From assembly GCA_030432635.1 (NCBI GenBank), contig JAUIMB010000017.1, positions 1 through 55,669 on the forward strand: a DNA stretch of 55,669 bases, in the 5' to 3' direction. The position numbers and the translations under genes are program-made. This document shows, in pieces, positions 1 through 55,669 of the stretch (its first letter is position 1; every line of letters starts with the position of its first letter). The DNA is from Bacteroidia bacterium. Lineage in GTDB: Bacteria; Bacteroidota; Bacteroidia; Flavobacteriales; Flavobacteriaceae. The notes below the pieces were generated by a model. That model was not told the DNA's origin, ran no database searches, and saw only the letters and a list, made by a program, of their open reading frames with translations.

Positions 1-2236
1 ACAGTACAGCCTCAACGTTAGTAGCCTCTTGATTCGAAGAATTGACTATAAAAATATTGAACTCAACAGCTTCGTTAGGTTCAATCTGGCCATCACCATC
101 ACCATCACTACCTCCACTCGCATCATCATCAATTTCTACTGAAGAGATACTTAAATCAGCATTACCTGAGCTATTACCGAAGACCTGAATCACAAATGTA
201 TCAGTGAATGTACCTTGATCTGAGGTTATGGTTAATGTAAATTCAACACTCATTGTTGGTGCATCAGGAGATACCAGAATGTCAAAATCAGGACTGTCAT
301 CAATAGCACCACCAGCGATATCACCATATGAACGATCATCATCTGTAATTGTGATGTACGGATTAGGATTGCTAAGTGACAGTACAGCCTCAACGTTAGT
401 AGCCTCTTGATTCGAAGAATTGACTATAAAAATATTGAACTCAACAGCTTCGTTAGGTTCAATCTGGCCATCACCATCACCATCACTACCTCCACTCGCA
501 TCATCGTCAATTTCTACTGTAGAGATACTTAAATCAGCATTGCCTGAACTATTGCCGCTATCACTGCCTTCTATAATTAATGAAAATGCCTGCGAATTAT
601 TTTGAAGGCTGCCTTGGTGTGAAATAGTTATAGTATATGTTTCTCCTGGCGTTGGATTTTCAATAAATACCACTTCCACATTATCTCTAAAATTGGATGA
701 GTTACGTGTTGCCGGACTATTAGGGTTTTGTGGGTCTAATTGCCAAGGGAAATGATTATTGCCATTACCATTATTAGTTATCTGCAAATCTAGATTATTT
801 ACAAGATTGGAATTTGTCCAATCCAAAACAGCAGGTGCTGCAATACCTGCTGGGTCTGTCCACACTAAAGTGGCTTTTAGAGGCTCATTACCTGCGGTAA
901 CATCTACAGTATATGTTTGTCCTTGCTGTAGTGTATTCTCGCTAATTATATTCTGAGTTTGTTCATTGTCAAGCATTAATTGTGCAGCCGATTCAATATT
1001 TGCTAATCCCCAGCCAAATTGATAATCTGGGCCTTCACTATTGCCAGCTTCGTCAGCCGTATGAATTAAAATAGCTTTTACAGTCGCTGACCTTAATTGA
1101 TTACCATGTAAGTCTTGATTTAACTCTTGTAAAAGAATTACGCTTCCTGTAATACCAGGTGCGGACATAGAAGTACCACTTTTAGTAGAATAATCACTAT
1201 CATGGTCATCATCTGAAGATTTTAGCGATCGTCCATTTGCTACTAGATCGGGTTTAATTCTACCGTCATCAGTCGGTCCCCAACCTGAGAATGTGGTCAT
1301 TTCAACATCAGATGGGGAACCTGTATAACCGTTTTGTAAATCTTCCACAGCTCCTACGGTAATAATATTTTTAGCTGTCCCTCTAGGTCCAATTGTGTCA
1401 AAAGGACCATCATCTGGAAATGAACCATCGCCAGTATCATTTCTATCATTTCCTACCGATTTCACGATAGTATAGAATGGATTAGCTAATGTGATGTTAT
1501 CCCATTCTACAGCTCTATGGTCGTATCTACCAAATTTATAATCTTCTTGTGTAGATATAGATGGATCACCACGCCATTCACCATCATGCCATCCGCAAAT
1601 AACACCATAACTGTGGTTTGATACTATCGCGCCATTAGCGGCTTCCATTGCCATTTCAGATTCAGCATTACCTGAATTATAGGCGATAATATTAGCATCG
1701 TAGGCAAATCCTATTGCATCATTTTGTACACCTGAGTTCACAATAGTTCCTGTAACGTGAGTTGCATGACTAGAGGTGTTATCTGACTCACCAGCAAATA
1801 CTCTATTGTCAAACTCTTGATGTGTTACTCTTGGAATGCCACCGACTTCCCAGACAAAGCCTAAAAAACCATGACCACTCAAATCTAAATTTAAGTTACC
1901 ACCTTGATGAACTTCGTTGGCAGATATAGTTGTAACAGCGTCTTCATTATGGTCAGCCTCATATACTGGTTTACCTTGAGCGTCAAAATAAGCCAACCTG
2001 AGAATAGATTCGCCAGAACGAATTATTTCTGGCACATTGTCAATAGATGCTTTTTTTAGCATAGCATCATTTTCTTGCTTTAATTGTCTTGCGTAGTTCA
2101 TAAGGTAAACGCTGTCTACTTTCGTTTGAGCGAATCCTAAAGAACCACACATAAAAATCAATGCAATTGATATTAATAAAAGTGCTTTTATAGCCATGAC
2201 TAAAGGTGTAGCGACTTTAATAGTAGTTGTTTTCAT
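1..2236 (-). CDS. Secreted subtilisin-like (S8) serine protease with C-terminal repeat domains, 3' end outside window
   Basis: The frame is open from 2236 to the left edge (745 codons visible). The N-terminus has a signal peptide ending near GSLGFAQ (residues 31-37). A subtilase domain follows: catalytic His157 in SHATHVTGT, oxyanion Asn263 in VGNDRND, and nucleophile Ser356 in SGTSMSAP. The expected catalytic Asp position reads VWEVGG (Glu130) instead of the VWDGG type I expect. After a beta-rich segment come tandem 126-residue units beginning ADLSIS and rich in Asp/Gly (GGSDGDGDGQIEPNE), resembling CARDB-like surface repeats. I chose ATG 2236; ATG 2197 would give a tidier signal peptide, and the frame is also open up to ATG 2410. 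The protein is probably exported and possibly a T9SS substrate, but its C-terminus is not visible. The protease call is firm; its substrate is unknown. Confidence 0.85.
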   Translation of the reverse strand, partial: MKTTTIKVATPLVMAIKALLLISIALIFMCGSLGFAQTKVDSVYLMNYARQLKQENDAMLKKASIDNVPEIIRSGESILRLAYFDAQGKPVYEADHNEDAVTTISANEVHQGGNLNLDLSGHGFLGFVWEVGGIPRVTHQEFDNRVFAGESDNTSSHATHVTGTIVNSGVQNDAIGFAYDANIIAYNSGNAESEMAMEAANGAIVSNHSYGVICGWHDGEWRGDPSISTQEDYKFGRYDHRAVEWDNITLANPFYTIVKSVGNDRNDTGDGSFPDDGPFDTIGPRGTAKNIITVGAVEDLQNGYTGSPSDVEMTTFSGWGPTDDGRIKPDLVANGRSLKSSDDDHDSDYSTKSGTSMSAPGITGSVILLQELNQDLHGNQLRSATVKAILIHTADEAGNSEGPDYQFGWGLANIESAAQLMLDNEQTQNIISENTLQQGQTYTVDVTAGNEPLKATLVWTDPAGIAAPAVLDWTNSNLVNNLDLQITNNGNGNNHFPWQLDPQNPNSPATRNSSNFRDNVEVVFIENPTPGETYTITISHQGSLQNNSQAFSLIIEGSDSGNSSGNADLSISTVEIDDDASGGSDGDGDGQIEPNEAVEFNIFIVNSSNQEATNVEAVLSLSNPNPYITITDDDRSYGDIAGGAIDDSPDFDILVSPDAPTMSVEFTLTITSDQGTFTDTFVIQVFGNSSGNADLSISSVEIDDDASGGSDGDGDGQIEPNEAVEFNIFIVNSSNQEATNVEAVL
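178..555 (-). repeat. 378-bp (126-codon) in-frame tandem repeat unit in the subtilase gene
   Basis: Bases 1-172 repeat bases 379-550 almost exactly, with only a handful of substitutions, so the period is 378 bp, exactly 126 codons. One full unit (about 178-555) and part of a second (1-177, continuing off the left edge) are visible. Near-identity extends to synonymous positions, which suggests recent duplication or gene conversion. The number of units beyond the window is unknown. Confidence 0.9.
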
Positions 2237-2576
2237 AACATTATTGATTTTAGAAATTATTGATATTTGAATTGGAAAAAACGTTGCCCAAACTAGAATC
2301 CAAAAAACAGGAAGAGTTGTAAATGAAAGACATTGCAGCTTCTTTTGACTAGAGTTCTGTTTTGTTCCTGCTTGTTTATTCTTTGATTTGAAAAAATTAG
2401 TAAAGCACATAGTTCTTGATTTAAATCTTACGTGATATGTGCGTTGAGGCAACTCGCAATATTAATTTTTATTCATATAATATAATATTAAATATTATAT
2501 AATAATTTATATAAACTAAATTAAATAATAATTAATGTAAATATGAAAATTAATCGTGGAACAACTTGATAAATCG
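2237..2576. other. Divergent intergenic region, AT-rich, no gene seen
   Basis: This gap separates the divergent subtilase and the 545-residue protein gene. The minus-strand half (2237-2410) stays open in the subtilase frame but reads like leader sequence. About 2460-2560 is almost pure A/T and contains an inverted repeat with 10-bp arms (2480-2489 and 2491-2500) around a single base. No tRNA, convincing small gene or terminator was seen. Confidence 0.5.
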
Positions 2577-2605
2577 TTGTAATAACTTTTTTTCTTATAT
2601 TTTTG
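2577..2605 (+). promoter_or_regulatory. Candidate Bacteroidota promoter for the 545-residue protein / radical SAM operon
   Basis: A -33-type TTG (2577-2579) lies 18 bases before TATTTTTG (2598-2605), which fits the TAnnTTTG -7 consensus of Bacteroidota. The box overlaps the TTG at 2603, which argues against 2603 as the translation start and for ATG 2618. The implied leader is very short. Confidence 0.45.
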
Positions 2606-2617
2606 TCAAAAAAATTA

Positions 2618-4255
2618 ATGGCAGATATCAAAGTGCACAAACAGGAACTAAAGCAACTATTAAATGCAGTCAGATTGAGATTTGAAAACCTGACACCTAA
2701 TCCAAACGCTATCAATTTTAACAGTAACCCTAAAAATTATGAAGGTATTTGCGATTCCATTGAAAATGAAGTTGGAGTACTTTTAAGTCATTCTTTCTTG
2801 AGAGGCTTATTCCATTCAGATTTAAAATCTGAAAAAGAGTTTTATGCGTATCGTGAAAGTTCTATCGAGGCGCTATCGGAATATGCATTTAATAAAGCAT
2901 GGGGAGACATTCGAAATAACTTATTGGATAACTCATTGCTTATATATGCCAGTATGGTTCCACCAGAACAGGATAAAATCGGGCTTTCATTTTATGAGTC
3001 ACTTCATATTAGCGCGATAACTTACGCTGAGCTGATACCAATGCTAAAAGAGAACGCTAGAGAAATTATTTTGTACATAGATGAAGACTTCTTAAAAAAC
3101 AAAAGAGCAGCAAATTGGATAATTAAACTTTTTTTAGATAAGATTGGCTTTTTGATAATGGATTACTCTATGACAATTAAAGTTTCTGATGAATTGCTTC
3201 AACCGTCAGAGGGTAAAATTGGAATTGTTGATGAGCTAGGTAGAATGGTAATACAGAGCCATTGGTCTAAAATCAGAGAGGAATTAAAAAAACTTCAAGA
3301 GCAAATAGGTATAGATGCAATCGACCTTGGTGATTATAATAAATTAGCTGGTTTTGAATTAAATAAGGCATTATACAATTTATCAAATTTGGTTGAGAAT
3401 GTAGCGTTATTGAATTTTTCATCTGATAAGCCAGTTGATTCAGTTACTAAATTGAACACTTTCTTAGGTGAAGCAAAGAATTTGCCACCTCAAGATCTAC
3501 GATCAATAATTACTGACCATCCTAATGGTGATATTGATATAGATTTTTACTTCTATTGTGTAATAAGTTACCTCGAATATCTTCAGCCACATGATAAAGA
3601 CGAGATGCTGAGTTATTTTTATCGATTTAATACGCAATTGAGGAAATATGAATACGAAATTGTAAGAATGTTTTCATTACCGTTGAAAAAGGTGAAATCG
3701 AAAGAATTGGTGCCAGATATTTCAATAAATGAACTTAAACAATATTTTCAGTTTTTAATTATCAATGTCTTGACAGAGGCAGAGACCTATATTTTTAGTT
3801 ATCAAAATGATGATAAAGTTATTCCTCAAAAAATCTTAAATATTTTTTCGCAGGACTATGTAATAAGAAAACAGAAAACAAAAGATCTCGATGGTGCCAA
3901 AGAAGTAATGGAAGATTGGTTATATAATTCAGGTTTAGTGAAAAATGAAGATGAAGATAAGTATATACATAACACAGTTTATTTAGCATATCCCGAAAAT
4001 ACCTCGGGAGCTAATAGACTTATTCGATTAACTGATTTTGACGATATTTTAAAATATTGTCAGGACTTTAGTTATAGAATGCATTGGAAGAAAAGTGAAT
4101 TTGGCGCATTTTTTGAGGTCAAAAAAGTAAATATGGAATTATTGTTGAGTGCTGAGGTCAGTTTTTTCAAAGAGATTGATAAAAAAACTAAATCAGAATT
4201 ATATGATGAAGTTATAAATTCAATGACAAAATACAGGGAATTTTTCAAATTATGA
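2618..4255 (+). CDS. Hypothetical protein, first gene of radical SAM operon
   Basis: I do not recognise this 545-residue protein. It is predicted soluble, with no signal peptide or membrane segment, and mostly helical with many charged residues. The C-terminal third has an aromatic stretch (around YRMHWKKSEFGAFFEV) that looks like a separate small domain. ATG 2618 is preferred to TTG 2603, which sits inside the promoter box. Its stop overlaps the start of the radical SAM gene by 4 bases (ATGA), so the two are translationally coupled and the protein is probably a partner, substrate carrier or regulator of that enzyme. The gene appears AT-rich, and its position beside a tRNA gene would fit acquisition by transfer. 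No function is assigned. Confidence 0.75.
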   Translation: MADIKVHKQELKQLLNAVRLRFENLTPNPNAINFNSNPKNYEGICDSIENEVGVLLSHSFLRGLFHSDLKSEKEFYAYRESSIEALSEYAFNKAWGDIRNNLLDNSLLIYASMVPPEQDKIGLSFYESLHISAITYAELIPMLKENAREIILYIDEDFLKNKRAANWIIKLFLDKIGFLIMDYSMTIKVSDELLQPSEGKIGIVDELGRMVIQSHWSKIREELKKLQEQIGIDAIDLGDYNKLAGFELNKALYNLSNLVENVALLNFSSDKPVDSVTKLNTFLGEAKNLPPQDLRSIITDHPNGDIDIDFYFYCVISYLEYLQPHDKDEMLSYFYRFNTQLRKYEYEIVRMFSLPLKKVKSKELVPDISINELKQYFQFLIINVLTEAETYIFSYQNDDKVIPQKILNIFSQDYVIRKQKTKDLDGAKEVMEDWLYNSGLVKNEDEDKYIHNTVYLAYPENTSGANRLIRLTDFDDILKYCQDFSYRMHWKKSEFGAFFEVKKVNMELLLSAEVSFFKEIDKKTKSELYDEVINSMTKYREFFKL

Positions 4256-5610
4256 TAACAACTAAAGCTAAAAACTCAAAGGCAAAAAAGATAGAATTTT
4301 CACCTATAAAGATGACACCTGAGCATGTTTATGGATACAAGGCAAGTGAAAGTGCATTTTCTATTACTACTGAGGAAACAATTAATAAGGCCTTAGAAAT
4401 AAAAAACAAACTAGATGTTAACTGGAAATATAAATCTGGTGATTTCCCTAGTACATTTCAAAACTATGTAGATGGTTGGAATTCTACAGAAGAAGAATTA
4501 GAGGCTAACAGGGACAATTCTAAGTTATATTTCATCAATTTAGATTTAGAAGACAATGGTTGTTCGCGTGCCTGTTCACATTGTTACACCATGAGTGGAC
4601 AAATAGATATTGAGCGTGGAAGAAAAAGAGCCAACCCTTCTTTCCCAAAACTAAGGAAGAGACTCGATAAAGCTAGATTGATAGAGCAGATAAAAATTGC
4701 CAAAGAAGAACTTGGATTAAAAGCGATACGTCTGCTTGGTAGGGGCGAGCCAACAGAAAGTAGTTACCTTCTTGAGTTTGTTGAAGAAATGGCGGATTTG
4801 GATCTAACAACCGTTTTATTTACTCGCGGTCATGTCATAGGAAATGATGATCATTCAAGGTTAATTTATAAGAAATATGGGATTAATGATGGTTATCAAC
4901 TTGCCGAAAGACTTTTCAACAATAAGGTAAGTATAATTCAAGGATTTTCTGCTTTAAATGATGATGTCCATAATGGTATGACTGGAATTGAAGGTCATCA
5001 TACTCATAGTACTCTTGGATTAAAAAGATTCTTAGATATTGGATTTGCCAATAGTAACCCATCTAGGATTGGTATTGAAGCTCCAATAGCAAAAATTAAC
5101 ATGATGGAATTTCCGGTCAGTTATGTACTTTTTCAATGTTTAGGTGTAAGCCCTATTTTCAACAGTTATATGGTTACTGGCAGGGTTGATGCTGATTATT
5201 TCAAAAGCAATACACCTAGTATTAAAGAAAGGGTATTTCTTCATGCAAAGATCTTGCACTTTATGGAAATGTTGGGAATAAAGAGTGATGTAGGTGCTTA
5301 CTTAGGGACAAAGGAATGTCATGACGTTGAACATGGCTTGTATATACCAAGTACTGGTGATGTCAGACCATGTACAGGATATGAATCTAAAGAATCTATA
5401 AAGGGTGATTTAAATACAATGGATATTAGAAAAATTTGGGAAAATAGTAGGATCCAAGGTAGGCAGCATATTTGTCCTCCAAAAATTAATCATGGATTTC
5501 CAATTGACTATGAAGATAAAGTTCTATCCTGTTTAGAGGACAATAAAAGTGACTTTGAAAAAGAATATCAAAAAATTATAAGTGGATTAGGATTGCTAAA
5601 TCTTGAGTAG
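4252..5610 (+). CDS. Radical SAM protein with SPASM-like C-terminal cysteines
   Basis: A 452-residue protein. Cys104, Cys108 and Cys111 form the CxxxCxxC motif (GCSRACSHCY) that binds the [4Fe-4S] cluster cleaving S-adenosylmethionine. GRGEP (163-167) corresponds to the SAM-binding GGE motif. The C-terminal quarter has four further cysteines (356, 374, 408, 427) with the phrase GDLNTMDIRKIWENS, typical of SPASM/twitch regions that hold auxiliary Fe-S clusters in peptide- or protein-modifying enzymes. The core is preceded by about 100 residues not seen in minimal family members. It overlaps the upstream unknown gene by 4 bases. The substrate is unknown and no precursor peptide gene was found nearby. 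Radical SAM class is certain, SPASM likely. Confidence 0.88.
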   Translation: MITTKAKNSKAKKIEFSPIKMTPEHVYGYKASESAFSITTEETINKALEIKNKLDVNWKYKSGDFPSTFQNYVDGWNSTEEELEANRDNSKLYFINLDLEDNGCSRACSHCYTMSGQIDIERGRKRANPSFPKLRKRLDKARLIEQIKIAKEELGLKAIRLLGRGEPTESSYLLEFVEEMADLDLTTVLFTRGHVIGNDDHSRLIYKKYGINDGYQLAERLFNNKVSIIQGFSALNDDVHNGMTGIEGHHTHSTLGLKRFLDIGFANSNPSRIGIEAPIAKINMMEFPVSYVLFQCLGVSPIFNSYMVTGRVDADYFKSNTPSIKERVFLHAKILHFMEMLGIKSDVGAYLGTKECHDVEHGLYIPSTGDVRPCTGYESKESIKGDLNTMDIRKIWENSRIQGRQHICPPKINHGFPIDYEDKVLSCLEDNKSDFEKEYQKIISGLGLLNLE

Positions 5611-5648
5611 TAAAAAATAAAATTAAAGCTTAGATTTTAGGCTCTTAT

Positions 5649-6404
5649 TTATGTGTTTTTATTTTTCAATATTGTGATTACATAAGGATAGGTGCCTTTG
5701 TATTTGTAATATGTAATCGTTTCTTGGAATCCGACTTTTATAGCGCATTGAATAAATTCATTAATACTAAATTTCAAATATGAAACTTCATTAATTTCTA
5801 TAGATTGAGTTTTTATATTTTCGATGGAATATTTTACATATTGTCTGTCAGCATCTTCACTCACTTCCTCATATATATTATAAGAATTGTTATTTACTTG
5901 GATTGGATTCAATGTTTTAAGGATTTTTTCTTTTGTTCTTTCTTTTTGCGTTAACACATTTCCACAAACATCCCAAAGTCGATAGTCAATTACAACATAA
6001 GAGTTTTTGTTTGAAAGTGCTTTTTTAATTGAGGTTAAGGAATCTTTTAATGCATTAAAATCCTTAACATGGGAAAAAGAGTTTCCTAAACTAAATATTA
6101 AATCAAATCTCTGTTCGATTGCATTGATGTTCAAAAAGTCGTGGTTATAGAATTTTATATTTGAATTTTTGCTTACAGCGATGTTGAGCATTTCGGATGA
6201 AATGTCGTTGCCATAAACGTTAGTAAACTTATCTTTATATATTGAATTTAGTACTTCTCCAGTTCCGCATGAAGCATCCAATACTTTACTGGATTTATCA
6301 ATTTTTAATTCGTGAAATAAATCAGTTAATATGGCTCTTTGGACTTTGAAATGATCTCTTTGTTTTAAAAAAGAATCATAATATTTATAAATTACATGAT
6401 ACAT
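5649..6404 (-). CDS. Class I SAM-dependent methyltransferase
   Basis: A 251-residue protein with a Rossmann methyltransferase core. Motif I is VLDASCGTGEVL (about residues 41-52), followed by an acidic loop (YGNDIS) and FDLIFSLGNSFSHV for the post-motif region. The C-terminal part is a small beta domain of the kind found in small-molecule methyltransferases; the overall layout resembles glycine/sarcosine-type methyltransferases, but the substrate cannot be read. It is convergent with the radical SAM gene, 38 bases away, and lies upstream of tRNA-Phe on the same strand as the tRNA. Whether it belongs with the radical SAM pair is inference. Confidence 0.82.
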   Translation of the reverse strand: MYHVIYKYYDSFLKQRDHFKVQRAILTDLFHELKIDKSSKVLDASCGTGEVLNSIYKDKFTNVYGNDISSEMLNIAVSKNSNIKFYNHDFLNINAIEQRFDLIFSLGNSFSHVKDFNALKDSLTSIKKALSNKNSYVVIDYRLWDVCGNVLTQKERTKEKILKTLNPIQVNNNSYNIYEEVSEDADRQYVKYSIENIKTQSIEINEVSYLKFSINEFIQCAIKVGFQETITYYKYKGTYPYVITILKNKNT

Positions 6405-6470
6405 AACTTCCTAAAGTTAAGGAATAAACAACAATGATCAAAATGTCCCTAATGTTGTCCCTTAAAAACT

Positions 6471-6504
6471 AAAAAACCCTATAAATGAAGCATTTATAGG
6501 GTTT
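6471..6504 (-). terminator. Rho-independent terminator of tRNA-Phe
   Basis: Perfect 14-bp inverted repeat (6474-6487 with 6491-6504) around a 3-base loop. On the minus strand it follows the tRNA 3' end and runs into six Ts. Confidence 0.85.
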
Positions 6505-6509
6505 AAAAG

Positions 6510-6582
6510 TGGTGCCTCCAGGAATCGAACCAGGGACACAAGGATTTTCAGTCCTTTGCTCTACCAACTGAGCTAAGGCACC
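6510..6582 (-). tRNA. tRNA-Phe (GAA)
   Basis: A 73-base cloverleaf on the minus strand. The acceptor stem is GGTGCCT/AGGCACC, the D-arm GCTC...GAGC, the anticodon stem AAGGA/TCCTT with loop CTGAAAA giving anticodon GAA, and the T-arm CCTGG/CCAGG around TTCGATT. The discriminator base is A and CCA is not encoded. A strong terminator follows. Confidence 0.97.
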
Positions 6583-6761
6583 AATTAGCTTAATTAAGCG
6601 GATGCAAATATAGACCCATTTTTAGTATTACCAAAATGAAAACTTAAAAAAATAAGCGAAAAAGATCAAAACTATGTTCTGTAATGGGAATATGTTATAA
6701 TTTGGTTAATGGCCAAGACAATATGTCGACCTATTTTGTAGTTTTACCGCTTTAAGTTATT

Positions 6762-7490
6762 ATGAATCTAATCATCGATGTAGGAAACACTTTTGTGAAG
6801 TTTGCCGTGTACGATCATGGTAGGCAATTAGAACGATTCGTGGGAAAAGTCGCTGATTTTCAAACTATGGTATTGGAAGTGCTCGACGAGTTTCCAAAGG
6901 TTAACAAAGCCATCGTGTCTTCTGTTGGGAAGTTGGGAGCAGAACAGGTTTCCTATCTAAAAGCGCATGTACATGTCTTGGAGCTTTCCCATAAACTTCA
7001 ACTACCGTTTAAAAATTTATATGCAACACCTACTACATTAGGTGTTGACCGAATTGCCTTGGTGAGTGCTTCTGTTGAACAGTTTCCTGACAAAAATGTC
7101 TTGATTATCGATGCAGGAACTTGCATCACCTATGATTTTATCAATACCAAAAATGAGTATCTAGGAGGTGCCATTTCACCAGGAATTAGACTTAGATATA
7201 GAACACTTCATAATTTGACCGCAAACCTTCCGTTATTAAATACCGAAATGCCCAAGACCATTTTGGGCGATTCTACCGAGAATTCCATTCATTCAGGAGT
7301 GGTGTTTGGTGTTTTAAAGGAAATTGATGGAGCAATTGATGACTATGTTAAAAAATATGATGATTTAACAGTTATTTTAACAGGTGGAGATGCCAAATTC
7401 TTGTCAAACCAATTAAAAAATAGCATATTTGCCAACTCAAATTTTCTTTTGGAAGGTTTGAACTTTATTTTAGAATATAACTCTCAATAA
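6762..7490 (+). CDS. coaX: Type III pantothenate kinase
   Basis: A 242-residue cytoplasmic enzyme that phosphorylates pantothenate with ATP in the first step of coenzyme A synthesis. It has the ASKHA-fold signatures of the CoaX family: DVGNT at residues 6-10 (phosphate loop), TLGVDRIALV, the DAGTC motif near residue 117, and GGAISPGIRLR. Length is normal for the family. Its stop overlaps the next start by one base, so it heads an operon that continues into envelope genes (outer-membrane protein, TPR protein, lptC). Confidence 0.95.
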   Translation: MNLIIDVGNTFVKFAVYDHGRQLERFVGKVADFQTMVLEVLDEFPKVNKAIVSSVGKLGAEQVSYLKAHVHVLELSHKLQLPFKNLYATPTTLGVDRIALVSASVEQFPDKNVLIIDAGTCITYDFINTKNEYLGGAISPGIRLRYRTLHNLTANLPLLNTEMPKTILGDSTENSIHSGVVFGVLKEIDGAIDDYVKKYDDLTVILTGGDAKFLSNQLKNSIFANSNFLLEGLNFILEYNSQ

Positions 7491-8794
7491 TGATAAAGAA
7501 GCTTGTTGTAGTTTTAATCGCTTTTGTTGCGTTGCAATCTTATGGTCAAGAAGGAACAGCATCGCCTTATTCATTTTATGGAATAGGAAGCTTGAAATTC
7601 AAAGGAACCGTCGAAAACAGAGCCATGGGAGGTTTGAGTATTTATACTGACAGTATTCATGTCAACTTGCGAAATCCTGCAGCTTATGTGTCTCCAAACT
7701 TGAAATTATGGAACGAAGAAAGCCGTCCTGTTAAGTTTTCCGTAGCCGGAAGTCATAACAGTTCGACATTGAAGGCCAATTCAGGTGAAGAGAAAGTTAG
7801 TGCAACCACCTTCGACTATTTGGCTTTGTCGATGCCTATTGGAAAATTTGGTGTTGGTTTTGGTTTAGTGCCATATACATCTGTTGGCTATAGGTTAGAA
7901 GATTCCAATAATGGAGTCATCCAAAATAGGTATCGAGGTGAAGGAGGTGTAAATCGGGCGTTTTTTGGATTGGGTTACCAAATTACAGATAAGTTGAGCG
8001 CAGGTATAGATATCAACTACAACTTCGGGAACATTCAAAATAGTGTAGTCGAATTTGCTTATGATGAAGAAGGAAATCTTGTGCAATACCAAACAAGGGA
8101 AAGTAATCGTTCAGATTTAAGCGGACTTAACATTAATCTTGGTGTGACGTATAAAACTATGGTGAGTGAAAAGTTAGAGCTGCAAACAGGTGTTTCTTAT
8201 GCACCTCAAAGTAACTTGTCATCCATTAACGAACGTTCGTTTGCTACGATAGTAATTAATCAGTTAAACGGTCAAGAGTTTGTGGTTAATGAAGTGGAAG
8301 CCGATCTTCAAGCGCAAGGTCTAGATGAGACTGAAATGAAGTTGCCATCTAGGTTTTCGATTGGTGCTGGAATCGGAGTACCAAGAAAATGGTTCGTAGG
8401 CACCGAATATACCTTTCAAAATACCAGCACATTTTCTAATCCTATCGTTTCTATAAATAACACTAATTTTGTAAATGCTTCAAATATATCTTTTGGAGGA
8501 TTTTATACGCCAGATTATAATTCGTTCTCAAGTTATTTGAAACGAGCGACTTATAGAGCTGGATTTCACTTTGAGAACACTGGGTTGGAGATCAATGGTG
8601 AAAAAATCAACGAGTTTGGCATATCTTTTGGAGTAGGCTTACCAGTTGGAACGGTGTTCTCTAATGTGAATCTCGGATTTGAGTTCGGAAAACGTGGAAC
8701 GACAGACCAAAATCTGATACAGGAAAACTTTTTCAACTTTAATTTAAGTCTGTCCTTAAATGATAGATGGTTCCAAAAACGAAAATATAACTAA
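7490..8794 (+). CDS. Putative outer-membrane beta-barrel protein
   Basis: 434 residues with a Sec signal peptide (MIKKLVVVLIAFVALQSYGQ). Many alternating amphipathic beta-strands end in aromatic residues (for example FGVGFGLVPYTSVGYRL and LEINGEKINEFGISFGVGLPVG), consistent with an outer-membrane barrel loosely resembling FadL/OMPP1-type proteins. The start of the mature protein (ASPYSFYGIGSL...AMGGLSI) is a pattern I associate with Bacteroidota outer-membrane proteins. The start ATG overlaps the coaX stop. The ligand or role is unknown; position before a TPR protein and lptC suggests an envelope function. Confidence 0.75.
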   Translation: MIKKLVVVLIAFVALQSYGQEGTASPYSFYGIGSLKFKGTVENRAMGGLSIYTDSIHVNLRNPAAYVSPNLKLWNEESRPVKFSVAGSHNSSTLKANSGEEKVSATTFDYLALSMPIGKFGVGFGLVPYTSVGYRLEDSNNGVIQNRYRGEGGVNRAFFGLGYQITDKLSAGIDINYNFGNIQNSVVEFAYDEEGNLVQYQTRESNRSDLSGLNINLGVTYKTMVSEKLELQTGVSYAPQSNLSSINERSFATIVINQLNGQEFVVNEVEADLQAQGLDETEMKLPSRFSIGAGIGVPRKWFVGTEYTFQNTSTFSNPIVSINNTNFVNASNISFGGFYTPDYNSFSSYLKRATYRAGFHFENTGLEINGEKINEFGISFGVGLPVGTVFSNVNLGFEFGKRGTTDQNLIQENFFNFNLSLSLNDRWFQKRKYN

Positions 8795-8810
8795 CGTAAA
8801 ATAAAAGAAA

Positions 8811-10193
8811 ATGAAAACGAAAATCACATTAATCATAGCAGCTTTGTTCATGGTAACAAGCTTCGGTTTTGCTCAGCAAGATGAGGAGTGTATGCTGAAC
8901 TTGACCTTGATGACCGACTACGTTAAGAGCAAGAAGTATGATGAAGCCTATGAGCCTTGGATGAAGGTAAGAAACAAGTGTCCTAAGTTCAACAGAGCAA
9001 TATATCAATATGGAGAAAAGATTTTAGATCATAAAATTGATAACTCTACTGGTGCAGAACAAAAGGCTTATGTAGAAGATTTCTTCCTGCTTATGAATCA
9101 AGCAAGGGAAAATTTTCCATCAAAATACAAATTAGGTCAAATACTTGAAGATATCGGTGTTAAAAAGTATGAGCACCAAAAACTTCTAGGCCTAAGTGAT
9201 AAGCAGGTTTATGATGCCTTTCACAGAGCATATACCGAAGACAAGGACAATTTCACCAACACCAAGGGTCTTTATGTGTATTTTACTAAAACTGTAGATT
9301 TATTTAAGGCTAAGGAATTTGAACTTCAACAAGTTTTTGATAAATATGATGATGTCAATGATCAATTGGAAAACTTGAATGAGAAGTACTCTAAAGACTT
9401 AAATAAGCTTATAGAAAAGGAAGAGGCTGGAAAAGCTTTAGACAAGAAAGAAGTTAAGTATAAGAAATTCTATCAGCAAAAACTTGAAGCCAATGAAAAG
9501 GTTGCAGGAAGTTTAGATACCTATTTAGGTCAGTTGGCTAATTGTGAAAACCTGATTCCATTATACAAAAAGGATTTTCCTACTTACAAAAATGATGCGA
9601 CTTGGTTGAAAAGAGCCGTAAGTAGAATGTATAACAAAGAATGTACAGATGATCCATTGTATATTGACTTGGTAAAAGCTTATGATGCGACAGCGCCTTC
9701 GGCAGATACAAAGTACTTCGTAGCTTCAATCCTATATAAGGAAGGTAAGACTAGTGAAGGGGATAGCTATATCAAGCAAGCCTATGAACTTGAAACAGAT
9801 ACCTTTAAAAAAGCACGTCTTGCAAAACGAATTGCAAGTGGTTTCAAAAAGCGTGGTAGCTATGGAACAGCTAGAACTTATTATAGGGAAGCACTTAAAT
9901 TAAATCCTTCCGATGGAACACCTCACTTGCAAATTGCTGCGATGTATGCTAAGAGTGCAAATAATTGCGGTGATGACAGTTTCAATAAAAGAGCCGTATT
10001 CTGGTATGCAGCTCAGGAAGCTTTGAAAGCAGGAAATGTTGATCCAAGTTTAAAGAAAGCAGCCAATCAGGCGGCAGCATCTTATAACGCTAATGCGCCA
10101 TCTCGATCAGATATTTTTTCAAAAGGAAATGAAGGGCAAACCATAAATATTGGATGCTGGATTGGAGGAAGCGTAAAAGTGCCAAAACTGTAA
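8811..10193 (+). CDS. Secreted tetratricopeptide repeat protein
   Basis: 460 residues with a signal peptide ending at SFGFAQ (about residue 21). The protein is helical, with a lysine/glutamate-rich coiled-coil-like stretch around residues 170-235. A clear TPR-like block sits near the C-terminus (GTARTYYREALKLNPSDGTPHLQIAAMYA). It is probably periplasmic. It lies 16 bases after the outer-membrane protein gene and directly abuts lptC (stop 10193, ATG 10194), so it is part of the same operon. No enzymatic motif is visible; a scaffold or assembly role in the envelope is inference. Confidence 0.8.
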   Translation: MKTKITLIIAALFMVTSFGFAQQDEECMLNLTLMTDYVKSKKYDEAYEPWMKVRNKCPKFNRAIYQYGEKILDHKIDNSTGAEQKAYVEDFFLLMNQARENFPSKYKLGQILEDIGVKKYEHQKLLGLSDKQVYDAFHRAYTEDKDNFTNTKGLYVYFTKTVDLFKAKEFELQQVFDKYDDVNDQLENLNEKYSKDLNKLIEKEEAGKALDKKEVKYKKFYQQKLEANEKVAGSLDTYLGQLANCENLIPLYKKDFPTYKNDATWLKRAVSRMYNKECTDDPLYIDLVKAYDATAPSADTKYFVASILYKEGKTSEGDSYIKQAYELETDTFKKARLAKRIASGFKKRGSYGTARTYYREALKLNPSDGTPHLQIAAMYAKSANNCGDDSFNKRAVFWYAAQEALKAGNVDPSLKKAANQAAASYNANAPSRSDIFSKGNEGQTINIGCWIGGSVKVPKL

Positions 10194-10763
10194 ATGAAAA
10201 TTCATATTTTACATATAAAATTTAGCATAGTCACAGCAATTGTTGTGACTATGTTTTTTTCATGTAAAAACAATTTTAAGGAAGTACAGCAAATTGGTGT
10301 ACTACAAAATCAACCTATGGGTGAGGCCAAGAACATCAATCTAAAGTATACTGAAGCCGAAGATTCTATCGGAAGGGTTATAGCCAATCTCGAAAGTCCG
10401 AAAATGCTAGACTATTCCAACCGTGAATTTTCCTTTTCTGAGTTTCCCGATGGTGTTCGCTTGTCGCTTTATGATGAAAACAATCAAAAGAACATTGTCT
10501 TGGCCGATTATGGTATTGTTTACAATAAAACCGACCTTATCGATTTACAAGGTAATGTCATCCTTATCACGCCTCAAAAGGATAGTTTGTTTGCCGAGCA
10601 AATGTACTATGACCAAAAACGCCAATGGTTGTTTAGTAATCAACCTGTCCGCTTAAAATCAATTACTGCAAACAGTGGCCATGGCGATATTTTTGACTCC
10701 GACACTAAGTTCAAGAATTATACGATACTAGAAGGAAGAGGTGAGATGATCCTAAAAGATTGA
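10194..10763 (+). CDS. lptC: LPS export periplasmic protein LptC
   Basis: A 189-residue protein with an N-terminal hydrophobic segment and a lipobox-like end (FFSC, about residues 21-24), so it may be a lipoprotein here instead of bitopic as in Escherichia coli. The body (residues 60-180) is a run of beta-strands with the phrases DLQGNVILITPQKDSLFAEQMYYDQ and WLFSNQPVRL, which fit the OstA/LptC beta-jellyroll that passes lipopolysaccharide from the LptBFG transporter to LptA. It abuts the TPR gene. The family call is based on fold signatures and the usual Bacteroidota neighbourhood. Confidence 0.8.
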   Translation: MKIHILHIKFSIVTAIVVTMFFSCKNNFKEVQQIGVLQNQPMGEAKNINLKYTEAEDSIGRVIANLESPKMLDYSNREFSFSEFPDGVRLSLYDENNQKNIVLADYGIVYNKTDLIDLQGNVILITPQKDSLFAEQMYYDQKRQWLFSNQPVRLKSITANSGHGDIFDSDTKFKNYTILEGRGEMILKD

Positions 10764-10823
10764 TGGCAACCGAATAAGTTTGCAAAACATCTTTATCTTT
10801 GTACTATAATTTCAAATCAACGC

Positions 10824-11012
10824 ATGAAGCTACTTCAGTTTTTTCAATACGTTTACCTTTTTTTTGCCGTTTTGTTTATCTATGATGCGTTAACAAACAT
10901 AGGTAAGGATAACAGTAGAGTAATTATCTCATTGGTGTTTGCGGCCTTGGCAATTTTTATGTTTTTCTTCAGAAAACGATTCCGGAAAAAGTTTGAAGAC
11001 CGAAATAAATAG
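10824..11012 (+). CDS. Small two-helix membrane protein
   Basis: 62 residues with two hydrophobic segments (about 5-23 and 33-49) and a strongly basic tail (FRKRFRKKFEDRNK), which predicts a cytoplasmic C-terminus. It sits between lptC and the CNNM/CBS gene, 5 bases before the latter, so it is cotranscribed. A -7-like TATCTTTG lies at 10794-10801. The family is unrecognised. Confidence 0.75.
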   Translation: MKLLQFFQYVYLFFAVLFIYDALTNIGKDNSRVIISLVFAALAIFMFFFRKRFRKKFEDRNK

Positions 11013-11017
11013 TTCTA

Positions 11018-12307
11018 ATGGAGTATAGCATTGTCATCATTATCGTCATGCTATTGCTTTCGGCGTTTTTCTCCGGAATGGAAATCGCTTACGTGTCCTC
11101 GAATAAGATTCATATCGAAATAGAGAAGAAACAAGGTGATTTTTTAGCTAGAATACTTACCAAACTTACCGAAAAACCATCGAAATTCATTGCGACAATG
11201 CTTATTGGCAATAACATCGCTTTGGTGGTTTATGGATTTATGATGGGTGATGTCTTGGTGGCTTGGTTTCAATCGATGCTGCCATCAAACTATCAAATCG
11301 TCAATGCCTTGCTCTCCGATTTGAGTTTGTTGACACAAACCATTATTTCGACGCTAATCATATTGTTCACTGCTGAATTCCTTCCAAAGGTGTTCTTTCA
11401 AATTTATGCCAATTCGTTTCTTAAGATTTTTGCATTTCCGGCCTATGTGTTCTATCTCTTGTTTTGGAACTTGTCATCATTTGTCATCTGGCTATCAGAT
11501 AAGATTTTGAAAGGATTTTTTAAAACGGAAGGCGAAGACGTTCAATTGGCCATGACAAAGGTCGAATTGGGAAATTATATCAGTGAGCAAATGGAATCTG
11601 TGGAAGAGCACGAGGAAGTCGATAGCGAGATCCAAATTTTTCAGAATGCCTTGGAGTTTTCCGAAGTTAAAGCACGTGAAGTCATGGTGCCACGTACAGA
11701 AATTGTTGCCGTTGAGGTCAATGATAAGGTAAATAATATACGTGAAAAGTTTATTGAAACGGGCTTGTCTAAAATCTTGGTGTACAAGGAAAATATTGAC
11801 GATATTCTGGGTTATGTTCATTCATTCGACCTTTTTAAGCAGCCTAGGAGTATTAAATCCGTGACGAAGCCAGTAGTTTTTGTTCCTGCAACGATGTTGG
11901 TCAAGGATGTGCTTAATATCCTTACCAAAAAACGTAAAAGTATCGCAGTGGTCATAGACGAATATGGAGGGACTTCAGGCATCATGACGATTGAGGATAT
12001 TGTTGAGGAATTGTTTGGTGAAATTGAAGATGAACACGATAGTATTGCGCTTATCGAAGAAAAAGTAAATGATAAAAATTATTTGTTTTCAGCGCGATTG
12101 GAAGTAGATTATATCAATGAAACCTATAAGCTCAACCTTCCTGAGGAAGAGACCTATGAAACGATCGGTGGTTTGATTGTAAACGAAACCGAAGGTATTC
12201 CAAAAGAAAAGGAAGAAATTATCATTGGGAACTTTAAGTTTACGGTTTTGGAGGTGTCTTCTACAAAAATTGATGTCGTTGCATTAGAGATCATTGAGGA
12301 AGACTGA
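11018..12307 (+). CDS. CNNM/CorC-type membrane protein with CBS domains (hemolysin family)
   Basis: 429 residues. An N-terminal DUF21/CNNM membrane domain (residues 1-190; MEIAYVSSNKIHIE and several transmembrane helices) is followed by a CBS pair (about 205-330, starting at AREVMVPRTEIVAV and including KSIAVVIDEYGGTSGIMTIEDIVEELFGEIEDEHD) and a C-terminal CorC/HlyC transporter-associated domain (about 345-425). Family members are linked to Mg2+/Co2+ homeostasis; a paralogue, GldE, assists gliding in flavobacteria, but I see nothing that marks this copy as GldE. It is in the inner membrane with CBS domains in the cytoplasm. Confidence 0.9.
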   Translation: MEYSIVIIIVMLLLSAFFSGMEIAYVSSNKIHIEIEKKQGDFLARILTKLTEKPSKFIATMLIGNNIALVVYGFMMGDVLVAWFQSMLPSNYQIVNALLSDLSLLTQTIISTLIILFTAEFLPKVFFQIYANSFLKIFAFPAYVFYLLFWNLSSFVIWLSDKILKGFFKTEGEDVQLAMTKVELGNYISEQMESVEEHEEVDSEIQIFQNALEFSEVKAREVMVPRTEIVAVEVNDKVNNIREKFIETGLSKILVYKENIDDILGYVHSFDLFKQPRSIKSVTKPVVFVPATMLVKDVLNILTKKRKSIAVVIDEYGGTSGIMTIEDIVEELFGEIEDEHDSIALIEEKVNDKNYLFSARLEVDYINETYKLNLPEEETYETIGGLIVNETEGIPKEKEEIIIGNFKFTVLEVSSTKIDVVALEIIEED

Positions 12308-12508
12308 TGGTTTTGTCCTTCTTAAAGCATTAGGATGTTTAATTAAAATCCCTATTCATTGTTTCCCTACTTCTCGCTTCCAACATCTCAAAAAACATCA
12401 TTCGACAAAACCCAATAAAAATCGGTAATAAAAACCTGAAACTCCTTTTATTATTTGATAGAAAATGGTATTTTCGCCAACTTATTATTCGATAAAATAT
12501 ACTTTAAA

Positions 12509-14671
12509 ATGGCAGTTTTAAATAAAATTAGACAACGTTCACTGTTCTTGATTTTTATCATTGCAATGGCGTTATTCGCATTTGTACTTACCGATTTGTT
12601 TAGAAATAGTGATGCCTTGTTTGGTGGTTCTCAAGATGTGGTTGCAACTGTAAATGGCAAGAACATCAATAGAATTGACTTCATGAATCGAGTCGAGAAC
12701 ATGCAAAGACAGCTACCAAATTCAACATCAACACAAACTATGAATAGGGTTTATGATCAACAAGTTCGTCGTGAAGTGATGAACACACAGTTTGATGAAT
12801 TGGGTTTGACAGTTGAGCAAGACCAGATGAAAGACCTATTGGAACAAAACTTTTCAAGTTATGTGGAATTCCAAAACGAAGCTGGACTTTTTGATGAAAA
12901 TAAACTTACAGAGTTTGTAGCTAACTTAAAAGCGATAAACCCAGAAAGAGCAACACTTGGTACATTTCAGTTAAACTATAACGATTGGGTTAACAGTGAG
13001 AACTCGATTGCGGTTAGTGCTAAGGAACGAGCATTCTACAATATGGTAAAAGCTGGTGTAAATGCAACTTTGAACGAAGCAGAAGTCGATTACCTTTTAG
13101 AGAACTCTTCAAGAGACCTTCGCTATGTTCAAGTGCCTTACAGTTCAATTAATGACAGTTTGGTAGAAGTGACCAAAGCAGACATTAAAGCTTATATCAA
13201 TGAGAACAAGGAAAAGTATGAAGTTGAGGCAACTCGTGATATTGTGTTTGTAGAGTTCAAGGAAGAACCTAGTAAAGCTGACGAAGATAACCTAAAGGCA
13301 GAGTTTAATAAGTTCATTTCTGGAAAAGTGGAGTTCAACGATAGCAATGGTAAGAACGATACCATTCTGCCATTCACCCAAGTTAAAACTGCAGATATCA
13401 ATAACTATGTAAGTTATATTGGTGAATCTGAAGAGAATTACAGTGACACTTTTGTAAAAAAGTCGGCACTACCAACTGCGGTAGCTGATACTTTGATGAA
13501 TTTGAATGTTGGTGGTGTTTATGGTCCTTATAAGGATAATGGTATGATGAAATTGACCAAAGTCGTTGAGGAAACTACCATACCAGATTCTGCTAAGGTT
13601 CGTCATATTTTGATCGCACATTTAGGTGCAACACGTGTCACTGCTGATGTTACTAGAACTGAAATTGAAGCAAAAACTTTAGCTGATAGTGTGTTGGCTG
13701 TTGTAAAGGCTGATCGTTCTAAGTTCCCTGAATTGGTGACTGCATTGTCATCAGATCAAGGAAGTGTCAATAATGGTGGTGAATACGATTTTCACCCTAG
13801 TACACAAATGGTAAAACCGTTTAGTGATTTCGAATTCCAGAATAATGTTGGAGATATAGGAGTTGTTAAGACCCAGTTTGGATACCATATCATAGAAATA
13901 TTAGATCAAAAAGGATCTTCTAGAGCTATAAAAACGGCTACCATTGCTAAAAAGATCGAGCCTTCAACTGAAACCATAGATAATGTTTTTACAGAAGCTT
14001 CTAAACTTGAGATCGCATTACAAGATGGCGATTTTCAGGAGGTGGCCAAAGAAAAGGGACTTGAGGTAAAACCTGTTAATGGGATAAAGATATTAGATGA
14101 AAATATTCCAGGTATTGGAAGTCAACGACCAATTGTACGTTGGGCATTTGAAGATGGAACCAAGGTTGGTGATTATAGACGTTTTACCATTCCTGGTGGT
14201 GGATATGCTGTAGCACAAGTAACGAAAATCACTAAAAAAGGATTAATGGATCCTGAAAATGCGTCGGCTTCAGCATTAACGGAAATACGTAACAAGAAGA
14301 AAGCCGAAATGATTCGAGCTAAGATTACGGGAACTACAGTTGATGAAGTTGCTAAAAACCAAGGAAAATCTACAGCGGTATCTTCTGCAGTAAATATGAA
14401 AACCCCAACCTTAACTGGTGCAGGTTCTGAACCAAAAGTGGTTGGTGTGGCATTTTCATTGGCAGAAGGAGAAACCTCTGGTTTAATAGATGGGAATCGT
14501 GGTGTTTTTATGGTGACTGTGACCAAGATAAATGAAGTCACAAAACTTGATAATTATCAGGCCATCGCAAATCGTTTGAGTACGACCAGAACCAATGCAG
14601 CACAAACCAAGGTTTACAATGCTTTAAAGGAGACAGCCGATATTGAGGATAATCGTGCAACCTTCTATTAA
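12509..14671 (+). CDS. PpiD-like membrane-anchored peptidyl-prolyl isomerase
   Basis: A 720-residue periplasmic folding factor. One N-terminal transmembrane anchor (RSLFLIFIIAMALFAFVLTDLF) precedes a SurA_N-type chaperone region (about 40-240) and a parvulin domain (about 345-470) starting at KVRHILIAHLG and ending at VVKTQFGYHIIEILD. A further C-terminal region carries weaker parvulin-like repeats. I placed the start at ATG 12509 (MAVLNKIRQRS), since the 18 residues upstream in frame look unlike a leader. The architecture matches PpiD of Bacteroidota. It ends at a strong terminator. Confidence 0.9.
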   Translation: MAVLNKIRQRSLFLIFIIAMALFAFVLTDLFRNSDALFGGSQDVVATVNGKNINRIDFMNRVENMQRQLPNSTSTQTMNRVYDQQVRREVMNTQFDELGLTVEQDQMKDLLEQNFSSYVEFQNEAGLFDENKLTEFVANLKAINPERATLGTFQLNYNDWVNSENSIAVSAKERAFYNMVKAGVNATLNEAEVDYLLENSSRDLRYVQVPYSSINDSLVEVTKADIKAYINENKEKYEVEATRDIVFVEFKEEPSKADEDNLKAEFNKFISGKVEFNDSNGKNDTILPFTQVKTADINNYVSYIGESEENYSDTFVKKSALPTAVADTLMNLNVGGVYGPYKDNGMMKLTKVVEETTIPDSAKVRHILIAHLGATRVTADVTRTEIEAKTLADSVLAVVKADRSKFPELVTALSSDQGSVNNGGEYDFHPSTQMVKPFSDFEFQNNVGDIGVVKTQFGYHIIEILDQKGSSRAIKTATIAKKIEPSTETIDNVFTEASKLEIALQDGDFQEVAKEKGLEVKPVNGIKILDENIPGIGSQRPIVRWAFEDGTKVGDYRRFTIPGGGYAVAQVTKITKKGLMDPENASASALTEIRNKKKAEMIRAKITGTTVDEVAKNQGKSTAVSSAVNMKTPTLTGAGSEPKVVGVAFSLAEGETSGLIDGNRGVFMVTVTKINEVTKLDNYQAIANRLSTTRTNAAQTKVYNALKETADIEDNRATFY

Positions 14672-14696
14672 AAAGAGAAAACTAAATATTAAAAAG

Positions 14697-14723
14697 AGCT
14701 TCACAATTTGTGAGGCTTTTTTT
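14697..14723 (+). terminator. Rho-independent terminator after ppiD-like gene
   Basis: A 9-bp stem (14697-14705 with 14709-14717, one G-T pair) with a 3-base loop, followed by seven Ts. It closes the plus-strand operon just before the convergent GHMP kinase gene. Confidence 0.8.
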
Positions 14724-14752
14724 ATCGAAGTCATCAAAAAGTTGAAGGTGGT

Positions 14753-15700
14753 TTAATAACCAAACATTTCAGAATAGCTTAGTACTGTATTGAATCCTTT
14801 CTGCGTGAAATAATGGGTTGGGTCTTCATTTGAAGCAACCATTACAAAATCGCCACCCCAAGCTCCCAGACTTTTTACACTACCCTCAAAGCTACCGAAG
14901 AGATTTTCTTTTACGGTCTCTGTACCTAAAATCCTTGAAATAATCATTTCATGGTCTTGCATGAGTTCTTGAAAATCACGAATATTATCGCAAGCAATCA
15001 TCTTTTTTGTGATTGTATTTATTTCGGAAATGGAGTCCGATAACTCCCGTTTATTATTGCGGTAAAGTGCAATTGCTTTGCGACTATTCTGTTTTTGGTT
15101 GAGATGTACAAAGTAGATGTGGTTTTTAAACGAGGGATTAAAATCTACATTGGTGATAGAGCGTTCTACGGTACTTTGAGTAGCGTCTGAAATCCCAATT
15201 TTGTGCAGCAACTGATAGGTGAGGCTACCACCTGAATTAGCACATGCAATATCATAGCCACTGCCTCCAAAGGTCGCTTCCAAAAGATCGTAAGCATCAA
15301 CTTTTGCCCACTTGGCAATATTGTTAACGAGCGTTGATGACGTACCAAGTCCCCAATTTTCAGGAAACTCTAATTCTGTTTTGATATGATAGCCGTGATT
15401 TCCACCAAGAAAGTCGGGATTCAATGTTTTTGCTTTCAGCAATAGATCAAGCAACCGTTCGGTAATTGGGTTTTTGGTGTCATCACATCTTAAAATCCCA
15501 TTCTTTTCAAGTATAAGTTCAGTTTCGAACCAAACAGAATTTTGATGGTTGTAACTTGTCCATTTCAGATGTTTGGATTTGTCCTTTTCTACGGTTAAGG
15601 ATTGTCCGAATCGTGTCGGAATCGCCAATGCCAAAGCACCATCTAGAACTAAATATTCTGCAGTGAGCAATAATTTACCATGGCTGTAGAAACGTTTCAT
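14753..15700 (-). CDS. GYDIA-family GHMP kinase
   Basis: A 315-residue cytoplasmic kinase. The GHMP ATP-binding loop is GLGTSSTLVNNIA (about residues 117-129). FGGSGYDIACANSGG is the motif that gives the GYDIA family its name, and LGAWGGDFVMVAS (about 278-290) is GHMP motif 3. Its start directly abuts the stop of the HMG-CoA reductase gene on the same strand. That pairing points to the mevalonate pathway, most likely phosphorylation of mevalonate or a phosphorylated intermediate, but the exact substrate is not readable. Confidence 0.85.
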   Translation of the reverse strand: MKRFYSHGKLLLTAEYLVLDGALALAIPTRFGQSLTVEKDKSKHLKWTSYNHQNSVWFETELILEKNGILRCDDTKNPITERLLDLLLKAKTLNPDFLGGNHGYHIKTELEFPENWGLGTSSTLVNNIAKWAKVDAYDLLEATFGGSGYDIACANSGGSLTYQLLHKIGISDATQSTVERSITNVDFNPSFKNHIYFVHLNQKQNSRKAIALYRNNKRELSDSISEINTITKKMIACDNIRDFQELMQDHEMIISRILGTETVKENLFGSFEGSVKSLGAWGGDFVMVASNEDPTHYFTQKGFNTVLSYSEMFGY

Positions 15701-17002
15701 TTAACGACGTAGTTTTTCTATTTCTGAAACCACAGCACTATGGGTTACGGTATTGTTTTTGAAATGGGCAACGACTTTTTCTTTTTCTTCTGCTGTTGCT
15801 TCCATTTGATTGAGAATGTTCATCAAGTGCATTTTCATGTGACCTTCTTGAATGCCTGTAGTGATTAGAGATCTTAGTGCAGCAAAATTTTGGGCTAATC
15901 CAGCTACAGCAACAATTTTCATGAGATCTTTTGCTGAAGGATTGCCTAACATTTCCAAAGCCAATTTCACTAAGGGATGTAGTTTTGTCAAACCTCCTAC
16001 AGTCCCAAGGGCTAATGGGATTTCTATCCAGAACTTAAAGGTGTCGTTATTGACTTCGGCATGGGTTAAACTACGATATTTGCCAGATTTTGAAGCATAG
16101 GCATGAACACTAGCTTCAACAGCTCTAAAGTCATTACCAGTTGCCATAATTACTGCATCAATACCATTCATTATGCCTTTATTATGAGTAACAGCACGAT
16201 AAGGCTCAACTTCAGCAATGCGAACCGCTTGAATGAATTTTTCTGCAAATTGTTTAGCAGAAATATTCGGATTGTCAGAAAGGTCTTCAACAGCGCAACT
16301 CACTTCAGCCTTAACAATACAATTAGGTACATAATTGGATAAAATACTCATGATGATGTCTAAATTGCCATCGAGTGAATGTTTCGCTTCAGATTTAAGG
16401 GTTTTGGCAAACTGTTCTAGACAAGAATTGATGAAATTGGCTCCCATGGCATCCAATGTCTCAAAAGTTACATGCAATTGGTAGTAATTGTCTAAAAGGT
16501 CGGATTTGTTACATAGCAGAATATCTAAGATACCTCCACCACGTTTTTCCATATTTTTTGAAATGGGCTTGACCTCATTAAGTAACATGGGTTTTATCGT
16601 CTTGAAAAAGGTGCTTAATTCTTCAAAACTGCCATCGTAAGTGAAGTGGACTTGTCCGATTTTTTCTGTGGAAATCACCTTAGCTTTAAAGCCACCACGA
16701 TCAAACCAAAACTTAGCAGCTTTACTTGCAGCAGCTACAACAGAACTTTCCTCGATGGCCATAGGAATGGCATAAACATTACCATTAATGAGAAAGTTTG
16801 GCGCAACACCTAATGGCAGGTAGTAATTGGTTATTGTGTTTTCGATAAACTCATCGTGAAGCATTTGAAGCTTTTTATCAGAGTTCCAATATTGCTTCAT
16901 AAGGGCTTTGGCCGACTGCGAATCGCCAAAGTATGTTTGGACGAGCCAATCAATTTTGTCGGATTTTGATAACTTTGAGAAGCCAGTAATCGTTTTTGCC
17001 AT
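15701..17002 (-). CDS. Class II hydroxymethylglutaryl-CoA reductase
   Basis: 433 residues. Signatures are the substrate-binding AIEESSVVAAASKAAKF (the family usually has EEPSVVAA), DAMGANFINSCLE, the nucleotide-binding MATGNDFRAVEASVHAYAS, and the C-terminal catalytic His in EGHMKMHLMN. Databases often label class II enzymes degradative, but in flavobacteria, with the neighbouring GHMP kinase, a biosynthetic role making mevalonate for isoprenoids is more likely. This is inference. It is cytoplasmic, first gene of a two-gene operon, and divergent from the DPP-IV-like gene across 186 bases. Confidence 0.93.
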   Translation of the reverse strand: MAKTITGFSKLSKSDKIDWLVQTYFGDSQSAKALMKQYWNSDKKLQMLHDEFIENTITNYYLPLGVAPNFLINGNVYAIPMAIEESSVVAAASKAAKFWFDRGGFKAKVISTEKIGQVHFTYDGSFEELSTFFKTIKPMLLNEVKPISKNMEKRGGGILDILLCNKSDLLDNYYQLHVTFETLDAMGANFINSCLEQFAKTLKSEAKHSLDGNLDIIMSILSNYVPNCIVKAEVSCAVEDLSDNPNISAKQFAEKFIQAVRIAEVEPYRAVTHNKGIMNGIDAVIMATGNDFRAVEASVHAYASKSGKYRSLTHAEVNNDTFKFWIEIPLALGTVGGLTKLHPLVKLALEMLGNPSAKDLMKIVAVAGLAQNFAALRSLITTGIQEGHMKMHLMNILNQMEATAEEKEKVVAHFKNNTVTHSAVVSEIEKLRR

Positions 17003-17188
17003 CTACTAAAACTTATGTGTTGAGCCGCTTGGTTTGTAATTTGGTTACAAATGCAAAGATACTATTCTCAAAGCGTAATTGGTATTATTCTTGATGCGTT
17101 GGTATAATATTGTGCATTTAACATGCAATCGTTACAGTTTTTGCATAATTTTTACTAAACTTGGCATTAATTTATCAAAAAACATTCA

Positions 17189-19414
17189 ATGCGTTTATAT
17201 AGGTCAATTTCAATCCTTTTTTGTTTCGTGAGCACTCTGGTTTTAGCTCAAAATCAAGAAATCACTTTGGAAGAGATATGGAGCGGAACCTTCAGGACCG
17301 AACGTATGGCAGCTTTGCACTCCATGAATAATGGAAAGCAATATTCAGTGTTGAACTTTGAAAATAGAGCTTCCAAAATCGATATTTATGATTATGAAAC
17401 CTTATCCAAGGTAAAAACCTTAGTCAATTCGGTAAACATAGACGATATTACCTATTTCACTGATTATACATTTAGCGATGATGAAAGCAAAGTGCTATTG
17501 GCAACCAATGTCGAGTCGATCTTTAGACGCTCAACATTAGGTAAGTACTATGTGTATGATACCACCAATATGAACACAATCTTAGTGGCAGAGCAGAAAG
17601 TTCAAGAGCCTACGTTTTCTCCTGATGGATCCAAAATTGCTTATGGTTTAAACAATAATCTTTATGTGAAGGATCTGGTTTCGGGTCAAACTAGACAAAT
17701 CACTTTTGATGGTGAAAAGAATACAATTATCAATGGGATAACAGATTGGGTCTATGAAGAGGAATTTAGTTTTGTTCGTGCCTTTGAATGGAATAAGGAT
17801 GGTAGCAAAATTGCCTATATCCGTTTTGATGAAACCAATGTTCCGGAGTTTTCCATGGATGTCTATGGTCAACAGTTATATCAAACACAAACTGTATTTA
17901 AGTATCCAAAGGCTGGCGAATCAAACTCCGTGGTCTCACTACATATTTATGACTTGAATTCAGATTCATCAAATGCTGTAAAGCTTAATAAGGCGTATCA
18001 GGATTTCTATATTCCAAGAATACAATGGACAAAAGATGCCAATGTGTTAAGTGCACAATATATGAATAGGCATCAAAATGAATTGGATTTATGGATGATC
18101 AATGCACAAACCCATAAAGGTGAGTTGGTATTGGCTGAAACAGATAAGGCCTATGTTGATGTGACCTTTAATTTGACTTTTCTTAAGGATAATAGCTTTA
18201 TATGGACCAGTGAGGCAGATGGATGGAATCACATCTATCATTACACAAAGTCTGGTAAATTGATTAATCAGGTGACCAATGGAGATTGGGAAGTGACAGA
18301 TTATTATGGCTACAATGAGAAAACAAAGCGCATTTTTTACCAATCTACCGAAGATGGTTCTATTAATCGTAGTGTGTACTCGATTGGGCTTAATGGCAAG
18401 AATAAAAAACGATTGACCAAAAACACTGGAACAAATTCAGCAGCATTTAGTGCGGATTTTACTTATTTTATCAATACCTATTCGAGTGCAACCAATCCTC
18501 CAGAGTACACATTAAACAACTCAACTTCAGGAGATGTGGTCAAGAGTATTAAAGACAACGACCAATTGGCCAAGAAGTTGTCTAATTACAAGACTTCCCA
18601 AAAAGAGTTCAGTACCATTAATGTCAATGGGAATGACCTTAACATGTGGATGATCAAACCAGCCAATTTTGATGAAACCAAAACATACCCACTTTTTATG
18701 TACCAATATTCTGGTCCAGGATCCCAAGAGGTTACAAATAGTTGGAACGGTGTCAATGACTATTGGTTTCAGCATCTAGCACAACAAGGTTATATCGTTG
18801 TTTGTATTGATGGACGAGGTACTGGATTTAAAGGAGCAGAATTTAAAAAAGTAACTCAAAATGAGTTGGGCAAATATGAAGTTGAAGATCAAATTGCCGC
18901 AGCCAAATTGTTGGCAAAACGATCCTATATAGATGAAAATAATATTGGTATTTGGGGTTGGAGCTATGGTGGATTTATGAGTAGCAATGCCTTGTTTAAA
19001 GGCAATGACACCTTTTCTATGGCAATTGCTGTCGCTCCTGTGACGAGCTGGAGATTTTATGACACCATATACACCGAACGTTACTTGGCCACACCTCAAG
19101 AGAACCCAAATGGGTATGATGAAAATTCACCTATTAATCATGTCAGTAAGCTTAAAGGTGACTTTTTGTTGATTCATGGATCAGGAGATGATAATGTGCA
19201 TTTACAAAACACCATGCGCATGGTAGAGGCATTGATTCAAGCTGACAAACAGTTTGAATGGATGATATATCCAGACAAAAATCACAGTATTTATGGCGGA
19301 AATACACGTTTGCACCTTTATAAAAAGATGACAAATTTCATTCATGAAACTTTAGGAAAGGAGCGAGAGGAAACAGAAACTCCTAAAAGTGAAAATGCCA
19401 AAATCAAAGGATAA
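17189..19414 (+). CDS. Secreted S9B dipeptidyl-peptidase IV-like protease
   Basis: 741 residues with a signal peptide (ending near LVLAQ, about residue 20). An N-terminal eight-bladed beta-propeller (about 40-480) precedes an alpha/beta-hydrolase catalytic domain. The nucleophile serine lies in GIWGWSYGGFMS (GWSYGG), the acid in HGSGDDNVH and the histidine in DKNHSIYG. EEEFSFVRAFEW carries the Glu-Glu pair that in DPP-IV binds the free N-terminus of the substrate. It removes N-terminal dipeptides in the periplasm. Two peptide transporters follow at once, so this is a peptide-utilisation operon. Confidence 0.93.
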   Translation: MRLYRSISILFCFVSTLVLAQNQEITLEEIWSGTFRTERMAALHSMNNGKQYSVLNFENRASKIDIYDYETLSKVKTLVNSVNIDDITYFTDYTFSDDESKVLLATNVESIFRRSTLGKYYVYDTTNMNTILVAEQKVQEPTFSPDGSKIAYGLNNNLYVKDLVSGQTRQITFDGEKNTIINGITDWVYEEEFSFVRAFEWNKDGSKIAYIRFDETNVPEFSMDVYGQQLYQTQTVFKYPKAGESNSVVSLHIYDLNSDSSNAVKLNKAYQDFYIPRIQWTKDANVLSAQYMNRHQNELDLWMINAQTHKGELVLAETDKAYVDVTFNLTFLKDNSFIWTSEADGWNHIYHYTKSGKLINQVTNGDWEVTDYYGYNEKTKRIFYQSTEDGSINRSVYSIGLNGKNKKRLTKNTGTNSAAFSADFTYFINTYSSATNPPEYTLNNSTSGDVVKSIKDNDQLAKKLSNYKTSQKEFSTINVNGNDLNMWMIKPANFDETKTYPLFMYQYSGPGSQEVTNSWNGVNDYWFQHLAQQGYIVVCIDGRGTGFKGAEFKKVTQNELGKYEVEDQIAAAKLLAKRSYIDENNIGIWGWSYGGFMSSNALFKGNDTFSMAIAVAPVTSWRFYDTIYTERYLATPQENPNGYDENSPINHVSKLKGDFLLIHGSGDDNVHLQNTMRMVEALIQADKQFEWMIYPDKNHSIYGGNTRLHLYKKMTNFIHETLGKEREETETPKSENAKIKG

Positions 19415-19437
19415 CATAACTAACTAATACTATAATT

Positions 19438-21009
19438 ATGACAACAACAGAACTCAAACCACACCAAAGAGAACTTTGGGGACATCCCATAGGATTGTAT
19501 ATTTTATTTTTCACTGAAATGTGGGAACGTTTCTCCTACTATGGTATGCGCGCCTTATTAACGTTGTACTTAGTTGAGAAGACTACAGCTGATAATCCTG
19601 GTTTAGGCTGGTTAGATTCCGAATCCATTATGCTTTATGGGTGGTATACCATGTTGGTTTATGTCATGTCAATTCCTGGCGGAATGATTGCTGATAAGAT
19701 ACTTGGACAAAAGAAAGCAGTTTTATACGGCGCACTTATTCTTGTGGCTGGTCATGGTATTTTGGCATTTGAACCCATGTGGGCATTTTATACTGGCTTG
19801 GCTTTAATTATTTTAGGTGTAGGGTTGCTAAAACCAAATATCTCTACTATGGTAGGAGGTCTATATAAACAAGGAGACATTCGACGCGATAAAGGATTTA
19901 GTATTTTCTATATTGGAATAAATTTAGGGTCTCTTTTAGCTACATTTATTGTAGGTTATGTCGGTGAAAAAATTGGATGGCACTATGGTTTCGGACTTGC
20001 TGGAATCGCTATGCTATTGGGTCTGATAGTTTACATGTATGGACAAAAATATTTGATTAATGTTGGGAATAAACCTACCGCAGAGGACAAGAAATCAGAT
20101 GTGTCACTGGTTAAGTTGTTTGGAGATTTAATGAAATCACCACTTAATTTAATTATTGTATTATTAATTATTGGTTATGCCGTATATGCTGGATTTAATT
20201 ATTCTGGAGTAGATAGTTGGGGATATACTGCACTTTATACATTTATTGCTTTAGTTGCTGGAGTTATGATGATGATATATAAAAACCTAGAAACACAGGT
20301 GTCACGAGACAGGTATCTAGTACTTTTATTGTCTTTCCTCATTGTTATAGTTTTCTGGGGAGCTTTTGAACAAGCCGGTGGCCTAATGAGTATCTATACT
20401 AAAACTAAAACAGATAGAACTTTGTTAGGCTGGGAAGTTCCTGCCACTTGGTTCCAAGGTTTAAACGCTGGCTTTATTATAATATTTGCAACCTTAGTAG
20501 CAGGTTATTGGGCCAAAAGAAAATTAAAGGGTAAAGAGGCCTCATCATTATTCAAGATGGCCATTGGAACTATGATTATGGGGTTAGGATTCGTATTTAT
20601 GATTTTTGCTGCTGCAGAGTATAATGCAGATGGGAGCTCAGGGATGCAATGGTTAGTATTGGCTTATTTATTTCACACGATTGGAGAACTATGTTCTTCT
20701 CCTGTAGCATTGTCTTTTATTACAAAATTGGCGCCTGTGAAGTATGCCTCTTTGATGATGGGTGTATATTTTGCCGCAACAGGTTTAGGAAATAAGGTTG
20801 CTGGTGTCATTGGGGAATCGGCTTCAGAGTTTGGAGAATACGCTATCTTTTCTGGAATCACAGTCTTTACTGTAATATTTGGATTCCTTGTTTTGTTGCT
20901 GCTCAAACCTTTGAAACGTTTGACCCATGGTGCCGAAGATAATGAACGTGAAATGCATAGTGATGAAACGGAAGGTTTTGAACTAGCTGATTCTGATCTT
21001 AACAACTAA
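19438..21009 (+). CDS. POT-family proton-coupled oligopeptide transporter, copy 1
   Basis: A 523-residue inner-membrane transporter of the major facilitator superfamily. TEMWERFSYYGMRALL (about residues 26-41) contains the ExxERFxYYG motif of proton-coupled di/tripeptide transporters. GLLKPNISTMVGGLY and GINLGSLLATFIVGYVGEKIGWHYGFGLAG are the other POT signatures. About 12 to 14 membrane segments and an acidic cytoplasmic tail are present. It lies 23 bases after the DPP-IV-like gene and should import the dipeptides released by it. Confidence 0.93.
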   Translation: MTTTELKPHQRELWGHPIGLYILFFTEMWERFSYYGMRALLTLYLVEKTTADNPGLGWLDSESIMLYGWYTMLVYVMSIPGGMIADKILGQKKAVLYGALILVAGHGILAFEPMWAFYTGLALIILGVGLLKPNISTMVGGLYKQGDIRRDKGFSIFYIGINLGSLLATFIVGYVGEKIGWHYGFGLAGIAMLLGLIVYMYGQKYLINVGNKPTAEDKKSDVSLVKLFGDLMKSPLNLIIVLLIIGYAVYAGFNYSGVDSWGYTALYTFIALVAGVMMMIYKNLETQVSRDRYLVLLLSFLIVIVFWGAFEQAGGLMSIYTKTKTDRTLLGWEVPATWFQGLNAGFIIIFATLVAGYWAKRKLKGKEASSLFKMAIGTMIMGLGFVFMIFAAAEYNADGSSGMQWLVLAYLFHTIGELCSSPVALSFITKLAPVKYASLMMGVYFAATGLGNKVAGVIGESASEFGEYAIFSGITVFTVIFGFLVLLLLKPLKRLTHGAEDNEREMHSDETEGFELADSDLNN

Positions 21010-21080
21010 GAAATATTTTAAACAAGCCCATGTGAGTACTGTCATAAGGGTTTCTACTTTCTAACTAAATACTTTCTTTT

Positions 21081-22865
21081 ATGAATACTGATATCGAAAA
21101 TCTGTTTAAAGACAAAGTTATTGGGCATCCTGCTGGGTTGTTTGTTATTTTCTTTACGGAAATGTGGGAACGCTTTTCTTTCTATGGAATGCGTATCCTC
21201 TTGGTGTTGTTCCTTACGGCTCCCTTAATTGATGCTAATCCTGGATGGGAATGGCCACGTGAACACGCACTTTCCTTGATTGGTACCTATGGTGCGCTTT
21301 TATATTTAACACCAATCGTTGGTGGGTGGCTAGCCGATAAGTATACAGGCTATAAGTGGGCTGTAATCATTGGTTGCTTCATTATGATGCTAGGTCATGC
21401 CGCTATGGTTTTTGAGACACCATGGTCTTTGTATCTTGGTTTGGCTTTGCTGATTATTGGTACAGGCTTTTTTAAGCCGAATATGACATCCATGATTTCT
21501 GAAATGTATAAAGGTAAGGAGTCCAAAAAAGATGGTGCCTATACCATTTATTATATGGGTGTTAATGCTGGAGCCTTTTTTGGAATGATGCTTTGTGGTT
21601 ACTTGGCAGAAAATGTAGGCTGGAGTTATGGGTTTGGATTGGCAGGAATTTTCATGCTTTTAGGATTAATTCAATTTTGGTTGGCCAAGAATTTATTTGG
21701 TCAGATTGGAGAAAAGCCGTCTAAAGTTCATGAGGTTGAATTACCTCAAAACATTAATGAAGAAGCTCCATCAGAGCATATTAGGGACGACGATAACGAA
21801 AAGTTAAACCCGTTTACAACTCTGGATAAAGTGTTGATTGCACTGTCGTCTTTGGGTGGATTGTTATACTTGTTCAATGACCCTCTATCTATAATAGGAG
21901 GTGTTGATTTGCTACCATTTTCTTTAGGAAACCTTAACGGTTCAAATACGGTTATTCTTATAGCTTTGGCTTTGTTTTTATTCTTGATTATTTCCCGAAT
22001 ATCTAGGTATTCAAAAATCGTTCGTGATCGTATCATAGCAGTCTCAGTTTTCGGAATTTTCACGGTATTCTTTTTTGCTGCCTTTGAACAATCCTTGGGC
22101 TCAATGACCTTGTTTGCAAGAGATTATACTGAACGTGCTCTAACAGGGAACTCTGCCATGGTTTTCAAAATTATCGATTTAATATTAACAGTTGGACCCT
22201 TAGCTATTATAACTTGGGTCCTGTATTTGTTGTTCAAGAAAACCTATTCAAAGATTCCATATTCGAATATCATTTTGGCATTGTCCTTTGCGTTCTTATG
22301 GTACATTGTTTTCTATAAAATAAACAAGGAATTCAGTAAAGATGCTACTGAAGTACCTGCATCTTGGTTTGGAATTCTGAATTCGTTCTTTATTATCACC
22401 TTAGCGCCATTGTTTTCTAAATGGTGGGAAAGTAAATACAATCCAAGTGCTGCCATGAAATATGGTATTGGTTTAATTCTTTTGGGACTTGGTTTCGGAA
22501 TCTTGGTTTTTGGAACCATGGGCATTCCTCAAGGCGCAAAAACCGCATCAGTAAGTATGGTATTTTTAATTTTGGCATATTTATTCCATACTATGGGTGA
22601 ATTGTGCATTTCACCTGTAGGACTTTCTTATCTCAGTAAATTGGTTCCAGGTCGAATGATTGGATTTATGTTTGGTATTTGGTATTTAGCCATTGCCATT
22701 GGTCAAAAATCAGCAGGAAAAATGGGAGGTATGATCGATAAAATTACTGAAGAGTATTCGTTGAGTACCTTTTTCTTGATTTTTACTTTGGTTCCTGCCG
22801 CAGTAGGAGTTGTTTCAATGGTGCTAAATCCAGTTCTTAAACGGTTGATGCATGGTGTCAGATAA
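21081..22865 (+). CDS. POT-family proton-coupled oligopeptide transporter, copy 2
   Basis: A 594-residue paralogue of the preceding gene. TEMWERFSFYGMRILL near residue 28 carries the ExxERF motif with FYG in place of YYG. GFFKPNMTSMISEMY and GVNAGAFFGMMLCGYLAENVGWSYGFGLAG follow. It is longer than copy 1 because of an acidic hydrophilic loop (about 215-250; HEVELPQNINEEAPSEH) and additional membrane segments in the middle. It is separated by 71 bases from copy 1 and ends at a terminator (22893-22918). The two copies have diverged widely, so differing peptide preference is likely but unproven. Confidence 0.93.
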   Translation: MNTDIENLFKDKVIGHPAGLFVIFFTEMWERFSFYGMRILLVLFLTAPLIDANPGWEWPREHALSLIGTYGALLYLTPIVGGWLADKYTGYKWAVIIGCFIMMLGHAAMVFETPWSLYLGLALLIIGTGFFKPNMTSMISEMYKGKESKKDGAYTIYYMGVNAGAFFGMMLCGYLAENVGWSYGFGLAGIFMLLGLIQFWLAKNLFGQIGEKPSKVHEVELPQNINEEAPSEHIRDDDNEKLNPFTTLDKVLIALSSLGGLLYLFNDPLSIIGGVDLLPFSLGNLNGSNTVILIALALFLFLIISRISRYSKIVRDRIIAVSVFGIFTVFFFAAFEQSLGSMTLFARDYTERALTGNSAMVFKIIDLILTVGPLAIITWVLYLLFKKTYSKIPYSNIILALSFAFLWYIVFYKINKEFSKDATEVPASWFGILNSFFIITLAPLFSKWWESKYNPSAAMKYGIGLILLGLGFGILVFGTMGIPQGAKTASVSMVFLILAYLFHTMGELCISPVGLSYLSKLVPGRMIGFMFGIWYLAIAIGQKSAGKMGGMIDKITEEYSLSTFFLIFTLVPAAVGVVSMVLNPVLKRLMHGVR

Positions 22866-22892
22866 TCGAATAATACCGTTAAATTAACCTAA

Positions 22893-22918
22893 AATGCTCC
22901 GTGTTAGGAGCATTTTTT
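22893..22918 (+). terminator. Rho-independent terminator after POT transporter 2
   Basis: An 8-bp perfect stem (22893-22900 with 22907-22914), 6-base loop, and a run of Ts to 22918. It also shows that the in-frame ATG at 22894 cannot be the start of the downstream thioredoxin gene. Confidence 0.85.
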
Positions 22919-22953
22919 GTAAGTTCGGAATAACTTTTGCAACAAAACGAAGT

Positions 22954-23514
22954 ATGAAGAAATTAGTTTTAGTAGTCGCAGCCGTGTTGATCTCATCAGC
23001 CACTGCCATAGCCCAATCGCAAGAAATTAATTGGATGTCTTTTGAAGAGGCCTTAGCTGCTCAAAAGAAAAACCCAAAGAAAATTATGATGGACGTCTAT
23101 ACCAATTGGTGTGGCCCATGTAAAATGTTAGATAAAAATACCTTCCACAATAAAGATGTGGTTAATTATGTGAATCAACATTTTTATGCCGTAAAATTCA
23201 ATGCCGAAGGTAATGACACAGTGACTTTTAACGGGAAAACATATGCTAATCCTGGGTTTAAGGAAGAACTCAAAAATCGAAGAAATAGCGTTCACGAACT
23301 CACACGTGCCTTAGGTGTTAGGGCTTATCCAACCATCGTTTATTTTGATGAGGAAGGAAAGACCATTCAGCCGATTAAAGGGTATATGAAGCCTCAGCAA
23401 ATAGAGCTTTACCTAAAGTTATTTCAGAGTGATGACTACAAGGGCATCACAACTCAAGAAGAATTTAATGATTACTACCTCGCATTTAAACCAGAATTCA
23501 ACGAGTCAGAATAA
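22954..23514 (+). CDS. Periplasmic thioredoxin-family protein
   Basis: 186 residues with a signal peptide (cleavage near ATAIAQ, about residue 21). The thioredoxin fold has its redox pair at Cys53 and Cys56 (NWCGPCKML) and the cis-proline in RAYPTIVYFDEEG. An insertion of about 30 residues (NDTVTFNGKTYANPGFKEELKNRRNSVHELTRALG) lies between the two, as in the thioredoxin_7/DUF255-like secreted proteins of Bacteroidota. ATG 22954 is the start because the upstream in-frame ATG lies inside a terminator. The 3' end overlaps the end of convergent comEC by 40 bases. Confidence 0.88.
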   Translation: MKKLVLVVAAVLISSATAIAQSQEINWMSFEEALAAQKKNPKKIMMDVYTNWCGPCKMLDKNTFHNKDVVNYVNQHFYAVKFNAEGNDTVTFNGKTYANPGFKEELKNRRNSVHELTRALGVRAYPTIVYFDEEGKTIQPIKGYMKPQQIELYLKLFQSDDYKGITTQEEFNDYYLAFKPEFNESE

Positions 23515-25556
23515 GACTTGTTTTTCAATATAAAAGCTCCCTTTTTACCTGTGTGGTGGAAAGGGAGTTTTCGTATTACACAAGTTGTCTCCCAACGCGC
23601 AACATATGATTTGTAATTGCTGCCATCGGCAATTATGAGTTGAGGGTTTAATGAGTCAATCAGGCGTTCTAAATTGATACGAGGTGAATTCCGAAGTATG
23701 ATGTAATTTGGTCGAAATGACTTTACATTGTAAACGCCCAGACTGTCAACAATCAAAAAGGTTTTATTACGAAATCGATAAACCGATTGTAAACTGTCTT
23801 CACTAAAATCCGTAATAAAATTCCCTACTCTATATTTGTCGATAATCTGGTCACTTTCAGATATCATGCTATCGAAATTGTGGAAAGTCCTTAGTTTAGA
23901 ATTACTGCGTTGGCCTAATAGGCTATAGCGACTTTTATGGAAAATGACAAATTCAGAATTAGCACGCTTATACTTGGAGTAAAACCAAACACCTTGGGCG
24001 AATAGAATGGAAATTAAAAAAAATGAAAGGGTATGAAAACTTCTTTTTTTGAAAAGAACTATCGAAGACACCAACAAGAGATAGCAAACGACTACATGTT
24101 CGATGTCAAAGGAAATATGACGAAAAAGAAAAGCGTCTTGTTCTGATAACCAAGAAACAATACTATTCATCAAACGGATTATCTTTCCGTAGCCATTAGC
24201 AATAAGTTCTGGAAGACCATTAAGAAGGGCTAAAACGATGACTAAAATTCCAAAACCCAGAATCAATCCCAAAAAAGGAATGATGATTAGGTTGGACACA
24301 AAAAACAATCCGGGAAATTGGTGGAAATAGTATAAACTTATCGGAATCACTCCAAATTGTGCAGCAATGGTTACAGTAAGAATCTGCCAAAAATAGTCAA
24401 ACAACCTCCATTTTCTACGCCATAACTTATAGATTATGGGTTGAATGGTCACGATGGCCAAAACGGCCATATAACTCATCTGAAACCCTACATCAAACAA
24501 AAACATAGGCTTAAACAACAGTAATATAAAAACAGATATGGCTAAGGTGTTATAAATGTTGGTTGGTCGTCTCCAATTTAGGGCTATAGCCACAATGCTG
24601 AACATGGTCACTGCTCGAGTCACAGATGCCGAGAGCCCAGCGACAATAGCAAAACTCCATAGTATAAGAAGTAGTAAGCACACCTTTATAGGCTTTCCAT
24701 ATTTTATAAGTTCAATGGGTTGCAGACAGAAGTTCAATATCATCAAAATAATTCCTACATGTAAACCCGAAACGGCTAGTATATGAATGGCTCCAGCATT
24801 GACATAATTGTCATAGATGTCTTTGCTCATATCTTGACGTTGTCCTAAAAGCAAAGCATTGATAATTGCTAACTCATCCGATTTAAAATTGTAAAGTTTC
24901 AATTTGGTATTGATCCGATGACGTAGTTTTTCAGCATATCCCAATAGCGAATTTGTTTTTGTTTGAAGTCTTAATAGAGACGTTTGTTGGACGAAGACTT
25001 GATGAAATATGGATTGTTTTTCTAAATAAGCGCTGTAGTCAAATTGATTTGGGTTTAAGGGTTTATTGATTTTAATTAATTGTGAAACACCAACCATGAC
25101 ATCATCTACTTTAAACATGGGTAGTGTTGAATCCTTTTCTACATTTAATAGCAGCTTGCCGATTACATAATGGTTATCCTTTGCAATCAGTTGAACGATA
25201 TACTTATTGTGAAAACGACTTGGCTTCAATCGTTCTTTTATTCGAAACTTCAACAGCTCTTGATTATTGTTGTTTTCGGAGATAAAATGACTGTAATGAT
25301 TTCTGAAATTTTGCTGTTGATGAAAGCAATAACTCAGATTGCCTAAACTTACCGTCGTTAGATAGGCAAATAATCCAAACCAAATGGTCTTTTTGAATTG
25401 TCTTAAAGCGACGAAGTAACCTATAAGTAGACCCAAGAATACGACTGAAAATGCGCACAAACTAAATTTCACGTCTATGCGCACAACATGTGATAGCGCA
25501 ATGCCTAAAATAAGACACAGAGTGAGCTTGATAATTAGAAAATTGAGTGCTTTCAC
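23475..25556 (-). CDS. comEC: ComEC/Rec2-family DNA-uptake channel protein
   Basis: A 693-residue inner-membrane protein that in naturally competent bacteria moves single-stranded DNA into the cytoplasm. It has an N-terminal membrane/OB-like region (DUF4131, about 1-190) and a central Competence domain with LAVSGLHVGIILMILNF (about 260-276) and SASVTRAVTMFSIVAIALNWRRPTN. The C-terminal region after about residue 510 lacks the HxHxDH zinc motif of the metallo-beta-lactamase domain found in full ComEC, although the tail (PQLIIADGSNYKS) resembles a degenerate version. The start is GTG. It ends 40 bases inside the thioredoxin gene on the opposite strand. Confidence 0.88.
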   Translation of the reverse strand: MKALNFLIIKLTLCLILGIALSHVVRIDVKFSLCAFSVVFLGLLIGYFVALRQFKKTIWFGLFAYLTTVSLGNLSYCFHQQQNFRNHYSHFISENNNNQELLKFRIKERLKPSRFHNKYIVQLIAKDNHYVIGKLLLNVEKDSTLPMFKVDDVMVGVSQLIKINKPLNPNQFDYSAYLEKQSIFHQVFVQQTSLLRLQTKTNSLLGYAEKLRHRINTKLKLYNFKSDELAIINALLLGQRQDMSKDIYDNYVNAGAIHILAVSGLHVGIILMILNFCLQPIELIKYGKPIKVCLLLLILWSFAIVAGLSASVTRAVTMFSIVAIALNWRRPTNIYNTLAISVFILLLFKPMFLFDVGFQMSYMAVLAIVTIQPIIYKLWRRKWRLFDYFWQILTVTIAAQFGVIPISLYYFHQFPGLFFVSNLIIIPFLGLILGFGILVIVLALLNGLPELIANGYGKIIRLMNSIVSWLSEQDAFLFRHISFDIEHVVVCYLLLVSSIVLFKKRSFHTLSFFLISILFAQGVWFYSKYKRANSEFVIFHKSRYSLLGQRSNSKLRTFHNFDSMISESDQIIDKYRVGNFITDFSEDSLQSVYRFRNKTFLIVDSLGVYNVKSFRPNYIILRNSPRINLERLIDSLNPQLIIADGSNYKSYVARWETTCVIRKLPFHHTGKKGAFILKNKSYSDSLNSGLNAR

Positions 25557-25596
25557 ACTTCAATATAGTAAATATTCTATTTATATAGAAAATAAA

Positions 25597-26115
25597 CTAC
25601 ATAACTCGTCTTGCTTGCACGTAAGCTAAATACCAATAGCGTTCGGATAATTTGGAGGTGATCACACCTCGACTGGATGTGGAATGGATAAACTCAACAT
25701 AACCTGGTCGAGTTGCAGTAACAATGCCCACATGATTGACTTTCCTGCTGTTTTTCTTTGTGGCAAAGAATAATAGGTCACCTTCCCTAACCTTTTTGAC
25801 ATCAACCCATTCTCCTTGTTTGGAAAGCTCTGATGTTGTTCTTGGTAAAAGAATATTTTCCTTGCCAAAAGCGGTGACGACCAATCCGGAACAATCCATG
25901 CCACGTTTGGTTGTACCACCATATTTGTAGCGAGTTCCTGTAAAACTTCTGGCATAGTCAATGATATTCTGAATGTCCTTAGATGACGCAGTTGGGATTG
26001 TATTACGTTTGTCATGGGTTTGCGATGTTCTTGTCTTTTTAGTTACAATCCGTTTTTTGGATTTACAACTTGAAAAACAGAGTATTAATAGTAGTAGAAG
26101 GGCAATTTTTTTCAT
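25597..26115 (-). CDS. NlpC/P60 (C40) cell-wall hydrolase lipoprotein
   Basis: 172 residues. A lipoprotein signal peptide ends at CFSSC (Cys17), then a basic linker (KSKKRIVTKKTRTSQ). The C40 papain-like domain spans about 50-170: catalytic Cys in RGMDCSGLVVTAFG, His in KVNHVGIVTATRPG, and the third polar residue in FIHSTSSRGV. Such enzymes cleave peptide crosslinks or stem peptides of peptidoglycan (typically the D-Glu to diaminopimelate bond). It is probably anchored to a membrane facing the periplasm. It lies 40 bases upstream of comEC on the same strand. Confidence 0.92.
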   Translation of the reverse strand: MKKIALLLLLILCFSSCKSKKRIVTKKTRTSQTHDKRNTIPTASSKDIQNIIDYARSFTGTRYKYGGTTKRGMDCSGLVVTAFGKENILLPRTTSELSKQGEWVDVKKVREGDLLFFATKKNSRKVNHVGIVTATRPGYVEFIHSTSSRGVITSKLSERYWYLAYVQARRVM

Positions 26116-26257
26116 GGAAATTCAAAATAATGCCTAAAAGTAATTATTTATGACTTTATGATATTTTACTGAGACTCGGGTTTTCAACAAACTTATTTAC
26201 AGTGATGAAAATTAGAATACAGTTTTTTATTAACTTTATAGTCAATAATAAATCAAA

Positions 26258-26578
26258 ATGGAAATTATTGGTCTTAATATTGTTGATCAATGGATGTGGG
26301 ATGGTTTTACACCAATATCCATGATTGGTACTCTAGTAATGCTAGCTGTTGTTTTATTCTACCTAATAATTTACAAGTTAATGAATCCTGAACCTTTTAG
26401 ACTGCCTGAAAGTGATAATTTGGATTTTAGTCAATACACGCTTAGTATAGAAGAAACTTACACTAAAGAAAAAAAGGTGTCTTTTTTTACTAAGGTAGTT
26501 TTGATTGTAATGAGTATAATTTTGATTTATACTCCTTTAGAAAAATTACTAATACCCGAACCTTTTTACTTCTTTTGA
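26258..26578 (+). CDS. Small two-helix membrane protein
   Basis: A 106-residue protein with two transmembrane segments (about 20-43 and 78-95) joined by a hydrophilic, acidic loop (PEPFRLPESDNLDFSQYTLSIEETYTKEKK). It stands alone on the plus strand between divergent and convergent genes, and its last 13 bases overlap the end of lpxB. Composition is very AT-rich. I do not recognise a family; it may be a real orphan, but confidence is moderate. Confidence 0.55.
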   Translation: MEIIGLNIVDQWMWDGFTPISMIGTLVMLAVVLFYLIIYKLMNPEPFRLPESDNLDFSQYTLSIEETYTKEKKVSFFTKVVLIVMSIILIYTPLEKLLIPEPFYFF

Positions 26579-27684
26579 GTACAGCTTTCATAAATTAGCT
26601 TGGCTGCTTTGGTACTTGCACCTTTTCCGCCAAGTTTTTTCTCTAAGTCATAGTAATCAATAAACAGTTGGATTCGAGTATTTTCATTTAAAATGTGTTC
26701 AAGTTCCTTTTTCAGTCGCTTTTTGTTAAGGTCTCCTTGAATTAATTCGGTCACCACTTCTCGGTCCATAATCAAATTAACAAGTGAAATAAACTTTAGC
26801 GTGATGATTCGTTTGGCGATATGATAACTTATTGCATTGGCCTTGTAGCAAACAACTTGAGGGACTTTAAACAAAGCCGTTTCCAATGTTGCGGTTCCCG
26901 ATGTTACCAAAGCGGCTGTTGAAACACTAAGCAAATCATAGGTTTTGTTCGAAATAAAGGCAACATTGTCTTGTTTGATGAAAGGCTTATAGAAACTATG
27001 GTCTTGGCTAGGTGCACCTGCAATGACGAACTGATATTCAGGAAAATCATCAACCAAACTCAGCATTATACCGAGCATTTTGGTGATTTCCTGCCTTCGA
27101 CTTCCTGGTAATAATGCAATAATGGGTTTGTCAGAAAGCTCATGATTAGCTCTAAATTCGTATTCACTTACTTGTGTTCGATCGCTTATGGCATCAATCA
27201 GTGGATGTCCAACAAAATGAACATCATAACCATATTTGGCATAAAATTCCTTTTCAAATGGAAGAATGACATACATCGCATCAATGTCGCGCTTTATTTT
27301 TTCAACACGACTTGCTCGTGATGCCCAAACCTGAGGGGAAATGTAATAATGCGTCTTGTAATTTTTCGATTTAGCCCATTTGGCAATTCGTAAATTAAAT
27401 CCAGAGTTATCAATAAAAATGATAATATCAGGATTGTATTGTTCAATATCTGTTTTACAGGATTTAATTAATCCCAAAATCTTCCGAAGGTTCATGATAA
27501 CTTCAGCAAAGCCCATAAACTGACGCTCTTTGTAATGGGTCACCAAAGTACCTCCAACCGATTGCATTAAATCACCACCCCAAAATCTGAAATCGGCCTC
27601 AACGTCCTGTTGTAACAAGGCTTTCATCAAATTGGAACCATGTAAGTCTCCAGAGGCTTCGCCAGCAATTATATAATATTTCAC
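26566..27684 (-). CDS. lpxB: Lipid-A-disaccharide synthase
   Basis: A 372-residue glycosyltransferase (GT19) that joins UDP-2,3-diacylglucosamine and lipid X to form the lipid A disaccharide at the inner membrane. Signatures are AGEASGDLHGSNLMKAL (residues 4-20), FIDNSGFNLRIAKWAK, YYISPQVWASRASRVEKI, FVGHPLID and LLPGSRRQEI (UDP-sugar site). Starts with GTG. It is the last gene of surE / small membrane protein / lpxB, 14 bases after the small gene. Confidence 0.96.
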   Translation of the reverse strand: MKYYIIAGEASGDLHGSNLMKALLQQDVEADFRFWGGDLMQSVGGTLVTHYKERQFMGFAEVIMNLRKILGLIKSCKTDIEQYNPDIIIFIDNSGFNLRIAKWAKSKNYKTHYYISPQVWASRASRVEKIKRDIDAMYVILPFEKEFYAKYGYDVHFVGHPLIDAISDRTQVSEYEFRANHELSDKPIIALLPGSRRQEITKMLGIMLSLVDDFPEYQFVIAGAPSQDHSFYKPFIKQDNVAFISNKTYDLLSVSTAALVTSGTATLETALFKVPQVVCYKANAISYHIAKRIITLKFISLVNLIMDREVVTELIQGDLNKKRLKKELEHILNENTRIQLFIDYYDLEKKLGGKGASTKAAKLIYESCTQKK

Positions 27685-27698
27685 AGTGGTATTATGAC

Positions 27699-27983
27699 TT
27701 AAAAAAATCTAATGATAACAGTAATGAGTGCAACAATTATGGTTGCAATCAAAACACCTTTGGCCTTTTCATCTTCATGACGCTGCAGCAATAGGAAAAA
27801 TGCCGCAAGATTTAAAATTGCTCCCATGCTCATTAATTTGGTAAATATACCTTGGTTAATCGCAATATTTAAGGAATTCATAATGGAATGTCCTGTCCCG
27901 AAAAAAAGCAATGCCAACACTAAACCGATAGCACTGGCAGCTAACCCAATAATCAATCCAATGATGAGATGTTTAGGACTCAT
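27699..27983 (-). CDS. Small three-helix membrane protein between surE and lpxB
   Basis: 94 residues, three hydrophobic segments (about 5-28, 48-65 and 77-93) and little soluble sequence. It overlaps the 3' end of surE by 11 bases and is 14 bases from lpxB, so it is coupled to both. The family is unrecognised; position suggests a helper or bystander in lipid A or phosphate metabolism, which is inference only. Confidence 0.8.
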   Translation of the reverse strand: MSPKHLIIGLIIGLAASAIGLVLALLFFGTGHSIMNSLNIAINQGIFTKLMSMGAILNLAAFFLLLQRHEDEKAKGVLIATIIVALITVIIRFF

Positions 27984-28752
27984 TGAGATTCCATGTGTTT
28001 AATTTCTGAATACTATGATGTGCGGTCAAATCAAAATGTATTGGTACAACAGAAACATAGCCATACTCCAAAGCCCATTCATCGGTATCTTCACCATGAT
28101 CTAAATTTACAAATTTTCCTGTGAGCCAATAATAATCTTTACCATAAGGATTTTGACGCTTGTCAAATTCTTCTTCCCAATTGGCTCTGGCTTGACGACA
28201 TACTTTGATGCCTTTAATGTCATTCGATTCCAAATTGGGAAAATTTACATTTAATACGGTTCCGCTATCCAAGCCGTGTTCAAGAACATTTTCAGCAATA
28301 ATCTTGACAAAAGACTTGCAATGTTCAAAATTTGCACTCCAATTGTAGTCGCAAAGTGAAAAACCGATGGCTGGAATATCTTCTATTCCTGCTTCAATGG
28401 CAGCACTCATCGTTCCTGAGTAAATGACATTGATTGATGAATTTGAACCATGATTGATCCCTGAGACACAAAGATCAGGCTTGCGCTTCAAAATTTCCTT
28501 TACACCTAATTTAACACAATCTGCAGGAGTGCCAGAACAGCTGTATTCCTTTTGTGGTCCATCATCAATACAAACCTGTTCTATATGAAGAGTGGAGTTT
28601 ATTGTAATGGCATGACCCATGCCACTTTGCGGACTGTCAGGAGCAACTACTACAACGTCTCCAAGGGTCTTCATGACACTGATCAAGGCACGAATTCCAG
28701 GAGCTGTAATACCATCATCGTTAGTGACAAGAATAAGAGGTTTTTTAGACAT
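27973..28752 (-). CDS. surE: 5'/3'-nucleotidase SurE
   Basis: A 259-residue metal-dependent survival-protein phosphatase acting on nucleoside monophosphates in the cytoplasm. ILVTNDDGITAPGIRAL (residues 7-23) supplies the metal-binding Asp pair. VVAPDSPQSGMGHAIT, CSGTPADCVKLGV and VSGINHGSNSSINVIYSGTMSAAIEAG are the further SurE signatures. Length is typical. First gene of the operon with the small membrane protein and lpxB. Confidence 0.96.
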   Translation of the reverse strand: MSKKPLILVTNDDGITAPGIRALISVMKTLGDVVVVAPDSPQSGMGHAITINSTLHIEQVCIDDGPQKEYSCSGTPADCVKLGVKEILKRKPDLCVSGINHGSNSSINVIYSGTMSAAIEAGIEDIPAIGFSLCDYNWSANFEHCKSFVKIIAENVLEHGLDSGTVLNVNFPNLESNDIKGIKVCRQARANWEEEFDKRQNPYGKDYYWLTGKFVNLDHGEDTDEWALEYGYVSVVPIHFDLTAHHSIQKLNTWNLNES

Positions 28753-28936
28753 AAAATGACTTAGTTTTGGTTAAAGACAAAAGTAATGAAACACCTTGGG
28801 AAATCCTATATATGGAGGTTTAACAAAAAATTAGTAGCGTCCTATTTGTGATGGCATGGTTTTTTCTTTTATTTTAGTAAAATTATTAACCTACTTTTCA
28901 GGATTTAATTCTTGTAAAAAAAGTCTACAAATAACT

Positions 28937-31120
28937 ATGGAAAATATGATGAAAAGGAACTTTAAGCCACTACTCTTAGTGCTGCTTTTGGCATTCGCCT
29001 CATGCAGTTTTACGACTAAAAAATTTCAAGATCCAAATAAAGACAAACTGTTGGTTCAGTTGATTACATATGTATTGGAAGAAGGTCATTTCAATCCTCA
29101 AGAACTCAATGATAGTTTTTCTGAAGGTGTATTTTATGATTATTTAGAGCAGTTAGACCCTTTTAAGCGCTATTTCTATGCTTCTGATATTGAGGAATTT
29201 GAAGCATTTAAACATGATTTGGATGATCAAATTAGTGCTTACGATGTGTCTTTTTTTAGTTTAACTCATGAACGTTTGTTGAAGCGTATTGAAGAGTCCA
29301 AGGAAATGTACAAAACGGTGCTGTCTCAGCCTTTTGACTTTACTAAGAATGAGGAATTCTCTACCGATTATGAGAGCCTAAAGTATGTTGCTTCTAAAAA
29401 GGAAATGAAAGAGCGTTGGAGAAAACAATTGAAGTTCTCAACAATCGCCAATTATGATGATTTGATTACAGATCAGGAAAATGCCAAGAATCAAGATCCT
29501 TCAGAAATTGAGCCTGCCGAAAATAATGAGAAATCCATTATAGATAAAACTAAAAAGGAGTTGGAGTCTGATGCGAGAGCTCTTACAGAACGTTCGTTGG
29601 ATGAACTCTATGACTTTATTGATGATCGTCAGCGAAAAGATTGGTTTGCGGTTTACATCAATGCTATCGTTGAAGAGTTCGATCCGCATACCTTTTATTT
29701 TGCTCCAGAAGACAAAGATCGCTTCGATGTCGCTATGTCTGGTAATTTTGAAGGTATTGGTGCAAGACTCCAGAAAAAAATGGATGCCATCATCGTTAAT
29801 GAAATCATTAGCGGTGGACCAGCATGGAGACAAAATGAATTGGAGGTTGGAGATCAAATTATGAAGGTTCGCCAAGAAGATGAGGAAAAAGCGCTAAACA
29901 TAGTTGGTATGAGACTCGACGATGCCATTAAATTTATCAAGGGACCTAAAGGTACCAATGTGACCTTGACCCTAAAAAAAGTTGATGGTACCATTGAGGA
30001 CATCACAATTACAAGGGATATTGTCGAGCTCGAGGAAACCTATGCAAAATCGTCAACAGTGATCAAGGATGACAAAAAGTTCGGCGTTATCAATCTCCCA
30101 AAGTTTTATGTCGATTTTGAAGATTATAACAAGCGTAATGCTGCATCCGATATCAAATTGGAAATCGAAAGACTAAAGGAAGAAGGTGTTGAAGGATTGG
30201 TACTTGATTTAAGGAATAATGGAGGAGGTTCACTTCAAACAGTTGTTGATATGGCTGGTTTGTTTATAGATGAAGGACCAGTTGTTCAGGTGAAAACCGC
30301 TGGTGAGCCTAAGGAAGTCCTAAAGGATCGTGATCGATCTATAGTGTGGGATGGTCCATTGGTAATTTTAGTGAATGAGCTTTCGGCTTCGGCTTCAGAA
30401 ATATTGGCTGCTGCTATGCAAGATTACAAAAGAGCCATCGTAATTGGTAGTAAGCAAACCTATGGAAAAGGAACCGTTCAAAATGTTTTGGATCTTAATA
30501 GAATTGTGAGACAAAATAGTAATGGTGACATGGGAGCACTAAAGTTTACCACACAGAAATTCTACAGAATCAACGGTGGTTCAACACAGTTGGAAGGCGT
30601 AAAAAGTGATGTTGTTGTGCCAGATCGTTACAGCTATATTGATATTGGCGAAAAAGATCAAGAGAACCCATTGGAGTGGGACAAGATTGATGCAGTAGAC
30701 TACAGTATTTGGGGAAGCTATTATGATTATGATACTACCATTGCGAAAAGCAAGGAACGCATGGCTAACAATGAGCAACTTAAGCTTATAGATGCTAATG
30801 CACAATGGGTAAAGAAAATTAGGGATAGAGAGTTGTATTCCTTGAATTATGAAGCATATAAACAAACGTTGGATAAAAATGAAGAGGAATCCAAACGATT
30901 TGAAAAACTATCAGAATACACGACAGATCTAACGTTCCAATCATTGCCATATGAGTTGAAAATGATGGACAAGGATTCGGTTTTAAAGGAAAAGAGAGAA
31001 CGATGGCATGCTAACCTGAGTAAGGATGTGTATATCGAAGAAGCGCTAAATGTGTTGAATGATCTTAAAATGACATATGAAATCAAAAAATTAGCGACGT
31101 CGACTTCTGTAAAGAATTAA
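28937..31120 (+). CDS. Tail-specific (carboxy-terminal processing) protease, S41A
   Basis: A 727-residue protein of the Prc type. I start it at ATG 28937, just before the lipoprotein-like leader (FKPLLLVLLLAFASC). An N-terminal helical region (about 25-250) precedes a PDZ domain (about 265-345; GNFEGIGARLQKKMDAIIVNEIISGGPAWR) and the S41 protease core. The nucleophile serine is in VNELSASASEILAAA and the catalytic lysine in KQTYGKGTVQN. A C-terminal DUF3340-like helical tail follows, as in Prc. It acts in the periplasm on C-terminal tails of envelope proteins, including cell-wall hydrolases in other species. One base separates it from the downstream ABC permease. Confidence 0.93.
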   Translation: MENMMKRNFKPLLLVLLLAFASCSFTTKKFQDPNKDKLLVQLITYVLEEGHFNPQELNDSFSEGVFYDYLEQLDPFKRYFYASDIEEFEAFKHDLDDQISAYDVSFFSLTHERLLKRIEESKEMYKTVLSQPFDFTKNEEFSTDYESLKYVASKKEMKERWRKQLKFSTIANYDDLITDQENAKNQDPSEIEPAENNEKSIIDKTKKELESDARALTERSLDELYDFIDDRQRKDWFAVYINAIVEEFDPHTFYFAPEDKDRFDVAMSGNFEGIGARLQKKMDAIIVNEIISGGPAWRQNELEVGDQIMKVRQEDEEKALNIVGMRLDDAIKFIKGPKGTNVTLTLKKVDGTIEDITITRDIVELEETYAKSSTVIKDDKKFGVINLPKFYVDFEDYNKRNAASDIKLEIERLKEEGVEGLVLDLRNNGGGSLQTVVDMAGLFIDEGPVVQVKTAGEPKEVLKDRDRSIVWDGPLVILVNELSASASEILAAAMQDYKRAIVIGSKQTYGKGTVQNVLDLNRIVRQNSNGDMGALKFTTQKFYRINGGSTQLEGVKSDVVVPDRYSYIDIGEKDQENPLEWDKIDAVDYSIWGSYYDYDTTIAKSKERMANNEQLKLIDANAQWVKKIRDRELYSLNYEAYKQTLDKNEEESKRFEKLSEYTTDLTFQSLPYELKMMDKDSVLKEKRERWHANLSKDVYIEEALNVLNDLKMTYEIKKLATSTSVKN

Positions 31121-31121
31121 A

Positions 31122-32216
31122 ATGAGCAATTCAAGCGACTCATTAACAACTTTGGCGCTCCGAAAATTCAAAAAGAATTTTTGGGGCGTTTTGAGTTTTT
31201 GGATTATCGTCATCATAGGGCTTCTAGCTGTGTTTGCTTACGTCATTGCACCAGATAATTCCCAATACGCCAATCAAATGCACTTATCCATCCATTCACA
31301 GCGTCCTGGATTTGAAGTGCAAATGCTCAGTGTTCCTTCCGAGAATCAATCAAAACAGAACATAATGTCCCAATGGTTTTTTGGTAAAACCAATGTGAAT
31401 GTTGAGATACCAATTTCACATTATGAGATAATTGAAGATAAACTGATGTATACTGAGTTTGCTGTCGATGGTTTGGTTGGCGAAGAAAAATCGATGGATT
31501 TAGAAGTCTTTCCCAATGGTAATTATGCGTCATTCATTAATAAAAAATCTTTTGTTTTTGGTACGGATAAATACGGAAGGGACTTGCTAAGTCGTGTTCT
31601 TGTTGGTTCAAGAATCTCATTTTCGATCGGATTTATTGCGGTATTTATTTCACTGGTTATAGGAATCTCCATGGGAAGTATAGCAGGTTATTATGGTGGA
31701 AAAGTAGATGCCATTATCATGTGGATCATAAATGTCACATGGTCTATACCTACATTGTTGCTTGTGATAGCAATTACTTTAGCTTTGGGAAAAGGATTTT
31801 GGCAAGTGTTCATTGCCGTGGGATTGACTATGTGGGTTGAAGTAGCTCGAGTTGTTAGAGGTCAAATCATAAGTGCCAAGGAAATGCAATATGTAACAGC
31901 TGCAAGAGCCCTTGGTTTTAGTGATTATCGTATCGTGACCAAGCATATATTGCCTAATATTATGGCTCCAATTATCGTCATATCGGCAGCGAATTTTGCG
32001 GCAGCTATTTTGATAGAAAGTGGCCTAAGTTTTTTAGGTATTGGTGCACAACCACCTATGGCAAGTTGGGGAGCTATGATAAAGGATCATTACAACTATA
32101 TCATACTAGGAAAGCCTTATCTAGCATTGATTCCTGGATTATGTATCATGATTTTGGTCATGGCATTTATGTTGGTGGGTAATGCCTTGCGTGACGCGTT
32201 GGATGTGAAATCTTAA
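31122..32216 (+). CDS. ABC transporter permease, DppC/OppC type
   Basis: A 364-residue inner-membrane permease. One N-terminal helix (about 20-45) is followed by a periplasmic insertion of about 100 residues (50-145) before FVFGTDKYGRDLLSRVLVGSRISFSIG, the start of the conserved DppC core with five more helices. The EAA loop that contacts the ATPase is YVTAARALGFSDYRIVTKHILPNIMAP. No partner permease, ATPase or binding protein is in the window. It is cotranscribed with the tail-specific protease. The cargo, peptides by family resemblance, is not established. Confidence 0.9.
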   Translation: MSNSSDSLTTLALRKFKKNFWGVLSFWIIVIIGLLAVFAYVIAPDNSQYANQMHLSIHSQRPGFEVQMLSVPSENQSKQNIMSQWFFGKTNVNVEIPISHYEIIEDKLMYTEFAVDGLVGEEKSMDLEVFPNGNYASFINKKSFVFGTDKYGRDLLSRVLVGSRISFSIGFIAVFISLVIGISMGSIAGYYGGKVDAIIMWIINVTWSIPTLLLVIAITLALGKGFWQVFIAVGLTMWVEVARVVRGQIISAKEMQYVTAARALGFSDYRIVTKHILPNIMAPIIVISAANFAAAILIESGLSFLGIGAQPPMASWGAMIKDHYNYIILGKPYLALIPGLCIMILVMAFMLVGNALRDALDVKS

Positions 32217-32821
32217 CGCATAGACTCTATTTCAATATTCGTGTCTGAAATAAATTGTAGCACATCATCTCGACCAATAGCTTTTGATGAGGAAGTTATA
32301 AAGTAGTTTGGAAGTTCTTCCCAAGTGTTCAGCAACTCTTTACAATACACATCTACATGACGTTCAATAGCCAAAGGCTTTAACTTATCAGCTTTTGTGA
32401 AAATAATTGAAAAAGGGATTTGATTAATGCCCAAATATGCCATGAATTCGAGATCTATTGGTTGTGGCTTATGTCTGATATCGACTAATACAAATGCAGA
32501 AATCAACTGTTGACGTTGTTCAAAATAATTGGTGATGAACTTTTGGAATTTTTTTTTAGCTGTTTTCGAAACACGAGCGTAACCATAACCAGGTAAATCA
32601 ACCAAAAACCAGTTTTCATTAATTAGAAAATGATTTATTAATTGTGTTTTTCCTGGTTTGCCTGAAGTTTTTGCTAAATTTTTATGATTGGTCAGCATGT
32701 TGATCAATGAGGATTTTCCAACATTGCTTCTTCCGATAAATGCGTATTCCGGAAGTTGATGCTTTGGACATTTGTCCACATCAGAATTACTAACAACAAA
32801 TTCAGCAGTTTTTATAACCAT
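32213..32821 (-). CDS. engB: EngB/YsxC/YihA ribosome-biogenesis GTPase
   Basis: About 202 residues in the EngB family, which assists assembly of the large ribosomal subunit. GTPase motifs are G1 GRSNVGKSSLIN, G2-region GKTQLINHF, G3 DLPGYGYARV and G4 FTKADKL. I chose ATG 32821 (MVIKTAEFVVSNSD); ATG 32827 and TTG 32839 are also in frame. The 3' end overlaps the ABC permease end by 4 bases in convergent orientation. Confidence 0.95.
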   Translation of the reverse strand: MVIKTAEFVVSNSDVDKCPKHQLPEYAFIGRSNVGKSSLINMLTNHKNLAKTSGKPGKTQLINHFLINENWFLVDLPGYGYARVSKTAKKKFQKFITNYFEQRQQLISAFVLVDIRHKPQPIDLEFMAYLGINQIPFSIIFTKADKLKPLAIERHVDVYCKELLNTWEELPNYFITSSSKAIGRDDVLQFISDTNIEIESMR

Positions 32822-32888
32822 ATTCATTTTCCACGACAAGTGGGTGTTGTATTATTGGTGTTAGAAAGTATGTTAAAGGACATTTAAG

Positions 32889-33659
32889 TTAAGGTGCGAT
32901 CTCTCTGCCTTTAAGCCAAGAGTCCATAATCTCATTGAACTCGTCAGGATGTTCCATCATAGCTGCGTGACCACATTTGTCAATCCAAAAAAGATCTGAA
33001 TCTGGCAATAGGTCATTAAATTCTTCGGCAACTTCTGGAGGCGTAACTGTGTCGTTCTTTCCCCAAATAATGCATACAGGGAGTTTCATCTTTGGTAAAT
33101 CTTTTGCCATATTATGACGAATGGCACTTTTCGCAATCGCTAGTGTTTTAATGAGTTTATTCCTGTCGTTTACAGTTTCAAATACTTCATCTACAATTTC
33201 CTTGGTCGCAACCTCAGGGTCGTAAAATACTTCCTGTGCCTTCTTTTTGATCACTTCATAGTCACCTCGTTTCGTGTAACCACCACCCATGGCACTTTCA
33301 TAAAGCCCAGAACTGCCTGTAATGATCAATGCTTTTACTTTTTCAGGATAAAGTTTGGTATGGTACAGTCCAATATGGCCACCAAGAGAATTTCCGAGTA
33401 GAATAACTTCATCAAACCCTTTAAAATCGATGAAATCATGCAAATATTTGGCGAAACTCTTTACGTTGGTTTTAAGAAGGGACATGGTGTAAATTGGTAA
33501 CTCAGGAATAAGTACTTTGTAGCCCTTTGCACTGAAAAAATCGGTCACAGAATCAAAATTACTCAATCCACCCATTAAACCATGAAGCACAATAATAGGA
33601 GTGCCTTCCCCAACCTCGATATATCTATAGTCTTTCTCCTTTTTTAAACGGTGCGCCAT
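32889..33659 (-). CDS. Alpha/beta-fold hydrolase
   Basis: 256 residues with the classic fold markers: oxyanion-hole HGLMGGLSNFD (about 25-35), nucleophile elbow LLGNSLGGHIG (GNSLGG, serine about residue 92), acid Asp in IIWGKNDTVTPPEVAE and catalytic His in DKCGHAAMMEHPDEF. No signal peptide, so it is cytoplasmic. It resembles meta-cleavage-product hydrolases and general esterases; the substrate is unknown. It lies upstream of engB on the same strand and divergent from mraZ across 280 bases that hold the MraZ operator. Confidence 0.9.
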   Translation of the reverse strand: MAHRLKKEKDYRYIEVGEGTPIIVLHGLMGGLSNFDSVTDFFSAKGYKVLIPELPIYTMSLLKTNVKSFAKYLHDFIDFKGFDEVILLGNSLGGHIGLYHTKLYPEKVKALIITGSSGLYESAMGGGYTKRGDYEVIKKKAQEVFYDPEVATKEIVDEVFETVNDRNKLIKTLAIAKSAIRHNMAKDLPKMKLPVCIIWGKNDTVTPPEVAEEFNDLLPDSDLFWIDKCGHAAMMEHPDEFNEIMDSWLKGREIAP

Positions 33660-33880
33660 TTATGATTCAGTCATTTGGTCAAAAACAAATATAGGTAATT
33701 CAATTAAAAGAAATGAATTTATTCCAACACTTCAACACTGTGGTAATGTAGAAGATGTTAACAATGAAAATGGGAATAAAAGCTGAATGTTTATTCTATT
33801 GATAGTAAGGAAATTACAGTGGCTGATATTGAAAAATATCACTCAGGTTTTCACTTGATTTATAAATTTATCAACAAAAG

Positions 33881-33905
33881 TGGGATATCGTGGTAAAAAG
33901 TGGGA
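33881..33905 (+). promoter_or_regulatory. MraZ operator: three direct repeats at 10-bp spacing
   Basis: TGGGA (33881), TGGTA (33891) and TGGGA (33901) recur with exact 10-base periodicity, matching the TGGGN-N5-TGGGN-N5-TGGGN sites known to bind MraZ in other bacteria. They lie just upstream of the -7 box, where bound MraZ would block RNA polymerase, so mraZ and the downstream dcw genes are probably autorepressed. Confidence 0.78.
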
Positions 33906-33915
33906 TAATTTTCAA

Positions 33916-33923
33916 TATATTTG
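33916..33923 (+). promoter_or_regulatory. -7 promoter box of the mraZ/dcw operon
   Basis: TATATTTG fits TAnnTTTG exactly. It is 11 bases after the last MraZ repeat and 17 bases before the mraZ GTG. No clear -33 TTG is present; that position is occupied by the MraZ repeats. Confidence 0.6.
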
Positions 33924-33939
33924 ACTCTTAATCGTTTAT

Positions 33940-34428
33940 GTGGTTAACCCTATCAATTTGAACCCTTTAATCGGAACATACGAGTGTAAAGTAGATGCAA
34001 AAGGACGTCTAATGATGCCTTCAGCGATAAAAAAACAATTGCTGCCTGTGCTTCAAAATGGTTTTGTGCTTAAGCGTGCTGTCTTTCAGCCTTGCCTTGA
34101 ACTGTACCCAATGAGTGAATGGGAAGTGTTAATGCAAAAGGTGAATAAACTCAATCGATTCAAAAAGAAGAACAATGATTTTATTCGTCGGTTTACAGCT
34201 GGGTTGAAGCAAATTGAAATTGATGCAGCTGGACGCCTATTGATTCCTAAGGATCTTGTGGCTTTTTCAGGGATAACCAAAAACGTCGTGGTGGCTTCAG
34301 CTATCAATATCATTGAAATTTGGGATAAGGATAAGTATGAACAGGCAATTGATGATGCGACTGGTGATTTTGCTGATTTAGCAGAAGAGGTCATGGGACA
34401 AGATGATAATGACGATGGCCTATCATAA
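33940..34428 (+). CDS. mraZ: Division/cell-wall cluster repressor MraZ
   Basis: A 162-residue protein with two SpoVT/AbrB-like half-domains, the first around GTYECKVDAKGRLMMPSAIK (residues 12-31) and the second around IEIDAAGRLLIPKDLVAF (about 97-114). This is the two-fold DXXGR pattern of MraZ, which forms a ring that binds spaced repeats upstream of its own gene. The start is GTG 33940, or TTG 33958; there is no in-frame ATG. The operator lies 35 bases upstream. It overlaps rsmH by about 20 bases. Confidence 0.96.
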   Translation: MVNPINLNPLIGTYECKVDAKGRLMMPSAIKKQLLPVLQNGFVLKRAVFQPCLELYPMSEWEVLMQKVNKLNRFKKKNNDFIRRFTAGLKQIEIDAAGRLLIPKDLVAFSGITKNVVVASAINIIEIWDKDKYEQAIDDATGDFADLAEEVMGQDDNDDGLS

Positions 34429-35311
34429 TCCAGTCTTGCTCAAGGAAACTATAGATGGCTTAAATGTTAAAGCAGAAGGTGTCTATGTAGATGTCACTTT
34501 TGGTGGTGGTGGGCATAGTCGTGAAATTCTCAAATGTTTAGGGCCAGAAGGAAAGTTGTTCGCTTTTGATCAAGATAAAGACGCTCTTTTAAATACAATC
34601 GATGATGATCGTTTTACACTCATCAATGAGAATTTTAGATATATCAAACGTTTTTTAAAGTTCTATGGTGTTAGGGAAGTGGATGGTATACTTGCTGATT
34701 TTGGTGTTTCATCACATCAGTTTGATGTGGCAGAACGCGGATTTTCTACTCGATTTGAAGCAAACTTGGATATGCGAATGAATCAAGATGATCGACTTTC
34801 GGCATATCATGTGATTAACGATTATGACGAAGTCCAGATTAAAGAGGTGTTGCTTCGGTATGGTGAGTTGAGGCAAGCGCCAGCGATGGCTAGGGAAATT
34901 GTTGAAGCGCGTCGCGATGGAGACATAAAAACAAGCGAGCAGTTGAAGGCGATCTTGAAGCGGTTTCTCAACCATAAGAAAGAAAATAAAGTGTTAGCTC
35001 AAATCTATCAGGCAATACGTATTGAGGTGAATCAAGAGATCGAAGTGCTGAAAGAATTTTTAATGCAAACACCAGAAATATTGAAAAAAGGCGGACGGTT
35101 GAGCATGATTTCATACCACTCGTTGGAAGATCGATTAGTGAAACGATTTATAAGAAACGGATTGTTTGAAGGTGAACCAGAGCGTGATGTATTTGGAAAC
35201 TTTGAGGTGCCTCTTAAAAAAATCGGAAAGTTAATTGTTCCAACGGCTGCCGAAATAGCTCTTAATAATCGTGCTAGAAGTGCAAAGCTGAGAATAGCCG
35301 AACGGCTATAA
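34409..35311 (+). CDS. rsmH: 16S rRNA (cytosine1402-N4)-methyltransferase RsmH
   Basis: About 300 residues. YHNPVLLKETIDGL and VDVTFGGGGHSREIL (SAM-binding motif I) are at the N-terminus; FGVSSHQFDVAERGFS and MISYHSLEDRLVKRFIR are characteristic of RsmH (MraW), which methylates C1402 of 16S rRNA in the decoding site. Three in-frame ATGs (34403, 34409, 34415) occur in the overlap with mraZ; I chose the middle one. Second gene of the dcw operon. Confidence 0.96.
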   Translation: MTMAYHNPVLLKETIDGLNVKAEGVYVDVTFGGGGHSREILKCLGPEGKLFAFDQDKDALLNTIDDDRFTLINENFRYIKRFLKFYGVREVDGILADFGVSSHQFDVAERGFSTRFEANLDMRMNQDDRLSAYHVINDYDEVQIKEVLLRYGELRQAPAMAREIVEARRDGDIKTSEQLKAILKRFLNHKKENKVLAQIYQAIRIEVNQEIEVLKEFLMQTPEILKKGGRLSMISYHSLEDRLVKRFIRNGLFEGEPERDVFGNFEVPLKKIGKLIVPTAAEIALNNRARSAKLRIAERL

Positions 35312-35326
35312 TTTATTTGAGAAGAA

Positions 35327-35644
35327 GTGAAGAAGAGTATCTATAGCATACTGAGAGGAAAATTTTTAGTGAGTGACGATTCTTTTAAAAATTGGAGGAT
35401 TATCATATTCATTTCGGTATTGGCCATTATTATGATCGCTAGCTCTCATAGTGCAGATCAAAAAGTATATAAGATTGCGAGACTTAAAAATGAGGCCAAA
35501 GAACTGCGATCTGCATTCGTGGATGGTCGTTCAAAATTAATGCGGCTCAAAATGGAGTCGTCTATTATTAATAAAGTAGCAGAAAAAGGAATCAAGATAT
35601 CCGAGATTCCGCCAAAAAAAATAAAAGTAAAATCACACAACTAA
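35327..35644 (+). CDS. ftsL: FtsL-like cell-division protein
   Basis: A 105-residue bitopic protein with a short basic cytoplasmic N-terminus, one transmembrane helix (about 28-45, IIIFISVLAIIMIASSH) and a periplasmic coiled coil (about 50-90, KIARLKNEAKELRSAFVDGRSKLMRLKMES), the layout of FtsL, which joins FtsB/FtsQ and activates FtsWI. Sequence conservation in this family is low, so the call rests on architecture and position between rsmH and ftsI. Start codon GTG at 35327. Confidence 0.85.
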   Translation: MKKSIYSILRGKFLVSDDSFKNWRIIIFISVLAIIMIASSHSADQKVYKIARLKNEAKELRSAFVDGRSKLMRLKMESSIINKVAEKGIKISEIPPKKIKVKSHN

Positions 35645-35648
35645 TAAG

Positions 35649-37652
35649 GTGGCAACAACCGAAACGCACATATTAAACAGATTGTATTTTGTAGCTGGCA
35701 GTATGTTTGTCTTCGCTTTGGCTGTCGTCTTCAAGTTGTGCAGTATTCAGTTTATTCAGGGTGATGCCTACCGAAGTCTAGCTCAACAACGCACTATAAA
35801 AAATGTTGAAATTCCCGCAAACAGAGGAAATGTCTACTCTGCTGACGGTAGTTTGTTGGCGACATCAATTCCTAAATACGATATAAGAATCGATGCCATA
35901 CAGGCAAAACAAGATGTGTTCAATAAGTACATTAAGGCACTGGGCGATTCGCTTTCTAGATTTACGGGAAAACCTTCTAGCTACCATCAAAATACTATTA
36001 AAAAGGCAAGAAATAATAAAAACCGCTATTTCCTTCTTGCCAGAAATATAAGTTATTCCGATTATCTAAGATTGCGCAGTTTCCCATTGCTTGAATTAGG
36101 AGCGATTAAGGGTGGACTTATCGTTGAGCAAACCACAAGGCGTGAGCATCCTATGGGTGGAATTGCTGAAAGATCTATTGGTTATGAACGCTATGACGAA
36201 GATGGAAATGTCAGTAGAGCAGGAATTGATGGTGCTTTCGGTGAAAAATACCTGCAAGGCGTTAATGGAAAACGTCTTAAACAGAAAATTGGTAACGGTC
36301 AATGGAAGCCAATTGTCGATTACAACCAAGTCGAGCCTCAGGATGGTTTGGATGTATACACTACAATCGATGTTAATATTCAGGATATAGCGCATCACTC
36401 ACTTTTGGGCCAATTGGAAAAATATGAAGCGGAACATGGTTGTGCTGTAGTAATGGATGTGAAAACGGGTGAGGTTAAGGCCATTACTAATCTTGCAAAA
36501 ACCGAAAACGGAAACTATTACGAAAAACGAAACTATGCGGTTTGGGAGTCTCACGAGCCTGGTTCTACATTTAAGGTGATGGCTCTTATGGCGGCTTTGG
36601 AAGACAAGGTTATTGATACTTCAACGGTTGTCGATACCAAAATGGGTTCAAAGTATTTTCCTAAAAGAAATAGACCAATAACCGACTCTCGTGGCTACGG
36701 AAAGATCTCAGCAGCACGAGCATTGGAGGTCTCCTCAAATATTGGTTTGGCAACGATTATTGACGAACACTATTCGGGTAATCCTAAAAAGTTGATCAAC
36801 CGTTTGAAAAGTTGGAAACTTCACGAGCCTCTTGGGGTATCCATAAAGGGAGAAGGAAAGCCAGATATTCCAGAACCTGGTCATAAAAACTGGAGTAGGG
36901 CTGCACTTCAGTCAATGGCATATGGTTACAACCTTCATATGACACCTCTTCAGACCTTGACTTTTTACAATGCCATAGCTAATGATGGTGAAATGGTAAA
37001 ACCACGATTTATAAAGGCTGTAAAGGAATTTGATCGAGAGGTTGAAGTTTTTGGAAAGGAGGTTTTGCATCAAAATATATGTTCAGAGAAAACCTTGAAT
37101 GAAATCAAGGAGATTTTGAAAAATGTGGTCATTCGTGGGACAGGTCGTCGCATGTATTCTGAAAACTTTTCCATGGCTGGAAAAACTGGAACAGCCAGAA
37201 CCGAATATTGGATGGAAGATTGGACAAAAGACCCAAGGTATATTTCATCTTTTGCTGGATATTTTCCTGCTGAAAATCCAAAATATTCTTGCATTGTAGT
37301 TATTCATAAACCGAGTACAAAGGTAGGTTTTTATGGAGCAGACGTTTCTGGCCCTGTGTTTAAACGTATTGCCCAAAAAATATACACGGAAACACCTCTT
37401 ATTGATGAAGTGGAATCCCTAGAGGTAGTTGATTCAAAAGTTGATGAGGCGTATGAGTCGTTTTACAAAACGGCACAAACATATAAAACGATCATGCCAA
37501 ATGTGGTCGGACTTCCAGCAATGGATGCTTTAGCACTATTGGAAAATATGGGACTTAAGGTGAAGATCGAAGGTGTTGGAACTATAAGGTCCCAATCTAT
37601 TGATAAAGGAATTAAAGTTAAACCTAATCAAGTCATTGTTTTAAAAAGCTAA
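35649..37652 (+). CDS. ftsI: Penicillin-binding transpeptidase (FtsI/PBP3) with C-terminal PASTA domain
   Basis: 667 residues: N-terminal transmembrane anchor (about 10-32), PBP dimerisation domain (about 50-230) and transpeptidase domain with SxxK at Ser306-Lys309 (GSTFK), SxN at 362-364 (SSN) and KTG in AGKTGTART. The last 55 residues form a PASTA domain (MPNVVGLPAMDALALLENMGLKVKIEG). It crosslinks septal peptidoglycan with FtsW. Start GTG at 35649, four bases after ftsL. Its stop overlaps the murE start by one base. Confidence 0.96.
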   Translation: MATTETHILNRLYFVAGSMFVFALAVVFKLCSIQFIQGDAYRSLAQQRTIKNVEIPANRGNVYSADGSLLATSIPKYDIRIDAIQAKQDVFNKYIKALGDSLSRFTGKPSSYHQNTIKKARNNKNRYFLLARNISYSDYLRLRSFPLLELGAIKGGLIVEQTTRREHPMGGIAERSIGYERYDEDGNVSRAGIDGAFGEKYLQGVNGKRLKQKIGNGQWKPIVDYNQVEPQDGLDVYTTIDVNIQDIAHHSLLGQLEKYEAEHGCAVVMDVKTGEVKAITNLAKTENGNYYEKRNYAVWESHEPGSTFKVMALMAALEDKVIDTSTVVDTKMGSKYFPKRNRPITDSRGYGKISAARALEVSSNIGLATIIDEHYSGNPKKLINRLKSWKLHEPLGVSIKGEGKPDIPEPGHKNWSRAALQSMAYGYNLHMTPLQTLTFYNAIANDGEMVKPRFIKAVKEFDREVEVFGKEVLHQNICSEKTLNEIKEILKNVVIRGTGRRMYSENFSMAGKTGTARTEYWMEDWTKDPRYISSFAGYFPAENPKYSCIVVIHKPSTKVGFYGADVSGPVFKRIAQKIYTETPLIDEVESLEVVDSKVDEAYESFYKTAQTYKTIMPNVVGLPAMDALALLENMGLKVKIEGVGTIRSQSIDKGIKVKPNQVIVLKS

Positions 37653-39115
37653 TGCCAGAATTCAAGGACATATTATACAAGGTTACCATTAATGCAGTAG
37701 TAGGAAGCACTGGTGTGGTGGTCAATACCTTGCACTTTGATTCGCGTCAGGTTTCAAAAGGTGATGCTTTTGTTGCTGTCAAAGGTGTGACCGTCGATGG
37801 GCATGATTATATTGATAGAGCGATTGAACAAGGTGCAATAGGGATTGTATGTGAGAAGTTGCCTTCAACATTGATTGAGGGAGTTACTTATATTGAAGTT
37901 GATGATTCTAGCAAGGCATTGGCCTTTATGGCTTCAAACTACTACGGTAATCCTTCGGAAAATTTACGCTTGGTTGCTGTTACTGGAACTAATGGTAAAA
38001 CCACAGTTACTACATTGTTGTATCAGTTATTCAAAAAAGCTGGATACAAGGTAGGGCTTCTGTCTACCGTAAAGATCATGGTGGATAACAAAGAATACAA
38101 TGCCACACATACAACTCCAGATTCATTGACCATAAATAAGTACTTGAAGGAAATGAATGATGAAGGTGTCGAGTTTTGTTTTATGGAAGTGAGTTCACAT
38201 GGGATCCATCAAAATAGAACAGATGGCTTGCGCTTTGAAGGTGGTATTTATACAAACCTATCGCATGATCATCTAGATTATCATAGCTCCTTCGCTGAAT
38301 ATCGCGATGTGAAAAAATCCTTTTTCGATAATCTACCGAAAACATCATTCGCACTTGTCAATATTGATGATAAAAATGGTTTGGTCATGCTACAGAATAC
38401 CCAAGCCAAAAAATATACTTACGCTTTAAAGACCTATTCCGATTATAAAGCTCAAGTTTTAGAAAATGAATTCAGTGGCTTGCTTCTGAAATTAAACGAA
38501 AATGAGCTTTGGACTAAACTAATAGGAAGTTTTAACGCCTACAATGTAACCGCCATATATGGTGCTGCAGACTTACTCGGACTCGAGCGTGTTGAGATTT
38601 TGAGATTGATTAGTGAGCTAGAGAGCGTGAGCGGACGCTTTCAATACTTTATTTCTGAAGATAAAATCACAGCAATCGTAGATTATGCACACACACCTGA
38701 TGCGCTTAAAAATGTATTGGAAACGATAAATAGTATTCGAACCAATAATGAGCAACTCATTACAGTTGTGGGCTGTGGAGGTGATCGTGATAAAACCAAA
38801 CGTCCCAAAATGGGTCACATCGCATCGGCTTTGAGTACCAAAGTGGTGTTTACAAGTGATAATCCAAGAAGTGAAATTCCAGAAACTATCATTGAAGACA
38901 TTGAAAAAGGTGTTGAGCCTCAAAATTTCAAAAAAACGATGTCTATTGTCGATCGAAAGCAAGCAATAAAGACAGCATGTCAGTTGGCCAATACCAACGA
39001 CATCATTTTAATAGCAGGTAAAGGTCATGAGACCTATCAGGAAGTCAAAGGAAAACGAAGCGATTTTGATGATTATAAAATCGTTACAGAATTTTTAAAA
39101 CAGTTGCAGAAATAA
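37652..39115 (+). CDS. murE: UDP-MurNAc-L-Ala-D-Glu:meso-diaminopimelate ligase
   Basis: A 487-residue cytoplasmic ATP-dependent ligase adding the third stem-peptide residue. The Mur ATP site is [13 protein letters not shown] (about 109-121) and the substrate loop includes [16 protein letters not shown] contains the DNPR motif that selects meso-diaminopimelate over lysine, so the peptidoglycan is of the mDAP type. ATG overlaps the ftsI stop by one base. Confidence 0.97.
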
Positions 39116-39116
39116 A

Positions 39117-40358
39117 ATGTTGTATTACCTATTTGAATATTTAGAACAACAATTCCAATTTCCAGGAGCATCTCTTTTTGGGTTCTTGACTTTTAGGGCT
39201 GCTGTTGCAATTATCCTGTCATTGCTGATTTCTACGATATTTGGTAAACGTATCATAAGGTTTCTTCAAAAACAGCAGGTCGGTGAAACTATTCGTGATC
39301 TTGGGTTGGAAGGTCAAGTCGAAAAAGCCGGTACACCAACTATGGGTGGAATCATCATAATTATGGCAACCTTAATTCCTGTACTACTCCTCGCCAAACT
39401 TGAAAACATTTACATTATTCTGCTGATTGTCACCACACTATGGATGGGAGTAATTGGTTTTATAGATGATTACATCAAGAAATTTAAAAACAATAAGGAA
39501 GGTTTAAAGGGACGGTTCAAGGTTTTGGGACAAGTTGGATTAGGACTTATTGTAGGATTTACACTTTATTTTCATGAAGATGTCACAATAAAGGAAAAGT
39601 TACCAATCGAACAACAGCAGGTACTATTAACTGAAAACCCAGACATTGAAGCTTCTAAACTTTTTGATACTGAAGAAAAGTCAACAAAAACCACGATTCC
39701 TTTTGTTAAAGGGAACGAATTTGATTATGCAAGTCTAATCACTTGGATTAACCCAAATCTTGGTAGTTATGCATGGTTGGTATTCATTTTGGCGTCAATA
39801 TTAATAATCACTGCTGTCTCTAATGGTGCAAATCTAACGGATGGAATCGATGGGTTGGCAGCTGGAACTTCTGCAATTATAGTGCTTACACTTGGCATTT
39901 TTGCTTGGGTGTCTGGTAATATCATCTTTTCAGAATATCTCAACATCATGTATATCCCAAGGGTTGAGGAAATCACTATTTATATCGCAGCATTTGTTGG
40001 AGCGCTCGTCGGATTTTTATGGTATAACGCTTATCCAGCTCAGGTGTTTATGGGTGATACGGGAAGCTTAACTATTGGTGGAATAATAGCAGTCATAGCC
40101 ATCGCTGTGCGAAAGGAATGGCTTATTCCAGTGTTGTGTGGAATCTTTCTCGCCGAAAATCTATCGGTCATGATGCAGGTGAGTTATTTCAAATACACAA
40201 GAAAAAAATATGGTGAGGGTCGACGCATTTTTAAAATGTCGCCCTTGCATCATCATTATCAAAAATCAGGATATCACGAAAGTAAAATTGTAACACGTTT
40301 TTGGATTGTGGGAATTCTACTCGCGATAATTTCCATAGTTACACTGAAGATTCGATAG
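39117..40358 (+). CDS. mraY: Phospho-MurNAc-pentapeptide transferase MraY
   Basis: A 413-residue polytopic inner-membrane enzyme that links the pentapeptide precursor to undecaprenyl phosphate, forming lipid I. Signatures are [31 protein letters not shown] (Asp pair), [12 protein letters not shown], and [12 protein letters not shown] with the conserved Asp; [11 protein letters not shown] is the HHH motif. It is longer than the E. coli enzyme (360) owing to a hydrophilic insertion (about 158-200) typical of Bacteroidota. Confidence 0.97.
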
Positions 40359-40404
40359 TGAGTATTGGCCTACAAGGGTTTAATAGCCTTACAGTTATAA
40401 AAAA

Positions 40405-41745
40405 ATGAAAATGAAACAGAAACTGATTGTGCTAGGTGGAGGGGAAAGTGGTGTTGGTACAGCGCTTTTAGCAAAAGAAAAAAACTTTGAAGTATTTGTT
40501 TCAGATAAAGGTGAAATACAAAAACAGTATAAGCAAGTTCTTAAACATAATGAGATTGAATTTGAGGAAGGAAAGCATTCTGAAGATCGTATTCTGAAGG
40601 CCAACCTTGTCATGAAAAGTCCAGGCATTCCAGATAGTGTTCCAATTGTAAAACGGATCAAGTCTAAAGGAATAACAGTAATGTCTGAAATCGAGTTTGC
40701 AGCGCATTATACCAATGCGAGACTAGTGGCTATTACAGGAAGTAATGGAAAGACAACAACAGCAAGCTTAACGCATCATCTCCTTAAGCAGGAGTTGCGC
40801 GTTGGATTGGCAGGAAATATAGGCGACAGTTTTGCAAAACAAATATTGGAAGAAGACTATCCAAATTATGTGTTGGAAGTAAGCAGTTTTCAACTTGATG
40901 ATATCATCGAGTTTAAACCATATATCGCAGTGCTAACCAATATTACTCCTGATCATTTGGATCGCTATGGGTATAGCTTTAAAGCATACATAGCCTCAAA
41001 ATTTAGGATTGTTGAAAACCAAACCAAGGACGATTATTTCATCTACGATGCAGATGATGAGGTGATTTCCAATTGGATAAAAACACATTCGATTCAATCG
41101 ACCATGCTGCCATTTTCGCTGGAAAAACCAATTGAGAATGGTGCTTATTTAGATAATAACAACATTAAAATAACAATAGATAACAACCAAATAATTATGC
41201 CAACAAAGAATTTAACCTTAGAAGGGAAGCACAATATCAAGAATGCAATGGCTGCATCCACAGTAGCACATTTATTAAAAATTCGCAAGCAGACCATACG
41301 TGAAAGCTTGGAGAATTTTCAAGGTGTCGAGCATCGCTTGGAGCATGTGCTTAAGATTAATAAAGTACAGTATATCAACGATTCTAAGGCTACCAATGTT
41401 AATGCGACCTATTATGCGCTGGAGAGTATGGATGCACCAACGATTTGGATTGTTGGAGGAGTCGATAAGGGCAACGACTACAAGGAACTGTTTCAGTTTG
41501 TAAATGAAAAGGTTAAAGCAATCATCTGCTTGGGAGTCGATAATAAAAAGTTGATGGAAAGTTTTGGGAGCATGGTCGATATCATTGTTGAAACACAATT
41601 TATGAGCGAAGCTGTAAAGATTGCCTACAAGGTTGCTGATGCAGGAGATAACGTATTGCTTTCACCAGCATGTGCGAGCTTTGACTTGTTTGAAAACTAT
41701 GAAGATAGAGGTCGTCAATTTAAGAATGCCGTTAGAAACTTATAA
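40405..41745 (+). CDS. murD: UDP-MurNAc-L-alanine:D-glutamate ligase
   Basis: A 446-residue cytoplasmic ligase adding D-glutamate. GGGESGVGTALLAKEKNFEVFVSD is the N-terminal UDP-binding fold, ITGSNGKTTTASL the ATP loop, and NDSKATNVNATYYAL a Mur ligase signature in the C-terminal domain. Start ATG 40405 (another ATG at 40411). It follows mraY after 46 bases. Confidence 0.96.
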   Translation: MKMKQKLIVLGGGESGVGTALLAKEKNFEVFVSDKGEIQKQYKQVLKHNEIEFEEGKHSEDRILKANLVMKSPGIPDSVPIVKRIKSKGITVMSEIEFAAHYTNARLVAITGSNGKTTTASLTHHLLKQELRVGLAGNIGDSFAKQILEEDYPNYVLEVSSFQLDDIIEFKPYIAVLTNITPDHLDRYGYSFKAYIASKFRIVENQTKDDYFIYDADDEVISNWIKTHSIQSTMLPFSLEKPIENGAYLDNNNIKITIDNNQIIMPTKNLTLEGKHNIKNAMAASTVAHLLKIRKQTIRESLENFQGVEHRLEHVLKINKVQYINDSKATNVNATYYALESMDAPTIWIVGGVDKGNDYKELFQFVNEKVKAIICLGVDNKKLMESFGSMVDIIVETQFMSEAVKIAYKVADAGDNVLLSPACASFDLFENYEDRGRQFKNAVRNL

Positions 41746-41828
41746 AATAAAAGGTTAACATAAGGAATCTGTTTTATAGGTTCATCGCTCCATTCCAAGA
41801 GGAGATGTAACAAGAGAAATTAAAATTA

Positions 41829-43022
41829 ATGCAAGCATTATTCAAAAACATAAAAGGAGATCGATTGATTTGGGCAATTGCAGCTTTGTTGGCAATTTTC
41901 TCATTTCTTCCTGTGTATAGTGCAGCCAGCAACTTGGCATATGTTGGTGGAGCAGGTAACACGTTTAGCTTCTTTTTAAAGCATTTTATGCATTTGTTTT
42001 TGGGTTTTGCTATTATGTATGGTGTTCATAAAGTTCCTTATCGTTATTTCAGGGGCTTATCAATGATTATGATTCCGATAGTCATAGTACTGCTGGTAAT
42101 TACAATGCTTCAAGGAACTACCATTGGTGGTGCCAATGCTAGTCGATGGATACAGATTCCGTTTATCGGAATGTCTTTTCAAACGTCGACTTTAGCCTCA
42201 GTTGTGTTAATGGTATATGTGGCACGTTATTTATCTAAAATTCAAGATAAAAAGGTGACTTTCGTTGAAACCTTATTACCACTTTGGGTACCAGTATTTC
42301 TGATATTGATGCTCATACTACCTGCTAATTTCTCAACAACAGCCATTATTTTTTTAATGGTAATGATGTTGTCTTTTATCGGTGGTTATCCTCTAAAATA
42401 TTTAGCGGTAATCATTGGTACTGGTCTTGTGGGATTGACGCTTTTCATATTGGTGGCCAAGGCTTTTCCCAATGCGATGCCTAATCGCATCGATACTTGG
42501 ATGAGCAGGATAGAAAATTTTGCCAATGGTGAAGATACTGAAGCCGATTACCAAATAGAAAATGCAAAAATAGCCATAGCTTCTGGTGGAATACAAGGAA
42601 AAGGACCTGGGAAAAGCACGCAAAAAAATGTGTTGCCGCAATCATCATCCGATTTCATTTTTGCCATTATTATTGAAGAATATGGTTTGATAGGTGGCTT
42701 GTTTCTCCTAATCATGTACTCTTGGTTGCTGTTCCGAATTGTTATTGTGTCCCAAAAGTCCGATACTATTTTTGGAAAACTATTGGTGCTAGGTGTAGGT
42801 TTGCCTATAATTTTTCAGGCACTTATTAATATGGCAGTTGCTGTTGAGCTATTTCCGGTTACGGGACAAACATTACCACTAATAAGTAGTGGAGGTACAT
42901 CTATTTGGATGACCTGTTTGGCGATTGGAATCATTTTGAGTGTCAGTGCTAAACGTGAACAAATTAAGGAACAAGAGATTAAAGAGGGTAATCCCTTAGA
43001 AATTTTAAGTGAAACGATATAG
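41829..43022 (+). CDS. ftsW: FtsW SEDS-family septal glycosyltransferase
   Basis: A 397-residue inner-membrane protein with about ten helices that polymerises lipid II at the septum with FtsI. SEDS markers are GGANASRWIQIPFIGMSFQTS, the GPGKSTQKNVLPQSSSDFIFAIIIEEYGL region (about 260-290) that holds the conserved extracytoplasmic loop, and PLISSGGTSIW near the C-terminus. The 83-base gap after murD is the largest inside the cluster. Confidence 0.96.
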   Translation: MQALFKNIKGDRLIWAIAALLAIFSFLPVYSAASNLAYVGGAGNTFSFFLKHFMHLFLGFAIMYGVHKVPYRYFRGLSMIMIPIVIVLLVITMLQGTTIGGANASRWIQIPFIGMSFQTSTLASVVLMVYVARYLSKIQDKKVTFVETLLPLWVPVFLILMLILPANFSTTAIIFLMVMMLSFIGGYPLKYLAVIIGTGLVGLTLFILVAKAFPNAMPNRIDTWMSRIENFANGEDTEADYQIENAKIAIASGGIQGKGPGKSTQKNVLPQSSSDFIFAIIIEEYGLIGGLFLLIMYSWLLFRIVIVSQKSDTIFGKLLVLGVGLPIIFQALINMAVAVELFPVTGQTLPLISSGGTSIWMTCLAIGIILSVSAKREQIKEQEIKEGNPLEILSETI

Positions 43023-43049
43023 GTAAAAAAGTAAAAGTCGATCGGCATA

Positions 43050-44171
43050 TTGAAATTCAAAGCATTGAATAAAAACAAAACATATCGAATTATACTATCA
43101 GGAGGAGGAACGGGAGGTCATATCTATCCAGCCATCGCGATAGCGAATGGACTTAAGTCGCGTTTTCCTGATGCCGAATTTTTGTTCGTTGGTGCTAAAG
43201 ATCGTATGGAAATGGAAAAGGTACCTCAGGCTGGATACAATATTGAAGGGCTATGGATTTCTGGAATACAGCGAAAGCTAACTCTCAAAAATCTAATGTT
43301 TCCGATTAAATTGTTGAGTAGTTTGTTGAAATCCAGAAAGATTGTCAATACGTTTAAACCTGATGTGGCAATAGGTACTGGTGGGTTTGCAAGTGGACCA
43401 CTACTAAAAACTGCCATCTCCAAAGGTGTCCCTAGTTTGATTCAGGAACAAAATTCCTACCCTGGAATCACAAATAAGTTGCTTTCTAAAAAAGTCGATA
43501 AGATTTGTGTGGCTTATGAAGGTTTGGAAAATTTCTTTCCTAAACATAAAATAGTACTCACGGGAAATCCGATTAGAAAGGATTTATTGGACGTAGAGCA
43601 TAAACACATCGTAGGTAAAGATGCGTTTTCATTAATTCATAGCAAACATACCTTGCTCGTCTTGGGTGGAAGTTTAGGAGCACGTCGAATCAATGAGCTC
43701 ATCGAAGAAAAATTAGACTTTTTTAAGTCACAAAATATTCAGGTCCTTTGGCAATGTGGAAAACTGTATTACGATCGTTATAAACAATATAATGATCTTG
43801 ATTTTGTGCAAGTCCATCCGTTTATAAGTACCATGGATATGGCTTATGCTGCTGCAGATGTCATAATTTCAAGAGCAGGTGCCATTTCGGTTTCTGAATT
43901 GTGTGTCGTTGGTAAACCTGTCTTGTTTATTCCATCACCAAATGTAGCAGAAGACCACCAAACCAAGAATGCAATGGCCATAGCAGAAAAAAATGCGGCT
44001 ATTTTGATTAGGGAACAAGATATAGAAGAAGAATTTGAAGGTCAGTTTTTGAATCTGATGGACTCCAAAGAACGAAGAGAAGAATTAGCAAAAAATATAA
44101 GAAAATTGGCATTTGTAAATGCCACAAAGGACATCGTGGATGAAGTAGAGAAATTACTTCAGAAGAAATGA
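43050..44171 (+). CDS. murG: UDP-GlcNAc transferase MurG
   Basis: A 373-residue membrane-associated enzyme that adds GlcNAc to lipid I to give lipid [18 protein letters not shown] is the N-terminal glycine-rich loop; [28 protein letters not shown] and [15 protein letters not shown] follow, and [32 protein letters not shown] is the UDP-sugar site. The apparent start is TTG 43050; no better ATG precedes the conserved loop. It overlaps murC by 4 bases. Confidence 0.96.
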
Positions 44172-45520
44172 ATTTAGAAAACATACATAGCGTTTATTTT
44201 ATTGGCATTGGTGGAATAGGAATGTCTGCCTTGGCGCGTTATTTTATTGCTCAAGGACTGACAGTAGGTGGTTATGATAAAACACCATCTGAAATCACCG
44301 ATACACTTAAAAAACAAGGTGTTACAATTCACTTTGAAGATGATGCCCATATCATTGAAGATTCCTTTTTAAATGCTGAAATGAGTCTTGTTGTATATAC
44401 TCCTGCCATTCCAAAGGAACATGCGCAATTAAATTACTTCCTGTCAAACGGGTTTCAGGTATTGAAGCGTTCTAAGGTTTTAGGGGAAATTACTAAGCAA
44501 ACATTTTGCATGGCTGTAGCAGGAACACATGGAAAAACAACAACAACAAGCATTTTGGGGCATTTGTTGAATGAGTGCAATGTGAAAGTTACGGCCTTTT
44601 TAGGAGGTATTAGTGAAAACTATGATTCAAATTTAATTCTTAATGGCACTGATGTTACGGTTGTTGAAGCTGATGAATTTGACCGTTCATTTTTAACACT
44701 CTCACCAAATTATGCTTGTATCACTTCAATGGATGCAGATCATTTGGATATCTATGGAAATGCTTCAGAATTGATAAAATCCTTTGAGGATTTTACAAAA
44801 AAAATAAAACCCAACGGAAAACTGTTTGTCAAAAATGGCTTGCCAATTTCAGGGATAACCTATGGCATTGAGGACGATTCAGACTATTCAGTAAAAAATA
44901 TAAAAATAGAGAATGGTAGTTATGTATTTGATGTGAAGACACCTAATACACTACTCGAAAATTTCAAATTTAACCTACCTGGTAGACATAATCTGTCGAA
45001 TGCATTAATAGCCTTGGCGATGACTGTAGAATATGGTATCCCTAAACCGCAGCTCGCCAAAGCTTTAGCATCCTATAAGGGAGTGAAGCGCAGATTTACC
45101 TATCAGATTAAAAACAACGACCTTGTATTAATTGATGACTATGCCCATCATCCAGCTGAAATTAATGCAGTGCATCAAGCCGTAAGGGAAATGTATCCAA
45201 ATAAAAAGGTGTTGGCCGTGTTTCAACCGCATTTGTTCAGTAGAACAAGAGATTTTGCAGATGATTTTGCCCAAAGCCTCTCCAAGTTCGATGAGATTAT
45301 ATTGTTGGACATCTATCCAGCAAGAGAAAAGCCCATTTCCGGAATTAATTCACAATGGTTGTTAGATAAAATAGATCACAGTCATAAACAACTGGTATCA
45401 AAGCTAGAGTTGATCGATGCTATAAAACAATCGACAGCATCTGTAATATTGACCATTGGAGCTGGTGATATAGGAGAAGAAGTAAAACATATTAAAAATG
45501 CCTTGAGTATTGCGAGTTAA
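44168..45520 (+). CDS. murC: UDP-MurNAc:L-alanine ligase
   Basis: A 450-residue cytoplasmic ligase catalysing the first amino-acid addition. [16 protein letters not shown] binds the UDP moiety, [14 protein letters not shown] is the ATP loop, [11 protein letters not shown] the metal/substrate region and [14 protein letters not shown] the conserved HH segment. The ATG overlaps murG by 4 bases and the stop lies beyond the ftsQ start. Confidence 0.97.
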
Positions 45521-46229
45521 TTATAATTACATAAAAGTTTTGTTACTCCTCATGTTCGTAGGCTTCTTGTATGCGTTTTCAACAGTGAGAAATTCCAATA
45601 GAATGGTAGCAGCACCAAAAATAAATTTTGTAGGAGATGACAACCTATTTATCACTCATGAGGCTGTTAGTAAATTGTTAATACAAAATCAAGAGAGTGT
45701 TACAGATAAGCCTAAAGAAATTATAGATTTGAACGGATTGGAATCTGCCCTATATGCCAATCCAATGATTAAGGAAGCACAAGTGTTTATGAGTGTTGAT
45801 GGCTTAATCACTGCTGAAATTGAACAAAAAAAACCTATAGCGAGAGTAAGCGCGAATGCATCTTATTACGTTGATGAAACAGGCTCGTTTATGCCATTGT
45901 CAACAAATTACACGGCACGTGTGCCATTGGTTACTGGAAAGGTTGAGAAGAATGATTTGGATAACATACACAAGATTGCCCAGAAAATTCAAGAAGATGC
46001 GTTTTTAATGAAACATGTTGTCGGTATTCAGCAAAACGACGATAAGACCATAGATTTAAAGTTTCGATCCCATGATTTTAAAATCCATTTGGGTCATTTA
46101 GAAGCATTGGATAAAAAAATAAACAATTTAAAGGCCTTTTATAAAAAGGCTATGAAGGATAACGTACTGGACAGCTATAAATTGGTTAACCTAAAATTTG
46201 ATAAGCAAGTGATTTGCACCAAAAAGTAA
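45510..46229 (+). CDS. ftsQ: Cell-division protein FtsQ
   Basis: A 239-residue bitopic protein with one N-terminal transmembrane helix (about 8-25), then a periplasmic POTRA-like part (about 45-115, INFVGDDNLFITHEAVSKLL) and a beta domain (EIEQKKPIARVSANASYYVDETGSFMPL). It links FtsL/FtsB to the divisome. Start codon TTG at 45510 lies inside murC, an 11-base overlap. Conservation is low but the order murC-ftsQ-ftsA is diagnostic. Confidence 0.92.
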   Translation: MRVNYNYIKVLLLLMFVGFLYAFSTVRNSNRMVAAPKINFVGDDNLFITHEAVSKLLIQNQESVTDKPKEIIDLNGLESALYANPMIKEAQVFMSVDGLITAEIEQKKPIARVSANASYYVDETGSFMPLSTNYTARVPLVTGKVEKNDLDNIHKIAQKIQEDAFLMKHVVGIQQNDDKTIDLKFRSHDFKIHLGHLEALDKKINNLKAFYKKAMKDNVLDSYKLVNLKFDKQVICTKK

Positions 46230-46232
46230 GTG

Positions 46233-47570
46233 ATGGAGAATAATAAAATTTCGGTAGGACTCGACATCGGAACCACTAAAATTGTGGCAATGATTGGTCG
46301 TAAAAATGATTATGGAAAGGTGGAGATCCTAGGAATTGGAAAATCCAAAAGTTTAGGTGTACATAGAGGTGTCGTTAACAATATTACCCAAACCATTCAA
46401 TCGATTCAACAAGCTGTGCAGGAAGCCGAAGCCGAAGCTAATGCGAAAATCGAAGAGGTAACCGTAGGTATTGCAGGTCAACACATACGTAGTTTACAAC
46501 ATAGTGATTATATCACCAGAGCAAATTCTGAAGTCGTTATTGATGAAGAGGATATTGATCGTCTAATCAATCAAGTGCATAAGTTGGTTATGCTCCCAGG
46601 AGAAGAGATTATTCATGTACTGCCTCAGGAATATAAAATTGACGGTCAAGCTGAAATTAAAGAGCCTATCGGAATGTATGGTGGACGATTGGAAGCCAAT
46701 TTTCACGTTGTTGTAGGTCAAGTGTCCTCGATTAGAAATATTGGTCGATGTGTCAAAAGTTCTGGTTTAGAACTGGAAGGAATAACCTTAGAACCATTGG
46801 CATCTGCAAATGCAGTATTGAGCCAGGAAGAAAAGGAAGCTGGTGTAGCGCTGATCGATATTGGAGGCGGTACCACAGATTTAGCAGTCTTTAAGGATGG
46901 CATCATTCGTCATACAGCTGTGATTCCATTTGGTGGCAATGTTGTGACAGAGGATATCAAGGAAGGTTGTTCCATCATAGAAAAGCAAGCTGAATTGTTG
47001 AAAATTAAATTCGGATCTGCATGGCCTGGAGAAAACAAAGACAATGAAATTGTGTCTATTCCTGGGCTACGTGGTCGTGAACCAAAGGAAATAACCTTGA
47101 AGAACCTTTCAAAAATCATTCATGCTCGTGTAGTTGAAATTATTGAGCAGGTTTATGTGGAAATCAAAAATTACGGTCACGAAGAGCAAAAGAAAAAATT
47201 AATTGCTGGGATTGTACTTACTGGTGGAGGAAGCCAATTAAAGCACCTGAAACAATTAGTGGAGTATATCACTGGAATGGATACAAGAATTGGGTATCCA
47301 AATGAGCATTTGGCTGGTGAGAGTGACGATGATATTGCCAGTCCGTTATTTGCGACAGCAGTAGGATTGGTAATGGACGGATTGAAGCGTCAGGAACGCA
47401 AACGTGTAGAAAAGGAAGTTGAGGAAATGGAGCATGCGATCGAAAACCATTCTGAAGACCATGTCATTCCTGAGGAAAATGAAGTTGTCGAAACCCCTAA
47501 AAAGGAGCGTAAATCGTTTTTGGATAAGTTGACAGAACGAGTTAAGGATTTTTTAGATAACGCAGAGTAA
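46233..47570 (+). CDS. ftsA: Cell-division actin homologue FtsA
   Basis: A 445-residue protein that tethers FtsZ to the membrane. VGLDIGTTKIVAMIG is the phosphate-1 loop, the 1C domain (SHS2-like) covers about 85-165, and VALIDIGGGTTDLAVF and GIVLTGGGSQLKHL are the other actin-fold nucleotide motifs. A charged linker (VEKEVEEMEHAIENH) leads to a C-terminal amphipathic helix (FLDKLTERVKDFLD) for membrane binding. ATG 46233 is preferred over the GTG three bases before it. Confidence 0.97.
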   Translation: MENNKISVGLDIGTTKIVAMIGRKNDYGKVEILGIGKSKSLGVHRGVVNNITQTIQSIQQAVQEAEAEANAKIEEVTVGIAGQHIRSLQHSDYITRANSEVVIDEEDIDRLINQVHKLVMLPGEEIIHVLPQEYKIDGQAEIKEPIGMYGGRLEANFHVVVGQVSSIRNIGRCVKSSGLELEGITLEPLASANAVLSQEEKEAGVALIDIGGGTTDLAVFKDGIIRHTAVIPFGGNVVTEDIKEGCSIIEKQAELLKIKFGSAWPGENKDNEIVSIPGLRGREPKEITLKNLSKIIHARVVEIIEQVYVEIKNYGHEEQKKKLIAGIVLTGGGSQLKHLKQLVEYITGMDTRIGYPNEHLAGESDDDIASPLFATAVGLVMDGLKRQERKRVEKEVEEMEHAIENHSEDHVIPEENEVVETPKKERKSFLDKLTERVKDFLDNAE

Positions 47571-47643
47571 AAGAAAAGAAACAAGATTTCAGGTAAGTTG
47601 ACTTGCTTGAAAAAACATAAATAAATTCAATAAAAGATATTTT

Positions 47644-49602
47644 ATGAGTAACAATGAGTTAGGCAATATTGCATTTGATTTACCAAAAAACCAATCAAAC
47701 GTCATCAAGGTGATTGGAGTAGGAGGTGGTGGAAGCAACGCCATAAATCACATGTTCTTACAAGGTATTAAAGGTGTTGATTTCGTCATCTGTAATACCG
47801 ATGCTCAAGCACTGCAAAACAGTGGTGTCCCGAACAAAATCCAATTAGGAGTTAATTTAACCGAAGGCCTTGGAGCAGGTGCAAATCCAGAAGTAGGCGA
47901 GCAAGCTGCCGTTGAGAGTCTAGAAGATTTGCGACGTATGCTAGATACCAATACTAAAATGGTATTCATTACTGCGGGAATGGGTGGTGGAACTGGTACA
48001 GGAGCTGCACCAATTATTGCAAAATTGGCGAAAGAACTTGATATCTTAACTGTAGGCATCGTAACTATGCCGTTTCAATTTGAGGGAAAAACCAGAATTG
48101 AACAAGCACAAAGAGGTATTGAAACCTTACGTTCACACGTAGATTCCTTAATCGTAATCAACAATAATAAATTACGTGAAGTTTATGGAAACCTTGGTTT
48201 TAAAGCAGGTTTCTCAAAGGCAGATGAAGTATTATCCACAGCGTCTCGAGGAATTGCTGAGGTTATCACACACCATTACACTCAAAATATCGATTTGCGT
48301 GATGCTAAAACCGTATTGAGTAACAGTGGTACAGCTATCATGGGATCATCTACGGCTTCTGGAAAAGCTAGAGCTCAAGAAGCTATAATGAAAGCATTGG
48401 ATTCTCCATTGCTTAACGATAACAAAATAACTGGAGCTAAAAATGTGCTGTTGCTTATAGTTTCAGGATCTCAGGAAATCACAATTGATGAAATTGGTGA
48501 AATTAACGATCACATCCAAAATGAAGCTGGTCATGGTGCCAATATCATTATGGGTGTAGGTGAAGATGAGTCATTACAGGAATCGATTTCCGTGACTATA
48601 ATTGCAACCGGATTTGATATTGATCAACAACACGAAATCTCCAATACTGAGCAAAAAAAAGTAGTTCATGCTTTAGAGGATGATCGTGAAGATGTTAATA
48701 TCAAGGAAAGTGATCCTGCCATTATTACTCCAGATATTGTTTTAGAAAACGAAGAGACTCCAAACGTAGTTGTACATACTTTATTGGATGAAGAAGAGGA
48801 CGATCTCGCGATTGAACAGATTTCAGATACTTCTGAAACAGATTTAATAGCTACGACAGAAATTATCAAAAACATTAATGTTGTATATGATGAGGTTTTA
48901 GACTACAAAACCCAAACTGTGCAAGAGGATGATTTTGTAATTACGCCAATAGATGCTTCACCAGATGAACCTAAAGTTGATGAAATTGAAGAAGAGCAAA
49001 TCACATTAACCTTCGATTTACCTTTGGCTTTTGGAGCACCTGAAGACAATTTGGAACAGGAAAATGCGGTAAATGAAGAGAAAACTGTCTTTTCGCTTGA
49101 CGAGGAGGTGAAGGATTTTGAGGTAAAGGAGCATGTTGAAGTTGTTCCTGTGACCGAGGCTAATGAAGAAGGTGAAACACGTTATGCACTTGATGACTTC
49201 ATGACTTATGATTCTGCAATGAATGAAGAAAGTGAAGCTAAAGTTAAAGTTCAGCCAGAGATTGAAGATGAGATTGTCTTTGAGAAAAAGACTGTCGCGC
49301 CAGAATTGAACGAAGAATGCCCTTCAGAAGAGATTGACCCGATGAACAGTCCTATTTCAGATCTTTTAAAAGAAAGAGCAGATGAAAGACGACGTAAGAT
49401 GAAAGACTTCAATTATAAGTTCAATACGGCAAAAATAGATGAAATTGAAAAAGAACCAGCATATAAGCGGCAAGGTGTGAATTTAGAGGATGCACAGCAC
49501 TCTTCGGAAACCAATGCTTCCCGAACTTCCGTAACTACTGATGATAATGATGATATTCAGTTGAGAAGTAACAATTCATTTTTACACGACAACGTAGATT
49601 AA
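47644..49602 (+). CDS. ftsZ: Cell-division tubulin homologue FtsZ with long acidic linker
   Basis: 652 residues. The tubulin GTPase core covers about 1-325 with GVGGGGSNAINHM and signature GGGTGTG (114-120). Then comes an acidic linker of about 270 residues (EEEDDLAIEQ and similar), much longer than in E. coli FtsZ (383 in total). The conserved binding peptide EPAYKRQGV is near 604-612, followed by about 40 residues ending LRSNNSFLHDNVD. It polymerises into the division ring and is bound by FtsA. A strong terminator follows. Confidence 0.97.
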   Translation: MSNNELGNIAFDLPKNQSNVIKVIGVGGGGSNAINHMFLQGIKGVDFVICNTDAQALQNSGVPNKIQLGVNLTEGLGAGANPEVGEQAAVESLEDLRRMLDTNTKMVFITAGMGGGTGTGAAPIIAKLAKELDILTVGIVTMPFQFEGKTRIEQAQRGIETLRSHVDSLIVINNNKLREVYGNLGFKAGFSKADEVLSTASRGIAEVITHHYTQNIDLRDAKTVLSNSGTAIMGSSTASGKARAQEAIMKALDSPLLNDNKITGAKNVLLLIVSGSQEITIDEIGEINDHIQNEAGHGANIIMGVGEDESLQESISVTIIATGFDIDQQHEISNTEQKKVVHALEDDREDVNIKESDPAIITPDIVLENEETPNVVVHTLLDEEEDDLAIEQISDTSETDLIATTEIIKNINVVYDEVLDYKTQTVQEDDFVITPIDASPDEPKVDEIEEEQITLTFDLPLAFGAPEDNLEQENAVNEEKTVFSLDEEVKDFEVKEHVEVVPVTEANEEGETRYALDDFMTYDSAMNEESEAKVKVQPEIEDEIVFEKKTVAPELNEECPSEEIDPMNSPISDLLKERADERRRKMKDFNYKFNTAKIDEIEKEPAYKRQGVNLEDAQHSSETNASRTSVTTDDNDDIQLRSNNSFLHDNVD

Positions 49603-49638
49603 TAGCAAATTTAGTTTAGTGTTTCACACTTTGTCAAG

Positions 49639-49672
49639 CCCGAAGCGTTAATTAGCGCTTCGGGTTTTTTTT
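49639..49672 (+). terminator. Rho-independent terminator of the dcw operon
   Basis: A perfect 9-bp GC-rich stem (49639-49647 with 49656-49664) around an 8-base loop, followed by eight Ts. It closes the dcw operon after ftsZ, so the YqeY-like gene is expressed separately. Confidence 0.92.
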
Positions 49673-49735
49673 GATTTTCAAACAGATAGTATGATTTTCA
49701 ATCTAAAGAAATAGGTCAAAACCTTTTAGTTTTTA

Positions 49736-49743
49736 TATCTTCG
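49736..49743 (+). promoter_or_regulatory. Possible -7 box for the YqeY-like gene
   Basis: TATCTTCG is one base off TAnnTTTG and lies 22 bases before the ATG, after the ftsZ terminator. No -33 TTG at proper spacing is evident. Confidence 0.35.
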
Positions 49744-49765
49744 CAATTCAATTAAATTAAGTACC

Positions 49766-50215
49766 ATGAGTTTGCAAAATGATGTAATGGCTGCGATGAA
49801 GACAGCTATGAAAGAAAAGGATCAAGTTGCCCTTGAAGCTCTTAGAGCGGTTAAATCTGCAATTTTATTGGCTAAGACATCTTCAGGAGGCAATGAAGAA
49901 TTGAGTGAAGAAGACGAGCTTAAATTGCTTCAAAAGTTAGTGAAGCAGCGTAAGGATAGTGCCGCTATATATTTAGAACAGGATAGAAAGGATTTGGCAT
50001 TGCCAGAAATAGATCAAGCAGAAGTTATCAGTCAATTTTTACCTGAAGCACTTTCTGAAGAAGAGATTGAAAAAGTTGTTATTATGACCATAGATGAAAT
50101 TGGAGCAGAAGGTATGAAGGATATGGGTAAAGTCATGGGAATTGTGAATAAGGAATTGGCTGGACGTGCTGATGGAAAAACGATTTCCACAATAGTCAAG
50201 GCCAAGTTATCATAA
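49766..50215 (+). CDS. GatB/YqeY-domain protein
   Basis: A 149-residue cytoplasmic protein, all helical, with family phrases ALEALRAVKSAILLAK, DELKLLQKLVKQRKDSAAIYLEQDRKDLA, EAEVISQFLPEALSEEE-type segment, and KDMGKVMGIVNKELAGRADGKTISTIVK. The domain matches the tail of GatB, the amidotransferase subunit acting on misacylated tRNA, and stand-alone copies may bind tRNA; the exact role is unsettled. It sits between ftsZ and tRNA-Arg. Confidence 0.92.
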   Translation: MSLQNDVMAAMKTAMKEKDQVALEALRAVKSAILLAKTSSGGNEELSEEDELKLLQKLVKQRKDSAAIYLEQDRKDLALPEIDQAEVISQFLPEALSEEEIEKVVIMTIDEIGAEGMKDMGKVMGIVNKELAGRADGKTISTIVKAKLS

Positions 50216-50225
50216 AATATCCAAA

Positions 50226-50299
50226 GGCCACGTAGCTCAGCTGAATAGAGCACTGGATTTCGGCTCCAGCGGTCGTAGGTTTGAATCCTACCGTGGTCA
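50226..50299 (+). tRNA. tRNA-Arg (TCG)
   Basis: A 74-base cloverleaf. Acceptor GGCCACG/CGTGGTC with one G-T pair, D-arm GCTC...GAGC, anticodon stem CTGGA/TCCAG with loop TTTCGGC (anticodon TCG, codon CGA), T-arm GTAGG/CCTAC around TTTGAAT, discriminator A, no encoded CCA. It begins 10 bases after the YqeY-like stop, so the two may share a transcript. Confidence 0.95.
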
Positions 50300-50304
50300 C
50301 GAAT

Positions 50305-50366
50305 AAATCAAAAACCCAAGCGTTAAATCAAGCTTGCTTGAATTTATAAGCTAGGGTTTTTGATTT
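50305..50366 (+). terminator. Long-loop inverted repeat / probable terminator of tRNA-Arg
   Basis: A perfect 13-bp inverted repeat (50305-50317 with 50354-50366) encloses 36 bases that can form a smaller stem. The right arm ends in GGGTTTTTGATTT, T-rich enough for termination. The right arm also occurs in each unit of the repeat array that follows. Confidence 0.6.
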
Positions 50367-50657
50367 TGAAAGCGGAGCTTTGCTAGGAAGGGCGACTTTA
50401 TGTCGCCAATCCAAAAACTGCGGACTATTAATTTGGACCGTTTGCTTGAATTTGTAAGCTAGGGTTTTTGATTTTCAAAGCGGAGCTTTGCTAGGAAAGG
50501 CGACTTTATGTCGCCAATCCAAAGCTGCGGACTATTAATTTGAACCGTTTGCTTGAATTTGTAAGCTAGGGTTTTTGATTTTCAAAGCGGAGCTTTGCTA
50601 GGAAAGGCGACTTTATGTCGCCAATCCAAAGCTGCATACTATTAATTTGGACGGTTT
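50336..50657. repeat. Intergenic array of three 107-108 bp structured direct repeats
   Basis: Three units begin at 50336, 50444 and 50551, each starting GCTTGAATTT, and a decayed fourth start is at 50658. Each unit holds GGCGAC-TTTAT-GTCGCC (for example 50499-50515). In units 2 and 3 an outer stem AGCTTT/AAAGCT encloses it (50484-50489 with 50521-50526; 50591-50596 with 50628-50633). A competing hairpin CAAAGC-GGA-GCTTTG is also possible. No reading frame runs through. This fills most of the 456-base gap between tRNA-Arg and the MtfA-like gene; the rest shows no gene. Confidence 0.88.
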
Positions 50658-50755
50658 GCTTGGATTCACGGTTTTTAAAACTTTCAGGAGCGCATTGTGA
50701 GTTATATCATCCATACTAATTTTAACGTAATTACTACCGAAAAGCCCATAATGAA

Positions 50756-51640
50756 ATGACCAAGACTCTCATGTTTTTATGCCAACATCAGGAAGAAAAC
50801 CCTGAGGTTGTTAGATTGGTCATCATAATCGCTGCGATATTGTTAGGTGGCTTTTTTGTCTATTTGGGTGTAACGAGAATATTCTATTTTTTTGAAATGG
50901 CTTATGTTGAATATATTAAGAAGTCATTATTTTACAATCATTTATACTTCAAAAAGAGATCCTTGACAATTGCTCAAACTGATGTATTGATTGAGTATAT
51001 CAAGTTTTATAATAGATTGTCACCAAGATATAAATCATATTTTGAGCATAGAGTCCTTCAGATCCTTAATCGAATTGAATTCATAGGTAAGGATATAACT
51101 GTTACTGAAGAAATGAAAACCATTATTGCTGCGACCTTGGTAAAACTAACCTTTGGCTTACGGGATTATAAAATTAAATCTGTTGAACGCGTGATCTTGT
51201 ATCCTGACGAATTTTATTCACAAACCAATAAAACACTTCACAAAGGGGAGTTCAATTTAGGTTATAAAGCGTTGGTGTTGTCTTGGAAAGATGTCCTACA
51301 TGGTTATGCCATTGCCGATGATAATTTAAATTTGGCTGTACATGAATTTACGCATGCCATTCATTTTTATTATATGCAAGTGAGACGTTACAGTACAAGT
51401 GCAGCTATTTTTTTGAATTCTTATGTCGAACTCATAAACAAATTGGATGCTGATGACGCGTTAAAAACTAAACTCATAAGGTCTAAATTTTTACGGGATT
51501 ATGCTTATACCAATCAATATGAGTTTTTGTCTGTACTGATTGAAACCTTTATCGAATCGCCAATGGAGTTCAAGGAATATTTTCCTGGTATTTATGGAAA
51601 GATTAAAAGTATGCTCGGATTTAATTTCGAAGGGTATTAA
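50756..51640 (+). CDS. Membrane-anchored MtfA-like zinc peptidase
   Basis: 294 residues. One N-terminal transmembrane helix (about 19-40) precedes a soluble zinc-peptidase domain with HEFTH at 196-200 (HExxH; two metal-ligand His and the catalytic Glu). The domain phrases LTIAQTDVLIEYIKFYNRLSPRYKSYFEHRV and ILYPDEFYSQ and the spacing fit the MtfA (DUF980) family. E. coli MtfA is soluble and regulates the glucose transporter repressor Mlc; the membrane anchor here implies a different partner. Monocistronic. Confidence 0.82.
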   Translation: MTKTLMFLCQHQEENPEVVRLVIIIAAILLGGFFVYLGVTRIFYFFEMAYVEYIKKSLFYNHLYFKKRSLTIAQTDVLIEYIKFYNRLSPRYKSYFEHRVLQILNRIEFIGKDITVTEEMKTIIAATLVKLTFGLRDYKIKSVERVILYPDEFYSQTNKTLHKGEFNLGYKALVLSWKDVLHGYAIADDNLNLAVHEFTHAIHFYYMQVRRYSTSAAIFLNSYVELINKLDADDALKTKLIRSKFLRDYAYTNQYEFLSVLIETFIESPMEFKEYFPGIYGKIKSMLGFNFEGY

Positions 51641-51716
51641 AAGACTTAACTACTTCCTTTCATTGTGATCAAGACCTATCCTGTCATGTTTTAACCGGTT
51701 TTCAGATTTTATATAA

Positions 51717-51750
51717 ATAAAAATTCCCTAAAACAACTGTTATAGGGAAT
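51717..51750 (-). terminator. Terminator of the minus-strand outer-membrane protein gene
   Basis: An 8-bp stem (51723-51730 with 51743-51750) and 12-base loop. Read on the minus strand it ends in a T-rich run, 25 bases after the stop of the gene at 51776. Confidence 0.7.
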
Positions 51751-51775
51751 GTCTATTCAATGTTATATGTAAGTC

Positions 51776-52351
51776 TTACAGTTTAAATATGAGTTGAAAG
51801 GTATATTGGAAGTGATTGTTGTCGTAAACTTTATCACTTGCGTCAAATGCAAACTTGGCAATACCTTGTAATCTAACACCAAATTTAGGTTTGATCCATA
51901 GTGTTCCACCAAGTAAGGCATTACCCGAACCATTAACTTCTTCTACAATAAATAATCCAAGACCTGTACCCACGAACATGTCAATCCAATCAGCATTTTT
52001 GAAAAGTGATTCTGAAAAATAATATTTCAAATAGGTATTGGTAGAATAGTAGTTGAATGTTTCTCTAAGTTGGCCATTATCTATTTCGCTATCGAATTGG
52101 TTCATGGTAAAATCCTGTTCAATATAGAAATATTTATTCCAACGACCTTCAACACCTATGGCAAACGGACGGTTGAATTCAAACTCATCTATTCGAGAGA
52201 AAGGCTGTCTTTCCCCTAAACTACCCACAGCATTGACACCTATGCTTAGTTTCCAAACATCATCATTGACTCTATCAGCAAACTTTGATTGAGAAGAAGC
52301 GTCAAATCCGATTAACGAAACAAGCACCAAAAATAAAATTAGTTTTCTCAT
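51776..52351 (-). CDS. Putative outer-membrane beta-barrel protein
   Basis: A 191-residue protein with a signal peptide (MRKLILFLVLVSLIGFDASSQ). Alternating amphipathic strands such as FAIGVEGRWNKYFYIEQDFTMNQF, TNTYLKYYFS and DMFVGTGLGLFIVEEV end with FQYTFQLIFKL, whose terminal aromatic-rich strand is typical of an 8-strand OmpA/OmpX-like barrel. It lies 84 bases downstream of the nucleotidyltransferase gene with its own terminator; membership in that operon is uncertain. Confidence 0.72.
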   Translation of the reverse strand: MRKLILFLVLVSLIGFDASSQSKFADRVNDDVWKLSIGVNAVGSLGERQPFSRIDEFEFNRPFAIGVEGRWNKYFYIEQDFTMNQFDSEIDNGQLRETFNYYSTNTYLKYYFSESLFKNADWIDMFVGTGLGLFIVEEVNGSGNALLGGTLWIKPKFGVRLQGIAKFAFDASDKVYDNNHFQYTFQLIFKL

Positions 52352-52435
52352 TGTATGAAATTCTTAGATTCAAATATAGGCTTTAAGCACTGATATACAA
52401 AGAAACAGTAAACATATCACATTTAAAAACTTATG

Positions 52436-53506
52436 TTAAGATTTTTTAAGCTTTCTGAATCCTAATATTCTCTTGTAGTCCTTAAAAAGATCTTTTCTAT
52501 AGTTTTTATTCTTGAAAAAGAACAATATTCGACTTGTTATTATGACGTAAATATAAGTACTCTTGCTAATAATTAAATCAATTATCTTCCTTAAAAAGGG
52601 ATATTTCAATTTTAATAGAAAAAGTGTATTTGCAACGCGATTAGACCTGAATGTTTTGAAATCCGTAAACCAAATCTTAGCAATTGAAAAGTAATTTTTA
52701 AAGTAAGGACGGTCAATGATGGGTTTCAAATTAAAAGTGTACGCATTGTTTAGAATGAGAACATCATAAATAGACTTAAAGCTAATTTTACTGTATTTAT
52801 AACCTAAGTCATTGGCTTGAAAATTTAAAATGGTATGATAGAGAAGATGGTCGTTTGCAGGTACACTTATGTTTTGTGCAAGTTGTTTGTCGTTTAATAG
52901 GTCTTCTGTTGCCAACAAACCATTAAAAGATTGTATAGTAACTTTTCGATGGACTTCGACAGCGGCCAAAAATTTATCGGATTGTAGTCTTGGTAAATGT
53001 TTGTAATCAAAGTATTTGGACGTTATGCCCCTTTCAGTTCCTTTGTAACCATTGTCTGTTAAGAGCGTATAGGCAAGATCGAGCTGATCTGGATCCACCA
53101 AGACATCAATGTCACCTAACATACGTTCTCCTGGATCATTGTAAAGGTTTTTAAGTAGGAATGCACTTCCTTTCAAAAACACATGGTTGATTTGATTGGT
53201 TTTTAATAGTACTGAAATATTAGTGATTTCAGATAGCAGCGTTTTATTTCTATTTCTATTAATGACAGTGATTTCTTCAAGATAAAGAACTAAATCTTCA
53301 GGAAGGTAATGCGTCAATTCCTTATCCTTTAATCTGCAATAGCAAGTTGTAAGTACCAAAAAATCACTAGCGACGACTACAAATTGTTCCCAGTCAATAG
53401 TTTGGGATTCTAATGTTTGTACTAATTGTTCAATAGGGTTTTTAAAACTCAGTATATCTGCAATGAGTACTAAGGTCTCTTTATATTTGTGTTGTATTGA
53501 AGGCAA
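52436..53506 (-). CDS. Nucleotidyltransferase-family protein (PF14907 type) of the peptide-modification operon
   Basis: 356 residues. VFLKGSAFLLKNLYNDPGERMLGDIDVLVD (about 109-138) contains the KGxA...DiDxLV pattern of the NTP_transf_5 family: Lys112-Gly113, then Asp132 and Asp134 as likely metal ligands of a polymerase-beta-like nucleotidyltransferase. It is cytoplasmic. The reading frame opens at TTG 53506, because an in-frame stop lies just upstream and no Met occurs before the motif. It starts 35 bases after the kinase gene. Such proteins accompany HPr-kinase-like and PqqD-like proteins in other peptide-modification or uncharacterised clusters; the reaction here is unknown. Confidence 0.85.
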   Translation of the reverse strand: MPSIQHKYKETLVLIADILSFKNPIEQLVQTLESQTIDWEQFVVVASDFLVLTTCYCRLKDKELTHYLPEDLVLYLEEITVINRNRNKTLLSEITNISVLLKTNQINHVFLKGSAFLLKNLYNDPGERMLGDIDVLVDPDQLDLAYTLLTDNGYKGTERGITSKYFDYKHLPRLQSDKFLAAVEVHRKVTIQSFNGLLATEDLLNDKQLAQNISVPANDHLLYHTILNFQANDLGYKYSKISFKSIYDVLILNNAYTFNLKPIIDRPYFKNYFSIAKIWFTDFKTFRSNRVANTLFLLKLKYPFLRKIIDLIISKSTYIYVIITSRILFFFKNKNYRKDLFKDYKRILGFRKLKKS

Positions 53507-53541
53507 AAGATAAAATTAGGAGCTTAAAAGTACTAAATCTT

Positions 53542-54711
53542 TTATGAATCTTTGAAAAGGCTCTCAAACTTGGAAATCGCAAAGTCATTGTCAGAATACC
53601 TTAGTTCAAAGCTGTTGATATCCTTTAACCAATTCATAAACTTTAAGGCATGTTTTTCCTTAGGTGATACCCAAGAATCGGGAATTAAAGTCTGAAGTAT
53701 TTTATCTGGCGAAACAGGTTTGAAGCTACTCTTTGCATTTGCATCAAACTTAACATATACTATGTTTTTGCATGGAAAACTTGATTGTAGATCATCATAA
53801 CTCAAAATGGGTGGCACATATTTGATATTCACTTTTTTAGGTCCACTAGTATGGGTCTTAAGTTTATCGATGTTCTCAACATATTGTTTTAAGGCATCAA
53901 AGGCTCCTTTTTTTATGGACGTAGCTGCAGGATAGCGGTGTAATTCCATATTGTCTTCGTAGAGCGGTGTGAAATCATCACATAGAATATCAAATCCGTG
54001 GGCCATAAGTAATACAGACAGCGTGCTTTTACCATTTCCTGAATCTCCTATGATCATGACAGCTTCTTTACCATTGGAAATTGTTGAAGCGTGGAAGGTT
54101 GCTATCCAGTTATCTATTTTTGTGCTGTGTATGCTATTTGTGAGTTCTAGAGCGAATCGACCTTGAAGAAAATGGAACGATTCTGTTTTATAGCTCCCAA
54201 CGATATTACCATTTTTCGCAAGGTATAAATCGTTATTGGATTTAAAAACATCAAATAAAACATCACATTCATTGGAAGGAGTAATGTTGTGATGCACTAT
54301 TTGAGGATGAATCAAACTTTTTATAAGTTCTGATTCGTAATTTATATTTATTGTCTTTCCATAAAAGGCATACGAATTTCTAATATTGCCATCAGGAATG
54401 TTTGGGGTGTCTGCAATTGCTTGAGTGTCATCGTCACTACTGATATTTAAATTGCCTACAAAGAGTTCTATGTCATTACATATTGCATTGGCATCATTAT
54501 TTGACATGCCCATGTTTTCGTATAAATAATGAACAAATGAATCCCGACTTTCATCGGGATTCATATATAGTGTAATTAAATCACTTTGTATTTTTGACGT
54601 GATTACATAATTATTAGATTTTTCAAACCATAAAATTACGTTATCCTCATCTATATTTTGAACTAACTTAGGAATAACCTTCGTATTCAAAACGTTCAAT
54701 GATTTAGTCAA
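53542..54711 (-). CDS. PqqD-like domain fused to HPr-kinase-like ATPase
   Basis: 389 residues. The N-terminal 90 residues (VIPKLVQNIDEDNVILWFEKSNNYVITSK...) have the length and pattern of a PqqD/RRE domain, which binds leader peptides of ribosomal peptide products. The C-terminal part is an HprK-type kinase domain: TFHAST (His207), Walker A GDSGNGKST (222-230) and the acidic motif ILCDDFTPL (Asp245, Asp246). HprK-like kinases phosphorylate serine in HPr and, in some lasso peptide clusters, in the precursor. TTG 54711 starts inside the end of the small peptide gene (8-base overlap), so translation is coupled. Separate genes in proteobacterial HprK-related systems; here fused. Confidence 0.85.
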   Translation of the reverse strand: MTKSLNVLNTKVIPKLVQNIDEDNVILWFEKSNNYVITSKIQSDLITLYMNPDESRDSFVHYLYENMGMSNNDANAICNDIELFVGNLNISSDDDTQAIADTPNIPDGNIRNSYAFYGKTININYESELIKSLIHPQIVHHNITPSNECDVLFDVFKSNNDLYLAKNGNIVGSYKTESFHFLQGRFALELTNSIHSTKIDNWIATFHASTISNGKEAVMIIGDSGNGKSTLSVLLMAHGFDILCDDFTPLYEDNMELHRYPAATSIKKGAFDALKQYVENIDKLKTHTSGPKKVNIKYVPPILSYDDLQSSFPCKNIVYVKFDANAKSSFKPVSPDKILQTLIPDSWVSPKEKHALKFMNWLKDINSFELRYSDNDFAISKFESLFKDS

Positions 54712-54868
54712 AAGGGTTTCCTCCTGGATCTGGAGGAGACGACGCCTGCGCCTTCTTAGGGTTTAAAATAATGAAAGTTCCTATGGCCGTTAAGGCAGCA
54801 TATTTCCCCATTTTTTTAATGGCTTCCTTTCGAGTGATTTGATCTTGTGGATTATTTATGTTTTTCAT
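54704..54868 (-). CDS. 54-residue precursor-like peptide with Tat-like leader
   Basis: A short gene, 54 residues, that starts with ATG 54868 and ends TAA 54704. The N-terminal part is polar and basic (MKNINNPQDQITRKEAIKKM), followed by a hydrophobic segment (GKYAALTAIGTFIILNP, 21-37), KKAQA (residues 38-42) and a short tail SSPPDPGGNPFD (43-54). This resembles a twin-arginine-like or Sec-like leader (TRKEAIKKMG) with a Ser/Pro/Gly/Asp-rich core. Its own promoter precedes it and the PqqD-HprK gene overlaps it, so it is the likely substrate. It could also be a small secreted protein; no Cys is present. Confidence 0.72.
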   Translation of the reverse strand: MKNINNPQDQITRKEAIKKMGKYAALTAIGTFIILNPKKAQASSPPDPGGNPFD

Positions 54869-54887
54869 TTTCTAAAAATATAAAGGT

Positions 54888-54915
54888 CAAAAATAATAAA
54901 ATTTAATTAATGCAA
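54888..54915 (-). promoter_or_regulatory. Promoter of the peptide/kinase/nucleotidyltransferase operon
   Basis: On the minus strand a -33 TTG (54915-54913) and -7 TATTTTTG (54895-54888) are 17 bases apart, with the peptide ATG 19 bases further on after an A-rich leader. It fits the Bacteroidota consensus well. Confidence 0.6.
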
Positions 54916-54942
54916 TAATTATTTGAACTATTTTTTTAAAAA

Positions 54943-55669
54943 TTATTCAATTATCACTTTTTTGGTAATCTCTTGACCGTCACTGTTAACAGTAGCAAGG
55001 TAAATACCAGCATTGATGTTTGTCACGTCAATACGGTTCTGTAACAGAGCACTGTCAAGTTCTATGGTCATTACCATTCTTCCTTGTATATCGAAGAGGT
55101 TTAGCGTCGCGTTGTCAGCTACTTCTCCGTTTACCACTAGTTCATTGGAATCGTTCAAAGAATAGATATCCAACTTACCAAGTTCGCTATCGACAGAAGA
55201 AAGCGCATCTTCCTCATATCTCAAGAAGAAACGTCCAGTTCCTGAAAGGTCAGACGAAGGCGTGATAGTGTAATCAGCTTCGTTGAGCAAGGTTGTGGTG
55301 TTCTTCACGGTATCGTCAAGGTACACTTTAACATTTTCAGGTAAAGTTGATTGATGGATACTGAAAGTGATCTGCTCACCTTGGCTAGCATTGACACCCA
55401 ATGGGATTGTCACGTTAGTCAGGTCAGTGTCTTTAAGCGCTTGCAGCGCAAGATCTTCACCAGCATCACCTTGGACCAATCTGGAATAGATAGAGAACGC
55501 AGGCGCTGTTTCACCCCAAATAGCAGCATCATATCCTAGGTCAAACCCTTCACTTGCATCTGCATTGAAATAGAAATCAGTAGCGTACACATTAGAGTTG
55601 CTTGTTAAGCTAAGCGTTAAATATGTCAATGGCGCGTTACGTCCTACGATGAAATCATCGCTTGTTCCT
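54943..55669 (-). CDS. 3' part of a secreted protein with T9SS type A sorting domain
   Basis: Only the last 242 codons are visible; the gene continues past the right edge. The visible part begins GTSDDFIVGRNAPLTYLTL and includes beta-rich Thr/Asp/Ser sequence. The final 75 or so residues (LDIYSLNDSNELVVNG...NLFDIQGRMVMTIEL...NINAGIYLATVNSDGQEITKKVIIE) are a classic type IX secretion C-terminal sorting domain, so the protein is exported through the outer membrane and the tail removed or used for surface anchoring. The function of the N-terminal part cannot be told. Confidence 0.88.
   Translation of the reverse strand, partial: GTSDDFIVGRNAPLTYLTLSLTSNSNVYATDFYFNADASEGFDLGYDAAIWGETAPAFSIYSRLVQGDAGEDLALQALKDTDLTNVTIPLGVNASQGEQITFSIHQSTLPENVKVYLDDTVKNTTTLLNEADYTITPSSDLSGTGRFFLRYEEDALSSVDSELGKLDIYSLNDSNELVVNGEVADNATLNLFDIQGRMVMTIELDSALLQNRIDVTNINAGIYLATVNSDGQEITKKVIIE

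Follow-up and report, generated by a model that had tools for sequence, protein, structure and literature searches.

RiPP-type tailoring enzymes are usually studied as producers of antibiotics or signals.

The closest known system to the one analyzed here is the LPP (linear polyphosphorylated peptides) family of Bacillota (Popov et al. 2026, Nat Commun, PMC13381572), of which the present system is a new variant. As described in the sections of that paper used here, both have a linear precursor with a conserved N-terminus and a variable C-terminus, an HprK-like kinase, an RRE and an NTP transferase, and a cyclase is absent. Our NTP transferase belongs to PF14907, a likeness at the family level, LppN itself being outside the comparison. 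In the same sections, LppK modified Ser at its site, not Thr or Tyr. The phosphorylated Ser of LPP lies near the start of the core (S3 in LppA); Ser44 of our peptide is likewise placed, and its phosphorylation is predicted. The LPP leader is removed by a signal-peptidase-type enzyme, and signal peptidase cleavage, at an AxA site, is also the probable fate of our leader. There are also clear differences. In LPP systems the RRE is a separate protein, the peptidase (SipW-like) and the transporter (MsbA-like) are dedicated ones and the leader contains YxxP, whereas in Flavobacteriaceae the RRE is fused to the kinase, neither peptidase nor transporter is found among the window neighbours scanned, and the leaders resemble signal peptides, with YxxP in none of 82. 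Linkage to T9SS cargo genes is a feature of the present system which sets it apart from LPP, whose biological role is called unknown by its authors in the sections used.

Phosphorylated lasso peptides, such as paeninodin (PadeK, ThcoK) and pseudomycoidin (PsmK, PsmN), are also related. According to the parts of PMC9266682 on which we draw, their HprK-like kinases act on the precursor and are characterised by a His-Lys-Asp-Asp motif, a set also present in our kinase, and in pseudomycoidin a nucleotidyltransferase homologue is required for the hexose on phosphoserine. They differ from our system in that macrolactam synthetase and B2 peptidase are not seen here, and the predicted acceptor Ser is not C-terminal. 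Concerning T9SS, the passages cited for Porphyromonas gingivalis describe anchoring via a linking sugar, 2-N-seryl, 3-N-acetylglucuronamide (PMC13086638, PMC7468200). This small serine-bearing linker ties T9SS cargo to the surface and may serve as a model for a modified peptide, but it is a sugar of A-LPS, whereas the candidate small partner found here is ribosomally encoded and its attachment to cargo is hypothetical.

Among the open-access papers found, as judged by title and start of abstract, none describes a T9SS-linked modified peptide. The original prediction had spoken of a possible minimal, undescribed system, which is incomplete: it overlooks both the similar LPP family (May 2026) and the link with genes for T9SS cargo.

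Gene set and enzymes

The window is the whole stretch of DNA analyzed, 55,669 nt from a member of the Flavobacteriaceae. The source organism is a marine bacterium. As had been proposed, the genes for peptide, kinase and nucleotidyltransferase form one operon, and every feature given below is on the minus strand. The 54 aa precursor peptide, supported by the ORF call and by homologues, occupies 54704..54868, with its stop codon at 54704-54706. The RRE-HprK fusion kinase (53542..54711, ORF call and alignment) has 389 aa when counted from the first TTG of its frame, and the 8 nt overlap with the peptide that had been claimed depends on this TTG. The start conserved in homologues is the TTG of 'LKxxLAPK', equivalent to the TTG at 54690, 13 nt past the peptide stop. 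The nucleotidyltransferase (356 aa, 52436..53506) is indeed of the PF14907 type (109 bits, E 3.8e-31); residues K112, G113, D132, D134 and E184 are invariant in 27 of 27 sequences. In 45 of the 49 stretches that carry a kinase the two genes are adjacent, including some which are distant from peptides.

An optional fourth gene downstream of the nucleotidyltransferase (51776..52351) codes for a 191 aa protein which by eye looks like an outer-membrane barrel. It has no Pfam or NCBIfam match, and homologues are found in 31 of the 49 kinase-bearing stretches (tblastn E<=1e-4). Directly upstream of the peptide lies the 3' end of a gene for a T9SS type A sorting-domain protein (54943..55668, Pfam/NCBIfam), cut by the contig end, which seems to run on into contig C5 of the same genome. 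Neither of these two flanking genes figures in the original description. The array on C5 adjoins genes which by eye resemble RmlA and a flippase. Six window proteins (50756-55668) were scanned with Pfam and NCBIfam: neither a cyclase nor a dedicated transporter was found among them, as had been noted before, nor a macrolactam synthetase (asparagine-synthetase-like), a SipW-like signal peptidase, an MsbA-like exporter or a stand-alone RRE.

The kinase core, of the HprK/PEPCK type, covers residues 201-389 (53545..54111). Alignment places the Walker A motif GDSGNGKST at residues 222-230 (54022..54048) and the catalytic Asp-Asp at 245-246 (53974..53979), just where they had been located from the sequence. 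Residues G222, S224, G225 and G227-T230 do not vary among the 23 aligned homologues, nor does the HKDD set formed by His207, Lys228 and both Asp. TIGR04352 (HprK-related kinase A, NCBIfam) matches residues 205-385 only, with 58.1 bits (E 7.2e-16), far short of the curated 200-bit threshold. The whole-kinase model has the HprK fold in a fold comparison, which only reached residues 97-389, so the N-terminus was folded alone.

This N-terminus had been described as PqqD-like. Pfam and NCBIfam do not detect such a domain in the window protein: PF05402 and TIGR03859 give no match, and each library matches only one of 23 homologues (E 0.049 and 0.15, respectively). A comparison with four proteins of other Bacteroidota judged PqqD-like by eye gave a weak profile match. 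Since the search with sequence models gave almost nothing, we turned to the predicted structure, which points to an RRE. The model has three strands followed by three helices, and residues about 9-90 (54442..54687) are predicted to fold like lasso-peptide RREs, which are the best structural matches (6jx3, 5v1u, 5v1v); PqqD (3g2b) is also matched.

The precursor peptide

The leader (residues 1-42, 54743..54868) has the conserved sequence ITRKEAxKKMGKYAALTAxGTFxILNPKKAQA, a hydrophobic segment at 24-35 and an AxA site at 40-42. It resembles a signal peptide, and this would account for the absence of an exporter and a protease. The label 'Tat-like' given to it is doubtful, the twin arginine is missing: Arg-Arg is found at positions 13-14 in none of 82 copies, Arg-Lys in 76. 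Neither YxxP nor WxxP appears before position 43 in any of the 82. An AxA-type site (A/S/T/G/V/L/I at 40, A/G/S at 42), where cleavage would take place, is present in 73 of the 79 full copies.

The tail (residues 43-54, SSPPDPGGNPFD, 54707..54742) is the predicted mature peptide, and it is almost invariant within the genus. Its second residue, and thus the second past the AxA site, is Ser44 (codon 54737..54739), the predicted phospho-acceptor. Ser43, Ser44 or nearby residues had been suggested as targets of the enzymes. Conservation favours Ser44, retained by 78 of the 79 full copies and never replaced by Thr; the sole exception is a Tyr, from a genome without a detectable kinase. Position 43 is variable, with Ser in 39 of the 79 and Q, A, T, G, E, R, V or N in the rest. 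Action of the enzymes on Ser44 would be in keeping with this pattern.

The peptide has no Pfam or NCBIfam match. In the loci fetched from the genus, its frame lies unbroken upstream of the kinase. For 28 genus copies, the leader has a pooled pN of 0.09 against a pS of 0.71. These sequences were picked for ending in SPPDPGGNPF[DE], which biases the tail value (pN 0.017), so it was set aside and the leader figure was used instead.

Distribution and association with T9SS genes

Peptide and kinase are found together. Among 299 Flavobacteriaceae genomes, 28 have both, 1 has the kinase alone, 4 have the peptide alone and 266 have neither (32 with peptide and 29 with kinase in total). Among 116 relatives, counting the genome of the window itself, the same 27 carry both; a 28th kinase genome listed among them is an 18-bit P-loop match and was left out. 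Co-occurrence holds even when kinase and peptides are far apart or on separate contigs (G576, G599, G202, G420). We have detected 82 peptide homologues, in 74 of the 79 stretches scanned, and the gene set is present in more than 20 genera. The peptide frame is thus conserved and the kinase N-terminus has a predicted RRE-like structure, two points on which the original prediction depended. In the phylum, 31 of 395 genomes match the kinase model, 5 of them over the whole protein, all Flavobacteriaceae. The other 26 match part of the kinase core only, from model position 195 onward. Three loci with such partial matches (L233, L234, L237) appear by eye to be of the lasso type, with PqqD-, asparagine-synthetase- and nucleotidyltransferase-like genes.

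The gene upstream of each peptide is taken as the longest frame with 120 codons or more whose end lies within 1500 nt upstream, a rule which favours long genes. The T9SS sorting domain TIGR04183 is found in 66 of 74 C-termini of these upstream genes (E<=0.01), and the window's own partner reaches 43.3 bits (cut-off 23); the whole genome has 103 TIGR04183 places. Fewer than 100 nt separate peptide and upstream gene in 52 of the 76 peptides which have one. Extra peptide copies remote from the single kinase are still mostly placed behind T9SS genes.

The sorting domains of the partners are a subclass, with far lower scores to the partner-CTD profile in two congeners without the kinase. This profile contains 27 sequences, one of which (L190) is Lcl-like and not a sorting domain, the same split being obtained without it. 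The 65-bit line for counting partner-type domains was set after the scores were known, and the 40 non-array sorting domains used for comparison were hand-picked from the 103 genomic places, not taken at random. The partner-type domain in the window's upstream gene (54946..55215) has 109.7 bits to the profile, and 108.8 bits in another scoring. Of 10 partners checked, 8 have a Pfam sorting domain, while L057 and L174 have no match at all at E<=0.01. A common cargo function was considered for these 10 and rejected, their N-terminal domains being unlike: Calx-beta, fn3, LRR, a weak haemagglutinin repeat, or nothing. The linkage to T9SS genes suggests a helper or anchor for T9SS secretion of a kind not described before, and an anchoring role for the peptide is speculative.

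Proposed function and alternatives

On balance, we consider it probable that this is a linear, RRE-guided phosphopeptide system in the service of a single class of surface proteins secreted by the T9SS. In the cytoplasm, the kinase would bind the conserved leader through its RRE domain and use its HprK core to place one or more phosphates on Ser44. The PF14907 enzyme would next extend the phosphoserine with a further group, either a nucleotide or a hexose. Phosphorylation of Ser44 followed by a nucleotidyltransferase step, by analogy with LPP and pseudomycoidin peptides, appears to be the best reading. Export of the precursor would then rely on Tat or Sec as a housekeeping route. A housekeeping signal peptidase would cleave it at its AxA site, and the envelope would be left with a modified peptide about 12 residues long. 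Produced together with its partner T9SS protein, it may aid the handling or retention of this partner at the surface. All 33 genomes with the peptide that were searched have TatC, a result which excludes nothing as a test of Tat export, and a signal peptidase I is encoded in the window's own genome; together they make the housekeeping route no more than possible.

Here, RiPP-type tailoring enzymes are linked with a pathway by which bacteria secrete and display surface proteins. If the proposed function is true, it provides a testable role for 'kinase + nucleotidyltransferase' phosphopeptides and a handle on the surface retention of flavobacterial T9SS type A proteins. The gene set is small and the predictions are sharp: one serine, one kinase and one sorting-domain subclass.

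The exported peptide, carrying phosphate or phosphate plus sugar, might also be an encoded linker or anchor for the sorting-domain subclass, used by the T9SS sortase and replacing or tipping the glycolipid linker of the Porphyromonas type. The chances of this are slim, but it would explain why partners with unlike N-termini share a sorting domain and an adjoining peptide gene. It would then be the first ribosomally made, enzyme-modified peptide dedicated to a secretion system.

As an alternative, a secreted bioactive RiPP, a bacteriocin or signal acting on other cells and placed beside T9SS genes incidentally, would fit the RRE, the HprK-like kinase and the nucleotidyltransferase, all RiPP tailoring enzymes, as well as the multiple peptide copies in some genomes. 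We consider it unlikely: the tail is near-constant within the genus, the six neighbouring proteins scanned include no exporter, and peptide copies distant from the kinase are also mostly behind T9SS genes. We give only a small probability to an uncleaved small membrane protein, a chaperone or docking factor for the T9SS partner which kinase and nucleotidyltransferase switch on and off. Conservation of the hydrophobic segment, where T27, L35 and P37 are invariant (82 of 82 copies), is indeed above what we would expect of an ordinary signal peptide, but RRE binding accounts for it equally well, and most full copies have the AxA-type site.

The enzymes could instead modify another target, for example a precursor of envelope glycan or the cargo of the T9SS, with the peptide as a mere adaptor recognised by the RRE. 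The part of PsmN in hexose transfer is itself indirect, and the RmlA-like and flippase-like genes beside the C5 array would fit such a target. Near-invariance of Ser44, whose lone exception comes from a genome without a detectable kinase, makes this explanation very improbable. As to a chance ORF beside an ordinary metabolic pair of enzymes, the lack of a Pfam or NCBIfam match would agree with it, while the leader pN and pS, the 82 homologues and the identical sets of peptide and kinase genomes leave it with next to no probability. This last candidate is refuted by the distribution of the peptide frame, which is conserved in 24 of the 236 genera sampled.

An operon centered on a 54-residue peptide

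The operon is found on the minus strand of the window, which is contig C24 of a 3.5 Mb genome. The first gene, of which the contig end leaves only the 3' part (54943-55668), codes for a T9SS type A sorting-domain protein. It is followed by the 54-residue peptide (54704-54868), a fusion of a PqqD-fold RRE and an HprK kinase (53542-54711), a PF14907 nucleotidyltransferase (52436-53506) and a 191-residue protein which, by eye, resembles an outer-membrane barrel (51776-52351). Of 49 kinase-bearing stretches, 31 have a homologue of the latter, which might therefore be an optional fourth gene of the operon. An M90/MtfA-like metallopeptidase gene on the opposite strand (50756-51640, plus) is often kept near the operon in the genus, which we take to be Psychroserpens. 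The kinase query has a single matching place in this genome, and both relatives of the kinase from named genomes belong to Psychroserpens, one to P. algicola. The apparent kinase start is a TTG (54690), common to most homologues in the genus, which possibly keeps kinase levels low compared to the peptide.

Peptide and kinase usually occur together. The kinase query matches 28 of 116 relatives, including G108, with an 18-bit P-loop match. The peptide profile A1 (28 rows) matches 27 of the 116, own genome counted: the same set minus G108. Of 299 family genomes, 32 match the peptide profile and 29 the kinase profile (E<=1e-10), with 28 matching both; such counts are not phylogenetically independent, though the positives span 23-24 of 236 genera. 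Only G502 has a kinase and no peptide, and its kinase lies 24 bases from a contig end. Four genomes have the peptide and no kinase (G586, G717, G725 and G737, completeness 82-92%); a repeated kinase search found none in them. In a sample of 395 genomes of the phylum, the peptide is found in five, all Flavobacteriaceae, the only ones with a full-length kinase match. The peptide is more conserved than the enzymes: identity to the window sequence is 58-89% in the 27 other A1 rows, compared to 24-64% for the kinase and 28-63% for the nucleotidyltransferase. In one relative (L056, G062:C1:3440229-3441360) the kinase matches are split over two frames, and the peptide and nucleotidyltransferase frames are open.

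Serine 44 and the leader

We have found 82 peptide copies, in 74 of 79 scanned stretches, from 52 genomes. Three of them stop short of position 44; the other 79 are full copies. Serine is found at position 44 in 78 of these and threonine in none, while position 43 is variable. The original prediction proposed Ser43/Ser44 or residues close by as the targets of the enzymes: The pair therefore narrows to Ser44. The sole exception is a tyrosine in G725, where no ATG precedes the aligned start of the frame and no kinase was found in the genome; being a single case, it is only suggestive. Ser44 is kept in the copies from G586 and G717, both incomplete genomes with no detected kinase.

In 28 copies from the genus, the leader (residues 1-42) has a pooled pS of 0.71 and a pN of 0.09, and is thus under selection as a protein. 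Positions 13-14 are Arg-Lys in 76 of the 82 copies, Arg-Arg in none. The hydrophobic stretch of the window copy (residues 24-35) has a mean Kyte-Doolittle value of 2.3; in full copies, position 38 or 39 is usually basic (77/79) and positions 40-42 mostly form an AxA-type site (73/79). These features fit export, be it via Tat or Sec, and cleavage by signal peptidase. TatC is present in all 33 peptide-bearing genomes searched, which is not discriminating; the one signal peptidase I gene of the own genome (two pieces of one frame) does not discriminate either.

Association with a class of T9SS sorting domains

The C-termini of 74 distinct genes upstream of peptides were compared with the sorting-domain profile TIGR04183, which matches 66 of them at E<=0.01; the 74 also include Ffh-like (two) and Lcl-type adhesin-like (two) neighbours. 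The own genome has 103 sorting-domain places, an estimated 3% or so of its genes. The gap is under 100 nt for 52 of the 76 peptides with an upstream gene, and most copies with no nearby kinase also sit behind T9SS genes. No shared N-terminal domain was found among ten partner proteins scanned.

The first frame of contig C5 (L075:1) has the same residues as the T9SS gene cut at 55669: Both contigs appear to be adjacent, with one T9SS gene spanning them. Five more T9SS genes and a second peptide gene with an identical tail (residues 43-54) follow on the same strand, so that six T9SS genes and two peptides would form an array on one strand. By eye, adjoining genes on C5 resemble RmlA and a flippase. 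A third peptide copy is found on contig C13 (L076:9671-9829); about 5.5 kb from it (L076:15300-18786) are genes which, by eye, resemble a C39-peptidase ABC exporter and a membrane-fusion protein.

A partner profile made from 27 upstream C-termini of other Psychroserpens genomes, with no row from the own genome, divides 46 own-genome sorting domains in two groups: the six array domains and four others (80-122 bits), and the remaining 36 (at most 48 bits). This split is unchanged after removal of one wrong profile row. Profile A7 reaches a best score of at least 65 bits, a line set after the fact, in 25 of 27 kinase-positive genomes versus 1 of the 89 others among the 116 relatives; 19 of the 27 supplied rows to the profile. 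Six of the eight non-contributors pass (G000, 123 bits; G021, 101; G031, 81; G035, 79; G036, 69; G062, 68) and two are below (G026, G055). Two species of the genus lack the kinase; their best matches have only 61 bits (G012) and an E of 2.9e-13 (G022). The sole kinase-negative genome above the line, G051, has a lone partner-type domain (102.5 bits, L299, G051:C2:151831-152091), with no peptide in the 3.3 kb around it and no kinase or peptide match in the genome.

Comparison with LPP and a probable pathway

According to the available portion of its description, LPP of Bacillota comprises a linear precursor, an HprK-like kinase, an RRE, an NTP transferase, a SipW-like peptidase and an MsbA-like transporter; core Ser3 is phosphorylated, Thr and Tyr are unmodified, deletion of LppN in a heterologous host gave no visible change, and the authors consider the biological role unknown (PMC13381572). 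It looks as if our peptide system functions like an LPP. On the other hand, several features that define LPP are missing: the discrete RRE and the dedicated peptidase and exporter described there are absent from the six window proteins scanned, and the YxxP feature of LPP leaders is absent from the leaders of our 82 copies. Because of these differences we do not file it as an LPP: It is a new form of RRE-plus-kinase phosphopeptide. No T9SS-linked modified peptide was found in the titles and abstract openings of the open-access literature searched.

Taken together, the comparisons above suggest a most likely pathway. The leader would be captured by the RRE of the kinase, which would phosphorylate Ser44 in the cytoplasm. 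The nucleotidyltransferase would then extend the phosphoserine, much like PsmN, which is reported to add hexose to phosphoserine (PMC9266682, available portion). Release of the modified tail would fall to signal peptidase and a general route of export, and the tail would work with the partner T9SS protein. In Porphyromonas, a serine-bearing linking sugar ties T9SS cargo to the surface (PMC13086638, available portion). That the putative phosphoserine peptide, co-encoded with one sorting-domain subclass, is an encoded linker for the sortase seems to us rather improbable.

In two distant Bacteroidota genomes, a frame with an HprK-like P-loop match precedes a protein of 129-132 amino acids (L231:7307-7696, L232:7324-7722) whose leader has a genuine twin arginine (SRRDMLKKSAYAAPAIM...); this gene pair is possibly a parallel system.
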